DNA of 64,000 nucleotides from Copromyces sp. CBS 386.78 (Eukaryota > Ascomycota > Sordariomycetes > Sordariales > Sordariaceae), in contig MU839106.1 in NCBI GenBank assembly GCA_030685235.1, positions 372,001 to 436,000 on the forward strand. Reading direction: 5' to 3'. The translations under genes and the position numbers were made by a program. The notes beneath the pieces are model-generated. The model was not told the origin of the DNA and did no database searches. It saw only the letters and a program-made list of their open reading frames with translations. How positions within the stretch are numbered: position 1 is the stretch's first letter; every line of letters starts with the position of its first letter. Positions 1 to 64,000 of this stretch are shown here, in pieces.

Positions 1-54
1 GCCGTACGGATCCAAGACCATGGCGGATCACGTCTCCGGCCCCATAACCCTCCT

Positions 55-435
55 CTACTCCTCTTGTTTTTCCAAATCGTGACCAGGGGCATTCTCCTCA
101 TCCTCTCCGAGAGGAATCAACCAAAACCAGCGACGTTTATAGCCCCGGGGCGGGTCAATACTATCTCTTATGGGGACAAAGACAATGCCCAATAAGACTT
201 GGAACGAATAGAAGAGGGGATGGATCCAGGCCCAAAGGGATGGCCCAAAGGGCGGGGGAGGCGCCTTGTCTGAGGTTGTTATGATGACGATGAAACGGAT
301 CAGGACCCAGATTGCGAAATATATGGCCATGCACGAGGCAACGTAGCACAAATAGAACTTGGTGTCGAAGCGTACCCGACGTTCGGCCATCTTGGTAGGT
401 GCGGTAATATGCTGGTTGTTGATATGGTTTGTCAT
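55..435 (-). CDS. Small predicted two-TM membrane protein, unknown function
   Basis: The reading frame ends at 55 and extends upstream without a stop, but only its last part looks like protein. I chose the ATG at 435 (126 aa); a second in-frame ATG at 390 gives 111 aa. The protein has two hydrophobic segments: an aromatic-rich one after the FDTKFYLCYV start region and one around PLFYSFQVLLGIVFV. An acidic tail ends in DLEKQEE. This resembles the many short lineage-specific membrane proteins of filamentous fungi; I recognise no family. The frame upstream of 435 is low-complexity and is probably 5' UTR. The real gene could be longer or spliced. Confidence 0.42.
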   Translation of the reverse strand: MTNHINNQHITAPTKMAERRVRFDTKFYLCYVASCMAIYFAIWVLIRFIVIITTSDKAPPPPFGPSLWAWIHPLFYSFQVLLGIVFVPIRDSIDPPRGYKRRWFWLIPLGEDEENAPGHDLEKQEE

Positions 436-2212
436 TGTGTTGATCTTGAACGAAACAAGTTGATGTTGGAAGCGATCGATTTGATGGATATGATGTTGAT
501 TGGGGGCGTCTTCTCGAATTGTATCGAGTGCGTGCCGATGAGAGAGTGGACGAGAATAAGGTGGCAAAGTTGGTCGAATTGAGGAATAAGAGATAAAAGA
601 AAGGTGGGAGAATCCCTCCTTAAATATCTGTAGAAGAATGTGAGAAAACGTGTTTGGATCGATATGCATGCAGGAAATATTCCAGTGCATGCAGTCAATG
701 TCCGACATGTCTCCGGCCACACCTTCAATTCGAGTTTTTTTTCCCTCTTCCAAATACAACTATGCAAAGCAAGAACTCCCACAGCCCCTCACAAGGAAAG
801 AATTCCCAAGATACCCCAACCCATTGTAACCACGGCATCCAACCTTCCCATCCAGTAACTGCCCATCTACCTCTACTGCCTCCATTCACCACCCCTTGTC
901 CCCCCTCCTTCCCATTCAAAGTTTCCCCAGCAGCCAACATCAACGCCGTCCCGTTCAGCCCTTCCATCAAAGTTCCACTCCTCGCCGCCTTCCTGACCGC
1001 CTCATCCGGATCTCCTCCTCCTGCCCCAGTCGTCTTCTACCGAATCATGGTCTTTTCCAGTCATGTTAGCACCGGTCCATCAATCCTTGAATTGAGTGAT
1101 AACTACCTAGATATCCAACTCAAACTGTTTTACCCGCTCCCCCTCCCTCCAGTCGCCGCACCAGTCCATTCCCGTCCAAACAGACATTAGTGGGTTACGA
1201 ATAGCGATCATGGCTTTGAATGGATTCGAGCCAGCCTTTTGGCTTTTGTGGTTGCGTTTTTAGACTGAGTGCAAGATCGTTTTTGATGGCGTTGCATGAA
1301 AGGAACGTACTCCGTCCTGGGCAATAACCTTGGTGAGTGTTTCAGGACGGGAAGAACCTTGGCTGTGTGATGAGGTGAAAGTTGATAGCGTCTGTGCGCT
1401 GGAATGCAACCATGGAAATAGCAGAGGTGCCCGAGCCCGACTGGCGTATAGATAAGATAACTTTGGGGTTTGAATTTATCTTAGGTTGGAAGATGTCTTG
1501 TGGACGTGTGGTAGAAATGGAATCGGTGCTACATTCAATTTTCAGTTGATTGGATTGGACGTTTGTCACCGCGGGAAGGCGTGGACGGGATGCTGTCCGG
1601 CGGGTACCTTGTGGGCCGGCGCCGGGACCCACTTAAAATGCATGTAGTAGGTACCTCACTCAGTCAGGACACTCGCCGAGAACATCTCACAACTTCAGGA
1701 AAAAAACCCAGGAACGCGCTGAACTAGTTTACCAAGCGCGTTCATCATTTCAAAGTTTCCATTCTTTGCAAACAGCTACCAATCAGAATTTTGATTGATG
1801 ACGATATCTATCTCCAGGTACCTTCTCCAAGACCTGGTACTTCCATCCTGACCACTTCTGTGAATGACATCGCCATTAGATTCGCTTCCCAGCACCACGA
1901 TCTCTTTGGCCATCATTTCAACCAGATCTCGCGCAAAGGAAAATACCTTACCTTCCTCTAGTTAATCTGAGCAGATCCGCAGTCCTTTTCTTTATCTCAC
2001 TCATTTCTCCAGCCATGCATCCTCCATTTCCTTCTCCGCTTCCCTTTTGGTGGTCCCATAGAGGTATCCTTTGATCGCTTTCCGGATATTCCCTTTGCAC
2101 AACTGCCTTCATTTGATTCCTTCCGTCTCATCCACTTCCTATAATCTCCGCACGATTCTTTTCGGTAATTTCTTTTCATTAATCCCTTCAATTCCCACGG
2201 TTCACGATCCCA
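436..2212. other. Intergenic stretch, no supportable gene
   Basis: Several frames are open here for 70-180 codons on both strands. Their translations are proline/serine-rich or low-complexity, without family motifs, introns or a plausible start. The DNA is C/T-rich on the plus strand between about 740 and 1180 and again between 1990 and 2290, as in fungal promoters and UTRs. I see no repeats or RNA genes. Confidence 0.4.
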
Positions 2213-2791
2213 TCATCTATTTCCCCTCCTATTCCTCTCATATCGTCCTCTTCTCAACCTTCCTTGCCCCATGCCATTCCTTAAATTCGACGTAACAAAA
2301 TCTCCATAATCCACAGCGGTTGTATCCGAAAAGACATAAATGAACTGACCATCGGTCGTGAATACGAGCCGAGACTCTTGAGATGCCCGCCTCAACTCGC
2401 AAGGCGTCCTCCACCGAGGCAGCCTCGGATTGAACGGCAGCCCTCCGCCAACCGGCATTCGTTCTGCCACGGAACTGAATACCAAGTTGTACTCCAAGTC
2501 GTAAATCTCGAATGTGGCGGCTTGGGATCGGCTTTCACGGACTTGGGGAAGATCATTACGATCGAAGTATGCTTGTTGGGAGATTCGACGTACGAATTGC
2601 TGGCCGTCAAAGTCCTCCACGAGCCTGACAAGAATCATGGTCTCGGTGGGAGGTGGCTCTGGGATGTGTAGAGGTGGGGCGGATGGTCGGATGAGACGCG
2701 AAAGGCCGAATTTGAACATGGAAATCCATCGGGTGAGTGTGGCGTTGACACTGGCCCAGAGATTTCCGAGGCCATGGAGTCGGGTGCGCAA
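2213..2791 (-). CDS. Hypothetical protein with basic C-terminal tail
   Basis: A 192-aa single-exon frame starts with MRTRLHGLG and ends in a strongly basic tail with RRGRYERNRRGNR. The middle looks like genuine folded protein, with mixed hydrophobic and charged residues including MILVRLVEDF, ATFEIYDLEYNLVF and a QFIYVFSDTTAVDYGDF segment. I do not recognise a family. Overlapping frames on both strands are shadows. Coding is supported only by composition and length, and an additional upstream exon is possible. Confidence 0.4.
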   Translation of the reverse strand: MRTRLHGLGNLWASVNATLTRWISMFKFGLSRLIRPSAPPLHIPEPPPTETMILVRLVEDFDGQQFVRRISQQAYFDRNDLPQVRESRSQAATFEIYDLEYNLVFSSVAERMPVGGGLPFNPRLPRWRTPCELRRASQESRLVFTTDGQFIYVFSDTTAVDYGDFVTSNLRNGMGQGRLRRGRYERNRRGNR

Positions 2792-4284
2792 AATTGAAGG
2801 GATTCTCTGGGTAATCCATGCTCTTCTGGGGTTGGATGATCAGTCAGCCATGGCTCGCCGCAGAAAAGAAGAGGCAAAGTGAAGGATGTGGTGGTAGCGC
2901 AGGGAAGGCCTCACATGAGATCAACGGGGATTGCGGCTAACGTGACTGGAAAATTCCTAGCCATGCGACTGGCTAGGGGGCCATGAAGGCCTAGGATGTG
3001 CAGCTGGCCTCTTAGGTGCGACATTATTTCTTTCTGGAAGATGATGTGAAGGCTGTTGGGATGAGTTTTGTGTAGAGGATATCTCAAGTGGTTAGATCGG
3101 TAGACGAGAAGGGAAAAGGTCTGCGGAAGAAAAAGATACAGAACCTGTACCTTTTATCATTTGTTCTCTGAACGGAAACAGTTTTTTTTCCTTGGTGTTC
3201 TGCATGTACGTTAATAATAAAAAAGGACATGCAACACAATGTCCGATAGTTCTTTTTTCTTTTTGACGCACCTCAACTCGTAACTGCATGCAGTGATAGC
3301 TGAGTTTCCAAAACCTTGGCCGGCATGCTGCGCAGTTGTTGAATGAATCCTGAAGCTTCATCCAACAGGCCCTTCGAGATCCAGCGAACTCTCTCCACAG
3401 ACCCAGTTCGGACGGCGCAAAAACTCACTGCAATAGATCATGATGAACAATGATCGTGAGAGCTTGGAAAACACCAAGGGGTGTCATGGCTGGTCGACGT
3501 AGCCGATGAGGTCCGCAAGACCCGACACATCACGAAGTTGACTTTCTCGAAATCTGTGTGCTTCAGAATGCATAGTTGGCTATGCACCGGACTCCGAGCA
3601 TCCTTCTCGCGGATATAAGAATGCATCTGCACAAGTGGAAAACTGCATTGCATTGCAATGTCCAGGTCTGGGAGCACCGATCGCAACATAAAAGAACCGC
3701 AGGATCCGAAGTTTGACCGAAATCCTGACGTCGCCACTTGAGCTGAGGTAAGGTACGTGCATCAATCTCCTGTCACGGGGCATTTTGGTCGAGAGAGTGC
3801 CCTGGATATGGAATCGTCCATCGACCATAGTCCACATCGGACACTCCTTCCATTTCTGTTCGTCCTTTGACGCAGACTGGCAGTAGAAATGCCACAACCC
3901 GACGTTTCGAACCTAGATTCCTCTTTCCTTTCCGTCAACAGGCTATCGCAGCTCGAAGAAATGATGGAGTGCAGCTGAGGTGTTGGCAGATTGATCTCCA
4001 AACAACATGACGACTAGCACGATATGGCAACACGTTGGCGCGGTGATGGCAGTCAAACGGCCTACGCCTCTCGTATCAAATCTACAAAATCTTGTCCCTT
4101 TCCCACTGTACTCCAAGCGAAAAGCAATCGGTCGATGCCAGCAAGAGGCAATCCGCAGCGGTCTCATTTGCCTAGAATTCGATGCTCCCTCCTGGAAGCC
4201 GTTCAGCACACCTTGCCGAGAGTTAGCAAGTATCGATCAGACCCGTTCCTTATCCCATCAATTACCAGTTCTAACACTTTGGCT
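2792..4284. other. Intergenic stretch, no supportable gene
   Basis: Frames of 80-105 codons overlap each other on both strands, with no recognisable domains and no consistent splice signals. None is supported as a gene. Sequence composition is ordinary and not RIP-like. Confidence 0.4.
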
Positions 4285-4608
<324 letters not shown>

Positions 4609-5676
4609 GAGGGATACATAGGAGGTGGTGTGTGGAGGTGTGAAATAGTAGTTTATGGCTCATGAAGCGGCGGGTCGTTGTAATTAGGTTGTTGATCAAC
4701 AGACGTCGAAATAAGGTTGGGGTGAGTGAAGGCTTGGTGTCAGAATATAGGGGGTACAGATCTGGCACTACTAATCCATCACCTCGATGGAGCTCCAATT
4801 TTTGGGTGTTTGGCGCAGTGGTCAGAATCTGACACGGGCGCATTTCTGGGGGGGCAGATGGAGGGTGACGTCATTGAAGCTTTCGCGATGATCTACCATG
4901 TGCTTGAGTGCTCGACCTCTGTTTCTGCGCTGTGGTTCCCATCTTGAGATTTAAAATGATAATTAGGAAGAAGGTTCAATTTTACCCTAGACATTTTAAT
5001 GAAGGACTCAGCTGAAGCTGAAATCGAACATTGTTCCTGCCGAGCATGCTTGGTGTCGATGTTGGCGTTGTCGTAGCCGTCGCCTTGTTAGGGGACCCCG
5101 CCTAGCGTGGTTAGCGCACAGCGGTACCTGGCGGATCAGCTGCCGGTCGTTGCCGGAAAAGTGAAAACAAGGGGAAAATCCGGGGAAATGCGCATCGGAT
5201 CGACGATATTGACAGGAACAGTAGCACATGTCAGTTCTTGCTCGATATTGAAATCGTGAACGACCAATGATTCATTTCAAGTTGTTGCACGGAAGCCGAG
5301 GTTTGAACTTTGAAGAGGCAACGCCCAGAAACGCCCAGAAACGCCAATCTCTTTTAGGGCTTAGGCGGGCCATGGCACATTAATTTCCGACGCTGTTGGT
5401 TGTTGAGCACCTTGAAGTCCAATTCCCGTCCAGTGACCGCCGCCTGCCGGTCCCCTCCTTTTTTCCCACCCCTCCATCTCTTCCTTCCTTCGCTTCCCAT
5501 CGCAAACCGTTAACAATGCCCGGCTAGCTACCTCTACCGCCTTCGCAAATGGTCCAATGCATCATCCCTCCTACCTTGTTTGCTGACGCTGTGCTCTGCT
5601 GCGAAACACGGCGACAAATGAATGATGCGACCTTGGGCAGACCACCCTCCTCCTCCCATCTCGACCGCGTCCCACC
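4609..5676. other. Intergenic / promoter of the GT31 gene
   Basis: No gene is supported. From about 5400 the plus strand becomes pyrimidine-rich, as in fungal 5' UTRs, leading to the ATG at 5677. An 11-bp unit (ACGCCCAGAAA) is repeated in tandem at 5321-5345. Confidence 0.4.
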
Positions 5677-7257
5677 ATGCAGCAGCACCCTTCACATCAA
5701 CCCGTCGTCATCGGCGACCCAGATCTAGGAGTCAAGATCATGGAGTTTGAAAACGAAGACGACTTTCTGCTCCAGCAGCGCCGAAGCCCCACCATGCGAC
5801 ACAGAATACGCGCTCTCATGCGACGAATGCGATGCGGTCCGTTCGGAAGACTGCGTAACATGCTGTTCTTCCTCGGCGCTCTCCTTCTCTTCGGCTGGAT
5901 CATGCTCCCATACGACAACGTTGTCCGTCTAGGCATCCGATTCAACGTCAACAAGCTCCAACACTACCTCAACTCACACCCCGTCGAGAACTGGCTATTC
6001 GCGCCACCAGCATATCCAGTTGACCTGGCCACAGACACGGTCGTCATGGTCAAGACGGGATACGGCACCCGCCAAAGAGCAAACGCCTGGTTTGAAGCTC
6101 TCAGCGCCTCCAATGAGTTCCGCGACTTCCTCGTCATCGCCGACTATGCCTCCAAGCCAGGTCAAGAGGCCAACAACCACGGCACGTCTCTGCCGATCCA
6201 CAACGTTGTTAACCAGACCTTGAGCTCCTTGGGACCGGCCGCCAGTTTGTCGAACCCACGCGTTGCAAAATACCTTCGATTTGCCGAAGCGATAGAGAAT
6301 GGAGAAGAAGAAGCAGCAGACCAGCTCGCCAAGTCTACAGGATGGGAGATTGATGCCCTCAAGGTATGTCTCTCGGTGTCAGCTCCTATCGCACCGTCCC
6401 CCGCTAACACCCCTTCCCACCAGTTCATCTCGGGCCTCGAGCTCGCCTACTCCAAGTTCCCCAACAAGAAGTGGTACCTCCTCGTCGACGACGACACCTA
6501 CCTCGTCCAGCCGTCTTTAAAACCGCTCCTGGCCCACCTCGACTCCGAAGTCCCATATTACATTGGCAACGCAGTCGGCGACTTCCGCATCCGCTTCGCC
6601 CACGGCGGCTCTGGCATAATTCTCTCGCAGGGCGCCATGTCCTCTCTCATTCTCGACAACCCACACGCCGTGCGCACCGCCCACCTGGAATCGCTGTCGG
6701 AAACCTGGGGCGACCGTTTACTGGCAAGAACATTGATAAAAGCTGGAGTTTATTTGGAAGAAGAATACAGCCATTTGTTCAGTGGAGAGCCGCCGAGGTG
6801 GGCCAAGATTCGCCCAGACCGGTTCTGCTGCCCTATTGTCACGTTCCATGGGCTGGGCCAGCCGGAAAAGATGCACCAGGCGGGCGAGAGCTTGAGGAAC
6901 GTGAGCAAGCCGCTCCTGTGGAGCGACATTTGGGATGTGTATGGCATGTCGAGGCCTTGGAGGCAGAGTACCTTGACGGACGACGATTTGGCGAAGCCGA
7001 TACAGTATGCGAACTGGGACCATGCAGGTGGGAGTGGCGGGGAGGTAGCGGTGGCTGAGGGTGTTGCAAAGGCCGAGGAGTGTGGGAGAAAGTGCTATGA
7101 GAAGGGGAGCGAGTGCATGGCTTGGACATGGGAAAAGGAGTCCAAGAGGTGCAATCTCAGTCCGTGGATGATTGTGGGCGAGAAGGTGGAGGGCAAGGTC
7201 AGCGGGCCCAATGGAAAGCTGGCGAGGGAGTTGGAGATGGTTTGTTTGGAGTATTAG
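5677..7257 (+). CDS. GT31 fringe-like glycosyltransferase with C-terminal PAN/apple-like region
   Basis: Predicted Golgi type II membrane glycosyltransferase. It has a basic cytosolic N-terminus, then one membrane anchor (about residues 62-78, LFFLGALLLFGWIML), then a lumenal catalytic domain. The metal/nucleotide-sugar site is visible as YLLVDDDTYL (DDD near residues 251-253 after splicing). It is followed by the fringe-type HGGSGIILS segment and a WGDRLLARTL segment. The C-terminus has a Cys-spaced stretch (CGRKCYEKGSECMAWTW) like a PAN/apple domain, a common partner of fungal GT31 enzymes. The frame is open throughout, but 6364-6423 is very probably an intron: GTATGT donor, GCTAAC branch, CAG acceptor, 60 nt and so frame-neutral. 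Removing it gives 506 aa and joins ALK to FISGLELAYSKFP naturally. The substrate is not predictable. A GT32 gene follows in the same direction. Confidence 0.85.
   Translation: MQQHPSHQPVVIGDPDLGVKIMEFENEDDFLLQQRRSPTMRHRIRALMRRMRCGPFGRLRNMLFFLGALLLFGWIMLPYDNVVRLGIRFNVNKLQHYLNSHPVENWLFAPPAYPVDLATDTVVMVKTGYGTRQRANAWFEALSASNEFRDFLVIADYASKPGQEANNHGTSLPIHNVVNQTLSSLGPAASLSNPRVAKYLRFAEAIENGEEEAADQLAKSTGWEIDALKVCLSVSAPIAPSPANTPSHQFISGLELAYSKFPNKKWYLLVDDDTYLVQPSLKPLLAHLDSEVPYYIGNAVGDFRIRFAHGGSGIILSQGAMSSLILDNPHAVRTAHLESLSETWGDRLLARTLIKAGVYLEEEYSHLFSGEPPRWAKIRPDRFCCPIVTFHGLGQPEKMHQAGESLRNVSKPLLWSDIWDVYGMSRPWRQSTLTDDDLAKPIQYANWDHAGGSGGEVAVAEGVAKAEECGRKCYEKGSECMAWTWEKESKRCNLSPWMIVGEKVEGKVSGPNGKLARELEMVCLEY
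6364..6423 (+). other. Frame-neutral 60-nt intron in the GT31 gene
   Basis: GTATGT donor, GCTAAC branch motif about 15 nt before the CCACCAG acceptor, length divisible by three and no in-frame stop. If retained it adds 20 Ser/Pro-rich residues between two conserved blocks, which argues that it is spliced out. Confidence 0.75.
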
Positions 7258-7980
7258 GAGACGGGACCGTATGACATGACGGAGAGATGAACAGAGGCGT
7301 TATGGTCTATGGGACATATCATCTGGATTTGTTGTTGAGCAAAGACATCAAGATGGCCCCAAGGGCACGCGCAATATTCACAATCGGCATTACCCACCGG
7401 CTTGGTAGAGAGAAGCACATGGCAGGACATGGCGAGATCATACTTGGTCCTAGTTTTCCGCTTAATGTTTATTCACGATTATAATTTTATATCAACAAGT
7501 CGAAACCAACCGTCACCAACCGCACAACACGATTCTTCCGCTCCCTCATGCAGTCAAGCTCCATAGGCAAGCGAACGTCATGACACGGTCTTACATGTCA
7601 TGGTCACCTTTTTCATCACCAGACCTGACTCTGTCCTCGTCGAAGTCAAGTCGCACTCGTCCATCATTTTGACCACAACGTGTTTCATCTACCTCTACCG
7701 TACGAATGCGGCCTGCCGTCATTTTCCACTCTCCAGCAGGGGCAACACCCGAAGAGATCACTGCAAACCGCACCTGTCCAAACAACAGTCCTCCATCGTT
7801 CGCAAGATTGCACTTGCTCTGTGCCAACAGAAGGAGCGATCAACCATTTGTCTGGACGTCGTAGCGATTGATCCTCTGTTGGTCATCTTTCTGAAGCAGG
7901 CCAGTGGACTGATCCTTCGGATTCAGGTTCCCTCGTCTCTTTTTGCGCCCACATCGATCCGGCGCCAGCGACCACCAAAA
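7258..7980. other. Intergenic stretch between GT31 and GT32
   Basis: Contains the 3' UTR of the GT31 gene and the promoter/5' UTR of the GT32 gene. The GT32 frame is open upstream to 7600, but the translation there is not protein-like. The first ATG followed by the conserved membrane segment is at 7981. Confidence 0.45.
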
Positions 7981-9251
7981 ATGCGGCCGATACTCATCAT
8001 ACGCTCGGCCATCCGAGTCGCAATCATCGCCACCCCTCTCCTGCTCGCCCTCCACTACTTCATCACCCACCTCCTCGCCTTCATCCACATCTTCTACCAA
8101 CACCCCGGCATCGCCATCACCCAGCGCCAAGTCGCAAATGCCTACCTCAACGGCACCACCCTTCTCCGAGAACATGAAGCAACCGGGCTCCGAAAGAAGG
8201 AGTACATGCCCAGAATCATCCACCAGATCTTCCACAACTGGAAAGACGCTGCGAACGAGACGTTGCCGAGTGATTGGGCTGCGCAGAGACGGACTTGTGT
8301 GGATAGTAATCCCCATTGGGAGTATCGCGTACGTTTTGTGACTGTCCCGTTCTTTGCCGTCCTTTCCTTTCCTTTCCCTATGTTCCTCTCCAGACGCGTC
8401 AGTGCTGATGATAGAGAGACAAAAAACAGCTCTGGACCCCCACCACCTCCCTCTCCTTCCTAACAAGCCACTACCCGACCTTCCTCCCCTCGTACCTGTC
8501 CTACCCGCACCCCGTCCAGCGCGTCGACGCCCTCCGCTATTTTCTCTTGTATCACTACGGCGGCATCTACCTCGACCTCGACAACGGGTGTTTACCCTCC
8601 GTGTTGTCTCCCACGGTCAGTGACTCGCTGGACCCGCTGATTGGCTACCCGCTGTGGATCGCGGATGGAGGGAGGGGAGCGTTGAGTAATAATATACTGG
8701 GTGCGAGGGCGCGTCATCCGTTTTGGGGACGGGTGGTGGCTGAACTGATAGCGGGGAGGGGGGCGGTGCCGACTGCACATGGTGCGTGGTGGATCGAAAA
8801 GGTGACGACGGGGTTTTGGAAGAGGTGGTGGTGCGCGTGGGGGGTGTTGAGGTATGTGGAGGTTAGCTGGGGGGTTGGACAGTGGTTTTTGGGCGGGGTT
8901 TGGGATGAGTATCATTGGTTGCTGGAGCGGGGGAGGGATCATCAAGTGAGCGTGATGGAAGGGGTGGTGGATGATGAAGAGGAGAGTGGGAGGTTGTATA
9001 GGTTGATGATGGATGATCGGCCGGGGATGGATGAGTGGGTGTTTTTCACGCAGGGGAGGGGAGGGACGTGGAACGGGTGGGATAATCGGTTGTTTTTGGA
9101 GATTGGTGATCATTTGGGGGTGTTCTTGTTGGTGTTGGGGGGTTTGTTGGCGGGAATACTGGGTTGGTTGGCAAAAAGATATCGGGCAGTCCAGAGAGGG
9201 AAAGGGTATCGGAGGGTGAAGAGTGAGGACATGGAAGATAGGAGTGAGTGA
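7981..9251 (+). CDS. GT32 mannosyltransferase, MIPC synthase catalytic subunit-like (SUR1/CSG1 family)
   Basis: Probable inositol-phosphoceramide mannosyltransferase of the Golgi, acting in complex-sphingolipid synthesis. Two exons: 7981-8328 and 8430-9251. The intron has a GTACGT donor, GTGCTGATG branch and AACAG acceptor. The protein is 389 aa. An N-terminal anchor (ATPLLLALHYFITHLLAFIHIFY) precedes the family start PRIIHQIFHNWKD. Exon 2 continues with LWTPTTS, then YPHPVQRVDALRYFLLYHYG and the DXD block GGIYLDLDNGC. This order is diagnostic of GT32 OCH1/SUR1 enzymes. A second membrane helix near the C-terminus (GVFLLVLGGLLAGILGWL) fits the two-TM SUR1 topology and argues against an OCH1 protein. 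The start at 7981 puts the anchor at residues 5-35. Confidence 0.85.
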
Positions 9252-10809
9252 GGCTGGGTACATTAGATAGTCGGGGTTTCAGGGTGTGTAGGCCTGGTAT
9301 CAATCAGCCTTGTCGTTCGCCCTGTTGACATGACATCATAGGAGTCAAGAAACATGGTTGTAGAAGGCCTGCGGGCTCCGATGATGTGAATGTGAAGATG
9401 CCTTGGTTCATTTGACAATCGCGAGGGCGTCTTGACATAAGCCATCCAGTATCCCCCCAGAAGACGCCATTGCCGTTCCAACCACAAAAAGATAGCGTCG
9501 GAATGTCCAGCCTTCGATCCGTCTTGGTGTATGGCGTTTCAAACCAGATTGTTCTAGCACCAGCTCTCAGCTCGATGCAACCAAAGGTCCAGACCAAACG
9601 GGCGCTTGAACGATTTTGGTCTTCTCGCCAGGGGCAGGTTTTGACGAGCGATGGACAAATCGAAATTCAAATCCTGCATTCCAAGACTCTATCTCAAAAC
9701 GCGCGGTGCAATACAATTGAACTACCGTACCGCTCCTCGCGTATGCATGTCGGTATTGCTCTCTTTCTCGCAATATTACTCTGACTCCGGGAACCTGGGT
9801 GGCGGAACCTGGAACACATGGCATGAGGACAAGTCGTGGCGGCTTCATATTTTCCTGGTTGACGCCCTCGCCTAAACTTGCATTGCACATTTTTCGCCTC
9901 GACTCGCCTACAATCAGACGGTTTTCAATACCACGGAATATGAACGACCGCCGCAGCCGCCCTTCTGGATGTCGCGCCCGGTCAGTCGTCCAAAACACAA
10001 AGACTTGGAGGACCCACTATCACCACCTCGTTTCCGTTTCTGGTCAACCACATTCAGCGTTACATTCCCCCATAAAACGTGAGGGAGTGCACCCCCGCAC
10101 AGATCCCTGTCCAGGGGAAGAAGAGCCTCCGAGTATTAAGTTGGGAATAGGGGCATCGCGGTGAGCGTCTCTATGGTCTTGGCATCCATGTTTTGGGGGT
10201 TCCGAGTTGCGAAAAGGGTCTTGGGACACTCGGTGATTTGGGAACCTCAACATCGGTATTGAGAAAACATGGCTGTGGTGAGGGATGGATACGAGTATGA
10301 GGAACATTGCGGATGCGTTCAAAGGCCGCATTATGTCCAAACCAAGGCAGAGCTCTTCATGGACTATTCGGCCGAACACTTCAAATACTACCGTACGCAG
10401 AGTTTACGCGGTTTCTCCGTTAACCCTCCCTTATCCCGGTACTCGGCACTCACCTCACCCTAGGCGCGGTCACTCATAACAGAGAGCCTCAGACGGAACG
10501 CTACCCGATGTTCCCTCTTGGGCTGGCTCCTGCCTTTCCACCAATGCTAATGGTTTCCGCACACACAAAGCTGCCCCTGAGGATTCACACCCGACGGTAT
10601 TCCTGTTCACTTCCATGGACCTTACCCACGTTCAAACGTGGTGGTGTAGCCGGGCCGTGTTCAGCATCAACTCGAACGGTATAAAGATGAGCGTCGATCT
10701 CGACTCGTTGAGGGAAACAAGAAGAAGCAAGACATCAGACTGCACCATCTGAATCTCCAGCATCCTCATTCTCATTCTCTTCCCATCCACCATCCCTTCC
10801 ACATTCACA
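9252..10809. other. Intergenic stretch upstream of the AA9 gene
   Basis: Open frames of 65-140 codons on both strands have no recognisable domains and overlap heavily; none is supported. The last 130 bases are the AA9 promoter and leader. Confidence 0.4.
10680..10686 (+). promoter_or_regulatory. TATA box of the interrupted AA9 gene
   Basis: TATAAAG lies 124 bp before the AA9 start codon and is followed by a CA/CT-rich leader, the usual spacing for a strongly expressed secreted fungal enzyme. The promoter looks undamaged, although the gene downstream is broken. Confidence 0.5.
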
Positions 10810-11317
10810 ATGGCACGCAAGAGCATAATCACCGCGTTGGCTTTCGCCTCCCTCGTCGCTGCCCACGGCCACGTCTCCAAGGTCATCGTCAACGGCGTCG
10901 AGTACCAGAACTACGACCCCACCGTCTTCCCCTACCTCTCCAACCCTCCCACCGTGATCGGCTGGACTGCCGACCAAAAAGACAACGGCTTCGTCTCTCC
11001 CGACGCCTTCGGCACCCCCGACATCATCTGCCACCGCTCCGCCACGCCCGCCGGCGGCCACGCCACCGTGAAGGCCGCCGACAAGATCTCGCTCAAGTGG
11101 GACCCCGTCTGGCCCGACTCGCACAAGGGTCCCGTAATGGACTACCTACCTAGCCGCCTGCAACGGCGACTGCGAGACCGTCGACAAGACTTCCCTGCGC
11201 TTCTTCAAGATCGACGGCGCGGGTTACAACAAGGGCGTCTGGGCCGCCGACGCCCTCGTCAACAACGGCAACTCGTGGCTCGTCCAGATCCCCGCCGATC
11301 TCAAGCCCGGTAATTAC
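10810..11317 (+). pseudogene. AA9 lytic polysaccharide monooxygenase, 5' half of a broken gene
   Basis: Copper-dependent, cellulose-active LPMO of family AA9 (formerly GH61). The signal peptide (MARKSIITALAFASLVAA) is followed directly by mature His1 in HGHVSKVIVNG, the first histidine-brace ligand. The second ligand is in [11 protein letters not shown]. The frame then breaks: four extra bases in a CTAC-CTAC-CTAG run (11142-11153) shift it. The next frame continues the family without a gap through [18 protein letters not shown] and [15 protein letters not shown]. Coding stops at 11317, where the large transposon begins. The continuation ([11 protein letters not shown]...) resumes at 23860. 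The fragment is GC-rich with no RIP-like damage. The gene therefore carries two independent lesions. Confidence 0.93.
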
Positions 11318-11353
11318 CGTAGCGGGAAAATAGGGAGGTTGCGTAGGCTTTAC
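11315..11353 (+). repeat. Left terminal inverted repeat of the 12.5-kb element
   Basis: 39 bp starting TACCGTAGCGGG and ending TAGGCTTTAC. It matches the reverse complement of 23818-23856 at 36 positions. One of the three differences (G to A) fits RIP. Beyond it the two ends lose similarity, apart from a shared TATAGAGTTT about 30-50 bp further in. Confidence 0.85.
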
Positions 11354-14109
11354 GTAGGGGTTGAGCGATAGTCTAGCTATATAGAGTTTGTAAGCAGATT
11401 AGGGTTTATATATTTCCGGACATTTAATTAATTAAATAGCATTATTCCCTATAAAAGTATATTAAAGTCAAAATTTCCAACTATTACTTTCAGCGGTCAG
11501 ATATTTATATTATAAGTAATCGCTGGAAATTTTAATTTTAAATACGTCTTTCGGTAATTAGATTTCTACGTACGGACTAGTTTATTATAAGTATTAGAAG
11601 TAATTGCCGGAACTTATACCTTAATAATAATTTATAGCGAGCGATCTACGGCCTTACGCTAAAACTCCCTAAATAACTAAAATAAACTACCGTTCGCAGT
11701 AAAATTGAAGTTATTGCGAAATCGCATAATATAATTAAAATTGTACAATAGAACTAAAATAGTACAATATATTTCAATATTTGCACATAAAAATAAATAA
11801 AACATTTAGATAATTTATTCTTTTCTTTATTTAAAATAATTATAATAATATAATATAAATAAAGTAAGTACGTAGAATTTGTAGAAGATCTACTAGGTAG
11901 GCTGGCTACCCCTATATTAAGGTAAATATTTAAAAATAATTAGTATAATAATGGGTAAGACGTTCTATAGCTAATTTAGTAGGGCTACGATAACCGGGCG
12001 TATTATTATTAGATATATTAATATTATAAATATTAATATCGTCTTCGTATATAGGGAGGTAGGCACGTTTGGAAATAAGAAAACGGCTACGAATATAACG
12101 ATTAAATATATTGTTTAATATATTTATATTTGACTATAAGATATTATTACGGCGATTGCTATAATAATTAAATATATTATAACGAAGTATAGTAATACTG
12201 CTTCGGCTATTACGACTACTACGGCGGCGAACTATACTACTACTACTACTACTTCTACTACCGCGACCTAACGGAATATTAAAGATATTACTAATATTGT
12301 TAATAATAGTAAATGCCTGGCGTAATACGGATTTTATTATATATACTAATTTTAATTAAGTATCGTTAGGCGTAGCGACGAATAAGTTAATATATTAAAT
12401 TTAAGTTAACTGTAAGCTAATTCGAATTAATATCGTATATATAAGAATATTAATCGAAGTAGAGCGTACTATCGAAATAATAATTGTAGTAATAAAATTA
12501 AGTATTAATATTTTTATTTTTAAAGACGGCGTCGACTTCTTTAGTTTTAAAGTAGGCGTTAATATTTTAGATTTTAAAGTAAGAGTGGATATTTTATTTC
12601 GAAGGATATATATTATAAGTATAGGTATTAGGGTTAATTTAAATATTTTTATACGAATTTTTAGTATTTTCAACGTTAAAGGTTCTTATAATTACGACGG
12701 TTTAATTAGGCTAATAAAATAATATATTAATTTTTATTATTTTAATAATAATAATTATATAAGTTTAATTAGGCTAAAAGGGTACGGGTTAGGATAATAT
12801 ACTAATTACTATTACTTTAATAACGATAATATTAATATATTTAATATAATTTAATTTACGCTCTATTTTTAAGAGAAATAATACGAAGATTATAAACCTT
12901 CTTATAATTATTCTTCGATTAATAATAATGTAGTCTTAATTTCTATAGCCTCTTTCTCTATATAAAAACGCTCTTCCTCTTTAATAACCTCTTTTACTTT
13001 ATCCTTTTATTTTTATTCGAATGTATATTTCAATTTATTATATATAAACCGCAAATATTCCTTTTTTTCGGCCTATATTAATAATAAATAGTATACCACC
13101 GTATTTAAACGTTCTTTAACATTTTCGAATATACGTTAATATCGCTCAAATATATTTAATTATAAATAATGTAACCGTTTAATATAGAATTCTTCGTACT
13201 ATTCTCATATTCTGGCTAGTTAAATTATTACTATATTTAATTCTATACTTAATTCTATACTTAGCTCTAGCTTAATAAAAGAGGTAACTTCCGGCTAAAT
13301 AAATTATTTAATAATAACTTTTTCGATTACTAGCTCGTCCGAATCCGAATCCGAATTATTAAAAACCGATAATTCGGCCGCTATTACTAATTATAGCGCT
13401 AATTATAGCGCTAATTATAACGTTAGCTATAATTTTAGAAATAGGTTTAAAGATAGGTTTAAGGATGGGTCTAAGGAGCTTTGTAATTTGTAAAAGATTT
13501 TAAATAGCATTTATCGCCTATCGCTAAATATCCTTACCTTAAATATAAATATAGTAGTAATTTCGTTAAAATATATATATAATTATTCCTAATTAATTAT
13601 ATCCTATTTCTACTATAGTAATTCTTTAATACGTAAAAACTCCTATTGTATATTATTAAATATAGTCTTTTATAGGGGTATTGTAGGTTCGATCGTTTAA
13701 AGGGGTAATTTAAAAAATTTATTAAGTATATTGGTCGGTATACCCCTTATTCGTCGTACTGTATTTATTAAACCTTATATTTGTAATTCGAAGTTTTCTT
13801 TAGTTTAACCCTTCTGTTAGGATTTTATATAGTTTATAAATCTATTAATTTCTTCTATTCTACCCTAGTCGATAAAGAATTCGCGTATCCTCTTAATTTT
13901 AATTTCTAAAATAGGGTTATACTTTAAAAATATAGTACGGATTATAAGCGAGGTTGATAATTTTATAATTATTAATAGTAGTACTAGCTCGGACTTTGGG
14001 TCGGGCGAAGGTAATTCGAATAAGGGGCGTAAAAAGTCCTACGAATTCTATTCTATTAATTTATATATTTGGTAAATAGGTTAGGATATAAGAAATATAC
14101 AAATTATTT

Positions 14110-14175
14110 AGGTATAGGCTCTTTGGGGGAAGGCTTTTTAGGGGAGGGCTCTTTGGGGGAAGGCTCTTTAGAAGT
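14110..14175 (+). repeat. Imperfect direct repeats inside the RIP-destroyed element
   Basis: An 18-bp unit, GGCTCTTTGGGGGAAGGC, occurs twice, separated by a related TTTTTAGGGGAG unit. It is relatively G-rich for its surroundings and could be a remnant of a coding tandem repeat. Confidence 0.5.
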
Positions 14176-16969
14176 ATAAATACGCAGAGATTTAATAGGG
14201 GTACCCTTACGTATAGATTCGAATAATGCCTCTTATATAGTTTGTCGCTATTTTAGGCTTATTTTAGTAAAAGGTATAAATTGGGGTATGGGTATTGGGC
14301 TAACTTTTAGTACTTTCTTTATAGAAGTCGGTAACGGTATTATAGATACAGGCGGTTTAAATACGATTAGGCGGTATAAAATACGGGAATTAGGCTAATT
14401 TTCGGGGTTATAGACGCGAATACGGCTGGCTTAGGTATAATTGGGCGGTATTAAAGTAATAGTATTTGTAATATTAATATTTTTTTAATTGGTAGTTTAG
14501 TAATCAGCTTTAACTTCTATTTTAGTATTTTTATAATATATTTAAGCGGCGGTATATACGACTCCTTTTTTATAATTGGTACGGGATTAAATGCCGATAC
14601 GAATATTGAACCGGCCGTATTAGAGGTTATAAATAATTGCGCCGTAAATTTAGAAAAGTCGGCTAAAACGTTGGTAAATAGCTTACCCTTTGCCTTATAT
14701 TAATTAATATATACTCTAATTGTAAATAATTCGTTTTTACTATATAAATAATTCTTATATATAAATTAATTACGTATTAATTATTTTTAGAACTATTTTT
14801 TTTTCGCTGTTTATTTATATTAAAGGCTGTAGAAGTGCGGGTAGCGGTACCGGGTATAATTGGTTACGTTCGAACGATAGTATTTTACGTTGCGGAGTAC
14901 CTTTAGTAAATATCTTCTTAAGGGTAGCGATAAAGGTATATATTTATAATAGATTTCGAAACTTTTTTAATATAATCTTTTAGGATAATATTAAATAACC
15001 CGATTATAATTCATTATCGGTATTATTTTTATCCGAGTCCGATAATAATAAAATAAATAGGCGCTAGGTTATAATAGTCTTAACGGGTATAATTTTAATA
15101 AGGGATTTATTTAATTTACGCTTACGGCTCGGTATTTCTTCAATAATAGTATTTATAATAAATATTTTAACGGGTAGTAAATTGAATATATTTAGGGGTA
15201 ATAACTTCCTACCGTTATTAATAAAAATATTATTTTTATTAATAATTAGGCCGCTATCGTTACTATTATAGAGGTTAGTATTAAAATCGTTAAACTTCCC
15301 TAATTGAATAAGCTATTCGAAGCCAAGCGCTATACCGGTTAGGATCCTAAATTCTAGGGGTAGTCCAAATTCGAAATCTTTAAGTAATTATATAAACAAT
15401 TATATAGGCGGCTATATAGCGGCTTAGTATATAGCCGGTTATATAACTAAATTATCTTCGTCTAATAATATATTAAGAATAGGAGAATCGCCTATAATTC
15501 TATACTATTACTATAAATTAATTACTGCATTATCTATTATAATTAGCGGGATAGTAATATCATCTTTAAGTAATATAGGTCTTTATTATATAAAAGTATT
15601 AAATTTAATATTGTATATACATTAATTAAGGACTAATAAATAAAATAACTTATTATATTTTTCGTATATAATTATTAAAATCTTCTAGTCTCTTCGGAAC
15701 TTCTACTTAATATATCGATTATTAATACTATTATTATAAATTCGCTCAAGGATATAAACTTCTATAATTATTATAAAAAGGGTAATATAAATAATTTATA
15801 AATAAAAGAACCGCTTTCCTTTATAATTATTGAATTTAATTTCCTAATTTAAAATTAGTATAATTAGCGTAAATAATATATAGAAAATAGTCGAATTAAA
15901 TTTACTATATACTTACGCTCTAATATAATCGATATCCTTTTAATAAAATAGGCTATTAAGGAGGTTCTGATCGGTATACTTCTTATTAAATTAAAATTGG
16001 TTAAAGAAATCGCAGCCCTATTTAATAATTTAATAATAGAATTAATAATATAAAATCTCGTTTTAAAACCGGTTAAATATTTTATAAGTATAAATATATA
16101 AGATTTCGAAAGTTTTACTCTATATTTCGATACTTAGATAGGATTCTAGTACTACCCTACCGGTAAGCTTATTATAACAATACGTAAAAATAATTTTTCG
16201 TTATAATATATTAACGGTATTTTTAAATCGTTTAATATCTACCTCTATCCTATAAATAGGGTCCGGGATCTAATTATAATTAAACTTAAATTTATAGGAG
16301 AATAAGCCGCAAATAATATAACGGTAAATATTAAAAAAAATAGTAAACTAGATTTATTATAATTTAATTACGTATATTTTCTCGGCCTTACTCTTTAAAA
16401 CGGCGCCGCTTTTAATAATACGGCGAAACGCAATAAATATCTCGAAATCCCACTCCTAATCTAAATAAAGTATAACAGGTCGATAGGGTTAAAATTCTTA
16501 TACTTACTCTTATATCGGCTCTTCTACCTATTCGTCTATTTACTTTTACACTTCGGCTTAAAACAACTAGAATTAATCCGCTTATAAAGATATAAATTTA
16601 GTAATTTAATTTAATATAATAATATTTCGATAGGTATTTATTTACTAACGTAATTACGTTACGACGCTAATACGAAGCTTTAACTATATTTATTATCGTA
16701 TACGGTAATAAAAGGGGGTTGTCTTCGTATTCGTCCGCTATAGTAATTAAAAGATACTACGACGAGAAATCTTATTTCTATAATACGTTAATTAATATTC
16801 GTTAATAAATATAGCGGGTTAATATTGGGGGAATATTAGTCGTAATTAGGAAAAAACCGCGGTAACGTAAATATTTATATATATTAACTAGCGGGGTAAA
16901 GGGTTATTATAATAAATAGTCTTTTTACTTAAAGGTATAAATATAGTACAATAATATAGTAAATAGTAG

Positions 16970-17030
16970 GTAATTAGCGACCTCTAGTAAATAATAGAGG
17001 TAGCCGGCGACCTCTAGTAAATAGGAATAT
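16970..17030 (+). repeat. Direct repeat GCGACCTCTAGTAAATA inside the element
   Basis: The 17-bp unit occurs twice about 30 bp apart, with AATAGAGGTAGCCG between the copies. It may be a remnant of a local duplication that predates RIP. Confidence 0.45.
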
Positions 17031-17312
17031 ATTAACTAACGTTTAATCTAATATATATAAATATAAACTATAGGGAGGCAGGAATATAAATATCCCGGCT
17101 CAATCTTTTAAAGCTTATACGATAGATAATAAAACTATTTCTAAAGTATTAATAATAGCGATAACTATATCAGTATTTTTGCTTTCTTATTCGTTAATTT
17201 CCGTTTATTAATTGTCCTAGGCAATATTATTAATAATTATAGGTAAGCGAGCTAGGATGCTGGCCGGTACTAAAAAGGAATGATTTAATATATAGGCCGC
17301 CTAATATTAAAA

Positions 17313-17366
17313 CGAAATTGGCGACGAAATTGGCGACGAAATTAGTAACGAAATTAGCGACGAAGC
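17313..17366 (+). repeat. Four tandem 12-bp units inside the element
   Basis: GAAATTGGCGAC is repeated four times with a few changes. In one frame it encodes an acidic Gly-Asp-Glu-Ile type repeat. About 50 bp further on the plus strand again reads as a strongly acidic stretch (ADEDAEED), suggesting the remains of a plus-strand element protein upstream of the transposase. Confidence 0.5.
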
Positions 17367-19269
17367 TATATCCGTTATCTACGTATTAATTTTAATATAA
17401 AATAATAATATTATAATAGGCGACGCGAACAATGCGGACGAAGACGCGGAGGAGGATATACGTAACCCTGGAGAAAGTAGCGATTTTAAATATATTAATA
17501 ATTTGCGCTTATTTAACCTAAATCTCAGTTTACTTAAGTAGGGTTCTAATTTATTTTTTAATCCTAATAATAACGAAGGTTAGTTTTAGCGTTATAATAT
17601 TGGTTATAATAATATATTAATATGTATTATAATAATTATCAATATTGATAATCTTTATAAAAGAAATAATATTAACGGTATTATAACGTAAATTGGTATA
17701 TTTAATACTAGTCTAAATATCGATAACGTATTCGGTATTAGCGATTACGAAGATTATATTTAGGTTATACTAGAAGAATTTGTACTATTCGCTCTAGAAT
17801 TAGAAGACGAAAACGATATTAGTAATTAAATTACCGTTAAAGATAATATTATCCTACAATACCCTATTCGATTAAATAATAAAGACGATCCTTCTATATT
17901 ATTCGTTACGTATTAAAATAAATTTATCTAAATATTTATATTCGAAAAGGCGTTAGCGACTTTTATTTATTTGAAGGGTTTTAATTATAATAATTAGAAT
18001 ATATTACAAGAAATCCTAAAAATAATTTAAAATAATAATAGTAATATATTTTAATCGATTTAAATATTACTGCGATAACTGGTAATTTTAATAAATAGGA
18101 TACGGGACCATTTATTAATAATAAATATATAAAAGGTTTAAATTCTAATAAATCCAATTAAAATACCCTCCTTACCGTTTAATTTAAAAGAGGATATATG
18201 GCGGAAATTCGAAGTAATAAGGGTTAAAGAGGAGGTAGTAAAAGTAACGAAGAAGGTAATTCGAATTATTAATATTATTATATAATAAAGAGATAAAACT
18301 AGCGAAGAAGTAAAGGAAGCTATAAAGTAAGTAGAACGATTATAGGTTCGAACCGAAAGAATAAAGAAGAAGTAAGAAGAAAAAAATCCGGTAAATATAA
18401 ATATAAACGTTAATATACTGCTATTTATATAATTGTTAACGTTTTTCGACCCTATTTTAATATTTAAGAATTTAATTACTTTAAATATTAGGATATAGGC
18501 CTATTTAAAGTTAGAATATTTTATAAATATATTAAGTAAATTTTTCGAAATTTATACGTAGTTATCGTGTATACGTATAATAAATAAGTATTATATTTAT
18601 ATAATCTTACTTTTAGAAGGTAGGGGCACCGAAAAAGGCCTCGTTATTTTCCTATCCGATTAAGTATATTATTATTATATGAAGGACGATTATTAATTAT
18701 TAATATATAAAATAGATTATAAAGATTTAAATAATTCTACTATCCTTGTACGAAGCTTTTATATTGGACGGGTATATAGTATTAGATTTAATGACCGTAA
18801 TTAACTATATACAAATAATTGGGAGGAATTATATTTATAAATATAGGAAGCTTACTAATATAATATTAAGCAAGCGGATATTAGCCTTTTAAAAGAGTTT
18901 ATACTATTATAAGAAATAAAGGAATTAATTTTTACAGCTATATTAATATATATCCCCGAATCTATAATATATATATAAATACCGGGCAACGTATATATTA
19001 ATCGATATTTTAATAAGGACTACGAAGATTCGGTTATATAATTAAATAAGCCGATTCTCTTCCCGAAATATAATACTCCTATATTTCGTCGTCCTTAAGA
19101 TTTAGAATAATAATATTATATAGTACGGCGTATAATTAATAAATATAAAGACGTAAATTTTATACCAATATACTATACCTACCCTATTCGGGTAGAGATA
19201 GAGTTCGAATATTTCGGTAGGGAAACTTTCTCCTAGAAATAGGATAAAAATAATTTAAATATCGAGCTA

Positions 19270-20700
19270 AGTATACCCCGTATTATTTTATTCTTACGTA
19301 TCGATTTCATCGATAGCTTTATTATTTTCTACAATTTATATCGTACGTTAATAGGTTTTTATTTTTATTTTACCAATTTAAAATAATACGAGCGCCGTCG
19401 GCTAGGTAATATATTCCCGCTAGTACTTAGCCTATATATATTAAATTTCACTAATATTATTAAAGGATTAAAAAAGATAATAAATAATCTAAATACCAAT
19501 ATAATAACCAATATATATAATAAATAAGTCCGGTTATACGCCTTCCCACTTTACTATATCGGCGATATACTATAATAAACCGAAAATAGCAGATTTAAAA
19601 GTCTTCGAACGAATAAATTTTATTATTATTACTATACGTATACCGGGCAAAAAATAATAAATACAAATATATAAATTAGTTTCAATATTATTATATATAA
19701 TCGATATTATATATAAACCTTTAAAATATAATAAATAATAGCGGGCAATATTTAAAAAACCAATAAACGTAGTAAATATAGTACCTAATAAGGAATTAAC
19801 GAACTATACCCCACCCTAACTATAATATCCCCTACCCTAAATTTAATCTTTATTCGGCCTATCGACGTAATATATTTAGAATTTAATAGCCTTATTAACC
19901 TAATATATTTCTTACTTCGTAACGGAATCCTCAATATAAATAATTAATTAAAATATACTTTACGGCTCCGTTACTAGCTATACCCCTTTAAATATAAACG
20001 ACTATAATTACTAATTTACTATTTTATTAATTATAAAATATTATATTATAATTAATAAATTATTTCCATACCTACTTTAATATTATATTAGTTTATAAAG
20101 GACTATATATAAAAAGGGTTTTATAATTAAATAGAGGTAAATAATAAGGACCCTATCCAAATTATTATTATAACCCTAGCTATAATAGTAAAAAGCTATA
20201 CAATTTTAATAAGAAAGATTATTTTAAAGGTAAATGGGAATAATATAAAGTATATTATTAAACAAATATAATATTTATTCAACTAATTATATTTATATAT
20301 ATCCGTCGCCAAAGGGGGTTCTAACAAATTAACGGTAATTGGTTCGCCCGCACTAAACGTACTAGATAATATAGAAGTCGTCGATATAAATACGCTAGAG
20401 AATATTAAATCTAAAAAGTTACTATATTATATAAATATAATACTACGCCTAAATATCTATATTATAATCTACTTCCTAGCGGTTATAGAGGAATATAATA
20501 TCCCGCTCAATTGTAATACTTTATTAGGCGAAAATATATATTAGTAAATTAGCCTAATTAAATTCTTTAGAGCTCTATAATAGTAAAGGTATATATAAAT
20601 AATACGTAACCTATACTAGCGGGAATATAAGGGTAATTAAAATCCGGTAATACTACGAAGCGAATAACGAAAATTTATATTCTATTCCTATATCCTATCC
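19270..20700 (+). pseudogene. RIP-riddled tnp2-type transposase remnant
   Basis: Reading through stops reveals ordered blocks. First RIDFIDSF with YNLYRTLIGFY and a following ERRRLGNIFPL (about 19300-19430). Then FPLYYIGDIL, two stops, TENSRFKS and a run of five Tyr (about 19548-19640). The two stops are TAA TAA, which RIP makes from CAA CAA. The Tyr run is what RIP makes from a Cys-rich GCRxC segment. Then KRL-stop-LLIYYF (about 19985-20020), a VIEEYNIPLNCNTLLGE block (about 20480-20540) and a trailing helix. The order and the GD-x-x-QQ-x-N-SGFKS / GCRxC pattern match fungal tnp2-family (CMC/EnSpm or Plavaka/KDZ-like) DDE transposases as I recall them. The assignment to a superfamily is inference. 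Confidence 0.55.
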
Positions 20701-23333
20701 CATTCCCTACTTTAATTTAAATAGTTAACGTATAAATTAATAAATATTTTAAAAAGCGAATATACGAAACGAATTATTCGAATATTAAAAAAATATTATT
20801 AATAAAAATCAATTTCCAAAAGACGGTCCGTATAGTATTAGGTAACGTATATAAAGAATAAAATCCCGACTTAATAGCGGAAATATAAGTATTCGCCGAA
20901 AAGTACTTAACTTTATTCAATTAAATATTATTACGTACAGACTACGAGGCCGGGGAAAAGGATAATAATAATTGAAAGGCCTTAATATTATTAACTACTT
21001 ATATTTAGGATATAAATTAATCGGCAGACGAAGACCACTTATTATTAGCAATTATTAATTAATTCCCCGATAATACTATTTTACCCTATTATACTATTAA
21101 TAGAAGTTAATAATTATTTTTATTAAATTAAGGCAATATTATAATACTTATTTAGTAGAATTTTATTCAATATATATATTAGTATAATTATAATAAACTG
21201 CTATTCTACCCGACAATTATAAAGGACCGGGCTATCTAATAGTATTATAAATTTAAATTTATAAATAGGTACGTATATTTAATCGAATAATCTACCCGCT
21301 CTCTACCTAATAGTATTTCTATATCGGGTAATATAAAGTATTTATATTAAAAAGTAGTAATTATACTAATAATAAAGCCGAAATTATAGTATTTCAATAT
21401 TTATTATCGAATTGACTGCTTAATTGATCGATTTTCATTAATTAAATCATTATATTCGAAAGAGCATTCAATTCTGCATATATATAGCCTATCTCGATAT
21501 TAGCGTATATATGCGCTATATAGCACCGATACCTTGAAAACGTAGTATTCCGAAGCCCGATTTCCATATATAAAATACCCTAAAATTAGCGCCCTAAAAT
21601 TTTATTACCGTATTTTAACGCGTATTACCGCTATTGGCAAACTTCTAGCTAATTTATTAATAACGACGGCTATTATTTATATTATTTTATTGAATTAATA
21701 GCGTATATAGTATATAATATAGTATTAATAGCCGAAAATAAAGTATTTTATATCTCTTTTATTTATTTTACCTACTATAATATCGCTATATAGGATTAAT
21801 ATATAATATATTAACGTTAAAGTATATTGAATTGAATAATATATTTTCCCTATTAGTATATTAATATATCAGATTATATTAAGGCTTCTTATAATCGTTT
21901 TATATTTAAATATAGTAATTATATTTAATATTTTACTTATATAAAGAAGGTTAAATTTGCTTGTATCGATTATATCCTATTAATAAATAACTTTAATAAT
22001 TATAACTATAATAAAAGGTATATTTTCATCGTTATTATACGTATTAAACGGACTAGAATATAATACCTACTTTTCAACCTAAAAATTATAAAGGAAACTA
22101 ATGAATTTTTAATTATTGGAATAACGGTAATTTGCCCGGTATACTTATATATAGTATAAGTAGATAGAGTAGGCCTTATATAAGTAGATTAGGACGTTTA
22201 TACCTTCTAATTAATATTTGGCGATAAAAATCGATATTAGTTTTATACGTAAATTTAATAATTATAAATTTGTAATGACTTATAGATTTAATAATAAAAT
22301 AATACATAATAAGTATTATAACCGGTATTCTTCTCTATAAATTATTTTAATTTATATTATCCTATATTAATATTTAATTAATTTGTAATTATATATATCC
22401 TATATAGTAGCCTATATCGATTTTTAATTATATTTTTCTAATAATATAATTATAATATAGTAATATCCGAACTTTTATACTATTACGCTATAAATAACGG
22501 TGAATACTTTAACCGAAGTAGAGATATAGAAATTAACGTACTAGAAATATACTAATTTATTAGGCCTATAGAATTGAAGGTATATATATTATACGTACGT
22601 ATACCAGAAGTCTTCTATCCTATCTCTTTACTTATATAATATTACCCACTAACTAGTACTAGACTATATATCTACGTACCTTTCTACTTCTATTATCCTA
22701 TTTTAAATTGTAATTTCATTATTAATATATATAATAAACCGTATAATTTAAACCCTATATCTACAATTAACAGCTTGATAATTATTTACTACGTATACCG
22801 TTTAAAATACCGGTACTTAATTGAAATATTAATAATCTTAATATTTATAGCGTAAATACGCCGATTCGAGTGGGATAATATAAACGAATTAAATGGCGCC
22901 GTACGATAGATCTACTATAATAAATAAATTATTTTTTATATATTTTCTTTCTTCTCTTAATATAATATTTAATTATATTCTTTTTATTTTTCTTATTATA
23001 TATAATTATTTTAATTATTGATTTCTATAGCGATAAATTCAAATATATTATATACTACGTATATTACTGCGCTTTTCGACTTATAATTAGATATTATATA
23101 TAAAGTATATATATAATCGTAATAATTTTAATTATATCTATATTATACAATTATACGGGCGGGCATTCAATCCGGTATACGGTATACGGTATATAGTAAG
23201 CGACTTGCGACCGTACGTCAGTATAGGCATTTAATCTAGTATATAGCGTGTAGCCGTATAGCCGTATAGCCGTGCTAGAATAGGGGCGTACCTAACCGCT
23301 AGCGTAGTCCGTATATAGATTAAGGTGCAGAGC

Positions 23334-23530
23334 GGGATTGGGGTCGCGGATTGGGGTCGCGGATTAGGGTTGCGGATTGGGGTACGGGGCGGGATTAGGG
23401 TCGCAGGATTAGGGTGCGGAGCGGGATTAGGATCGCGGATTAGAGTCGCAGAATTAGGGTACAAAGCAGGATTAGGGTCGTAAATTAGGGTCGCAGAATA
23501 GGGCCGCGGATTAGGGTACGGTACGGGTTC
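23334..23530 (+). repeat. G-rich minisatellite with telomere-like TTAGGG units
   Basis: About 15 degenerate copies of a 12-14 bp unit of the form GGATTAGGGTCGC lie about 300 bp inside the right end of the transposon. The block is GC-rich, standing out from the AT-rich surroundings. It contains many TTAGGG hexamers, the fungal telomere motif, interleaved with TCGCGG. It probably represents a subterminal repeat array of the element. The long minus-strand frame across it is an artefact of the repeat. Confidence 0.75.
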
Positions 23531-23817
23531 GGGATTCGGAGTTAAGATAGAATATAAATTACTAGATAAAATATTATTATTATAGTACCGGCTATTGGTA
23601 TAGTCTGTATACGCTTACAATCCTAATTACTACGCAATTTTAGGCCGGGAACTTATAGCGGGCCGCTCTAACGTATACTTTAATATATACTTTAGCACAT
23701 TTACCGGATAAAAGGATCTAACCAATCAAATATTGAGAAATCTATAAACCGTAGTCGATATATAAACTCTATACTAACTACCTTCGCTTTAATACGTCCC
23801 AGCTCTAGACACCCACT

Positions 23818-23856
23818 GTAAAGCCTATGCAACCTCCCTATATTCCCGCTTCGGTA
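23818..23856 (-). repeat. Right terminal inverted repeat of the 12.5-kb element
   Basis: On the minus strand it reads TACCGAAGCGGG to TAGGCTTTAC, the partner of 11315-11353. AA9 coding sequence resumes six bases beyond it. Confidence 0.85.
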
Positions 23857-23859
23857 CAG

Positions 23860-24399
23860 TACGTCCTTCGCCACGAGATCATGGCGCTCCATGGCGCCGG
23901 GTCCGCCAACGGCGCCCAGGCGTATCCCCAGTGCTTCAACCTCAAGGTCACCGGCTCGGGCAATAACTTGCCTAGCGGCGGCGTCCCGGGTACTCAGCAG
24001 CTTTATACCGCTACTGATGCGGGGATTTTGTTCAATATCTACCAGAATGATTTCACTTATCCCGTTCCTGGCCCGGCGCTGATTGCGGGAGCTGTGAGCT
24101 CCATCCAGCAGAGCAGCGCCGCGGCTACGGCTACCGCGAGCGCCACGACGACTGTGCCCGGTGCGACTGGTGGTGGTGGTAGCCCTGTTACTACTACCAA
24201 GGCGACGACTACCCTGGTTAGCAGCACCAAGGCTACTACTTCTTCGGCTGCGCAGGCTACTACTACTGCTGCTCCTGCGACTGGCGGTACTCAGACCAAG
24301 TATGGACAGTGCGGTGGTAATGGGTGGACTGGTCCTACTGTCTGTGTTGGTGGAAGCACTTGCACCAAGGTTAATGATTGGTATAGCCAGTGCCTCTAG
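23860..24399 (+). pseudogene. AA9 lytic polysaccharide monooxygenase with CBM1, 3' half of the broken gene
   Basis: Picks up exactly where the 5' half ends: [14 protein letters not shown], then [14 protein letters not shown], which holds the axial Tyr of the copper site and a conserved Cys. It continues with PGTQQLY and the C-terminal catalytic strand GILFNIY. A Thr/Ser/Ala-rich linker of about 65 residues leads to a complete CBM1 cellulose-binding module ([24 protein letters not shown]) and a TAG stop at 24397-24399. The frame is clean from 23863 to the stop and codon use is GC-rich. There is no ATG suited to independent expression and no signal peptide, so this half is not a gene by itself. 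Confidence 0.93.
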
Positions 24400-25350
24400 A
24401 TAAGTCGGGGAGTTGAAAGGACTGGATGACATGGAGAAGATGGATGGAAAGGGGAAAGAGGTGTTTGTGAAGAGGATGGGGATATCGTGATGCTACGGCA
24501 TGGATTGTAGCCGCGTGGCATGGGCTCGGCTCTCAAGGGGAGAGATATCTGGGTGGATGTAATGAGGGAAGGGGAGAATTTGCATGAACTAGCGTGTTAG
24601 CATCCATCTGCTTGTACATACTCTGCATTGATTACATATTACGTACCATACTTGACCCTGTGCTCCTTTCAATATGTCTTTGAAATGGTGAAGTCGAACA
24701 AAGTGTTCCCGTTGTTCTTAGTTGGAAGCCTTGCACAGGGCACTGGTTGTTTTGGGAACAAGGTGATGGTTGATTAGAAGAGCAGTAGAAGAGGAGAAAT
24801 CCCCGGAAACTAGGTACCTTAGGTATAAATACCCCTCCTTCCTATCCGCACATTGCACCTTCCCATTCTCTGGAGCGGTGCGAGTAAGATGGGGGTTGAC
24901 AACATGAACTCTATCGCCTTCGTCATCGCCATTATCTCACCATCCAGTCTCATTTTTGCCGCGTCTCGCAGCCGTCCGCTTCATGTTGTCAAGGAATTGA
25001 TCGAGTGCCAAGTCCACCAAAACACCATCGCCCGTCTGGTCTTCACGAGGAAGTTGCTATATTGGCTGGGGTTTCGTTTGGGCTGAGAAGCCGCAAGATG
25101 TCCGGAACGCCATTTAGCGCAAAGCTGTCTGGCGTGAGAGGGGATGAGCTACGGTAGACGACGAAGACGTCGTCATTTTTTTTTTCGAAAAATGGGCATT
25201 GATACGCAGTTTCCTTAATGCAGGGCCCCCACCTGCCATAAGGTGAGGCCCTGGCAGGCGCGGGAGGCACATTGCGCTGTGCAGCATGTATACCTCTAAA
25301 GACATGGAGAGCCGGCAGCTCCCTTGGCCAGGCCTAACAAGATTGATTGA
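24400..25350. other. AA9 3' flank and an unassigned TATA-preceded short frame
   Basis: The first 400 bases are AA9 3' flank. TATAAAT at 24824-24830 lies 59 bp before an ATG at 24889, which opens a 65-codon frame with a hydrophobic start (SIAFVIAIISPSSLIFAA). It could be a first exon of a lost or spliced gene. I cannot link it to the next fragment, so I do not call it. Confidence 0.35.
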
Positions 25351-25662
25351 TTGCTATCGGAGGTAGTTGATCTTAACCAGAGCGTACAGAACATTGTCCG
25401 CTCCCTCTCGCTCAAGCAGTACTGGACCAAAGCTGGCGAAGTCACTTCGGCCCTAAAGTGGGATCGCCGCGACAACTTCATGTTCGTTGGCCTAGCCCGC
25501 CACTTGTTCTTACCTCGCATCAACCGGACCTCCTGCACTAAATGTGCTAAGCACACCAACTATGGGCCCTTCTCTCGCTATGTCGTCGTGGGAGAAGCTG
25601 TCTCGCAGCGCGCTTGTACCAGTTGCTACTACAAAGGCGAAGGTACTAGCTGCTCCTTCTAA
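25351..25662 (+). pseudogene. DUF3716-like zinc-binding fragment, 5' incomplete
   Basis: The frame ends in a cysteine pattern, CTKCAKHTNYGPFSRYVV followed by ACTSCYYKGEGTSCSF. This is the C-x2-C ... GPF-x-x-C/Y-VV ... GAC-x-x-C-x-Y ... CSF arrangement of the fungal DUF3716 domain, a short putative zinc-binding module of unknown function. No ATG opens this frame before the domain, so it is either a 3' exon of a gene I cannot reconstruct or a relic. An AT-rich intron-like segment (GTATGATATACG ... ATTAG) follows the stop at 25675-25729, as if a downstream exon once existed. Confidence 0.5.
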
Positions 25663-26896
25663 CGTCAAGGTATGATATACGTTTATTTCTTTTCGTAAAT
25701 AATAGTTACTTACTTATATCTATATTAGATTTCGAAAAGGACCAAGCGAAGAAGAACCAGGACAAGGTCCCTTTTTCAGCTCAGACTATCCGTGGTTGTT
25801 CTGTTTGGGCACAGCTTTATCTAGATCAACACAATCATCACACATGCACTGAACCCGTGCATCCACGCTGATCTTCACGCATCACCTATCGAGCATGCCC
25901 GGATTGGCGATGGAATGCTTGAAGCAGGATCTCAAGATTATCTATCTCCAGAGATATTTTGGCTCTATGTCAGCCGCCTTCGTCCCACCTCTCAAAGTTC
26001 TGAGCATGGCAGGCATTCCTGCCTGGCCCGATACCAACCGTCTCGTCTCCTGGCCACCTACCTAACTGCGGCCGTTTCCGAGGCGGATTTGCCCATCACA
26101 GCCAGCACTTGCAAAGAGTGATACCATTCCATGGTATCACAAAGCCAACCTACCGAAGATGGCTTTACGTCGTGTTGTTCTTCAACTGCTATTAATTGTA
26201 GTTCTCGTTATTTTGGTAAGGGGGTCGGCTTTCTCTCTTTCTCATCTTTCGGATATGGATTTGATGGGTGATGCAAGCGCACACCCACAGCCAAAGGATC
26301 TGTTCTACCTGTACAAGTAGTGAGTACCTACCTACGCAGCGGAATAGACGTCCGGAATAGACTCTGCTGTTATGAACAGTAACCAAGCCCAGCTCACTAC
26401 GGCAAATGGTAAGGTACCTACTAGGTACGCAGCACACAAGATAGCCTAGCATCCTATGCTCTTCTCGAGCGCTATAGTAAGGGAAGCCTTCATAATCGAG
26501 GACGATCTTACTTGCTATATCGAAAAACGACTAAACGAGGGAGACTTCTATATTGCGTCCCAACCACATATCATATTCAGCGCCTCTGGAGGGACGCCTA
26601 AACAGGCATTCTCACAATCGCTTCGAACGACTCGATAGAAGCATAGACACGTCTCACTTCATCTTCCAAAGCACTGGCACAATAACATCTAGCCGTTTCA
26701 ACGTGACATTACCTTATACTCTGTGGATATAACCCTATATTCCAGTGACAGAACACTTCCCCGGTGAGATGAGACCAAAGTTTTCTTTCTCAGAATTCGC
26801 AAGAAATAAGAAGGTCGAAACATCACCATGCGAAAATAGAGGCATTCGGTTCCGCCGGCGAAGTTACCCGAGAACACCCCTAAACTTAAGCGCTTT
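25663..26896. other. Degraded or non-coding stretch
   Basis: No supportable gene. Mild AT enrichment at 25675-25730 resembles an old intron. A perfect short hairpin lies at 26118-26140. Short open frames here show no motifs. Confidence 0.4.
26118..26140. repeat. 23-bp hairpin (9-bp arms)
   Basis: GTGATACCA and TGGTATCAC flank a five-base loop. It is perfect but short and isolated. It is not followed by a T-run, and no transposon features surround it. Confidence 0.5.
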
Positions 26897-27070
26897 AACG
26901 ATCCCGACCTACCCCGAAGATTCCGACCTTCATCTTAGCCCATGCCTCCTCCGTCTTGGCGATCTTCTCGGCCTGAGCTTTCAGCTGCGTGCTCATTTCC
27001 TCGTTCCTTGCCTCTATCTCCTCCAATCTCTGCTTCAGCATGTCCTGTCCAACTCTATCTAGAATACCTC
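26897..27070 (-). pseudogene. Coiled-coil protein fragment
   Basis: On the minus strand a short frame reads ILDRVGQDMLKQRLEEIEAR, continues as a heptad-like coil (NEEMSTQLKAQAEKIAKTEE) and ends AWAKMKVGIFGVGRDR before a stop. A stop codon lies just upstream of the coil in the same frame, and I find no start or domain beyond it. This is coding-like sequence of unknown origin, either a last exon or a relic. Confidence 0.35.
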
Positions 27071-27563
27071 ATATGCCTTGCGCTTTCTCCCCTGGGATGG
27101 TTCGCCGGCCGGGCCGGTTTGGTCGTACTAATAATACGTTAGCCGCTAGCGGAGGTAGCCGATACTATACTCGTAGCAGACCCGACGCTGGAGGCACGCC
27201 GGCGCTTCCGGCCACCCGGCGAAGTTGCGGTCTGGATGGCTGTTAAACGCGCAACTTAGTCGGAAAGAACCGCCAAATTATTCATTATGACGGCGCCTTC
27301 GGGAGTGGCCATCTCGGGATGGCGAAGCCGGCGCCAGACCCTGGTACGGGTAATAGGGACTTCAGGCGCGGGCAAAGGCTCGTTGCCCGGTTCGCGGATA
27401 TTGGTATTGGGGGTCTCCTACTGTCCGTTCGGCCCAACATCTTCGTTAATCTCTAGATTGTTGAATTGTGTTTCCTTAACATGTGGTTCCTCGTTTTCTC
27501 ACTTACGGGCATTTTCAGAACATGCTGGCTTTCAAGTTTCTCCTTTGTGTGAATTTCTGCTAC
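27071..27563. other. No supportable gene
   Basis: Short overlapping frames only. It includes the 3' flank of the AsaB-like gene, which ends at 27564 on the minus strand. Confidence 0.35.
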
Positions 27564-28817
27564 CTAGCCACCACCCTTCGAAAACACTATAGCCCGGACC
27601 TCAATGCTCTCCCTAGCTGTCCATACCGGGTTGCTGCAGTCACCAGTCTCTTGGTCAAGATTACCGCCAGACTGTTTGAACGAAGTATGCGGGCAGCCTT
27701 CACACACACACACCCATTCGCACGTTGTTAGCATGGACGTTTCTTCTTCTTCAACTTTCGTGAAAAAAACTTACACCTCGCCTTCACCTCTTCCTTGGAA
27801 TCGAATGTTTTGAAAAGCAGAACTTCATCCTTCGTCTGCCGATTCAGATAATACCACTTCATTCCTTCATCGTAGAGCGGATACAGCCCTTCACCCTCGT
27901 AGTTCTTCCTCACGTGGTCGACGGCTACCAGGTTCTGTGGCTGGACCGTGCTGCCATCGCAAACGGCGAGGGGGTAGTCGGTTACTGGGTAGCGAAGGGG
28001 GCGCCAGACGCTTTTCACAGGGGTAGAGGTTGTGAGTGTCATGTTGGTTTGCGGTTGAAAACGGGGCTGGACGGGTACGTACTTGATGATTCGGAAGCGT
28101 CGTTGGAGGAGCTCTTCTGCCCGAGTGCCCATGTGGTGTTTTACTCGTTTGGTGGCGGCTAGGGGGCTTTGGTCTTGCCGAGGTGGAAATGAGATTGAGG
28201 TGAGTCAGTGGTGAGTGAGTGATGCTTGGTAGGGAGGTCTGGCTAACCAATGTGAACAGCGTGCACGGGCTTCAAGATGAGCATTGGATCGTCGAGGTCG
28301 ATGACACTCCCGGATTTTGGGGTTGTCCGGCTGTTATCACTCGTCCGGAGCTTGATTTACGGATAAGTGATGGTCAATGGTCTGTTCTAGGTTAAAGTCA
28401 CCGAGTTGGAGGAAAACTTGACCATGCTCGGGCACTCACTCTCCAGTCAAAAACCACCACCTCCGCCCCCGGATCAATACTCCGCAGGAGCTCGACAACC
28501 TTGGGAAGGTACTCCCTCTCAAGCCCCTCTTGGTCTGTCGGTATGACTCCAAGCTCCTGCCTAACCACTTGAAATGCATGGTCATCTAGGTTGAACAGAT
28601 CTTCACTGCCTCTGATATCGTGAATAGTCTGTTCTGGTGAAGCGGCGAGAGTGAAGTTCTTTCTCGGACAGCCCTCGGGAGCCTGTGAAATGAACTCGTA
28701 GGGCTTTTCGGTACGGAACTTGTCCTCCCATTGGATGTAGTTGAGCTTTGCCTTTTGTTCTGCCTGGCCTGCCGTGGCGTTCCCCTGCTGTGGCGCATCT
28801 TTCACGCTTCTATCCAT
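27564..28817 (-). CDS. AsaB/CmcJ/NvfI-like oxidoreductase, five exons
   Basis: Member of the fungal family containing AsaB, CmcJ-like proteins and NvfI-type Fe/2-oxoglutarate enzymes, often found in secondary-metabolite clusters. Exons on the minus strand: 28817-28440, 28350-28248, 28173-28083, 28010-27775, 27697-27564, giving 313 aa. Motifs in order: KLNYIQWEDKF with EKPYEF, TIHDIRGSEDLFNLDDHAFQ, VVVFDWR, DDPMLILKPVHAVHID-QSP, RFRIINVWRPL, PLAVCDG, YPLYDEGMKWYYLNRQTKDE with VLLFK, RCCPHTSF and RESIEVRAIVF. The spliced order is the full family order; HxD-type residues are at HID. Donors are GTGAGT, GTTAGC, GTACGT and GTAAGT. All four acceptors are AAG, which is unusual. The substrate is unknown. 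The beta-lactamase-fold gene nearby is in the same orientation. Confidence 0.85.
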
Positions 28818-29474
28818 TGCCGTTGTTGGAAGTGATGGTTCCGTGATGATGCGGATTGAGATGCGGCTCTGGTTTCGGTGTGTTGTCCGGACTGGTCTTA
28901 CTCGCAGCAGGAAATCGGAGTCAGTGGTGGCTCGGTTGCGCCCAAGTGATAGGATGGAATGTCAGCCTTTATGTTTGCACAGCATGTGTGGTTTTGCTTG
29001 GATACCACAGTTTCCAGTCGGGAAAGGCGATCAGTTATCGTGACATTCACCTAGTGTCCCCGCAAGAAATAAGTAAGGAGAAATTGTGATGATCTTATAG
29101 GTACGTTGAAATTCGTTGTTTCTTATTTGCATCTCCGGTCCCGCGTTGTACAGCTGATCACAGTTCCGGCCCCCAACTGTTTGGTAGGCGTGTTGACCGG
29201 TTTCGTGTAATGATTTGATGATGGTGCGTGGTATCGTTCAACCCGCCCAGCTTATCATCTTTCAGCTCAATCTGTGCATTTCCCCAAGAGAACCCCGCAA
29301 ATCATCCTCCACTCCCGAGCTTCTGAGCTCGCGTGCTCCAATGGCTCTGCCTGTCGGTCCTAACTCGTCGGTTGATCCCGCCCCAAGATGCCTGGCAAGC
29401 TTGATTTCTACAGTTTGATGTGACTGCGTCTCACACCGGCTCCGCACCTGACAGTAAAACCTCGTCCTCAAATC
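28818..29474. other. Promoter region of the AsaB-like gene, no other gene
   Basis: Short shadow frames only, no recognised motifs. Confidence 0.4.
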
Positions 29475-29720
29475 TCAGGCAGCAATGAACCCAATGCACT
29501 CGCACTCCCCTGATCGCTTTCCACACTGCTTGCACACGTCGTCCTGCGAGCTGGAGCCACTTTTGGTGCCCGATTGAACAACAAGAAGGTCTTGCTTAGC
29601 GTCTTCCTTGCTTGATGAGTTGTCGTCCTTGTTGAATTTCTTCCATGGCTGTGATCTGCCACCGGTAGAGTCGGCGAAGTGATCATTTCTTTGTGTATCT
29701 GCTCCCGACGACGTAGACAT
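29475..29720 (-). CDS. Small hypothetical protein with CxxC...CxC C-terminus
   Basis: An 81-aa frame from the ATG at 29720. It is hydrophilic, with Ser/Lys/Asp-rich sequence, and ends with CKQCGKRSGECEC followed by IGFIAA. The clustered cysteines suggest metal binding. The frame extends upstream to 29867 with another possible start, but the extension looks non-coding. No family is recognised. Confidence 0.35.
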   Translation of the reverse strand: MSTSSGADTQRNDHFADSTGGRSQPWKKFNKDDNSSSKEDAKQDLLVVQSGTKSGSSSQDDVCKQCGKRSGECECIGFIAA

Positions 29721-30430
29721 TTCGGAGGTGGTTGATCGTAACCGATTGGCGTGTGATGTACAGCTAATAGAAGCCCTGTTTTGCGTTAGTACATGTACCG
29801 TGGCTGCAGTTCTGAGATGTCTTGACGCAATGCCGCAGGCGCCAGCGATGTCCGACGTTGAATACACTTACTTGGAGATTTGTCGAGTTCGCTTTTTGAC
29901 AGTTGGGTGCTTGAAGATCTCAGAAACATGCAAGCCCGAGGACTTACATGGCCCTTTTATGTCTGAAATGATGACATGTTACAATAAACTGGGGTCAGGC
30001 GCTACTGCCTACCTAGACGTATGAACGTCAGCTGGAGAATTTGGCTGTCCATCTTTCGGGGCCCGAAAGTGCTCAAGATGACAGCTTCCGTGGAGATATG
30101 GAAGAAGGTTTCACTGCATAGCTGCCTTAAACGCGGCATAGCAACCGCCAGTGTTGAAGGAAGAACGGTGCGGCTCAGTGGGTGTAGCCCAAACAGGCAG
30201 AGCATGCAGGGTGTGGTAGCGATGAAATGAAGTGGTGTGGGCTATTGAAAGTTTGACTGGAGAGTTAACCAAATTCCTGCGCCCCATGGTACGCCATTCG
30301 ACAAAAGCTGCAATAACCCCGATATCAGGTTTGGCTGGGAAGCCTTCCGAAAAGACGCAGAGTGTGGAGTTCGCTCAATCGTACAATGAAATTCCATCAC
30401 AAGAGTACATGTTAACCTCCAACCTGCATG
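29721..30430. other. No supportable gene
   Basis: Ordinary composition, short overlapping frames without motifs. The 3' flank of the beta-lactamase-fold gene is within this stretch. Confidence 0.35.
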
Positions 30431-32260
30431 TCACGGGCCTGACCGCGAGAAATGTGCCTTTTCGGATAGATGTTTTGGAGACTTCCGTGAACATCTCGAG
30501 ATCAGGCGCCAACTTTTGACAACCCTGCCAAGTGTCGTCTGGAGAAGCGGTATGACTCTTTTTGAGAGCTTTGAGCGTGTTCGTAGGTGTGTTCGTGGGT
30601 TCTCGCGTCGAGTTAGAACCATCCCCTTCCCAGGCAGCCCCGAGCCCTGTGCCCAGTTGAGCGAAAAAGCCTCCCAAGACCGTGTTTTGTTCAAGTTGAA
30701 CTGAATTTTGAAATACTCCGGGTCCCACACTATGAACCGGGCTCGCTCTGCTTGCTGATTGTAGTCTAGCGCCCATTCAAAGATGTGATCCTTGAGGTGA
30801 CGAAGATCGTAGCATTGTGATTCCCGTCCCTGAAAACTGAGCTCCAGACAACCGCTCTTCTTCTCATCCTTTGGATACCGGATTTCGATGAAAAAATTCC
30901 CCTTCGAATTGTAATATTGCCCGATGTATTGGTCCAGATGAGGGTAGGAGTGGGCCATGCTGCGTTCGTTTTCAAGGCCCTTCCTCATCTCTTTCACAAG
31001 ATCAAGTTTCCGGTCCCGACTTCTCCTCGCCAGTTCAACGTACTGGTTTGCCAGGTCATGGTATGTTTTCCCCCCATCTTCAAATCGGAAGAGTGCGGTG
31101 ATGTATACTTGGGCGATCCAGTCCGCTACGTCGTTGAGTGGCATCGAGTTCGTCAGAACCACCACTGCCGAATTTGTTTCGGGGAACATGAAGATGGCGG
31201 AATAATACCCAATCCCGGCGCCTTGATGGTAATAAGTCATCATGGGCTGGTTTCTTGATCCGAGTACTGGAAGTTCGTCCCTGCTGAACAGCTCCGCGTT
31301 GTCTCCCTGCAGGCCAACAACGCCTGGAAGCGCCGTCCGAACCCATCCGTAGCCGTAGAAACGATGATCCCTGGACGGATTGTCTAGAGGCACTTGGTTG
31401 CTCAAGATAGTTGGGACTTCCTTCAAAGGACCGGAGTATAACTTCTGTTCAGCAGCAAGAATCGCCTTCGCCCATGCAAGAAGATCACTGACGCTCGAGT
31501 AGATGCCCCCAGCAGTTTCGAATATGCTCTTGTCAAAGGGGATCTTCGTGGGCAGTTGATGAATGCAGGGATGAATGTCTCCATTGTCCAGTGCTGCGTG
31601 GGCAAACGCAAAGTCTCCGTATGGATCTGGCTTTGTTGTTGTGCTGTGTAGTGATAACGGTTCGACGACGTACTCTCGCAGAGAGTCCTCAAATGACCTC
31701 CCTGAGAACTTCTCCAGAACTAAGCCAGCGAGACTGTAGCCCCAGTTATTGTAGATCCAATCGCTTCGAAATTGTCCGACCTTCTCGAGTGTCGCAACCG
31801 CTGGAACGAGTTCATCTTTTGTGAGGAGGAACTCTTGATCGCCTTGATGGGCGATGGACATGTCGCCACTGAGTCCTGTTCGGTGAGAGAGGCAATCGGA
31901 AAGAGTTGCCATGTGCTGAATTTTACCATCCGTCTCGAAACCCTCGAGCAGATCCTTCATCGGTGTACTCCATTCGAATTTGGCCTCCTTGCCCTCCCCA
32001 CGGACCTTTGCAAGACATGCGACGACGAAGCTCTTTGTTATGGACCCTATGCCGTAGACTGTATGGGGACCGGGTGGGCGTGGCTTGAGGTTAGGCTGGT
32101 TCCCGACAACAGTTCCATGGCCTTTGGTGAAAATAGTCTTGTTGTCGTGGAGGATACCCACGGACGCTGAAGGGGCCCCTGAAATGCTACAGATGTAGTC
32201 AACGATCGAAATAACAGATTGGAGACGAACGCGTATGTCTTCCTCCTGCGTGCAAAACAT
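30431..32260 (-). CDS. Beta-lactamase-fold serine hydrolase / transesterase-like protein
   Basis: About 609 aa from the ATG at 32260. It belongs to the class C beta-lactamase/penicillin-binding-protein fold family that in fungi includes LovD-type acyltransferases and peptidases. The nucleophile motif is GSITKSF (S73-x-x-K76), the second motif is WIYNNWGYSLAGL (Y170-x-N172), and the third-motif region is YYHQGAGIGYYSAIFMFPE. A C-terminal beta-rich region (FFIEIRYPKDE, LELSFQGRES, WALDYNQQAERARFIVWDP) follows. The last about 70 residues, after GKGMVLTRRE, are basic and may belong to intron or UTR. There is no signal peptide. An extra short 5' exon is possible because the segment before the ATG is open. 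The next gene downstream in the same direction (about 1.6 kb away) encodes the AsaB-like oxidoreductase. Confidence 0.8.
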   Translation of the reverse strand: MFCTQEEDIRVRLQSVISIVDYICSISGAPSASVGILHDNKTIFTKGHGTVVGNQPNLKPRPPGPHTVYGIGSITKSFVVACLAKVRGEGKEAKFEWSTPMKDLLEGFETDGKIQHMATLSDCLSHRTGLSGDMSIAHQGDQEFLLTKDELVPAVATLEKVGQFRSDWIYNNWGYSLAGLVLEKFSGRSFEDSLREYVVEPLSLHSTTTKPDPYGDFAFAHAALDNGDIHPCIHQLPTKIPFDKSIFETAGGIYSSVSDLLAWAKAILAAEQKLYSGPLKEVPTILSNQVPLDNPSRDHRFYGYGWVRTALPGVVGLQGDNAELFSRDELPVLGSRNQPMMTYYHQGAGIGYYSAIFMFPETNSAVVVLTNSMPLNDVADWIAQVYITALFRFEDGGKTYHDLANQYVELARRSRDRKLDLVKEMRKGLENERSMAHSYPHLDQYIGQYYNSKGNFFIEIRYPKDEKKSGCLELSFQGRESQCYDLRHLKDHIFEWALDYNQQAERARFIVWDPEYFKIQFNLNKTRSWEAFSLNWAQGSGLPGKGMVLTRRENPRTHLRTRSKLSKRVIPLLQTTLGRVVKSWRLISRCSRKSPKHLSEKAHFSRSGP

Positions 32261-32679
32261 GATTGTGGAAAACAAAGTACGGTGAGAAAGATTGGGCAGG
32301 AGAAAACATTACCGAGGAGCGCGCAATGCCTCCATGTGAAAAGAGTATTGGCACTATAATATGGACGGCAAGGAACGACCAAGGGAGATGTGAAGGTGGG
32401 ACCGGAAGCCCCGTGGCATGTCATGAACAACGTTCCAGTCATTAGGCGTAAACCGATCGGTATGAGGAGAGTCCAATAACACAGGGAAGGGGAATTCAAG
32501 GATTTTAAGGTGACACAACCTTCCATCCACATCAACTTGTATGGGAGCAGGCAGGGTGTCGGGTGTTGGTGTGATAGAACTAGTACACGGGATGCAGTGT
32601 CATTTCATACCGCATACAGGGCGCGTTTGGTTCAACCAACAACTTTTCCATCTGTTTTCAACAGGGGTAGAGGAGGGTA
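32261..32679. other. Promoter of the beta-lactamase-fold gene
   Basis: No gene supported. A TA-flanked MITE begins immediately upstream at 32680. Confidence 0.4.
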
Positions 32680-33173
32680 CAGTCCCTGCCACAAATAAAC
32701 GCCCCGCGGATTTTTTCCCTGCAAAAAAGACCAAAACTCAACATCGTCACTCTCAACTTTCAACCCCTTAACAAAGGGAAATCGCAAATGCACTTACAAT
32801 ATAAATAGGTAAATATAAATACAATTGAGGAAAAGAAACCTGGTTTTTCTACTATTACTTGTAGTTGAACAATTAGTGTGCCAACTTTAAGTTATATTAA
32901 GAAAAATATTATAGTGGACTTATAGCGCTCTTTAGTGGACTGAAATCCGAATTCGCATTATAGTTGGACTTTGCGGCCTAAATTCTCAACCCTCTTACAA
33001 GGTAGTAGAAAGTAGCTCTCTTTATGAATAATACTTAGTATCTAACTATTCGTAGCGTTTTAGGGATATCTATATCTTTAAAAGTAGTTATTTTATTTGT
33101 ATACGAAAGTATTGAGTTTAGGCCTTTTAAGGTGAGAAAAAAATAATGGGGCGTTTATTTGTGGCACCCACTG
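32680..33173. mobile_element. 494-bp MITE with CAGT...ACTG ends and TA target duplication
   Basis: The ends are inverted repeats: CAGT, three variable bases, then TGCCACAAATAAACGCCCC, repeated in reverse at 33148-33173. The element is flanked by TA on both sides (32678-32679 and 33174-33175). CAGT ends with a TA duplication are typical of Tc1/mariner elements, including Fot1/pogo-like families of ascomycetes. The interior is AT-rich, has no transposase, and contains three copies of a TAGTGGACT-like motif. Non-autonomous. Confidence 0.85.
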
Positions 33174-34767
33174 TACAAAGTGCCATCTGCAGCCTGTAGA
33201 TAGCGCTTTGTACTATCCTCCACCCCTGTCAACCAACAAAACGCTCGATCTTCATGGTCCAACCCGTTAAGATAGAAACCAACAGAATGAACCATCACCA
33301 TACCGGATTAGGAAGCTAATACGACCTCATGCAAGCACATGCACGGCGCATACAGGGGAGGTACGGCCAAGAATCTGGTGCAGGAAGCAATGTGGGACTG
33401 CCAAACCTTGTGTTTGAGCAAAATCAAATTGAGTGAGTGTATGCGGTACGTGCATTGCGATGCATCGGGGAGTCGCATAAGGTAGGTGCGATGTGACCTA
33501 GGTACTTAGGTAGCCGAACCTGCCCAGAATGCAGAATGTACTGTGTAATTTGGTGCCCGGAAAGCGGCTGTGCCTGCCTGTAATTTCCAAGAGCCAACCC
33601 TGCCATCCACCACACTCCGCTGAGGTTTTCTTCCGTCGCTTCAAGAGCCTTCGAGCCGTTTACTGGTGGTAAGGTAGGTACTTATGTTCTCGTGGGAAGA
33701 CACTGCTGCAAGGGAATCAGGTGCCAATCAGTCGTGATGGAGGGCTTGGGGCTGACCCCGAAGACGAGAAGCAGTATGAAGTGCAAAAAGCACCCTGCTT
33801 CAATTCCCCATTTGCATTTCAAAATCTTGACTTGTAGCTGATACCTATCTTCTAGAAAAGATTGACATTCATATGAATGCCCTTGCGCAATCAAAACAAG
33901 GGAATTTTGAACAGCAAGGGAAGACATGGAATGTTGTCTTTTAGACTACCGGGCAGCGTGGCCAATCAGATAAGTTGTGCACCAAACAATAATGCAGAAG
34001 CTGAAAGCTTGCTTAAAGACAATCTCCCCTTTTCTCCCAATACCTCCGTGTGGGTTTCTTCCGGTTTTATGGTAATGGCCTTAGTTGCGGGCACTGCTGG
34101 TCAACGTCACAGATATTGGCCTGTTCAAATATCGTGTGACTGTCCGCGTTGACATTTATTCACTAAATACGTGGGAGTTTTTGGCTTACGCCCAGTCAAC
34201 TCGCACCTAGTCTTGTGTACCGACTGATGTTAGGCATAGATGCCCTTATTATCTGCACTTACACCTCATGGAGGGTCAAACAGGAGACAGATTGGATGCC
34301 TGAGGAGTGATATCAGGTAGGCAAGAAGGCTTAGCAATGTTGTGGTGAATGACAGCATCAACGGCTCACGCACCGGAAGGATGATTGGCAAAGAGTACCA
34401 CACGTCGACATGCCCTACACCAGAACTCTGCATACGCCTCACTTCGGTCACTGTTGTGAACTTTGATGGGCAAGAGCTACCATCCGATGTGCCGTCCGCG
34501 GGTTGCGTGAGGCTCTGTTGCCCAATGGGTCTCATTCCGAGTAATATATAGGGTTACCCTGGTGATGTTTACAATGAGTGTACGATCCCGGGCAGCCCCA
34601 AGTATCGGTTGTGCATCCTCACAATACCTTACCTACGTATACGGCATACATCGTGTCCCGACGGTGAAACACAAACACGCCTCTCGAGTGAACCAACACT
34701 CGTCCTACCCGACCCTGAGCTACCTAGGCATCAACCGGAACTTCTACAGTTGCAGACAGGAACCAAA
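33174..34767. other. Intergenic region upstream of the NLR gene
   Basis: No gene supported. Several TAGGTACCTA-like motifs occur, common background in these genomes. The first conserved start of the NLR is at 34768. Confidence 0.4.
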
Positions 34768-37700
34768 ATGTCTCAGCCAGCGGCACTCTACCCAACGGAT
34801 GTAGCACTTCCACTTCTATCTTCGCGGGCTCAGAATGTCAAAAACAAGGCCGATGAACTCAGAACAATGTTGCGCCGGCGCAACATTGAGGTTACCGAGG
34901 AGCCCCTAGATGTCTTCATGAAGAAGAATGCATGGCTAAAGCCGAAATGGCTGGACAAGCTCCAACTTGTTAACAATAACATCAAGACATTTTCCAAGGC
35001 TATTGGGACCATCTGCCAAGCCCATGGAATTGCTTCCATAGTAAGCATCTTTTGCTAAACATCATGATTGTGATCAAGAAATGATAATTCAAGTAAAACG
35101 AGCGGATACTGATGGTATTTTGTGATTACACAGATATGGGGTGTTCTGAGATTCATCTTGGATGTAAGCCAATTCCTGCTGTGTCCGAGGACGGCTCACC
35201 ACAACTCCAACGGCGAGACTGATAAACACAGGCGTTCGGCAGATACTTTGGTCTTCTGGATAAAATTGTCGACATCTATGATGAAATGGCTCGATCATTT
35301 CAGATGCTGAAGGACTACGCAGAGCTCTATGCCGAGCATACAACCGTCCTGGATGCTCTGTTGGATATATACTGCTCCTACATTGAATTTTCAATCCATG
35401 CAGTCGAGATATTTGCCCGCCATCCACTCAGTAAGACCTCATGCCTCACGCATTCAATCTGAAGATCTCACTGACAGCAGGGGCACCACCTTGACACAGA
35501 GGTTATCTTCAAGATGATCGTCCGCTTTTCCCCTATCGAACTGACCCTCAAGGACGGAGCAAAGAAGATTTGCAGCGCGACTCAATCATTTAAGGATCGA
35601 AGGAACCTTATAAGGGACAAAATCAGTGCTGACACTTTGAAGAAAGTCGGCACAATCGTAGAGGTAACATCTGTTCAAGGATCACCAAGTCAAGAAAGTT
35701 CCAGGTTGAAAAGGATCTTCTCGGTCCCAAAGGCCCAAAATACGAAGTTTTGTGGGAGAAAAAAAGTGCTCGAACAACTGGGCCGTGACCTGCTCCCGGC
35801 CCAAGACACACCGCAAAAGTCGTGCACCTTACACGGGGCACCTGGTATGGGTAAAACCCAGATAGCAGTTGAGTTCGCTTATCGCTGTTCCTACAAGTTC
35901 CCGGAGCTCAACATTTTCTGGATTCCGGCCGAAGATGAGACTGTTCTCTCCCAGGCTTTTGGCAACATAGCACGGCTTGTTGGGAGCCAGCAGGCAGAAA
36001 CTGATGTTCCAGACCAGGCAAGACTGCTCGAGACGGCGACTGCCTGGCTGCGTGAAAGTAAGTACCTCGTCCTATGGAAAGCCTCAGAAACCCGACATAC
36101 TCACGCAATAATTTTGGGTCACAGATACGTCATGGTTGATGATCTTTGACAATGTCAACGATCCCGAGATCTTCGCCAAGTACCAACCACGCTGCAACCA
36201 TGGATTGATCCTTCTCACCAGTCAGTATCAGGGAATGGTTCACCCCACGACAACAGAAATTCTCGTGAGGTCTTTGACACCTCAAGAAGGTTCAGAGCTT
36301 CTCCTTAAACACATTACCACGGGCAGGCAGGAGAAGCTGCACATGGGAGATCCGAGCTCACTTGCCCGACTGTTCGAGGAAATATCAGAAGAAGTCGACG
36401 GATCGCCACTGCTACTTGTTGGGCTTGCGGGGTCCATTGTTTCCTCGGCAGTCTCAGCGGAAGGAGCCCTCAAGATGCTGCGGCAGTCAGGGAGTTTAGG
36501 CAAGAGCGACCCCTTTACGAACGGCCACTCTGCCTGCGCGTACGACCGACCTTTCGACTCTGCTTGGGATATGGCGTTGAAAGCAATCCCCGAAAAAGGA
36601 CTGGCAATCCTGAGAATCATGAGCATGCTTGCGGCGGATAAAATTCCCGTCGACATGCTCAACCGCGACCTTGAGGGCAAGCTGAGTTTCTTGGGATATG
36701 AAGACCCTGACCGGTATGTACCTTCCAAATCAAGCAGCTCAGTGCTCCTACACCCGGACTAACGCACCTGCCCTACTTCAAGCTTTCGTAGTAGAATTCA
36801 AGCTCATATTGTGGAGCGGTACTTGGTCGAAGCGGAAGACTGGGATCCGAAGTCGCCTTGGTGCTTCTACACCATTCATCGGCAACTGCAAGCGAAAATC
36901 CTGCGAGATCTGCATTTCGTACCAGAACATTACCAGCTCACCTTCGATCGCGCCGTGGCACTAATCGCGCGAGAATTCCCGCCCTTCCCAAGATTCATGA
37001 TGCCAAACTTTTCACAGTGGCCATCATACGAGAAACTGGTTGCCCATGTCCTCAAGGTCCATTCGGTTTATCGTGCTAACGAAAGGAGCCCAGGCCAGGA
37101 TGAAACCCCAACCGTGATTCCTCTTATCCCCAGCATGGCCTTTGCTGAGCTTCTTATCAGCGCTGGGTACTACTTCTATGAAGTAGGTTTGGAACATTCG
37201 TGTCGCGCGGTCTTGGAGACCGCCGAGAAGATTTTCCACGAATTTCGCATTACCTCTACGGCCGAAGCCACCACGCAAATAGAAAGAGGACCATCGGTCT
37301 ACGCCAATTCTCTGAAGCTCGAGACAAATGCCATTACAGTATTCTGGGGCATCATTGAGCAGGCGCAGGGTTTGACAGGTGCACGCAAAGCCATGGCAAA
37401 GGCGAAGCAAGTGGTCGCTTTGCGCGAGAAGCATGCAATCCTGCCTGGCCTTTCCTCAGAAGATAGGTTAGAAAGTCAAGTCCTGCTATCCAACGCTTAC
37501 AACGACATTGGCGCTCAAATGCTTCACATGCACCAGTACGCGGGCGCAATGGACTACCTCGACAAATCACTCAATCTCAAGAGGGAGCTGGAAGCACAAG
37601 GCCATGACATACCACCGTTCGAGTTTGCAGAATCCACCAACAATTTGGCCTTCGCTGCACTTGGCCAGAATCTTATAGACGCTGCTTTGCTTCACAGCCA

Positions 37701-38388
37701 AAAGGCCGTGGACTTTATCGACAAGGACGACAGCCACGACAGCGACGCAACCCGCTTCTACTTCTGTCACGGGGTTACACTTTTGCTAAGTGGCCAACCC
37801 GAAGAGGCTCTGAAGGTGATGATAGACGTCCACAGAAAGCGTAAAGACACCTTTGGTGGATCGGGACGTCAAACAAGGGATACCAGTTACGCCATCAGCT
37901 TCATTTACTTCTCTCAGGGCCGCTTCAAGGAAGCCACGTAAGTTTCCTGCCATTCCTGGTCCTCATTTCCCTCTCTCGTCAAACCAAAGCTCCTGACTAA
38001 CCCAACTCGTCCCAGAAACACCATCAGAGGCTGCTTCAACGAGCAAGCCAAGGGCATCTGGCCCGCCGAATGCCTGACCCGCGCCAAGTATCTGCAATCC
38101 CAGATCTTAATGGCGCTCGGAGACATTGACGAAGGCAAAAGGAAATACGACGAGGCAGTCCAGGAACTGGACAGGTATCTGTCTGACATTTTTCCCAAAG
38201 CCCATGCTCAAAAGGCGGAAGGTAGCACGCCTGCATGCAGTGGCTATGCAGAGCTCATGGCTGCTGATGAGGCACTACGGTTTGACTATGTCGTTCCTTT
38301 CTTCGCGGGGAGGTTTGCTAGTACGGTGATAGGTGTTAGAATTCGAAGTGGTGTTGGGTGTTTTCCGCCGTTGGAGGACCTGGAGTGA
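34768..38388 (+). CDS. Fungal NLR: helical N-terminal domain, NB-ARC, TPR repeats
   Basis: STAND-type NOD-like receptor, 1055 aa. Seven exons: 34768-35040, 35134-35163, 35232-35430, 35500-36057, 36125-36713, 36792-37937 and 38016-38388; all phases join. The acceptor of exon 6 could instead be 3 nt later. The N-terminal helical domain (residues 1 to about 170) includes IWGVLRFILD, matching the fungal STAND-associated DUF7708/Goodbye-like helical type (tentative). The NB-ARC domain has a P-loop (GAPGMGKTQIA, residues 280-290), a Walker B (WLMIFDNVND, about 357-366), an RNBS-B-like LILLTSQ and a GLPL-like GSPLLLVGLAG. The C-terminal 450 residues form degenerate tetratricopeptide-like helical pairs, including AMDYLDKSLNLKRELE and ALLHSQKAVDFI. 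The ligand is unknown. Such proteins act in heterorecognition and cell death. The start was chosen for its Kozak context (ACCAAAATG). I see no amyloid motif at its N-terminus. Confidence 0.85.
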
Positions 38389-38678
38389 TTGATGGACTTT
38401 GGGTTTCCTTACATATCTCTTGTTTTTTGGATGTTTTGCATTTTCCGTTGGCGATACCCCTTACACTTCCTTCTGGTTCCTTTCCCACTCTTCTTTTTCT
38501 GCATGGATGACACCCGGTTTATGTTTCCCTTGCGCTTCCCCCTTAGCTATATCTTGTCGTGGCATTCCCATGTATCTTGGAGAGAGTAGAGGTAGCTGTG
38601 ATGAAACGAGTTCGCTACATGCTGTCCATGACGGACTCTTCCTCAGTCCTTGCCGTACGTGCCCACCGTAAGCTATTG

Positions 38679-39842
38679 TTATAACCTGTCGACCTTCAAC
38701 TGATATAACCTCCTCTTGCGTATCTCGCTTTCCGATCCCTTCTTTGCATCCTCCAACAGCGCCTCCACATCCCGTTCCGTGTCCACGTACCGCCCGCTCA
38801 AAATATCTGCGTCCTTACCCATGGCGGCCAGCCGTACACAGATATCCGCAAACTCTTCGGCCCTAGTTTCTGGATTATCCCCCTTCTTCCCTGCATCTTT
38901 CATCCGTTCAACCATATACCTCACCCGCTCACTTTCCTGGTAACTCTTCTTATCAACACTATCCTCCCTCTTCAAGATGGCCGTCTCAATGTTCCCAGGG
39001 ACCACGAAAAAGTTCCTGACTCCTCTACCGCCAACCTCCTTTTCCAATGTCTCGTGAAACTTCAACAAGCCCGTTTTCGAAACATTATACGCCGCCATGA
39101 ACGGCACCGGCACCACCGCGTTCCTGCTCCCCACGCTGATAATACACCCGTCCCCGGCAGCCAGCATCCCAGGTAGGAACTGATATGTCAAAGCCACTGG
39201 CCCTGTCAGGTTCGTGGCCATGACTTTTGTCCAACTTTGCATTCCATGTCCTTCTGGCTGTTTGAGTTTCCCACCAACTGGCACAGTAGAGGTACTTCCC
39301 TCCCACTCTTTGTCCACCTCCCCTTCTTCAAACGAGGAGGAAAACGTCCCATCAGACTCTGCAGGAGAACCTGAACTTAGTGAACCACATGGTCGCTGGA
39401 ACTCCATCGCCTCCACCCTCGCCACCCCCGCATTATTCACCAGCACCGCAACCGGCTGATTGACCCAATCCCTTATATCTTTTTCGAGCTGGGCGAAGGA
39501 GGACGGACAGGTGACGTCGCAGATGAAGTCTCGGGCGCGGTCGCTGTCGGTCGATGCATCATGGGCGGAGAAAAAAGAAGCAGCGTTTATCAGCTCGGCG
39601 ACGGTTTTAGTTTGACTGTCACTGGGGGGATCGGAGCCGACGGGACCGAGAGGATAGGAACTTGAACGCGATACGCAGGCTACGAAGCACCCGGCGCGGG
39701 CGAAGGCGAAGGCGAGAGAGCGGCCGATGCCGGAGCCGGCGCCGGTTATGAGGGCTGTTTTGCCGGAGAGCGGGAGGGGGTGGTTGGTGGGGAAGGTCCG
39801 GGTGTCGGTCATTGTTCCGTCCGGTTTTTTCGTGGTTTCCAT
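38679..39842 (-). CDS. Short-chain dehydrogenase/reductase (classical SDR)
   Basis: NAD(P)-dependent oxidoreductase, 387 aa, single exon. The Rossmann cofactor motif is TALITGAGSGIGRSLA (Gly motif about residues 34-40), followed by NNAG in VAVLVNNAGVARVEAMEF. The catalytic Ser is in CIISVGSRNAVV and the catalytic YxxxK is AAYNVSKTG. After it comes the VVPGNIET segment, the usual P-G motif. The protein is longer than typical 250-300 aa SDRs because of a low-complexity insertion after NNAG (SSGSPAESDGTFSSSFEEGE) and a long C-terminal tail. It lies tail-to-tail with the NLR gene, 290 bp apart. It is divergent from the receptor gene across a 1.6-kb spacer. Substrate unknown. Confidence 0.88.
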   Translation of the reverse strand: METTKKPDGTMTDTRTFPTNHPLPLSGKTALITGAGSGIGRSLAFAFARAGCFVACVSRSSSYPLGPVGSDPPSDSQTKTVAELINAASFFSAHDASTDSDRARDFICDVTCPSSFAQLEKDIRDWVNQPVAVLVNNAGVARVEAMEFQRPCGSLSSGSPAESDGTFSSSFEEGEVDKEWEGSTSTVPVGGKLKQPEGHGMQSWTKVMATNLTGPVALTYQFLPGMLAAGDGCIISVGSRNAVVPVPFMAAYNVSKTGLLKFHETLEKEVGGRGVRNFFVVPGNIETAILKREDSVDKKSYQESERVRYMVERMKDAGKKGDNPETRAEEFADICVRLAAMGKDADILSGRYVDTERDVEALLEDAKKGSESEIRKRRLYQLKVDRL

Positions 39843-41416
39843 TACATAGTGTGCGATGGCGGTGAGAAGAGTAAAGTGGAAGGAAGGGAGAGGGAGAAGT
39901 GGAAGGAAGGGATTGACGGTGGCTCTTGCTGAGGGAGGAATGCTTTGCTAGGCTGTAAGAGCCTGCGGGGTAAGATACAACCAAACAGTTGTGCGCATGT
40001 AGGGAAGGTACGGATGCAGCTCTTCCTGCAGCTACCCGCCGGTGCATCTATCTGGCTTCAGCACTGACTGCTGCTGCGTTGGTTTCACATCCCACAAGAA
40101 GGCCCTGTGAGTATAGATTTTTTTTGCCATCTCTATGGGCATTTGCTCTTGAAGTTGGATTAATATACAGCTGTCACCGGCGGACGTCGGAACTAAGACC
40201 GGATAAAGGTGGGTCAGGATGCCGAGGTGGGCCCCGGAGCCGGAGTGGAGACACGGCAGCCCACTTCCCTGATCAGGAAGGCAAAGTCGGAGTCGTGGGA
40301 CAGTCGTAACTCGCGCCTCGGCATGCATCGAAGCGCACACATTGATAACAATTTCCACTTGACCTGGCAACTGGAACACGAACTTGCAACTTTCATCCTC
40401 CAAGTGGTGACAACCTCCGAAAACGAGTACGGAAGATCAACACCCACCAGCGTTATCGTCGACGATGACTGCCGAGTCTAATGAGCTGGCTCGACTCATC
40501 ACATCCAGGAAAATGCTAGCCAGTCCTTGCAATCACCAGCACCGCCGCACCAATGCGGTTCGATCGGTCCAACAGCGCCATTCTTAGCGTTGAGCCGCCG
40601 GCTGGCTGAATCTGACAGGCGCCCGCCGGCGATGGGCAAAAAAGTCAACATCGATAAATCGTCATTAATTCTAGTTGCCCTCCAGGCCTCCAGCTGGGTG
40701 GACAAGGCCCATCAACCCTACCACTCAGCGGCCGAGAAACAGTGGGAAGCCAACCGAGGCGCCGTCCATCGCTGTGCTGCCCCGCGAGAGTGCGAGCCAA
40801 TCAGAGCGCCGGAGGCCGCTTTTACACGCTGAGTGGCTTCGCTGCTCTTTGCCGCTCCGCCAGTGACGGTGGTCCCTACTGGTCAACAAATCCAAAAACG
40901 CACGCCAAAATGGGCGAAATGGTCTGGCCCTTGTTCACTCCGGTTCTGTACCTGCCCTTGACTGGACATTGAAATTTTTGCGGTGCGGCGGAGTCAGTGA
41001 TATCGGGAGACTTGTCAGATCATGATGTAAACAATGGGCGGGTCCGTCAAGGTCCAGTGTTGTCTCCCGAACCGGATCCCGGAGCTCTGGTCGCACCCAA
41101 ACACTTGGGGTTCAACCGATCGTTTATCTTTCCTAGCTTACCAGTCTGTTGGAATCTCTGTCCCATTCTTCTCTCTTTTTGTTTCTCTTTGCTTTTTGCC
41201 GGGCTGCCGGGCAGACAACCTTCATTTTAACTTTCCTGTCCAGTCTACCCTCTGTCTTTTCCATGTTGATGTGAGAACACATGGACCGTGAAGACCTCTA
41301 AACAAGTTCACTCCTTTCCAACAAGGCCATTATGTTTCGTTACTAAGGAGTCCACTTAACCTCCAACTTCCGGGTACACATTCCGTCCACCACAAAACTC
41401 CATCGCCACCGTAACC
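39843..41416. other. Divergent spacer between the SDR and rhodopsin-domain genes
   Basis: Overlapping frames of 60-120 codons without motifs. Probably carries the promoters of both flanking genes. From about 41240 the plus strand is a pyrimidine-rich leader. Confidence 0.4.
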
Positions 41417-43223
41417 ATGGCTTCAGGTTGGACACTCAAAGACATGCCGGCCATGGTGCCGCCGGAGGGTCAGATGCCCAACTTTGTCAATCCGGAAACA
41501 ATGCATCCTGTTGTCCTCGGGGTTGCCATTGGGACTATGGTGCTTATGGTCATAGCACTCGTCGTACGCATCTTCACAAAGGCTTTCCTTCTACGACAGG
41601 TCAAGATCGAGGACTACTCGGCCATCTTGGGCACGGTATGAACACCGGACTAGCACATGGCAACCAGATACTAACTTGGACGCAGGCCGGTATCATCCTT
41701 TGGGAATCCATCTTCATCTATCAATCCAAGAATGGCTTCTCCCGTCATCTTTGGAACGTCCGCCTCGTCGACATCGAGAATCTCTCATATGTCAGTAGCC
41801 CTCTCGACACCGGGTCTTGGCCAACTCACTAACAATCCACAGTGGAACTACCTCGCCGAGATATCCTACGCTTCCACCATGTTCCTCGCCAAATCATCAA
41901 TTCTCTTCCAGTTCAAACGCATCTTCTGCCCCGGCTCCCGACGAGATCCCATCTGGTGGTGCATCCACATCCTCCTGGTCCTTAACGCCGGCCATTCATT
42001 ATCCGCCATCTTCACCTACACTTTCCAGTGCACGCCTCGCGAGAAGGCATGGAAGCCTTTGATGGATGGTCATTGCATCAACATTGCAGCAGCGATTATC
42101 TTTGGAGGAGCAATGAACCTGTTTCTGGATCTGGGCATGTTGATCACCCCTATTTGGGCAATCTTTCGGTTGCAGTTGCCTACGAGGAGGAAGGTCGGCG
42201 TCTCGGCCGTGTTTGCTGTCGGCATCTTGTAGGTCTCACGACGAGGTTTTCTTTTCCATCCTTATATGCTAACATGGTGACAATAGGACCTGCGCTATAG
42301 CAACCGTTGGCGTCGTCGTCCGCATTCCCCTCCTATCCGAACCCGATCTCACCTGGATCATCACCAAAGTCGGCATCTGGACCATGATTGAATACTGCGG
42401 CACAATTCTCGTTGGTTGCATGCCTTCGTTTCCCCGCTTCTTTCTCTTCCTGCAGGGCAAGGAGCCATCCATTACCAACAATGCCACACGTGGCTCTTAC
42501 ACCACCCGATCGAGACCGAAGACGGCCGGAAGCATCAAGTCGAACGTGACAGGGAAGAGGCCATGGACAGGACACAGTCACTCGATGAGCATGAGGACTG
42601 TGAACTCACACGCTTATAAGGACTCTAATGCGACGACAGCTGTGGGAGTTGCCAGCCCTCAATCCCAGTCAGCAAAGAGGTTGATGTCCCCGACACAGAG
42701 CATTACCTCCAGCAACACCTTTGTCAGCCCGATTAGCCCAATGTCCCCGGTCTACGGGTCACCAATCAACAACTATAACAGTTACAACAACATGAGGAGG
42801 GATTCAGAGATGGGAATGGGCCTTCACGTAGGAGTAGGAATCGCCATCTCAACCGACCGTTACGAAGAACCATTTTCCAGCCCGCCTCGCACACCGCGCA
42901 GGCCAAGCTACGGCCGCAACTACGGTGATCTGGAAAGTGGTTATGGAGGATACGGGCCAGGACCAGGACCAGCCCTGACACGACCGCGACAAGCCAGTCA
43001 CGGCACGATAAGGAGTAACAGGAGTGTGCAGTCGCAGACGCAGAGATATCACAGCAGGTGGAACTCTTCGGTATCAGCCGTGTCGGATATGTCGGGGTCG
43101 TTTGGGAGTCGGTATGGGATTGGGACATATTATGAGGAGGAGAGCGGGGAGGATGATTGGTCGCCTTTGGATGGTCCAACGGGAGGAGGATATCCACCGG
43201 CAGTGGGTAGTGGGAGGATTTAA
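41417..43223 (+). CDS. Seven-TM rhodopsin-domain (Pth11/SAT4-like) membrane protein
   Basis: Fungal integral membrane protein of the rhodopsin/SAT4 family, related to Pth11-type receptors. Four exons: 41417-41635, 41686-41790, 41843-42228, 42287-43223 (548 aa); donors GTATGA, GTCAGT, GTAGGT; acceptors CGCAG, CACAG, AATAG. Hydrophobic helices include PVVLGVAIGTMVLMVIALVV, AGIILWESIFIY, ASTMFLAKSSILFQFKRIF, the WWCIHILLVLNAGHSLSAIF helix, AAAIIFGGAMNLFLDLGMLI, VSAVFAVGILTCAIATVGVV and WTMIEYCGTILVGCMPSF. The KSSILFQFKRIF and D-x-x-x-x-PI-x-x-I-x-x-LQ signatures are typical of the family. No CFEM domain precedes it. A cytosolic tail of about 240 residues is Ser/Gly/Tyr-rich, probably a signalling or phosphorylation region. 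Ligand unknown. Confidence 0.85.
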
Positions 43224-44005
43224 TGGTATGCTTGCGCTGGACGTGAGCTGCTAGGCTGGACTGCAAGAAAGAATGATAACAAGCCTTTCATTCGTTGTGT
43301 TGGTACTGCAAGTACCAAATTTGTGCATACTAGACGTCAGCATCACTTGCTTTCTCTCTTCTCTTCGAATATGATACCCTCCTTTTTTGGTCTTGAAGAA
43401 GTTTTGTCCATTGAATTATGCAATTGAACTTTTGGCTGACCGTATCTGACATTGGCAATGGAGGTTGGCAAGGACAAGGGGTCGGTTTTGGTGTCAAAGG
43501 TACAACGTAGCAGTTGGACACTCGAGTACAAAAGTATAACTAACTTGTTTATGGCCATCACAACGTCGATAGTTGGAATTTGGACCTCTTGAAGCCTTTT
43601 GTATTTGTTTTTCAGGGATGATCAGGTTGCTGTATGTTTCAATTGCAACGAGGAAGTTGCCCGCGAAGTCACTGCTCATTCGGCAAGCGTGCACGTACCA
43701 CCCGGCTCAAAATGCAGCTGCCTGGATGAACGCGTGTACCTGCAGGCAGGTACGGTACCCACGTACCTACCTCTCTCTACCTCCCATTCTCTTCCTGTCC
43801 TTGCAAAAGCATTCGGTCTCCTACCTTATTCAGCCATTCCAGATCTCCATTCAAAAATCCTCGCAGTCGCAGAAGCCCGGCATCCCAAGCCAATACATGT
43901 AGCCTCATCGCTACCTCCATCCTAACGTCCGAACATCGCGAACATCGTCGCGAGCCATCACCGCCCAATCTCCACTCCCGAGCTGTCACGTCGTGCACAG
44001 CAGCC
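43224..44005. other. Intergenic stretch
   Basis: No gene supported. The last 80 bases are a C-rich leader to the next ATG. Confidence 0.4.
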
Positions 44006-44500
44006 ATGGCAGACATAGACGACCTCTCCCAAGAAGAACTCCTCTGCTTCAAACCCGCCCACGAGATCTACGATACCTACTGTCGAGCCGGCCGCGACTA
44101 TGACTTGGTAGTCGCTGTGACGAAAGTCATTATCGTCATTTTAGTCTTCGTCGTGATTGGGATTTTTCTTTGGGTGAATACGAGGGGTTGGGACCTCCCT
44201 CGGAAGAGGCGCGAGAGTGATGTTGAAGGGCAGGCGTACAGCGACACCGAAAAGAGGCGGGGGCATGGGAAGGATATTCGCTCAGGAAGGGATACCGTTG
44301 AAGGGTTCGTGGAGGAGATTCGCAACTTGGCGGTGGAAGGGAAGATATCGTGGGAGACATATACCGTTGTGGAAAGGGTTCGGAAGGAGCGGGAGGAGGG
44401 TGCTGAGGGAGGGGTTAGCGATGGTGGATGTAAGAAAATCTTGACCAATACGGCAGAAAAGGCACAGCGAGGAGGGAGAAATCAGGACATAAAGACGTAG
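44006..44500 (+). CDS. Single-TM hypothetical protein
   Basis: 164 aa, single exon. An acidic N-terminus (MADIDDLSQEELLCF) is followed by one membrane helix at about residues 35-57 (VVAVTKVIIVILVFVVIGIF). A charged cytosolic tail follows, rich in Arg/Lys/Glu, with a possible helical segment (VEEIRNLAVEGKISWETYTVVERVRKERE, quoted here only as VEEIRNLAVE and TYTVVERVRK). I recognise no family. Coding is supported by the good start context (AGCCATGG) and a clear hydrophobic/charged pattern. Confidence 0.55.
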   Translation: MADIDDLSQEELLCFKPAHEIYDTYCRAGRDYDLVVAVTKVIIVILVFVVIGIFLWVNTRGWDLPRKRRESDVEGQAYSDTEKRRGHGKDIRSGRDTVEGFVEEIRNLAVEGKISWETYTVVERVRKEREEGAEGGVSDGGCKKILTNTAEKAQRGGRNQDIKT

Positions 44501-45273
44501 GAAGTGGGAAGGGACTTGCGGAGGGAGGTAGTCGTTCCGTTATATTCCATTGATGGTATTACGCAGCAGCAGGTTCGCCTTCGCCAATTCCATCCCCAGC
44601 TTCATGTCACAGGTCATGTCTTGCTGAATTTCTGACTGGGGGCCTTAGATATAATGAACACTACGACAACACTTGGACCGAGGACCTGGAGAGACAGCCG
44701 CTGATGGAGAAGATAGACCTCTATGGACGCTGAAATAGGTTATCTTGGGTAGGGAGAGATATGCGAGGAGAACATTATTGATATGCCCCCGCCCGGTTCC
44801 GCCCAAGGATTGAAACCAAGTACACCAAGAGGTGCTCGACTCGTAGTTCAAATATGTTGGTCCACGCGGATTGCAGTCCCTTGAGTCTGACATACAGCTG
44901 CCAGCTCGACCTGAGGTACCAAAAAGACCTTCCTTGACCCGAAGCATGGAAAGGATGGTAAAGTCTACAAGCCGAGAGGGGCCGTCGTAGACTTCACCTT
45001 CCTCGAGTTCATACTCGTTGTCGACTCCCTGTTGCATCGCCGTAACTCTCCGGTCCTCGAGGATTATCCCGAGACACGAACGGAATTGTCTCAGGGTTGT
45101 AAGGGTTTCGGAAGACTACCATATAGGTAGCCTCGCTCTTTTGCTTTAGGCAAAGCATCGTCTTCGTTCGTACTGTCAATGAGGCTTGTGACGGTCTCGT
45201 TCCTGATGTCAGTCGGAATAAGTTCGACTTTCCATCGGGTTATTCTGGGAGAGTTTCCGACGGATCAACAGGA
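44501..45273. other. Intergenic stretch
   Basis: Frames up to 130 codons without recognisable content. An ATG at about 45179 opens a short hydrophobic frame (MRLVTVSFLMSVGISS) that stops at 45275, one base out of phase with the next feature. Confidence 0.35.
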
Positions 45274-45753
45274 ATGATGACCTTCACAGAGTACAAAAAG
45301 GCGATTCGCGCGGCCGGCACAAATGGCCTCAACACCATGTTAAACGACCTCGCAGCAAAGCCGGACGTCCATACCGCCCAGGCAACCCTGGCGGTCTACC
45401 AATACAAGCGAGAGCATGCCGGGCACAAAACTTGGATGGACGAGGTCAAAGCCACCCACATCGTCGAAATGCTGGACGCGCACGGCAGCCGTTGCTACCA
45501 CCCAACCCGAGGCACAGGCTTCGCGGAGTGGGACGACGGAATCTGCGCCCAACAGAAGAGCGAGGCCGACAAAGTCAACGTTCGTGGTCATCGATGGAGG
45601 AGACAGCTCTCTTTCAAGTTAGTCCGGCGACGCGGCGAGATCTCCAACGGCATACTCAAGTTTTTGTCATTGAGGGAGTGGTGGTCAACACGGAACGTTG
45701 CCCAACAGCGTCCTTGGTGCCATCTAGTAATGGAAGTGTGGCCTGGGTTATAG
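45274..45753 (+). CDS. Hypothetical protein, possibly frameshifted
   Basis: A 159-aa frame whose first about 100 residues look like real protein: TFTEYKKAIRAAGTNGL, VYQYKREHAGHKTWMDEVKA and GTGFAEWDDGICAQQKSEAD. After about 45570 the translation becomes Arg/Trp-rich and less plausible, while the neighbouring frame reads TFVVIDGGDSSLSS and stops. The true protein may therefore switch frame by splicing or may be broken. Just upstream, one base out of phase, a signal-peptide-like start (MRLVTVSFLMSVG) ends at 45275, suggesting a formerly secreted protein. No family recognised. Confidence 0.3.
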   Translation: MMTFTEYKKAIRAAGTNGLNTMLNDLAAKPDVHTAQATLAVYQYKREHAGHKTWMDEVKATHIVEMLDAHGSRCYHPTRGTGFAEWDDGICAQQKSEADKVNVRGHRWRRQLSFKLVRRRGEISNGILKFLSLREWWSTRNVAQQRPWCHLVMEVWPGL

Positions 45754-46445
45754 ATGTCTGGGTAGAAGAAGAAGACCCTGGCGGCCTGAGGTATTCGAAC
45801 AGTGTGCGCATGTCTAGACGCGGCGCCAGATCGGCACACCGACTTCCCCCAGTGTTGGCAAGGTCTTTGCTGCCCTTGCGGTCCAGCTTTATACCGGCAA
45901 AGTTGTTGTAGAAATTGGTGCCGACGAGGAAGGTATTCCGAACAAACATTATCTTGGCCATCTGGTCTATACGGCCAAATTTCTTCAGTTCCTCCTCTGT
46001 AGGGACGTACGTACGGCTACCGAATTACAGCGTTCCTCGCGGACGATTCAGGCAATAGCCAGTGCCAGGCCTCTCTAGTATAGTCATTGGGGCGGATTGG
46101 TTGAATTGGGAATGAAGATTGACCGAAAAAGAACCCTTAGGGGACTAGTGCTGGGAGCCTGCTGCTGGTGATGGCTGGAGGAGGCAGAGAGACCGGGCCC
46201 TCTTTGCGTTTCTTGGTTGTGTGTGTTGGAAGGAGGAAATGGGTTTTGAAGAGGATGTAGATACATTCCGCCTTGAACTAGTAAAAAGAATCATCTGATC
46301 TTCAAGTGAAATGTTTGAGCTATTCAAGCATTCCCAGGAGATATCATCCAGAATTTGACAAACATATCCATTGATCTGACGCGTCTCGGGGATATATTTC
46401 ATCGCCTCTTTTAATATCGGCCGAAAACTTGCTTTTGCTATTGCG
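45754..46445. other. No supportable gene
   Basis: Short overlapping frames only, no motifs or repeats seen. Confidence 0.35.
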
Positions 46446-46720
46446 TGCGCTCTAAGCCCGGCGTCGCTTGTTTCGGCTGCGCGAAGGTGCGCCGCGCCTA
46501 CGCCCCCTCGCCTAGGTACTTGATCGAGGCTGTCCGCGCCTAGGATGCGCTGCCCGCCTACGAGCAAGAGGGGACCGCCACCACCTCCGCTACTGGTACC
46601 ACGTACCACAAACTTTCGTCCCGGGCGCGCAAGTGCCAGCAGGCCAAGACTGCGGCCCGCCAGCTGTCCGAGAACGTCGCGGTCCTCCGTGCCGCCGGAC
46701 TCACCAACGTCTCTCAGTAA
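46446..46720 (+). pseudogene. Coding-like fragment with in-frame stop
   Basis: A plus-strand frame reads through one TAG: VACFGCAKVRRAYAPSPRY, stop, DALPAYEQEGTATTSATGT, then a basic helix (HKLSSRARKCQQAKTAARQL) to a TAA at 46718-46720. Amino-acid composition and GC-rich third positions suggest genuine former coding sequence. The CxxC near the start might be a metal-binding pair. I cannot assign a family. There is no ATG. Confidence 0.35.
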
Positions 46721-46930
46721 GTGTAAACACGTCGGCCGGGTGGTCTGGAGCGGCCAAACGGTCTTGGTCTTCTGGCGCTTGGCAGCGAGGACGGCCTTCG
46801 TTGGACGTTACGGTCTCCTTAGTATTGGAAGGTAAGCTATAGAGAAAAGGGAATACGGACAAATGAGGCTGGCAACTTGGTGCCGCACTCTCAATAGCGC
46901 TTCGGCAATGCGCGTTGACTTATCTTCCTA

Positions 46931-47900
46931 AGAAAATTCATTCGTGGTAGCCGAGTTTTCGAGTTCGCCTAAGATTCTCCCCTGTACATCGTCGTCCTTG
47001 TCGGCAGCGGCTTCTAAGGTGAGCTCGTCCGTGGCGTCTAACGAGAAGCCGTCGAGCACGTCATCGAACTCTCCTCCTTTTCTCGCGCTCTTCGGCAGCT
47101 TTTGAGTTCTTGGCAGTGTTCTCCTTGGCCCGTTTCCTTCTTGCCGCATTGTATGCCTCCAGTTCTTTGCCCGTCAGGTCGGTAATCCCTTGGGGACGTT
47201 CCATGAGGGCCGAGTGCGAACAGAGAGGGAGCCAAGACACAGCATCCCTTTTCCACGGAAGGAAACTTCCCCACACATCGTCCAGATCTTGACGAAGGCA
47301 GGCGTGAAAAAGGGCGGTAAAAACCGCCTCAACGGCGAGGAAGCGGACACGGGCGATGGACATGAGGGTGTCGGAGGGGTGGGGACTCCAGCAGTCAACA
47401 ATTGAGAGAGATGTCCGGGCTCGAAAAATGAGGTCACGATGGCATCCAATTGGAGAGCAGGGGCTCGATGGACGGGTAGGTCTAGGTGCTCGTTGAGCGT
47501 AGGAGGCTCAGGTGTTAGGATGAGATCTTCAAGCCCGTCGGCGAATTGTAGTGCTGAAGATTCAACCGCTTCCCACAGCGATAATCTGGTGGGAAGGACT
47601 TTTTTGACAGGACCAGGACGGTTAGCGAATGTCAGATCGTATGCGTCAAACGTGTGGGTCAGCATACGGATGCAGACTTGTAGTAGGGAATGATACATTT
47701 TGGGGATATCCCAAGCCTTAAGGGATTTACCAATCGCCTTAACATTCTCTTTAAACCGGTCACCGAATTCCCATACGTTTTGCTAGATCGTCCGCGTTTG
47801 GGAGGCCGGAGAGTCTGGTCACCCCTCCGCCCGGGTTGATTCCGATGGTGAATCTGGTGTCATGCGAATGGTGGGGCTCGGTTTGGAATACACCGTTGTT
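46931..47900 (-). pseudogene. Degraded hypothetical gene, several frames
   Basis: On the minus strand, protein-like sequence moves between frames. At about 47900-47790 it reads FTIGINPGGGVTRLSGLPNA. After a shift near 47785 comes NVWEFGDRFKENVKAIGKSL, leading into MYHSLLQVCIRMLTHTFDAY and a LTPEPPTLNEHLDLPV segment. After another shift near 47360 it reads MSIARVRFLAVEAVFTALFH, GITDLTGKELEAYNAARRKR and a basic coil. A last shift gives EFDDVLDGFSLDATDELTLE and a stop near 46930. Three shifts in under 1 kb without splice sites suggest a decayed gene. I do not recognise the family. Confidence 0.38.
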
Positions 47901-50359
47901 CGTTGGTGTCGCTCACCCCAAGCCTCTTCCTCCTTGATTTACGCCTCGTGGCCCCTCTCGAGTCCCACTGATCGCTCAAGAGGCGGCTCCAGTGATTCCA
48001 AACAAAAACTCCGGTCTCAGGCAGCCTGTCGGTGTTGGATGCCCTGGTTTGATCCCCTCCGGCACCCTCCCCGGCTGTACTGGTCCCGGCCGTCGTCTCT
48101 CGGGTTAACTTGTGACAGCTGATGGTGAATACCACATGCACATACCATGTTATTCTCGATCATGTCTCCGAATTATACGATGCTGATTGAACGGTTGGCT
48201 CTCGGAGAAGGGGTAGTCGAACGGGTAGCGGAATGGCGCTGGGTCTGGGAGCTCTGCCTTCCGACGTGGACGTCCAGGACTGCTCGGCCTTTTTGACGCC
48301 CGGTGTTTCTCACACAACCCAAGAACCCTCGTCTTCTTATCCTCCTCATCCCCAAAGAACTCTGGGCAGTTCATATACTCCTTTCCTTAAAGTTGATGTT
48401 GACCACGGTGTCGAGATGCGTACAATGGTACGCTGAGCACGGAAATCACTCGGTTCTCCGCTGATCCCAGTACACATTTGCATTCGGGGTGGCGTTCGAA
48501 TTTCGTTGAGTGCGAGGCTTCCGGTCTACGATGCCTTGGGAACGTTGGTGATACGGGAAGAGCTCGGAGAGGTAAGTGTATGCGAGAGAACCCCAGCCTC
48601 ATGGTTGCAAAGACGGAGGTATCGGTCGTTGAAGGCTGTTACTTTCCAGGCTGATCGCAAGGGCGCTGAAGTTCTTCTGGAAAGTGGTGGTAGGTAGGGA
48701 GTCGGGTTCCATTGCATAGGATCTCTATAGCTGGTGGTGACGAGGTGCGGACTGGAGAGAAGGAGCTGAGCAACCTCAAACGGCCCAAGCTGCACATATA
48801 TGCAATCTACCATCTCGACGTCGACGATCTCTCCGCGTGCTCACTCAAACCTTCACCCATTCCAGAATCCCAATCCGAGCGGCGTGCCGAATCTGATGTA
48901 ATGGTTGATGTAGGTCCACAGCCAGCTCCTGGGGGTCGAACATAGAAGGTGTAATCGTCATCGTACGCCCAGCCTTCAGAACAGCGCTGAGAAGCTCAGG
49001 CAGGCATAACATTCCTGATTTTGCCGCTGAGAGGAATGGTGGAAGAATGTCGAGTCGGTGACCGGGACCGTTCTACGGGCAACATGAAGTGCTTCGATAT
49101 CGGCATCGCCCTGAGATCAATATTCGCACAGGCTCGAAGTCCACGCTTCAAAGTTGTGGCGGCCAGTTAGCAGCGCCAGACTAGACAGAATGTGATGGTG
49201 TACCTTATGTTCTGTATGTTCTGCTGGGGGGCAGCCATTGTCGCTTCGCCGCTTGGCTGATGCTTGCTTGCTTTGAGGGAGTGGTATAGTTACTCGTCTG
49301 GGCTAGAAACGCCTTCAGACCCCATCCGCAGACCGGAAAGGGTCTGGGGACGATTCTAGTCCTAACGAGTAGTAATGAGGCTGAGTCTTGGCGAGAAAAA
49401 ATGAGGAGTCAAGAGTGGTCTGTGCGCGGTTAGTCATCCCTAACAATTATCGCTGAAAGATGACGTCCTTCTGAACAAGCGCCATCCAATCGATTTGTGT
49501 GTTCAAGTCTCAGTTGAGGACTCACAAAGAGACATCACGTTGTGGAAGATGGTCTCGACCTGACATTTCCACGTGTTTGGGTGAGACCAGCTGGCTTCTG
49601 TCATGTAATCCCCAACTTTAGCGACAACTAATCAATTCTCACCTCGTTATCAGCTAGAAGCTTTCATGGGTGGCCTGGCTTCTTTTTCGAAATGCGATCA
49701 ACAATGGCCTTCCTGAGGCTCCCAGTGCCTGCGCTGGCTGCCACGGCACTGTGTGGAAACCGCCATCTCAACATCAGTTGCCCTATCTGTCGTCATCCTT
49801 GGAGATCTCTGTGCGGCGATACTCGGTTGAGATGGTTCAGATCGACCTTTGGCACCAGACGGCACCCTCTGAATGGATTCCCTTGTCAGCGGTAGATCAG
49901 GGGTTCGCGTATGCGGCTCGCGTGGTTGGTCAGGGCCCGATCACGACGACCTGGAGAAAAGCAAAGTGAATCGGATATAAACCTGGACGGCTCCCCAGGC
50001 TGTGCTCGGCTCGAGTCCACGGCCAATCTGAGCAGGAGATTGTTCGACATTTGGACATGTTGGACATGGTGATGATGTCTTTGTCCAAAACACATGAACG
50101 CCTCTCCTCTCCTCTCCCACCTCCCACCGCCTCGACCGCCTCACCTGCCAGGAGAGTAAAAGTGTATAAAAGTCACTTCCCTTTCGGTGTGTCCCTTTGC
50201 CTGCTACAACGGCAGCAGTCACCGTATATTGTTTCTTTACTTTGGGCTGGCAAAGCGGATAAATTGGGACCCGGGCATTTGCTTTGCTCGTTGCCTTTGG
50301 TTGCTTTTGGTTGTCTTTTCGGTGGATGCCCTAAATCCTACGAGCCCAGGTTAGCGTTT
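47901..50359. other. Gene-poor stretch with scattered coding-like scraps
   Basis: No intact gene. Scraps such as ARLPVYDALGTLVIREELGE (plus strand, about 48509-48568) look protein-like but have no start or domain context. The composition is not RIP-like. Confidence 0.35.
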
Positions 50360-50841
50360 CGGTGAAAGAGACTCCCTCGGCGGGCAGTGCCACTTTCATA
50401 TGCCTAACAGCCCGTATATTGCCTAACAGCCCGTATAGGGTAACCAGGGTAGGGATCCCTACACGGGCAGTGCTAACTTATACTAATCCCTAACCCTGTT
50501 AAATGATGGTTGTTTGGCGGCTGCAACGTCGAACTTGGCGATTTGCAGCCATCGTCAGATTACGCGATTTCTTTACAACAACCATTAACCACCACACAAC
50601 TCTACCAAAACAACTCGTATCAACTCGATTCCAACGTCAGTACGCTCGCCGCATTGCGCTGAATTACCTGCTTACTTTCTTTTTTACTACAGCATATCCG
50701 CCATCGACATTACTCACAACATTTAACAGGGTTAGGGATTAGTATGGCATTGCCCGTGTAGGGATCCCTATCCTGGTTACCCTATACGGGCTGTTAGGCA
50801 TATGAAAGTGGCACTGCCCGCCGAGGGAGTCTCCGGTGAAA
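50360..50841. mobile_element. 466-bp hAT-like MITE with 8-bp target duplication
   Basis: The element spans 50368-50833. It is flanked by perfect 8-bp duplications CGGTGAAA at 50360-50367 and 50834-50841. The ends are long inverted repeats of about 113 bp starting GAGACTCCCTCGGCGGGCAG. They are almost identical, except that the left arm carries an extra 19-bp tandem copy (50418-50436) and a few substitutions. An 8-bp duplication with long inverted ends fits hAT. The 79-codon frame in the centre does not resemble a transposase, so the element is non-autonomous. It shows no RIP-type decay and so looks young. Confidence 0.93.
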
Positions 50842-52060
50842 AACCGCGATTATGTCGGATAGAGGTGCTGAGGAGTGAGGACTGAGGTGACGGCCACATT
50901 GAGAGCGGGCTGCTTGCCTGCTTCCGACCTTACTACTAGGTTGCGTCCTGCTCCTTCCCCCAGGCCCCAGTCAGGGTCTCGTTGACCGTTGCCCAGCTTC
51001 TGCCAGTTTCAGTGTCGAATGGGCAAGTGCCCACCCACAGAGGCCCGCCCTGCTAGTACTCATACCACAAGTGTTCGGTGACAAGAGGCAGGCACACTGG
51101 CGACCCAGGCGTTAGGTTAGGTTGTGCCAGGCGGGATGGCGGAAACGAGTGGGCTATCCAGATGTGACGGAAGGCGGACAAGACACAAGCCAGAAAAAGA
51201 AATGCTCTGATGTTCTCGTCTCCCGGAGGCACTTCCGACGGAGCAACCACCCCGTTGTAGGCCTAGATTGTCGGTTGCAACTTTTTCCAGGACAACAGTA
51301 GGTAGTCTGCTACTGTGAGATAAAGTAAGACCAGGAGCATCAAGAGAACAAGCTTAACGAGGCTGCGAGGGTATAGAGTAAACGGGGTACACGGGGATGG
51401 GCGCTAATTTTCAACCTTGCCGTCGTCTTGAAGTCACCAGACCTTCGCTAAAGTTTCAATTGTCCGGCTCGAGCAGTGATCTTCACTCGCCACAATTGTT
51501 CCCAAAGAGTCTTCTTTCGGGGAACCTTCCTTTGCACCTTCCTTTGTTCCAATTCCCACACTAGCCCCATCTTCAACCTCCCTCGTCACTGCATATTCTG
51601 TGTCTAGGGGCCTCGGCAAACTCGCTGGGCACTACCACTCACTCCTACCGCATTCCTACAAAAAGTAAAGACAGGATTCCCAAGGGAAAGGAAAGACCAA
51701 CAGGGGACCCATCTCAAACAAGGCTCTCACAGAGAAACAAGCAGGCTGTGAGCTCAGACGTTCTCATATACCGGCCTTCCCGCCCCTTCCCGTCCCATTC
51801 TTATAAGCTCGAAAAAGCACAGACAGTCACGGCAGCCACACCCGGACCCGTGTTTCTGGACCAGCACAGATCAACCTAGGCCCGAGCCGTAATTTCCACC
51901 GAGAAACAACTGAACAACGTCCTCCCATGGTGGCTCGAATAGCATCTACTACCTACCCTATCAACATCTCCGTTTCATCAGCGCAGCTACTACTTGCTCC
52001 TACCTCCACTCTTCCATTCCTTGAATCCCAGTGGATCATCAGGGTCAAACCACAGCAGCT
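50842..52060. other. Promoter region upstream of the ankyrin gene
   Basis: No gene supported. The ankyrin reading frame continues upstream of 52061 in another phase, but that translation is non-coding in character. The region from about 51640 is a C/A-rich leader. Confidence 0.4.
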
Positions 52061-53627
52061 ATGTTCGGTATGGCTAGGTCGAGGTATGCATCAGCAACCT
52101 ACACCAATAACGGGGATGGAACGCAAATCATGCATGATGGTTATGGTTGTCAGAACATCACCGAATCTGGTATCATCAACAACTTCCAATACATCAACAA
52201 CGGACCTATCTTCGGTAGGTCGCCTCCGCCTTTCCAACCTGTCTTTGGTGCGCTTCTCGACTAATTTCCAACACTTCCGCTTGACAGTGAACCTGCCTCC
52301 GAACTTTCCTTTTGCCGACCAGGGCGTTGGTCCGAACTTCGACACGAGTCTGATTACCGAACCACGCCAGCACCGCACTACGGGACAAATGAGAGGCGTA
52401 AGGCGGGCCAGTAGCATTAAAACGCCCCGATTACTTCGCCGCTTCCGACCTTACATCGATCGTTCTCCCACACGCCTCAGCCCCAATCATGCCGACGAGC
52501 ACGCACACGCGACCTTGTCAGGCCCCCGATCACAGCCCCAACGACGCCCGTACTACGAGCCTCTCATACAAACCGCCGCCTTTCTGATATACTGGCTTCC
52601 CGGCCCCAGCTGGCAAGATCCACAAGGCCGAAACTCCGTCCATGATGCCGTCCAAAGGCAGTACCACTTTGCCCTCCCGTTCTTGCTCGAGTTTCTCGAG
52701 GACCCGCTCCTTGCCCTGATCTTAGGCTCCATCGACTTACCCGCCCTGCTAAACACGCGCGATTTGATCGAACAACGAACACCCGCTCACTACGCCGCCC
52801 TCCTAGGCGATCGGCACTCTCTTAAACTACTAGTGGACAAGGGGGCCGATGTGGAAGTGGCTGACAAGCACGGGAACACGGTCCTGCACATTGCTGCGCA
52901 AAAGGGGTGGGCGGACGTGGTCAAGCTTCTGCTGGAGAACGGGGCAAAGCTCGATGAACGAGACAGAGAGGGCTACACCCCCTTGCACCTCGCTGCCGCG
53001 CACGGGCGTCAGGAGGCCGTGGAGCTTCTGCTGGACGCAGGAGCGAAGAGGGACGTCAAGGAGGGCTTCCTCGAAAAGACGGCTCTGCATTCTGCTGTTG
53101 AGAAAAAGCACTTGAGCACCGTCAGGGCACTCGTACGCGGCTTGGGGTATGAGGCAGCTGCATGGGATAGGGATAGGGATAGGGCTTTGGTGGACGATAA
53201 GGACTGTCAGAAACGTACGGCTCTCCATCTTGCTTGCCGGATTCAAGGCGGGCCGGCTGACCTCAGGATGGCGAGCGACATGGTGCACATCTTGATCGAA
53301 GCTGGTGCGAAGTTGGATGTCAAGGATGCGGAGGGTAGGACGGCTTTGATGTACGCTGCGCAGCGGGCAAATTTGGCGGCGGTGAAGTGCTTGGTGAGGA
53401 AGGGCGCTGATGTTGGCGTGAAAGATGGCCGTCATGAAGGGCCAGGGGGTAGAGACCGTACGGCAAGGGACTATGCGACAGATTTCGAACCGCGGGGCAG
53501 GGACTGGGAGGAGGTGGTAAGGTTTCTGTCCCGTGGTTCTGGTGGTTCCCATGGTCTTGGTGGCGGTTGGATGGATAGCGAAGGTCTCTTGGGTGGTCTT
53601 TGCACCGCTGCGCAAACGGATGGATGA
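52061..53627 (+). CDS. Ankyrin-repeat protein with N-terminal PP-like amyloid motif
   Basis: Two exons: 52061-52214 and 52288-53627 (497 aa). The intron has a GTAGGT donor and TTGACAG acceptor. Exon 1 encodes the first 51 residues, almost only the motif: residues 18-37 (GDGTQIMHDGYGCQNITESG) fit G-x-G-x-Q-x4-G-x-G-x-Q-N-x4-G. An Asn-rich NNFQYINNGPIFG follows. A 150-residue basic linker leads to six ankyrin repeats (about residues 207-450), for example HGNTVLHIAAQKGWADVVKL and GYTPLHLAAAHGRQEAVELL. No NB-ARC or NACHT domain is seen. In known fungal amyloid signalling, the N-terminal motif of a receptor templates folding of the same motif on an executor. Here the ankyrin array would be the sensor (inference). 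A reading frame without the intron starts at 51927 but loses the motif; splicing is better supported. Confidence 0.75.
52112..52171 (+). other. PP-like amyloid motif, ankyrin protein
   Basis: Codons 18-37. It matches the motifs at 55091-55153 (minus) and 59367-59429 (plus) at the two G-x-G-x-Q cores and the QN following the second. The motif is carried on a separate exon. Confidence 0.65.
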
Positions 53628-53731
53628 GATCATCATCATATCGTTGCAGGCTGGAGTGAGTTCTTTGGTTCCCTTTTCTTTTGTTTGTTGGTTTTTCCGC
53701 GCTGGTCTTTATGTCGTTCTTCACGTTTACA

Positions 53732-54192
53732 TTTCCTTTGAGCTTAACTTCCCGCACCGTCCCTTTTGATTTGATGTACCCTTTTTAACTTAATATACCG
53801 CTATGACAGCTGATATAGTTTTCAATCGTCTTTATATAAAAATTTTGGTATTTTTAATATTTTAAGCATGGCGGTACGCCAAGTCAACCGCGACAGCAAC
53901 CGCGACAGCAATCGACTTAGTATACCGCAGTCGCTATTACAGTCGCTATCGCAATCGCTATCGCGGTCGCTATCGCTAGCGATGGCAGTATAGGATGTTA
54001 TGCTGAAATATAGCCTTGACTGTGTGAGAAAATATTACATGCGAAATTACGGATTGATTTTATTATATAAAACGGGGTACTTTACATATTAGCTGTTATT
54101 CAGCTGTCGGGTGGAGTAAGTGCGGTATATCAAGTCAAAAAAAGGTACGCGAGGACATTAGGGACGGTGCGGGAAGTTAAGCTCTTTCCTTT
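53732..54192. mobile_element. 445-bp hAT-like MITE with 8-bp target duplication
   Basis: The element spans 53740-54184 with flanking 8-bp duplications TTTCCTTT (53732-53739 and 54185-54192). The terminal inverted repeats begin GAGCTTAACTTCCCGCACCG and are identical for the first 25 bases. A second, weaker inverted pair follows (TTAACTTAATATACCGC on the left, TTGACTTGATATACCGC on the right). The centre holds a cluster of GCGATAGC/GCGACAGC-type repeats in both orientations (about 53895-53990), resembling the subterminal transposase-binding repeats of hAT elements. It has no coding capacity. It begins 112 bp after the ankyrin stop codon and may supply part of that gene's 3' UTR. Confidence 0.92.
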
Positions 54193-55033
54193 TACCCTTA
54201 CCTCCCTCTGAATCACTCAAGAGAGATTTACGTTTACTGTCAGAAGGCTTCTTGCATTGCATTTACAGAAATCAACACACTCTATTAACCATGGCTCGGA
54301 TTGAGCTCCCAAGTGACTTGCAGCCTCCCTCGTTCTGCGTTCTATCCACTCCATGTTTGACACCTTTCTTGCGAAACTGCTTTAATCCCATGTTCATGAT
54401 GCCAAGCTGATGAGTGATGCCCTGAGATGCCCAGCTGGATATCCCGTCCTCTCCGCGAGTAAAGGCCAGATCTCCCGCATTGTCATACGCTTAAAGTTTG
54501 CTCACGGGTTCCACGACTGTCGTCTTCACCTCCGTGGCCAGGATCGCCGCCGCACGCCTAGATCCCACCCAACCGCAAGATCTCCGGCACGGGCGCCGTG
54601 TGTAAGCTTGGTTCTTCCCATGGTCCCACAAGCACTTAACCTCACATTTTATGCAAGGAATGTGTATATCCGATCCGGGGACTCTACCCATTTATCACTC
54701 CCCATTGGCCTACAAGCATCATCGGTTCATGCATGGGCGGCAGCGTCTCCGAAACACGTGGATCCTACCCGCCCGGTGATCCCAGAAAATGTGATGGAGG
54801 CTGGAAAAGGCGACAACGAAAAAAAGGGTTGATTGGAGTTGTCTAACGGAAAGAGGAGAAACGGAAACCAGGGCGGCCTAAATACCCTGGAAGGGAGTGC
54901 CGGTGAATGGGCAAGGCCCAGTGAAGGGCAGCCAGCCCAGGGCACGGACTTCCAACAAAATGGGTAACCAATGGACTTAAACCGATGCCCCATCCTAGTC
55001 TGGGATGGTGGTCCAGTGGACAAAGGGCAGTTG
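54193..55033. other. Convergent spacer between ankyrin and SesA genes
   Basis: One 140-codon plus-strand frame (54410-54832) and overlapping minus frames lack recognisable content. I do not call them. Confidence 0.4.
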
Positions 55034-55813
55034 TCATCGGGCGGTCGTAGTGACGTGAAAAGGACCAGAAACTGGCCCGGAAAAGAAGACACCATGACCA
55101 GTGTAATTGTTCTGGACGCCGGTACCAGCATGTATACACTGCATTCCACTCCCACGGTTTTCCTGACTGTAATAATGCACCGAGCTCGGCGGGGGCGATG
55201 GAGTGGTCCATGTCGGGATCTCTGGTGATGATGATGTTGAGGACGACTCCCGAGAGGGAGGTCGATCATCCCAGCTGTACCAAGTGCTTTGCCTCCGAGA
55301 CACGGGCCGTGAGAACAAGTCCATGGCCAGAGCGGCATGTGCTGCCGCTCTAATCTGCTTTTGAATATCCTGATCAAAGCTTTCTAACGTACGGCTGTCG
55401 GCCATGAGTTGGATATCTTCCAGTATTCCCTTCATGAGCGGTTCCACCTTTCGGCTTTTGCCCATATGGAAAGTCATCATGGCAGCCGTGGTGAACCGCT
55501 TCCGCGCTGATGGCCTGGAGGCGTCTGACGGTATGAGTGTTCGGAATATCTTTTCCAATGCAGCGGCCCTCTGTTCACATGACATCAGAACTCCCGTCAT
55601 TGCCGTGCAAGACCCCTTTACATCATCCTCGCTGAGCTTCAAGCCACTTCGAACCTGCTTGAGCGTCTTCGCTACTAGTGGCAGCCGAACACGGGCTTCC
55701 CTCATCGCTTCAGGCAGCCCGTAGACATCATTGCAGGCGTTGGCAATCTTTACGGCTGCGTCGATAATGGATATGATGCTCGAGACGAGACTGATGATGT
55801 CCACGCCAGACAT
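55034..55813 (-). CDS. SesA-domain protein with C-terminal PP-like amyloid motif
   Basis: 259 aa from the ATG at 55813; the upstream open frame to 56128 looks non-coding. Residues 1 to about 150 match the SesA domain, a HeLo-superfamily helical domain otherwise found on fungal STAND receptors and cell-death effectors. They run from MSGVDIISLVSSIISIIDAA through YGLPEAMREARVRLPLVAKT and EKIFRTL to KVEPLMKGILEDIQLMA. A Ser/Pro-rich linker (about 165-215) leads to the motif at residues 221-241 (GSGMQCIHAGTGVQNNYTGH plus G). The protein ends 18 residues later. The order (helical domain, linker, C-terminal motif) is that of HET-S/HELLP-type executors. Membrane-directed cell death is inferred from the family, not shown. 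The gene lies tail-to-tail with the ankyrin gene. Confidence 0.8.
   Translation of the reverse strand: MSGVDIISLVSSIISIIDAAVKIANACNDVYGLPEAMREARVRLPLVAKTLKQVRSGLKLSEDDVKGSCTAMTGVLMSCEQRAAALEKIFRTLIPSDASRPSARKRFTTAAMMTFHMGKSRKVEPLMKGILEDIQLMADSRTLESFDQDIQKQIRAAAHAALAMDLFSRPVSRRQSTWYSWDDRPPSRESSSTSSSPEIPTWTTPSPPPSSVHYYSQENRGSGMQCIHAGTGVQNNYTGHGVFFSGPVSGPFHVTTTAR
55091..55153 (-). other. PP-like amyloid motif, SesA protein
   Basis: Codons 221-241, near the C-terminus. It fits G-x-G-x-Q-x4-G-x-G-x-Q-N-x4-G and shares TGHG and FSG with the copy at 59367. Confidence 0.7.
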
Positions 55814-58709
55814 TTTCGTACAGGTGTCGTTAAGAAATTCGAGAGCGTTGAGCAGATAAGGAGTGTTGATGAGTGGCGTTGACAGGGGCAGTTGGCAGAT
55901 AACAGTACCAAACTGCTGCCTAGAGTGATTCCGGTTATGGTTGGAAATTGGAGATATGAAGCTGAAGTTGAGGAAGGGTGGCGGTCGGCAATGAAAACGT
56001 GTCGTTGGGAGAAGGTTTCGGGCGGGAGGAAGAAGAAAGAACAGGTGTGGGTGAGTGGTGAGGTGGCAGTCTTTCCTAGGCTGTGTGTCCTGAAGTGGTA
56101 CAAAAGCAGTTGCATTCAAATTGAGCACGCTAGCCGAATGTAGATCTCCCGCACTTCCACCTTACTTGAGCTAGCCGGGGTGCGCAGCGGCCCAGAGGTC
56201 TACGTGTCAGATGTGACCGTGCAGAATTGATTGATTGAAGAGTATATGTAACTAACTCGCCCCTCGCCTTTTCGTTGGCTCTCCGGAGAAAGGATGCAGT
56301 GGTTACAGGCCGTAAGGCCTTCTCACTGCCGTCTTTTAACATGACTGTCTCGATGAGCCTCCATCCCAGGGCTGTGACGAGTCGAAGCTCTCCAATTGTT
56401 CGTCTTTAAAAGGCATCCTTGCCTGCTGGGGAAGCAACTTGTATCGTCGTGAGTTATCGTGAGAGAAAATGCAGCAGCCCATCACCTGTAGCAGCCCGAT
56501 CCCCCCTCAAAAATGAACGAGACAAGACATCGGAACCATGCAAAACGCTTGAAAGCTCACTCGTCAGGACTAGAAACAATTTTTTTGGACCCGACGGCTT
56601 GTTCCACGGTGTTATGAGTGCCCAAATTAATGTCGCACGAAGCAAGCAAGCCCGAAAGGGCATGACGTGAGGAAATCTCGAGCACAGCCCCATCCAATTC
56701 CAATCAACACCCGCCAGAGCCTGCAACGACGGGCTGTAGAGGCAAGATTTCTGCTTGGGTAAGGTAGGGATGCTTGTAGTTTCTGCATGTCATGACAGCA
56801 TGCATGGGTGGTTGTACTTCGCCGGTCGAAATTTACATGAACTTGTCCAATTATGGGCTTCATGTAATATGCAGACATTAGAAAGACCACTGTCTCGTGG
56901 GGAGCCGTGATAGGCCTATCTGTGACCCCTTTAGAACATCAAGTGAGCTTGAAAATTTGCTGAAGATGTTTTGGCCGCTGTGCATACCTCACTAAGCCGG
57001 ATTTTCTGTGGGACTAGCATTATGGACAAAACTGGCATATATTGCGCGGTGATATCTGCTCGAAAAGCGCGAGTTTTTGCTGTGCGCCGTGATTCAGTCC
57101 TCCATGCTAATCACAGCCTGTTTGGACGGCTTATAGAGCTACCTTACCTAGACCATTCCGCTGTCTGGGCTAAGCCAGTCTACCCAATTGAACTGAAACC
57201 ATAGTATTCTATTCACATTGAGGGTTGCCAATGGCAGTGAGTGGATGATGCGTTCCCAAAGAGGAAACGCGGCCTTGCTCTATAAGTAGATTATTTCGAC
57301 GTGGCAGTCGCTCGGCATGTCAGGTTTATCAGATGTCCGGACAGCAGCACTAACAATATACCCCGCTCTATTAGTAGGCCAGTTGTTAGTGGTAACCAGG
57401 GCACTTCTCACCTCGAGCGCAATAACTGGTTGGAGACTGGATAGACTGGGATGTCGTCATAACCCCTCTAATTGCAACTGCCTGCCGTGAACAACTCCGC
57501 AATGAACCAATCAAAGCATCGGTTGATATCCTCACAGCAGTTTTAACCCTAAACACTTCCTTTCTTGGGTAGCTGATCCCGAGCCCTTCTGTACTTCTTT
57601 ACTTCGCAAGCCAAATTCAACACCAGTTTTCCGCCCAGTTCGGTTTTCCTCTGTGTCACCGGGATTTTGGATATGCGACACGCAACCTCAACTGGTGGTC
57701 GGAGAGAGAGAGGTTGTGGACTGCGCGCAGTCTAGCAACTTGGATGTATAGCCGGATTGATTATACCGGAAATCGATTTCTAGGTATGGATTGGACCAGA
57801 GAAGAGGGGATGCGGATACTTGGTGAGCGAGATACAGACCCTCATCTCCACGAGTAGTGTTGGCTAGCGCCTGCCACCTACATTTTCGACTTCCGACATG
57901 GAGCAGCCAGGTCCAGCCACATCAGAACTGACAACCAGTCGCAACCGGTATAATGTTCCTTCCCACTGCAAGTCAACCCCCATTTCTTTCCATGTGTGTC
58001 ACCCAGTTTCAATGGCCATGATGCCCAACTAACAATCCGAGCAATGATGTTGTAGCCTCCTCAGCTCGAACCAGTGAGGGAAGTGCACATATTTGACCTT
58101 GGTGTCTGCCCTGCCTATGAAGACGAGGCTTTGACGCACCCCGCCACCCGGCGTTGCATTATGTGTTTCCTGCCCTCCGTGATTTCTTGCTTCACGGCTT
58201 CAACCGTCAACTTGGGATGAAACAATGCTGACTTGCATCTATAGACAATGAATGGAGGCTCTACAGCCGTCCGTTTTGCGAATGGCTTCCAACGACTGGA
58301 GCCCAACCACGGAAGACCGGATCCGACCTACTAGTGCATGTGAGTTATTGGCCAGTAGGTCTGGGACAAGTGAAGTTCATCGCTGTGTTCAAGATGGTGT
58401 TGAGAGCCTGTGCTTCATTCCATAAATAGTTATTTTATAGGTCAGCCCACGTATCGTATCTGGGCTCGGGCAACATCAACATCTTGACTTATTACTACCT
58501 CTACACTTCTGGCCACCTCACTGCAGCCACAGGACGCTTTTATCGCCTTTTATCATCCTTCTCCAGTCGACTATCAGCAATCTCACATTTGCCAGGCTTT
58601 TCTTCTCATTCGAACCACTCCCGCTTGGATGCTTACGAGCTTTCGACTTGGCTAGGTCTCTATCAGGAGGGCTGGCTATCCCAAGCATCAAGCAACATAG
58701 GTTCAGAAC
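55814..58709. other. 2.9-kb spacer within the amyloid-motif cluster, no supportable gene
   Basis: Contains the SesA promoter and the leader of the 58710 gene. Frames of 60-130 codons occur, but none shows motifs, a signal peptide or an amyloid motif. The segment at 57900-58700 is rich in CCA/TCA but not coding in character. A missing third-party sensor gene is not visible here. Confidence 0.45.
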
Positions 58710-59606
58710 ATGCCCAAGGGCAAAATCCGAAAGTTGATCAAGGATCGACTCCGTCACAAATCACCAGACAACAGAGGCCTGGAAGTTCCGGTCGAGCGAT
58801 CATCACAACACAGTTCATTGGACATAACCGGAACTCGTCCTTCAGCCGATCGATCCCGTCAACATTCAACAGAGATGAGTAGATCCACTGCTACAGCCAC
58901 AGTCACAGCCACGGACAGAGACTGCCTTCAAGCTCTGAATGGTTGGACCTCAAGGTTCAATGAACTTAGCCGGCATGTTGAGCAGGGTTCCCCTACAGCC
59001 ATGGCCCTCGATTCCGCCCGAGCAGTCGTCCGAGAGTTGAGCTACTCGGACCTTCTCGATGAGGGCAATAATGAGGTCTTTGAGGCGGTCGTGAACACCA
59101 GGCGGGACTTCGACGAGAAGTATGAAGAGACAATTGAAAACATCGGGCGTGGAAACTCCAGAGAAGAAAGGCCAGAGGCAGCAAACAAGGTCATCATCAA
59201 CACGCAGGACATTGTGAACATGGTTTTGGGACTTGTACGGCAATTGCCGCCCCGCCTTCAACCGGAGCAGAACAAGGTCAAAGATCTCAAGGAGAAGGCA
59301 AAGAAACTCGACAAAGCGGTCAGCGATTCCTACGCAGCGGGACATCTCTACAACATGAGAAACAGCGGGTCGGGACAGCAAAATTTCCTCTCGGGTTCTG
59401 GGACGCAGAATAACAGTACTGGCCATGGCTCGATCTTCAGTGGTCAACAGTCCAGAGGAACCTACAACATTGGACCTTCGGGACTCCCATCACCACCAGC
59501 GGCGTCACCTGAAGAGTCGAGGGAGTCGAGGGAGTCGAGGGAGTCGAGGGAGTCGAGGGAGTCGAGGGAGTCGAGGAAGTCGAGGAAGTCAAGCAACTCA
59601 GGTTGA
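58710..59606 (+). CDS. Helical protein with C-terminal PP-like amyloid motif and Arg-Glu-Ser tail
   Basis: 298 aa, single exon. The N-terminal about 75 residues are basic and Ser-rich (MPKGKIRKLIKDRLRHKSPD). Residues about 70-215 look like a helical bundle of unknown type: DCLQALNGWTSRFNELSRHV, RRDFDEKYEETIENIG, NTQDIVNMVLGLVRQLPP and KVKDLKEKAKKLDKAVSDSY. Residues 220-240 are the motif (GSGQQNFLSGSGTQNNSTGH plus G), followed by SIFSGQQ and TYNIG. After a proline-rich spacer the tail is a 9-bp tandem repeat encoding Arg-Glu-Ser. The helical part is not recognisably HeLo, SesA or a lipase, so it may be a new executor or adaptor type. The gene is in the same orientation as the ankyrin gene. Confidence 0.72.
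   Translation: MPKGKIRKLIKDRLRHKSPDNRGLEVPVERSSQHSSLDITGTRPSADRSRQHSTEMSRSTATATVTATDRDCLQALNGWTSRFNELSRHVEQGSPTAMALDSARAVVRELSYSDLLDEGNNEVFEAVVNTRRDFDEKYEETIENIGRGNSREERPEAANKVIINTQDIVNMVLGLVRQLPPRLQPEQNKVKDLKEKAKKLDKAVSDSYAAGHLYNMRNSGSGQQNFLSGSGTQNNSTGHGSIFSGQQSRGTYNIGPSGLPSPPAASPEESRESRESRESRESRESRESRKSRKSSNSG
59367..59429 (+). other. PP-like amyloid motif, 58710 gene
   Basis: Codons 220-240: two G-S-G-x-Q cores ten residues apart followed by QNNSTGHG. It is the most regular of the three copies. Confidence 0.7.
59514..59585 (+). repeat. 9-bp tandem repeat in coding sequence
   Basis: GAGTCGAGG is repeated about seven to eight times, the last copies changing GAG to AAG. It encodes Arg-Glu-Ser then Arg-Lys-Ser. 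Copy number is likely variable between strains. Antisense and out-of-frame Ser-Leu-Asp or Gly-Ser-Arg frames are by-products. Confidence 0.9.
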
Positions 59607-61040
59607 CGACAACCAGTTGCGCACTCTACCACGGGTGAGGCGTAGACATGGACCACCGTGGAGGCACTGAGTTGCACATCGATCTCAACAACTACATAAC
59701 TCACCCATGTTTCTTGCCTTTCTGTTGTTTCTCATGATCACTTGCAGCACGCGCGAATCATGATAGCCCTCAGCTTCCGTTCTACGTTTCTCATTCTTGT
59801 GGTAGTCTAGGTAGATAACTTATTGACATATGGCTCTTTATTCGACTGTTCCTCTGCTACGATGTGTCCACCTGGTCAACCATTTCCCCAGCCTATCCAG
59901 ATATAAATACGCGCTATCATGCGGTGTCTTCCATTCTCCCTTCGACCCAACCAGACGTGTTCTGAAAGAGATATATAAGGTAGTCTTAGAGGCAGCAGAA
60001 TGAAGCAATTTCTATGTCTGTTTCTGTCGCAAATCCCACAAGAGGGATGCTCGTCCAGATACCGCTTCTTCAACAGCGGTTAGCGTGGAGGAGGATCAAC
60101 GAGCACTAACAGGAGTACATGTAGGACTGGAGGGCTGATCGCGATAATGGTCTATTCACTTGAAGTGTACTATTCAAACCTGGATGGCCGAATAGGATAG
60201 CAGTATTCTTCGTTGAATATGACTGCATTCCGGCCTAAGTTCCCAGAAGTCCTATGTGATGAAGGAGTGTCTTGCTGCCTACTGGCGTCTTGTGCTATGG
60301 CGCTTTCGATGCCAATAGGACCATGGTGCCTGAGGTCGCGCTGTGTCTTTTGCCTAGAGGTACTATAAGTTGGTAGTTCAAATCTCTGTACTGGAATTAC
60401 AGACAGACCCGTACCAATGTGTACAATCTAATACTAGTTTATTTTTTAGTTCGAGACCTCGAGTTAACTTCCTTAGGCGTTTTGACATCTTGATAATTCG
60501 TTTCGTTCAATAATCAAGGTGTATCTTACCTTGCATATACTATTTTGGAGAGTTTGATATGCGATATTGATTTTTATTAGAACCCTTTTGAACCGTACAG
60601 AACCATTTATGTCTATACTTATAGAGCAACTCTACTCGCACGTTGATAAAACTCTATTCGCACGTTGAAGAAAACGTTATTTCAATATCTTTTTTAAAGT
60701 ACTAAAGAGTATAATAAGAAGGTAAAAAGTACATAAGATTTTTTCTTATTTTTTTCTCTACCTAACATTGCCCTTTTGAAGAACGTACCGTAGCAGAAAA
60801 ATCGGGCGGTCATCTAGGCTAGATGACCCTATTCTAGGCTAGAGTCTCAGTCAGTTGGGATTAGGTGTTTAGCCTAGACTCAAAATCTAGCCTAGACGCC
60901 CAATGGAGGCTTGTGATTGGTTAGATCTATTTTGGTGATGAGATGATGGTTCCTTCTTTCCCAAAGTTCATAGTTCCTTCTTTTTATCTCCTCCCACCCT
61001 ATATTAAAGGAAAGAACGAAGCCCGCTTTCAATTAATTGG
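59607..61040. other. Gene-free flank with short repeats
   Basis: No gene supported. Near 60630-60670 a 20-bp unit (AACTCTATTCGCACGTTGA type) is present twice. Around 60808-60900 there is a cluster of CTAGGCTAGA-type palindromes, including a perfect 21-bp one at 60808-60828. AT content rises toward 61 kb. Confidence 0.4.
60808..60828. repeat. 21-bp palindrome in a CTAGGCTAGA cluster
   Basis: GGTCATCTAG and CTAGATGACC flank a single G. Related half-sites TCTAGGCTAGAGTC, TTAGCCTAGACTC and ATCTAGCCTAGACG follow within 75 bp. It may be a transposon end or a foldable element; nothing else identifies it. Confidence 0.55.
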
Positions 61041-61045
61041 GCTAG

Positions 61046-61119
61046 TGGCTCAATGGTTCTTGTCGTCGTTGTCTTCCTTGTGATCGCCAGTTCGATTCTA
61101 ACTGGTGATAGCTTTTTTT
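61046..61119 (+). repeat. tRNA-derived Pol III unit (SINE-like or tRNA pseudogene)
   Basis: TGGCTCAATGG (61046-61056) is a perfect box A, AGTTCGATTCT (61089-61099) a near-perfect box B at tRNA-like spacing, and a T7 run at 61113-61119 could terminate Pol III. The flanking 7-mers that should form the acceptor stem do not pair, and the T-stem has G-to-A-type changes, so it is not a functional tRNA. Confidence 0.55.
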
Positions 61120-61140
61120 CCGTTGCGCGAAAAGTTTCGC

Positions 61141-61196
61141 GCGCGGAAGTGTAAATGCCCTCATCCGGGCGCGGAAGTGCAAATGCCCTCATCCGG
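61141..61196 (+). repeat. 28-bp tandem duplication
   Basis: Two adjacent 28-bp copies of GCGCGGAAGTG(T/C)AAATGCCC plus TCATCCGG differ at one base. They lie directly after the SINE-like unit. A 15-bp direct repeat (GTATACGTTTGGAAG) also occurs nearby at about 61398-61428. Confidence 0.85.
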
Positions 61197-61499
61197 ATTT
61201 TGAAGTCAAAATCCTAAACGGCTAGAGGTACCAAAAGGACTACTAAGTGTTATGGTTCTTGCACGGTTGGCACAGGTGCAAGGCAAAATGTGTATTGAAA
61301 AGGTTCGATAAGGAGAAGAAGAATCTAGATATATAGAAGGAGCGGTGGATAGCGCTCTTATACCCAAGGGGTCTATGTTGGGAGATAGGGTATACGTTGT
61401 ATACGTTTGGAAGGTATACGTTTGGAAGGCTTCTAGACTAGGACTTTTAGGCGGCAGCCCTATAATATTACCCCCTACTAGACTATAGCCCTACCTCTT

Positions 61500-64000
61500 G
61501 CCCCACCTACTACCTTACTTTAATATTGTAAACGTAATAATTACGTCTCCCTCGATCTTTCCTTCTTTTTTTCTCCTTTAATAATAATAATAATATTAGT
61601 AATTAATTCGCTATCGCCGTTCTTATTCGCTCGTTATTCGTTATTATCGTTGCGCTCCCGTATTTTATAAATCGTCCTTCCTTTACTTATTTTTCGTAAT
61701 TATAAAATTACGAAGTATATTTTGTTTTAATTTAAATTAGTATTAACCTTTCCCTTACGATTAAAAATTATTATAATATTTTCACCCTTGCGCCCGCCCC
61801 CGACTTTTATTAGTTATAATTATAGTTACCCGCCCGGCTTAAAAAATATTATTTTGTCTACCGTCTGTATCCGCGCTTTAGAAAATAAGGCGCGCGAGAG
61901 TTATATTATTATTAACGTTATTTAAGCTTCGATTAGCGCTGTTTACGTTATATTAGCTACTATTTAGGCCCGTTGCGAAAAGGAGGCCGCTAAGTACAAT
62001 ATTTATAATATTACCTTCGTTACTAAAGCTTCGGAAATTATTTATTCCTTTAATATAGTACGTTTATTAATTATTATTATTCTACCCTTAATCCTTTTAA
62101 TTAACCCGTTTTTAAGGTCTTACTACCGTTTTTTTTATAGAGGAGGAGCCTTTCTACTATCGTTATACTTTATAGGACTTAATTTATATACGCCTTAAGC
62201 CCGGCGTTATATATATTTATTATTCGAAAGTACGCTATATTTGTACTTCTACGCCTAAATATTTTATTAGGGCTATTAATATTTAAGGAATATTACCCGC
62301 TTATAAAAAGGAAGGTACCGACGCTATTTCTAATATAGGTATTAAATATTATAAATTTTCTTTTCGGGCTTATTAAGTTTAGAAGGTTAGAATGGCTATT
62401 TATTAATTATTAGAAAATATTATAGTATTTCGCGCCGCTAACCTTATTAACGTTTTTTAATAAGTATAGTCTTCTTTTTAGTATATGGTATTATTAACTT
62501 AACGATATTTAAGGAAATTATTAATACCTTCGTCGATAGTAAGGTTATAAGTACTATTATTATTTCTTTCGAAGTATTAGAAAATCGTTTAAATATTTTC
62601 GAATCCTATTTTTACTATTTAACTAGTTTTCTATTTTCGTTAGGAAGTATAGAAATTATAGAGGAGGCTAAGGAGGAAGATAGAAGAAGAGGGGAAGAAG
62701 AGGATAAGGAAATAGGAGAGGGGGATATTGAAGAGAGTAGGAAAGAAGGTAATATTATTATTAGCGTTTAAATAATTTATATTCGTATTATTTTAATTTA
62801 TATTTATATTTTTAGGCCTAAAACTATTGGTTAGGAGGGAGTAGGGGTTTTTTTAGTAATTTCGGCCGTAATTTCTTTTTATAAATAAAAATCCCGCCTT
62901 CGGACGTATATTTCTTTCTATTTAGCCGTTTCTTATATATAATATTATTTTCGGGGTTTATTATTAAATTTAATAGGTTTATATTTAATTTTAAATAAGT
63001 TTAGTACTTGGGTTTCTTAGAATTCTTTTAAGGGCTCTTAAATAAATTTCGTATAATTAATTTACTTTATTAAAATTTATTTAACGAATCCCCTTCCTAT
63101 AGCGGCGTTCTTTGTATATAAGATTTTATTAACTTCGTATTCCTTTTCGCTATTTATTATTATAGTAGGGGGTTAGGGGTCGGTTTTTTTTTAAGTAAAG
63201 GAGGGGGATTCTTCGATTTTTTTTACTTAATTTACGTAGAAGTTAATTAGCCCTTTTTTAAGTACGTCCAAAGTTATAATGTATAGGAAGGGAATAGTAG
63301 TAATTGTATATTTAGTGTATAATTAATTTAATTTCTTCTTCAATTTAATAATAGGAAAATTCTTTAAATTTAATTAAACTTTATCTTTTAATTAGAATTT
63401 ATTAATTAAACGTCTTTTCTTATTCGTTTACTACTTTATTTCTTACGCTACTACTTTTATAGAAGTTTAATATAAATTTATAATTTATTAAAGCTTTTAA
63501 ACGAATTCGGCCGTCCGTTATTTAGGTAAATTTAATTTTACCGGGGTTATTAAACGAATTATTAGGACGACGGAATCCGGGTAATAGTTATAGATAACGA
63601 AGAAAAGGGATACCTTTATAAAGGAATTAATATAGTTATTAATAGCTATTTATATTATAAGAAGCTAGTAATCCTAATCGTTTTATTATTAATTAATATA
63701 AGCCTTTAAAAAGGCTAAAATTTCTTAGTTTATTTATTCGGGGCGTCTATTTATTTATAAGTAGTAAATAATATTTAATTTACGATTAATATTTAGTAAG
63801 AAATATAGATAAGTTTAGAATTCGTTAATCCAATTAGTACTTCGGTCGTTAATAATTAATTTTAATTATTAATAATATTATACGAAATATTAAAGGAAAC
63901 GCTCCGTATATTATTTAGCGGTTATATTTTCTATAGGTTCGAGGATAACCTCTTTATTTAATTTATTTTTAATAATTTAGAGGTTGCAGAAGCTATAAAT
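61500..64000 (-). mobile_element. RIP-destroyed Ty3/gypsy chromovirus, 3' part, running off the window
   Basis: The stretch is extremely AT-rich and TpA-rich. On the minus strand from 64000 leftwards, integrase blocks are legible through stops: DRSTNWINEF (about 63850-63820), a LNINRKLNIIYYL block in place of LG-x-x-x-x-LSTAYHPQ, then NRRPE-stop-INQ in place of the family's TERMNQ, YNYYPD in place of YGYHP, AEFV, DKV-stop-LNLKN in place of DKVWL, and KKLN. At about 63160-63000 a chromodomain-like EYEVNKIL...GRGFVK follows, placing it among chromoviruses. Left of about 62900 I cannot assign sequence. A plus-strand stretch near 61970-62160 also reads as old coding sequence (RCEKEAAKYNIYNITFVTKA), perhaps from a second element. 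LTR boundaries are not resolved. Confidence 0.75.

Follow-up and report, generated by a model that had tools for sequence, protein, structure and literature searches.

Can a fungal amyloid signal be received by a protein that has ankyrin repeats and no NOD? This question is raised by three neighbouring genes in the window, a stretch of 64,000 nucleotides (C28:372001-436000) in a genome of 49.8 Mb and 273 contigs. The first gene lies on the plus strand and encodes an ankyrin-repeat protein of 497 residues (ANK), the would-be receptor. It consists of exon 1 (52061..52214, residues 1-51 plus one base of codon 52), an intron of 73 nt (52215..52287, GT-AG, phase 1) and exon 2 (52288..53627), which carries a linker and the ankyrin repeats up to the stop. 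The second gene (55034..55813, minus strand, 259 residues) encodes a SesA protein and is convergent with the ANK gene. The third gene (58710..59606, plus strand, 298 residues) encodes an orphan protein. On balance, the three genes appear to form an amyloid-signalling module of the sigma type, with an ankyrin-repeat protein that has no NOD in the receptor place.

The preliminary description of this DNA had reported one motif in the three neighbours, placed at the N-terminus of the would-be receptor and at the C-terminus of the two would-be effectors. Both observations were reproduced in the open genes. The three proteins have a single register in common, GxGxQ-x4-GxGxQN. The copy in ANK, GDGTQIMHDGYGCQNITESG, spans residues 18-37 at the N-terminus; the motif region lies at 52100..52213 (plus strand), with the core GxGxQx4GxGxQN at 52112-52156. 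The copy in SesA, GSGMQCIHAGTGVQNNYTGHG, starts at residue 221 and the copy in the third protein, GSGQQNFLSGSGTQNNSTGHG, at residue 220. These two C-terminal motifs are located at 55055..55165 (minus strand) and 59355..59474 (plus strand), respectively. When the six frames were searched with the pattern GxGxQ-x4-GxGxQN-x3to5-G, it occurred three times in the window, each time in the trio, and not once in 200 random first-order windows with the dinucleotide make-up of the window; the pattern was derived from the finding itself and was not a blind choice.

The kinship of the three copies was compared by shuffling one partner of each pair. None of 5000 shuffles aligned as well as the SesA and third-protein motifs, which are strongly related. 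ANK and SesA are clearly related (1/5000), while ANK and the third protein are weakly related (242/5000). With shifted segment borders, the corresponding counts among 5000 shuffles each were 0, 4 and 176. A small leave-one-out sigma profile recovered SesA at E 1.5e-7 and the third family at 5.3e-4. ANK was found at E 0.16 by the same procedure, below an unrelated frame of the window at E 0.06. As far as the sequences go, the kinship of the SesA and third-protein motifs is firm. Kinship of the ANK motif rests on its fixed register, its likeness to the SesA copy and its position in the protein. The ANK copy is the most diverged of the three, which counts against the best explanation. In the MAFFT alignment it has one extra unit of 10 residues relative to SesA. 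Sub-motifs of the GxGxQ and GTQN types are repeated, and they are common to the N-terminus of the receptor and the C-termini of the effectors within the cluster. The extensions of SesA and the third protein are very alike, while ANK does not clearly resemble them; the grouping of motifs by cluster presented in the available text of PMC3321046 is not clearly seen for ANK.

The preliminary description had named the motif PP, had taken HELLP as the parallel and had proposed to score the three segments with a PP-motif profile. This profile, PF17046, appears under a misnomer as 'PP (misnamed SesB)' in the accessible part of PMC12261475. Neither the three proteins nor the genome, searched up to E 1, gave a match, so that the PP naming is refuted and an assignment to the PP/HELLP system is ruled out. 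The sigma profile, PF17106 (NACHT_sigma, cut-off 27.6 bits), scores two of the three proteins. SesA reaches 24.7 bits as a whole protein, 29.3 bits when the motif is scored alone and 28.1 bits in the genome search. The corresponding values for the third protein, 21.9, 25.8 and 25.5 bits, are below the cut-off, and with a limit of E 10 all three members of its family are hit, the best at 0.0002. The ANK motif scored alone gave no match to PF17106, nor did any other Pfam family match it. Genome-wide at E up to 1, at least two PF17106 matches exist, SesA and the third protein; genome match counts in this study are lower bounds, and the sigma search missed the ANK copy and the C116 copies described below. 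On the evidence of these profiles, the motif is best assigned to sigma and is not the PP of HELLP.

The receptor was described beforehand as free of NACHT and NB-ARC domains, and this holds. Pfam finds ankyrin families and nothing else on ANK; the scan gave no NACHT, NB-ARC or NOD, and no Walker A pattern or P-loop was matched. Without a NOD the protein has no known ATP-driven oligomerization, and this also counts against the best explanation. ANK was considered as a recent copy of the repeat region of an NLR of the same genome and this was rejected, the best other match being 42% identical and of a generic ankyrin kind. If the intron is retained, an ankyrin frame without sigma is open from an ATG at 51927 (51927-53627), which may represent an isoform and is a trap for annotation.

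The existence of this frame gives some ground for the view that the repeats lack a join to exon 1 and that there is no sigma-ankyrin protein at all, since the repeats could be translated from ATG 51927 with the intron kept. However, the intron is canonical, and an annotated gene model of Pseudoneurospora amorphoporcata, the 'ankyrin' protein P0003 from NCBI, has the same join between exon 1 and the repeats. The corresponding exon at the second locus, C116, has a GT in the same phase (by eye). An unjoined exon 1 is therefore highly improbable.

The identity of the SesA protein, also proposed beforehand, was confirmed by PF17107. The match (55403..55786, minus strand) scores 98.7 bits against a cut-off of 26.3 and covers profile positions 1-122 of 122. 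The protein has a hydrophobic N-terminal stretch at residues 3-21. SesA is described as remotely related to the HeLo and HeLo-like domains in the part of PMC5485727 consulted, and as an N-terminal effector domain of NLRs in the corresponding parts of PMC5485727 and PMC12881547.

The third partner had been called unrecognised, and it remains so by the searches made here. Outside the motif it has no match over cut-off in Pfam, NCBIfam or PADLOC, only weak ones, and its sequence matches none in the PDB up to E 10. Its sub-cut-off Pfam matches besides NACHT_sigma are weaker ones such as Sipho_Gp157 (E 0.022). The orphan domain comprises residues 71-217 (58920..59360, plus strand). Described beforehand as helical, it is at most possibly so, with crude propensities of 1.05 for helix and 0.96 for strand. 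Behind the motif, a tandem array of GAGTCGAGG (59514..59590, plus strand) codes for a tail of E-S-R; its copy number differs in the homologue P0001. The following readings of the protein were considered and found no support. As a diverged SesA/HeLo domain the protein obtains an hhalign probability of 0.5%, in a weak test with two 3-member alignments, and has no Pfam match. As a SesB-type lipase it would be expected among the alpha/beta hydrolases, and no such family occurs in the Pfam scans. A membrane-active N-terminal helix is not indicated, since the first 18 residues have a low moment of 0.23. The most hydrophobic 19-residue stretch reaches 0.35 in the third protein vs 0.62 in SesA. The protein could be an effector, an adaptor or a brake.

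These features of the third protein could also be read differently. The motif might serve an assembly that has nothing to do with cell death, such as a scaffold that forms reversibly. In the third protein no toxic domain is matched and no stretch is strongly hydrophobic, and the profile comparison mentioned above separates its domain from SesA, all of which would suit such an assembly. It is countered by the SesA partner itself, with its remote kinship to HeLo and its published place as an effector domain of NLRs (PMC5485727 and PMC12881547, in the parts available). We regard an assembly without a role in death as distinctly improbable.

The SesA profile has at least four matches in the genome: in the window and on contigs C116, C196 and C63. 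The C63 match has five internal stops. In the C196 copy an ATG is absent from the usual place and a C-terminal motif was not seen; a NACHT/NB-ARC match is located about 12 kb from this copy on the same contig. The C116 paralogue (83403-84113, plus strand; L010:3-713) has a sigma-like tail. A scan of the fetched stretches with the sigma profile found an exon near it at 86636-86752 on the minus strand (L010:3352-3236). With E 0.0052 it is the best match outside the training set; it was found after the fact. When parts of the training set were left out, the E-value ranged from 0.0011 to 0.12, and it was 0.049 without the C116 SesA. The exon has independent marks: a MARSR start as in ANK, a GT donor in the same phase 1 (by eye) and convergent placement. 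The distance from the exon start to the SesA stop is 2.6 kb at C116 vs 3.0 kb in the window. The alignment of the whole exon with that of ANK scores 58, with a shuffle mean of 20.5 and 0/10000 shuffles as good. Without the MARSR start the motifs are only moderately alike (score 35, 58/5000 as good).

No ankyrin exon was detectable behind the C116 sigma exon. The best match to ANK exon 2 scores 48 and is equalled by 14/150 random sequences, so that a remnant at this place is not significant. A duplication of the whole locus at the DNA level was rejected as well, because the window and C116 have four short matches only, one of them out of order. The latter (54789-54965) is 88% identical over 180 columns to C116:81999-82171 and is probably a dispersed repeat. 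Two inverted-repeat, MITE-like elements were also noted in the window, at 50368-50833 before the ANK gene and at 53740-54184 between ANK and SesA. Their outer arms are perfect over 51 nt and 81% identical over 47 nt, respectively. Rfam gave no match over window positions 48000-62000.

Homologues were sought with the third protein and with ANK residues 1-225 in a database of 5.8 billion proteins, among candidates sharing short exact words with the query. For the third protein, the 7995 candidates sharing most words were scored and two homologues were found; a repeat with residues 62-262 (639 candidates) returned the same two. P0001 from P. amorphoporcata (Sordariaceae) is 96% identical over 95% of the protein. 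P0002, from a source labelled lgn and a contig of 4213 bases, is 71% identical over 75%; within it 106/147 residues of the domain and 32/40 residues of the motif are identical. For ANK residues 1-225, P0003 of P. amorphoporcata is 97% identical over 99% and starts at residue 4. P0004 (lgn) is 79% identical over 62% and starts after the linker, and is thus silent on exon 1. Its repeats are 46 residues short, as would be expected of a variable sensor and also of ordinary drift. The closest named proteins are those of P. amorphoporcata, at 96-97% identity, which places the window in this species or one closely related to it; no paper on Pseudoneurospora genomes was found in the open-licence PMC literature. 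The ANK and third proteins are each conserved in two relatives, as single proteins, the longest contigs of the P0001 and P0003 sources having 36081 and 29616 bases, respectively.

This conservation bears on whether the cluster is the remains of a HET-eN-type NLR cluster, whose receptor lost its NOD and whose genes linger without function. HET-eN carries ankyrin repeats according to the portion of PMC3321046 at hand. In addition, an ankyrin exon was not detectable at C116, and the SesA copy on C196 is without the usual ATG and motif. However, none of the three frames in the window is interrupted. ANK and the third protein are open in the relatives at 71-79% identity over the aligned parts, and the motif of the third protein is as well conserved as its domain, by the counts given above. 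Decay of this kind is quite unlikely.

A further explanation is that a sigma-bearing NLR exists elsewhere and that ANK modulates it as a decoy or scaffold. Such an NLR might be unassembled or too diverged, or have its motif in a distant exon. In the published passages available, PMC3321046 among them, sigma effectors come together with an NLR gene, apart from a single exception stated in PMC3321046: a Nectria protein extended by sigma at its C-terminus, which does not lie beside a STAND gene. The reach of the genome scans is also limited, and the peptide searches missed the C116 motifs. Searches with NOD profiles at E up to 0.001 gave 39 matches for NPHP3_N, 7 for NB-ARC and 20 for NACHT, which were merged by place into 45. 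None of them is on C28 or C116. Stretches of about 2.5 kb upstream of each of the 45 were scanned, with one of 0.9 kb at a contig end; the scan would miss a motif in a distant exon or a strongly diverged one. None of the 45 contained a sigma pattern, and the full profile gave no score under E 1, the lowest being 1.2 (L039). The leave-out profiles gave 0.17 for L050 and 0.61 for L039, and these scores were taken as noise.

The window itself contains an NLR-like gene at 34768-38387. It has its own N-terminal region and TPR over cut-off, and its P-loop region matches AAA_16 and NB-ARC below cut-off; it escaped the NOD searches of the genome. This gene was rejected as the receptor, since no sigma motif was seen in its first exons. 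Both the empty upstream stretches and this gene argue against a hidden sigma-NLR, and we consider ANK as its modulator unlikely.

The favoured reading, a sigma module with ANK in the receptor place, draws on the common register, the sigma profile matches, the SesA domain with its hydrophobic stretch, the geometry known from HET-eN/SesA/SesB, the conservation in relatives, the C116 pair and the 45 upstream stretches free of sigma. The undetected ankyrin exon at C116 and the moderate likeness of the two ANK-type motifs speak against it. It allows a mechanism to be proposed. In the published model, as given in the part of PMC5485727 consulted, ligand-induced oligomerization of an NLR gathers the motifs into a cluster, from which the amyloid seed is nucleated. 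For the present cluster we infer seeding, templating, toxicity leading to cell death and a role of the third protein as follows. When the ankyrin repeats bind a ligand or cluster, several of the N-terminal sigma segments would meet and fold into a cross-beta seed. This seed would next convert the sigma segment at the C-terminus of SesA, whose HeLo-related domain would be freed and could attack the plasma membrane. The third protein, with the motif closest to that of SesA, would be recruited into this assembly too, either as another effector or as a regulator, and would hold the position of SesB in Nectria. Clustering by the ankyrin repeats is the least supported step, because the NOD that drives oligomerization in NLRs is absent.

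Taken further, this mechanism would amount to NLR-free amyloid signalling in fungi: the ligand would cluster a plain ankyrin protein, which would nucleate sigma and fire SesA together with a new class of sigma-bearing partner. We hold this wider proposal tentatively, as slightly more doubtful than credible. If true, the system would correspond in fungi to RHIM sensors that are not NLRs, such as ZBP1. ZBP1 and TRIF act in sensing. The RHIM of animals occurs on such non-NLR proteins, as stated in the part of PMC9444067 available. A motif-bearing receptor without a NOD would uncouple the motif from the NOD, and ligand-driven nucleation would become testable in a small protein.

It is useful to compare the cluster with the known systems, in the portions of their published descriptions that were available. 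The two-gene death clusters of fungi that pair a gasdermin with a Q2L protease (PMC10197012) are alike in that an ankyrin, TPR or WD-repeat sensor need not be an NLR. However, they signal by proteolysis and share no amyloid motif. The GDQN pair of Fusarium oxysporum Fo5176 (PMC12261475) also has a SesA partner, KAI8417720, and its spacing NxxxGxQ-x4-GxGxQN fits by eye. However, the Y, D, V, S, last Q and N positions are unmet by the ANK copy (by eye), and the receptor KAI8417719 is a probable NLR, unlike ANK. In the HELLP/SBP/PNT1 system (PMC5485727, PMC12881547) the motif is likewise N-terminal on the receptor and C-terminal on two effectors. The difference is in the motif, which is PP, and in the receptor, PNT1, which is built as PP-NB-ARC-TPR; in addition, the trio has no HeLo-like or lipase match besides SesA. 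In place of HELLP, it is the sigma cluster that fits the present genes.

HET-eN/SesA/SesB of Nectria haematococca (PMC3321046) is the closest known system, because the motif is sigma. Sigma was defined from these three proteins, and an overlooked 5' intron of het-eN and ankyrin repeats were noted. Three neighbours are again found, with sigma N-terminal on the receptor and C-terminal on two partners, and the receptor has a 5' intron in its gene and ankyrin repeats in the protein. HET-eN differs by its NACHT domain, while none was found on ANK, and the alpha/beta hydrolase SesB is replaced here by the orphan protein. In the accessible open-licence PMC literature no fungal amyloid-motif receptor without a NOD was found. 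The kind of cluster is thus known, and what is new is the receptor without a NOD and the orphan partner in the place of SesB. Such a receptor would extend fungal amyloid signalling beyond NLRs, and the orphan protein may be a new effector or regulator under the control of sigma. If experiments confirm it, the trio would be an uncommon form of a cell-death circuit already known in fungi.
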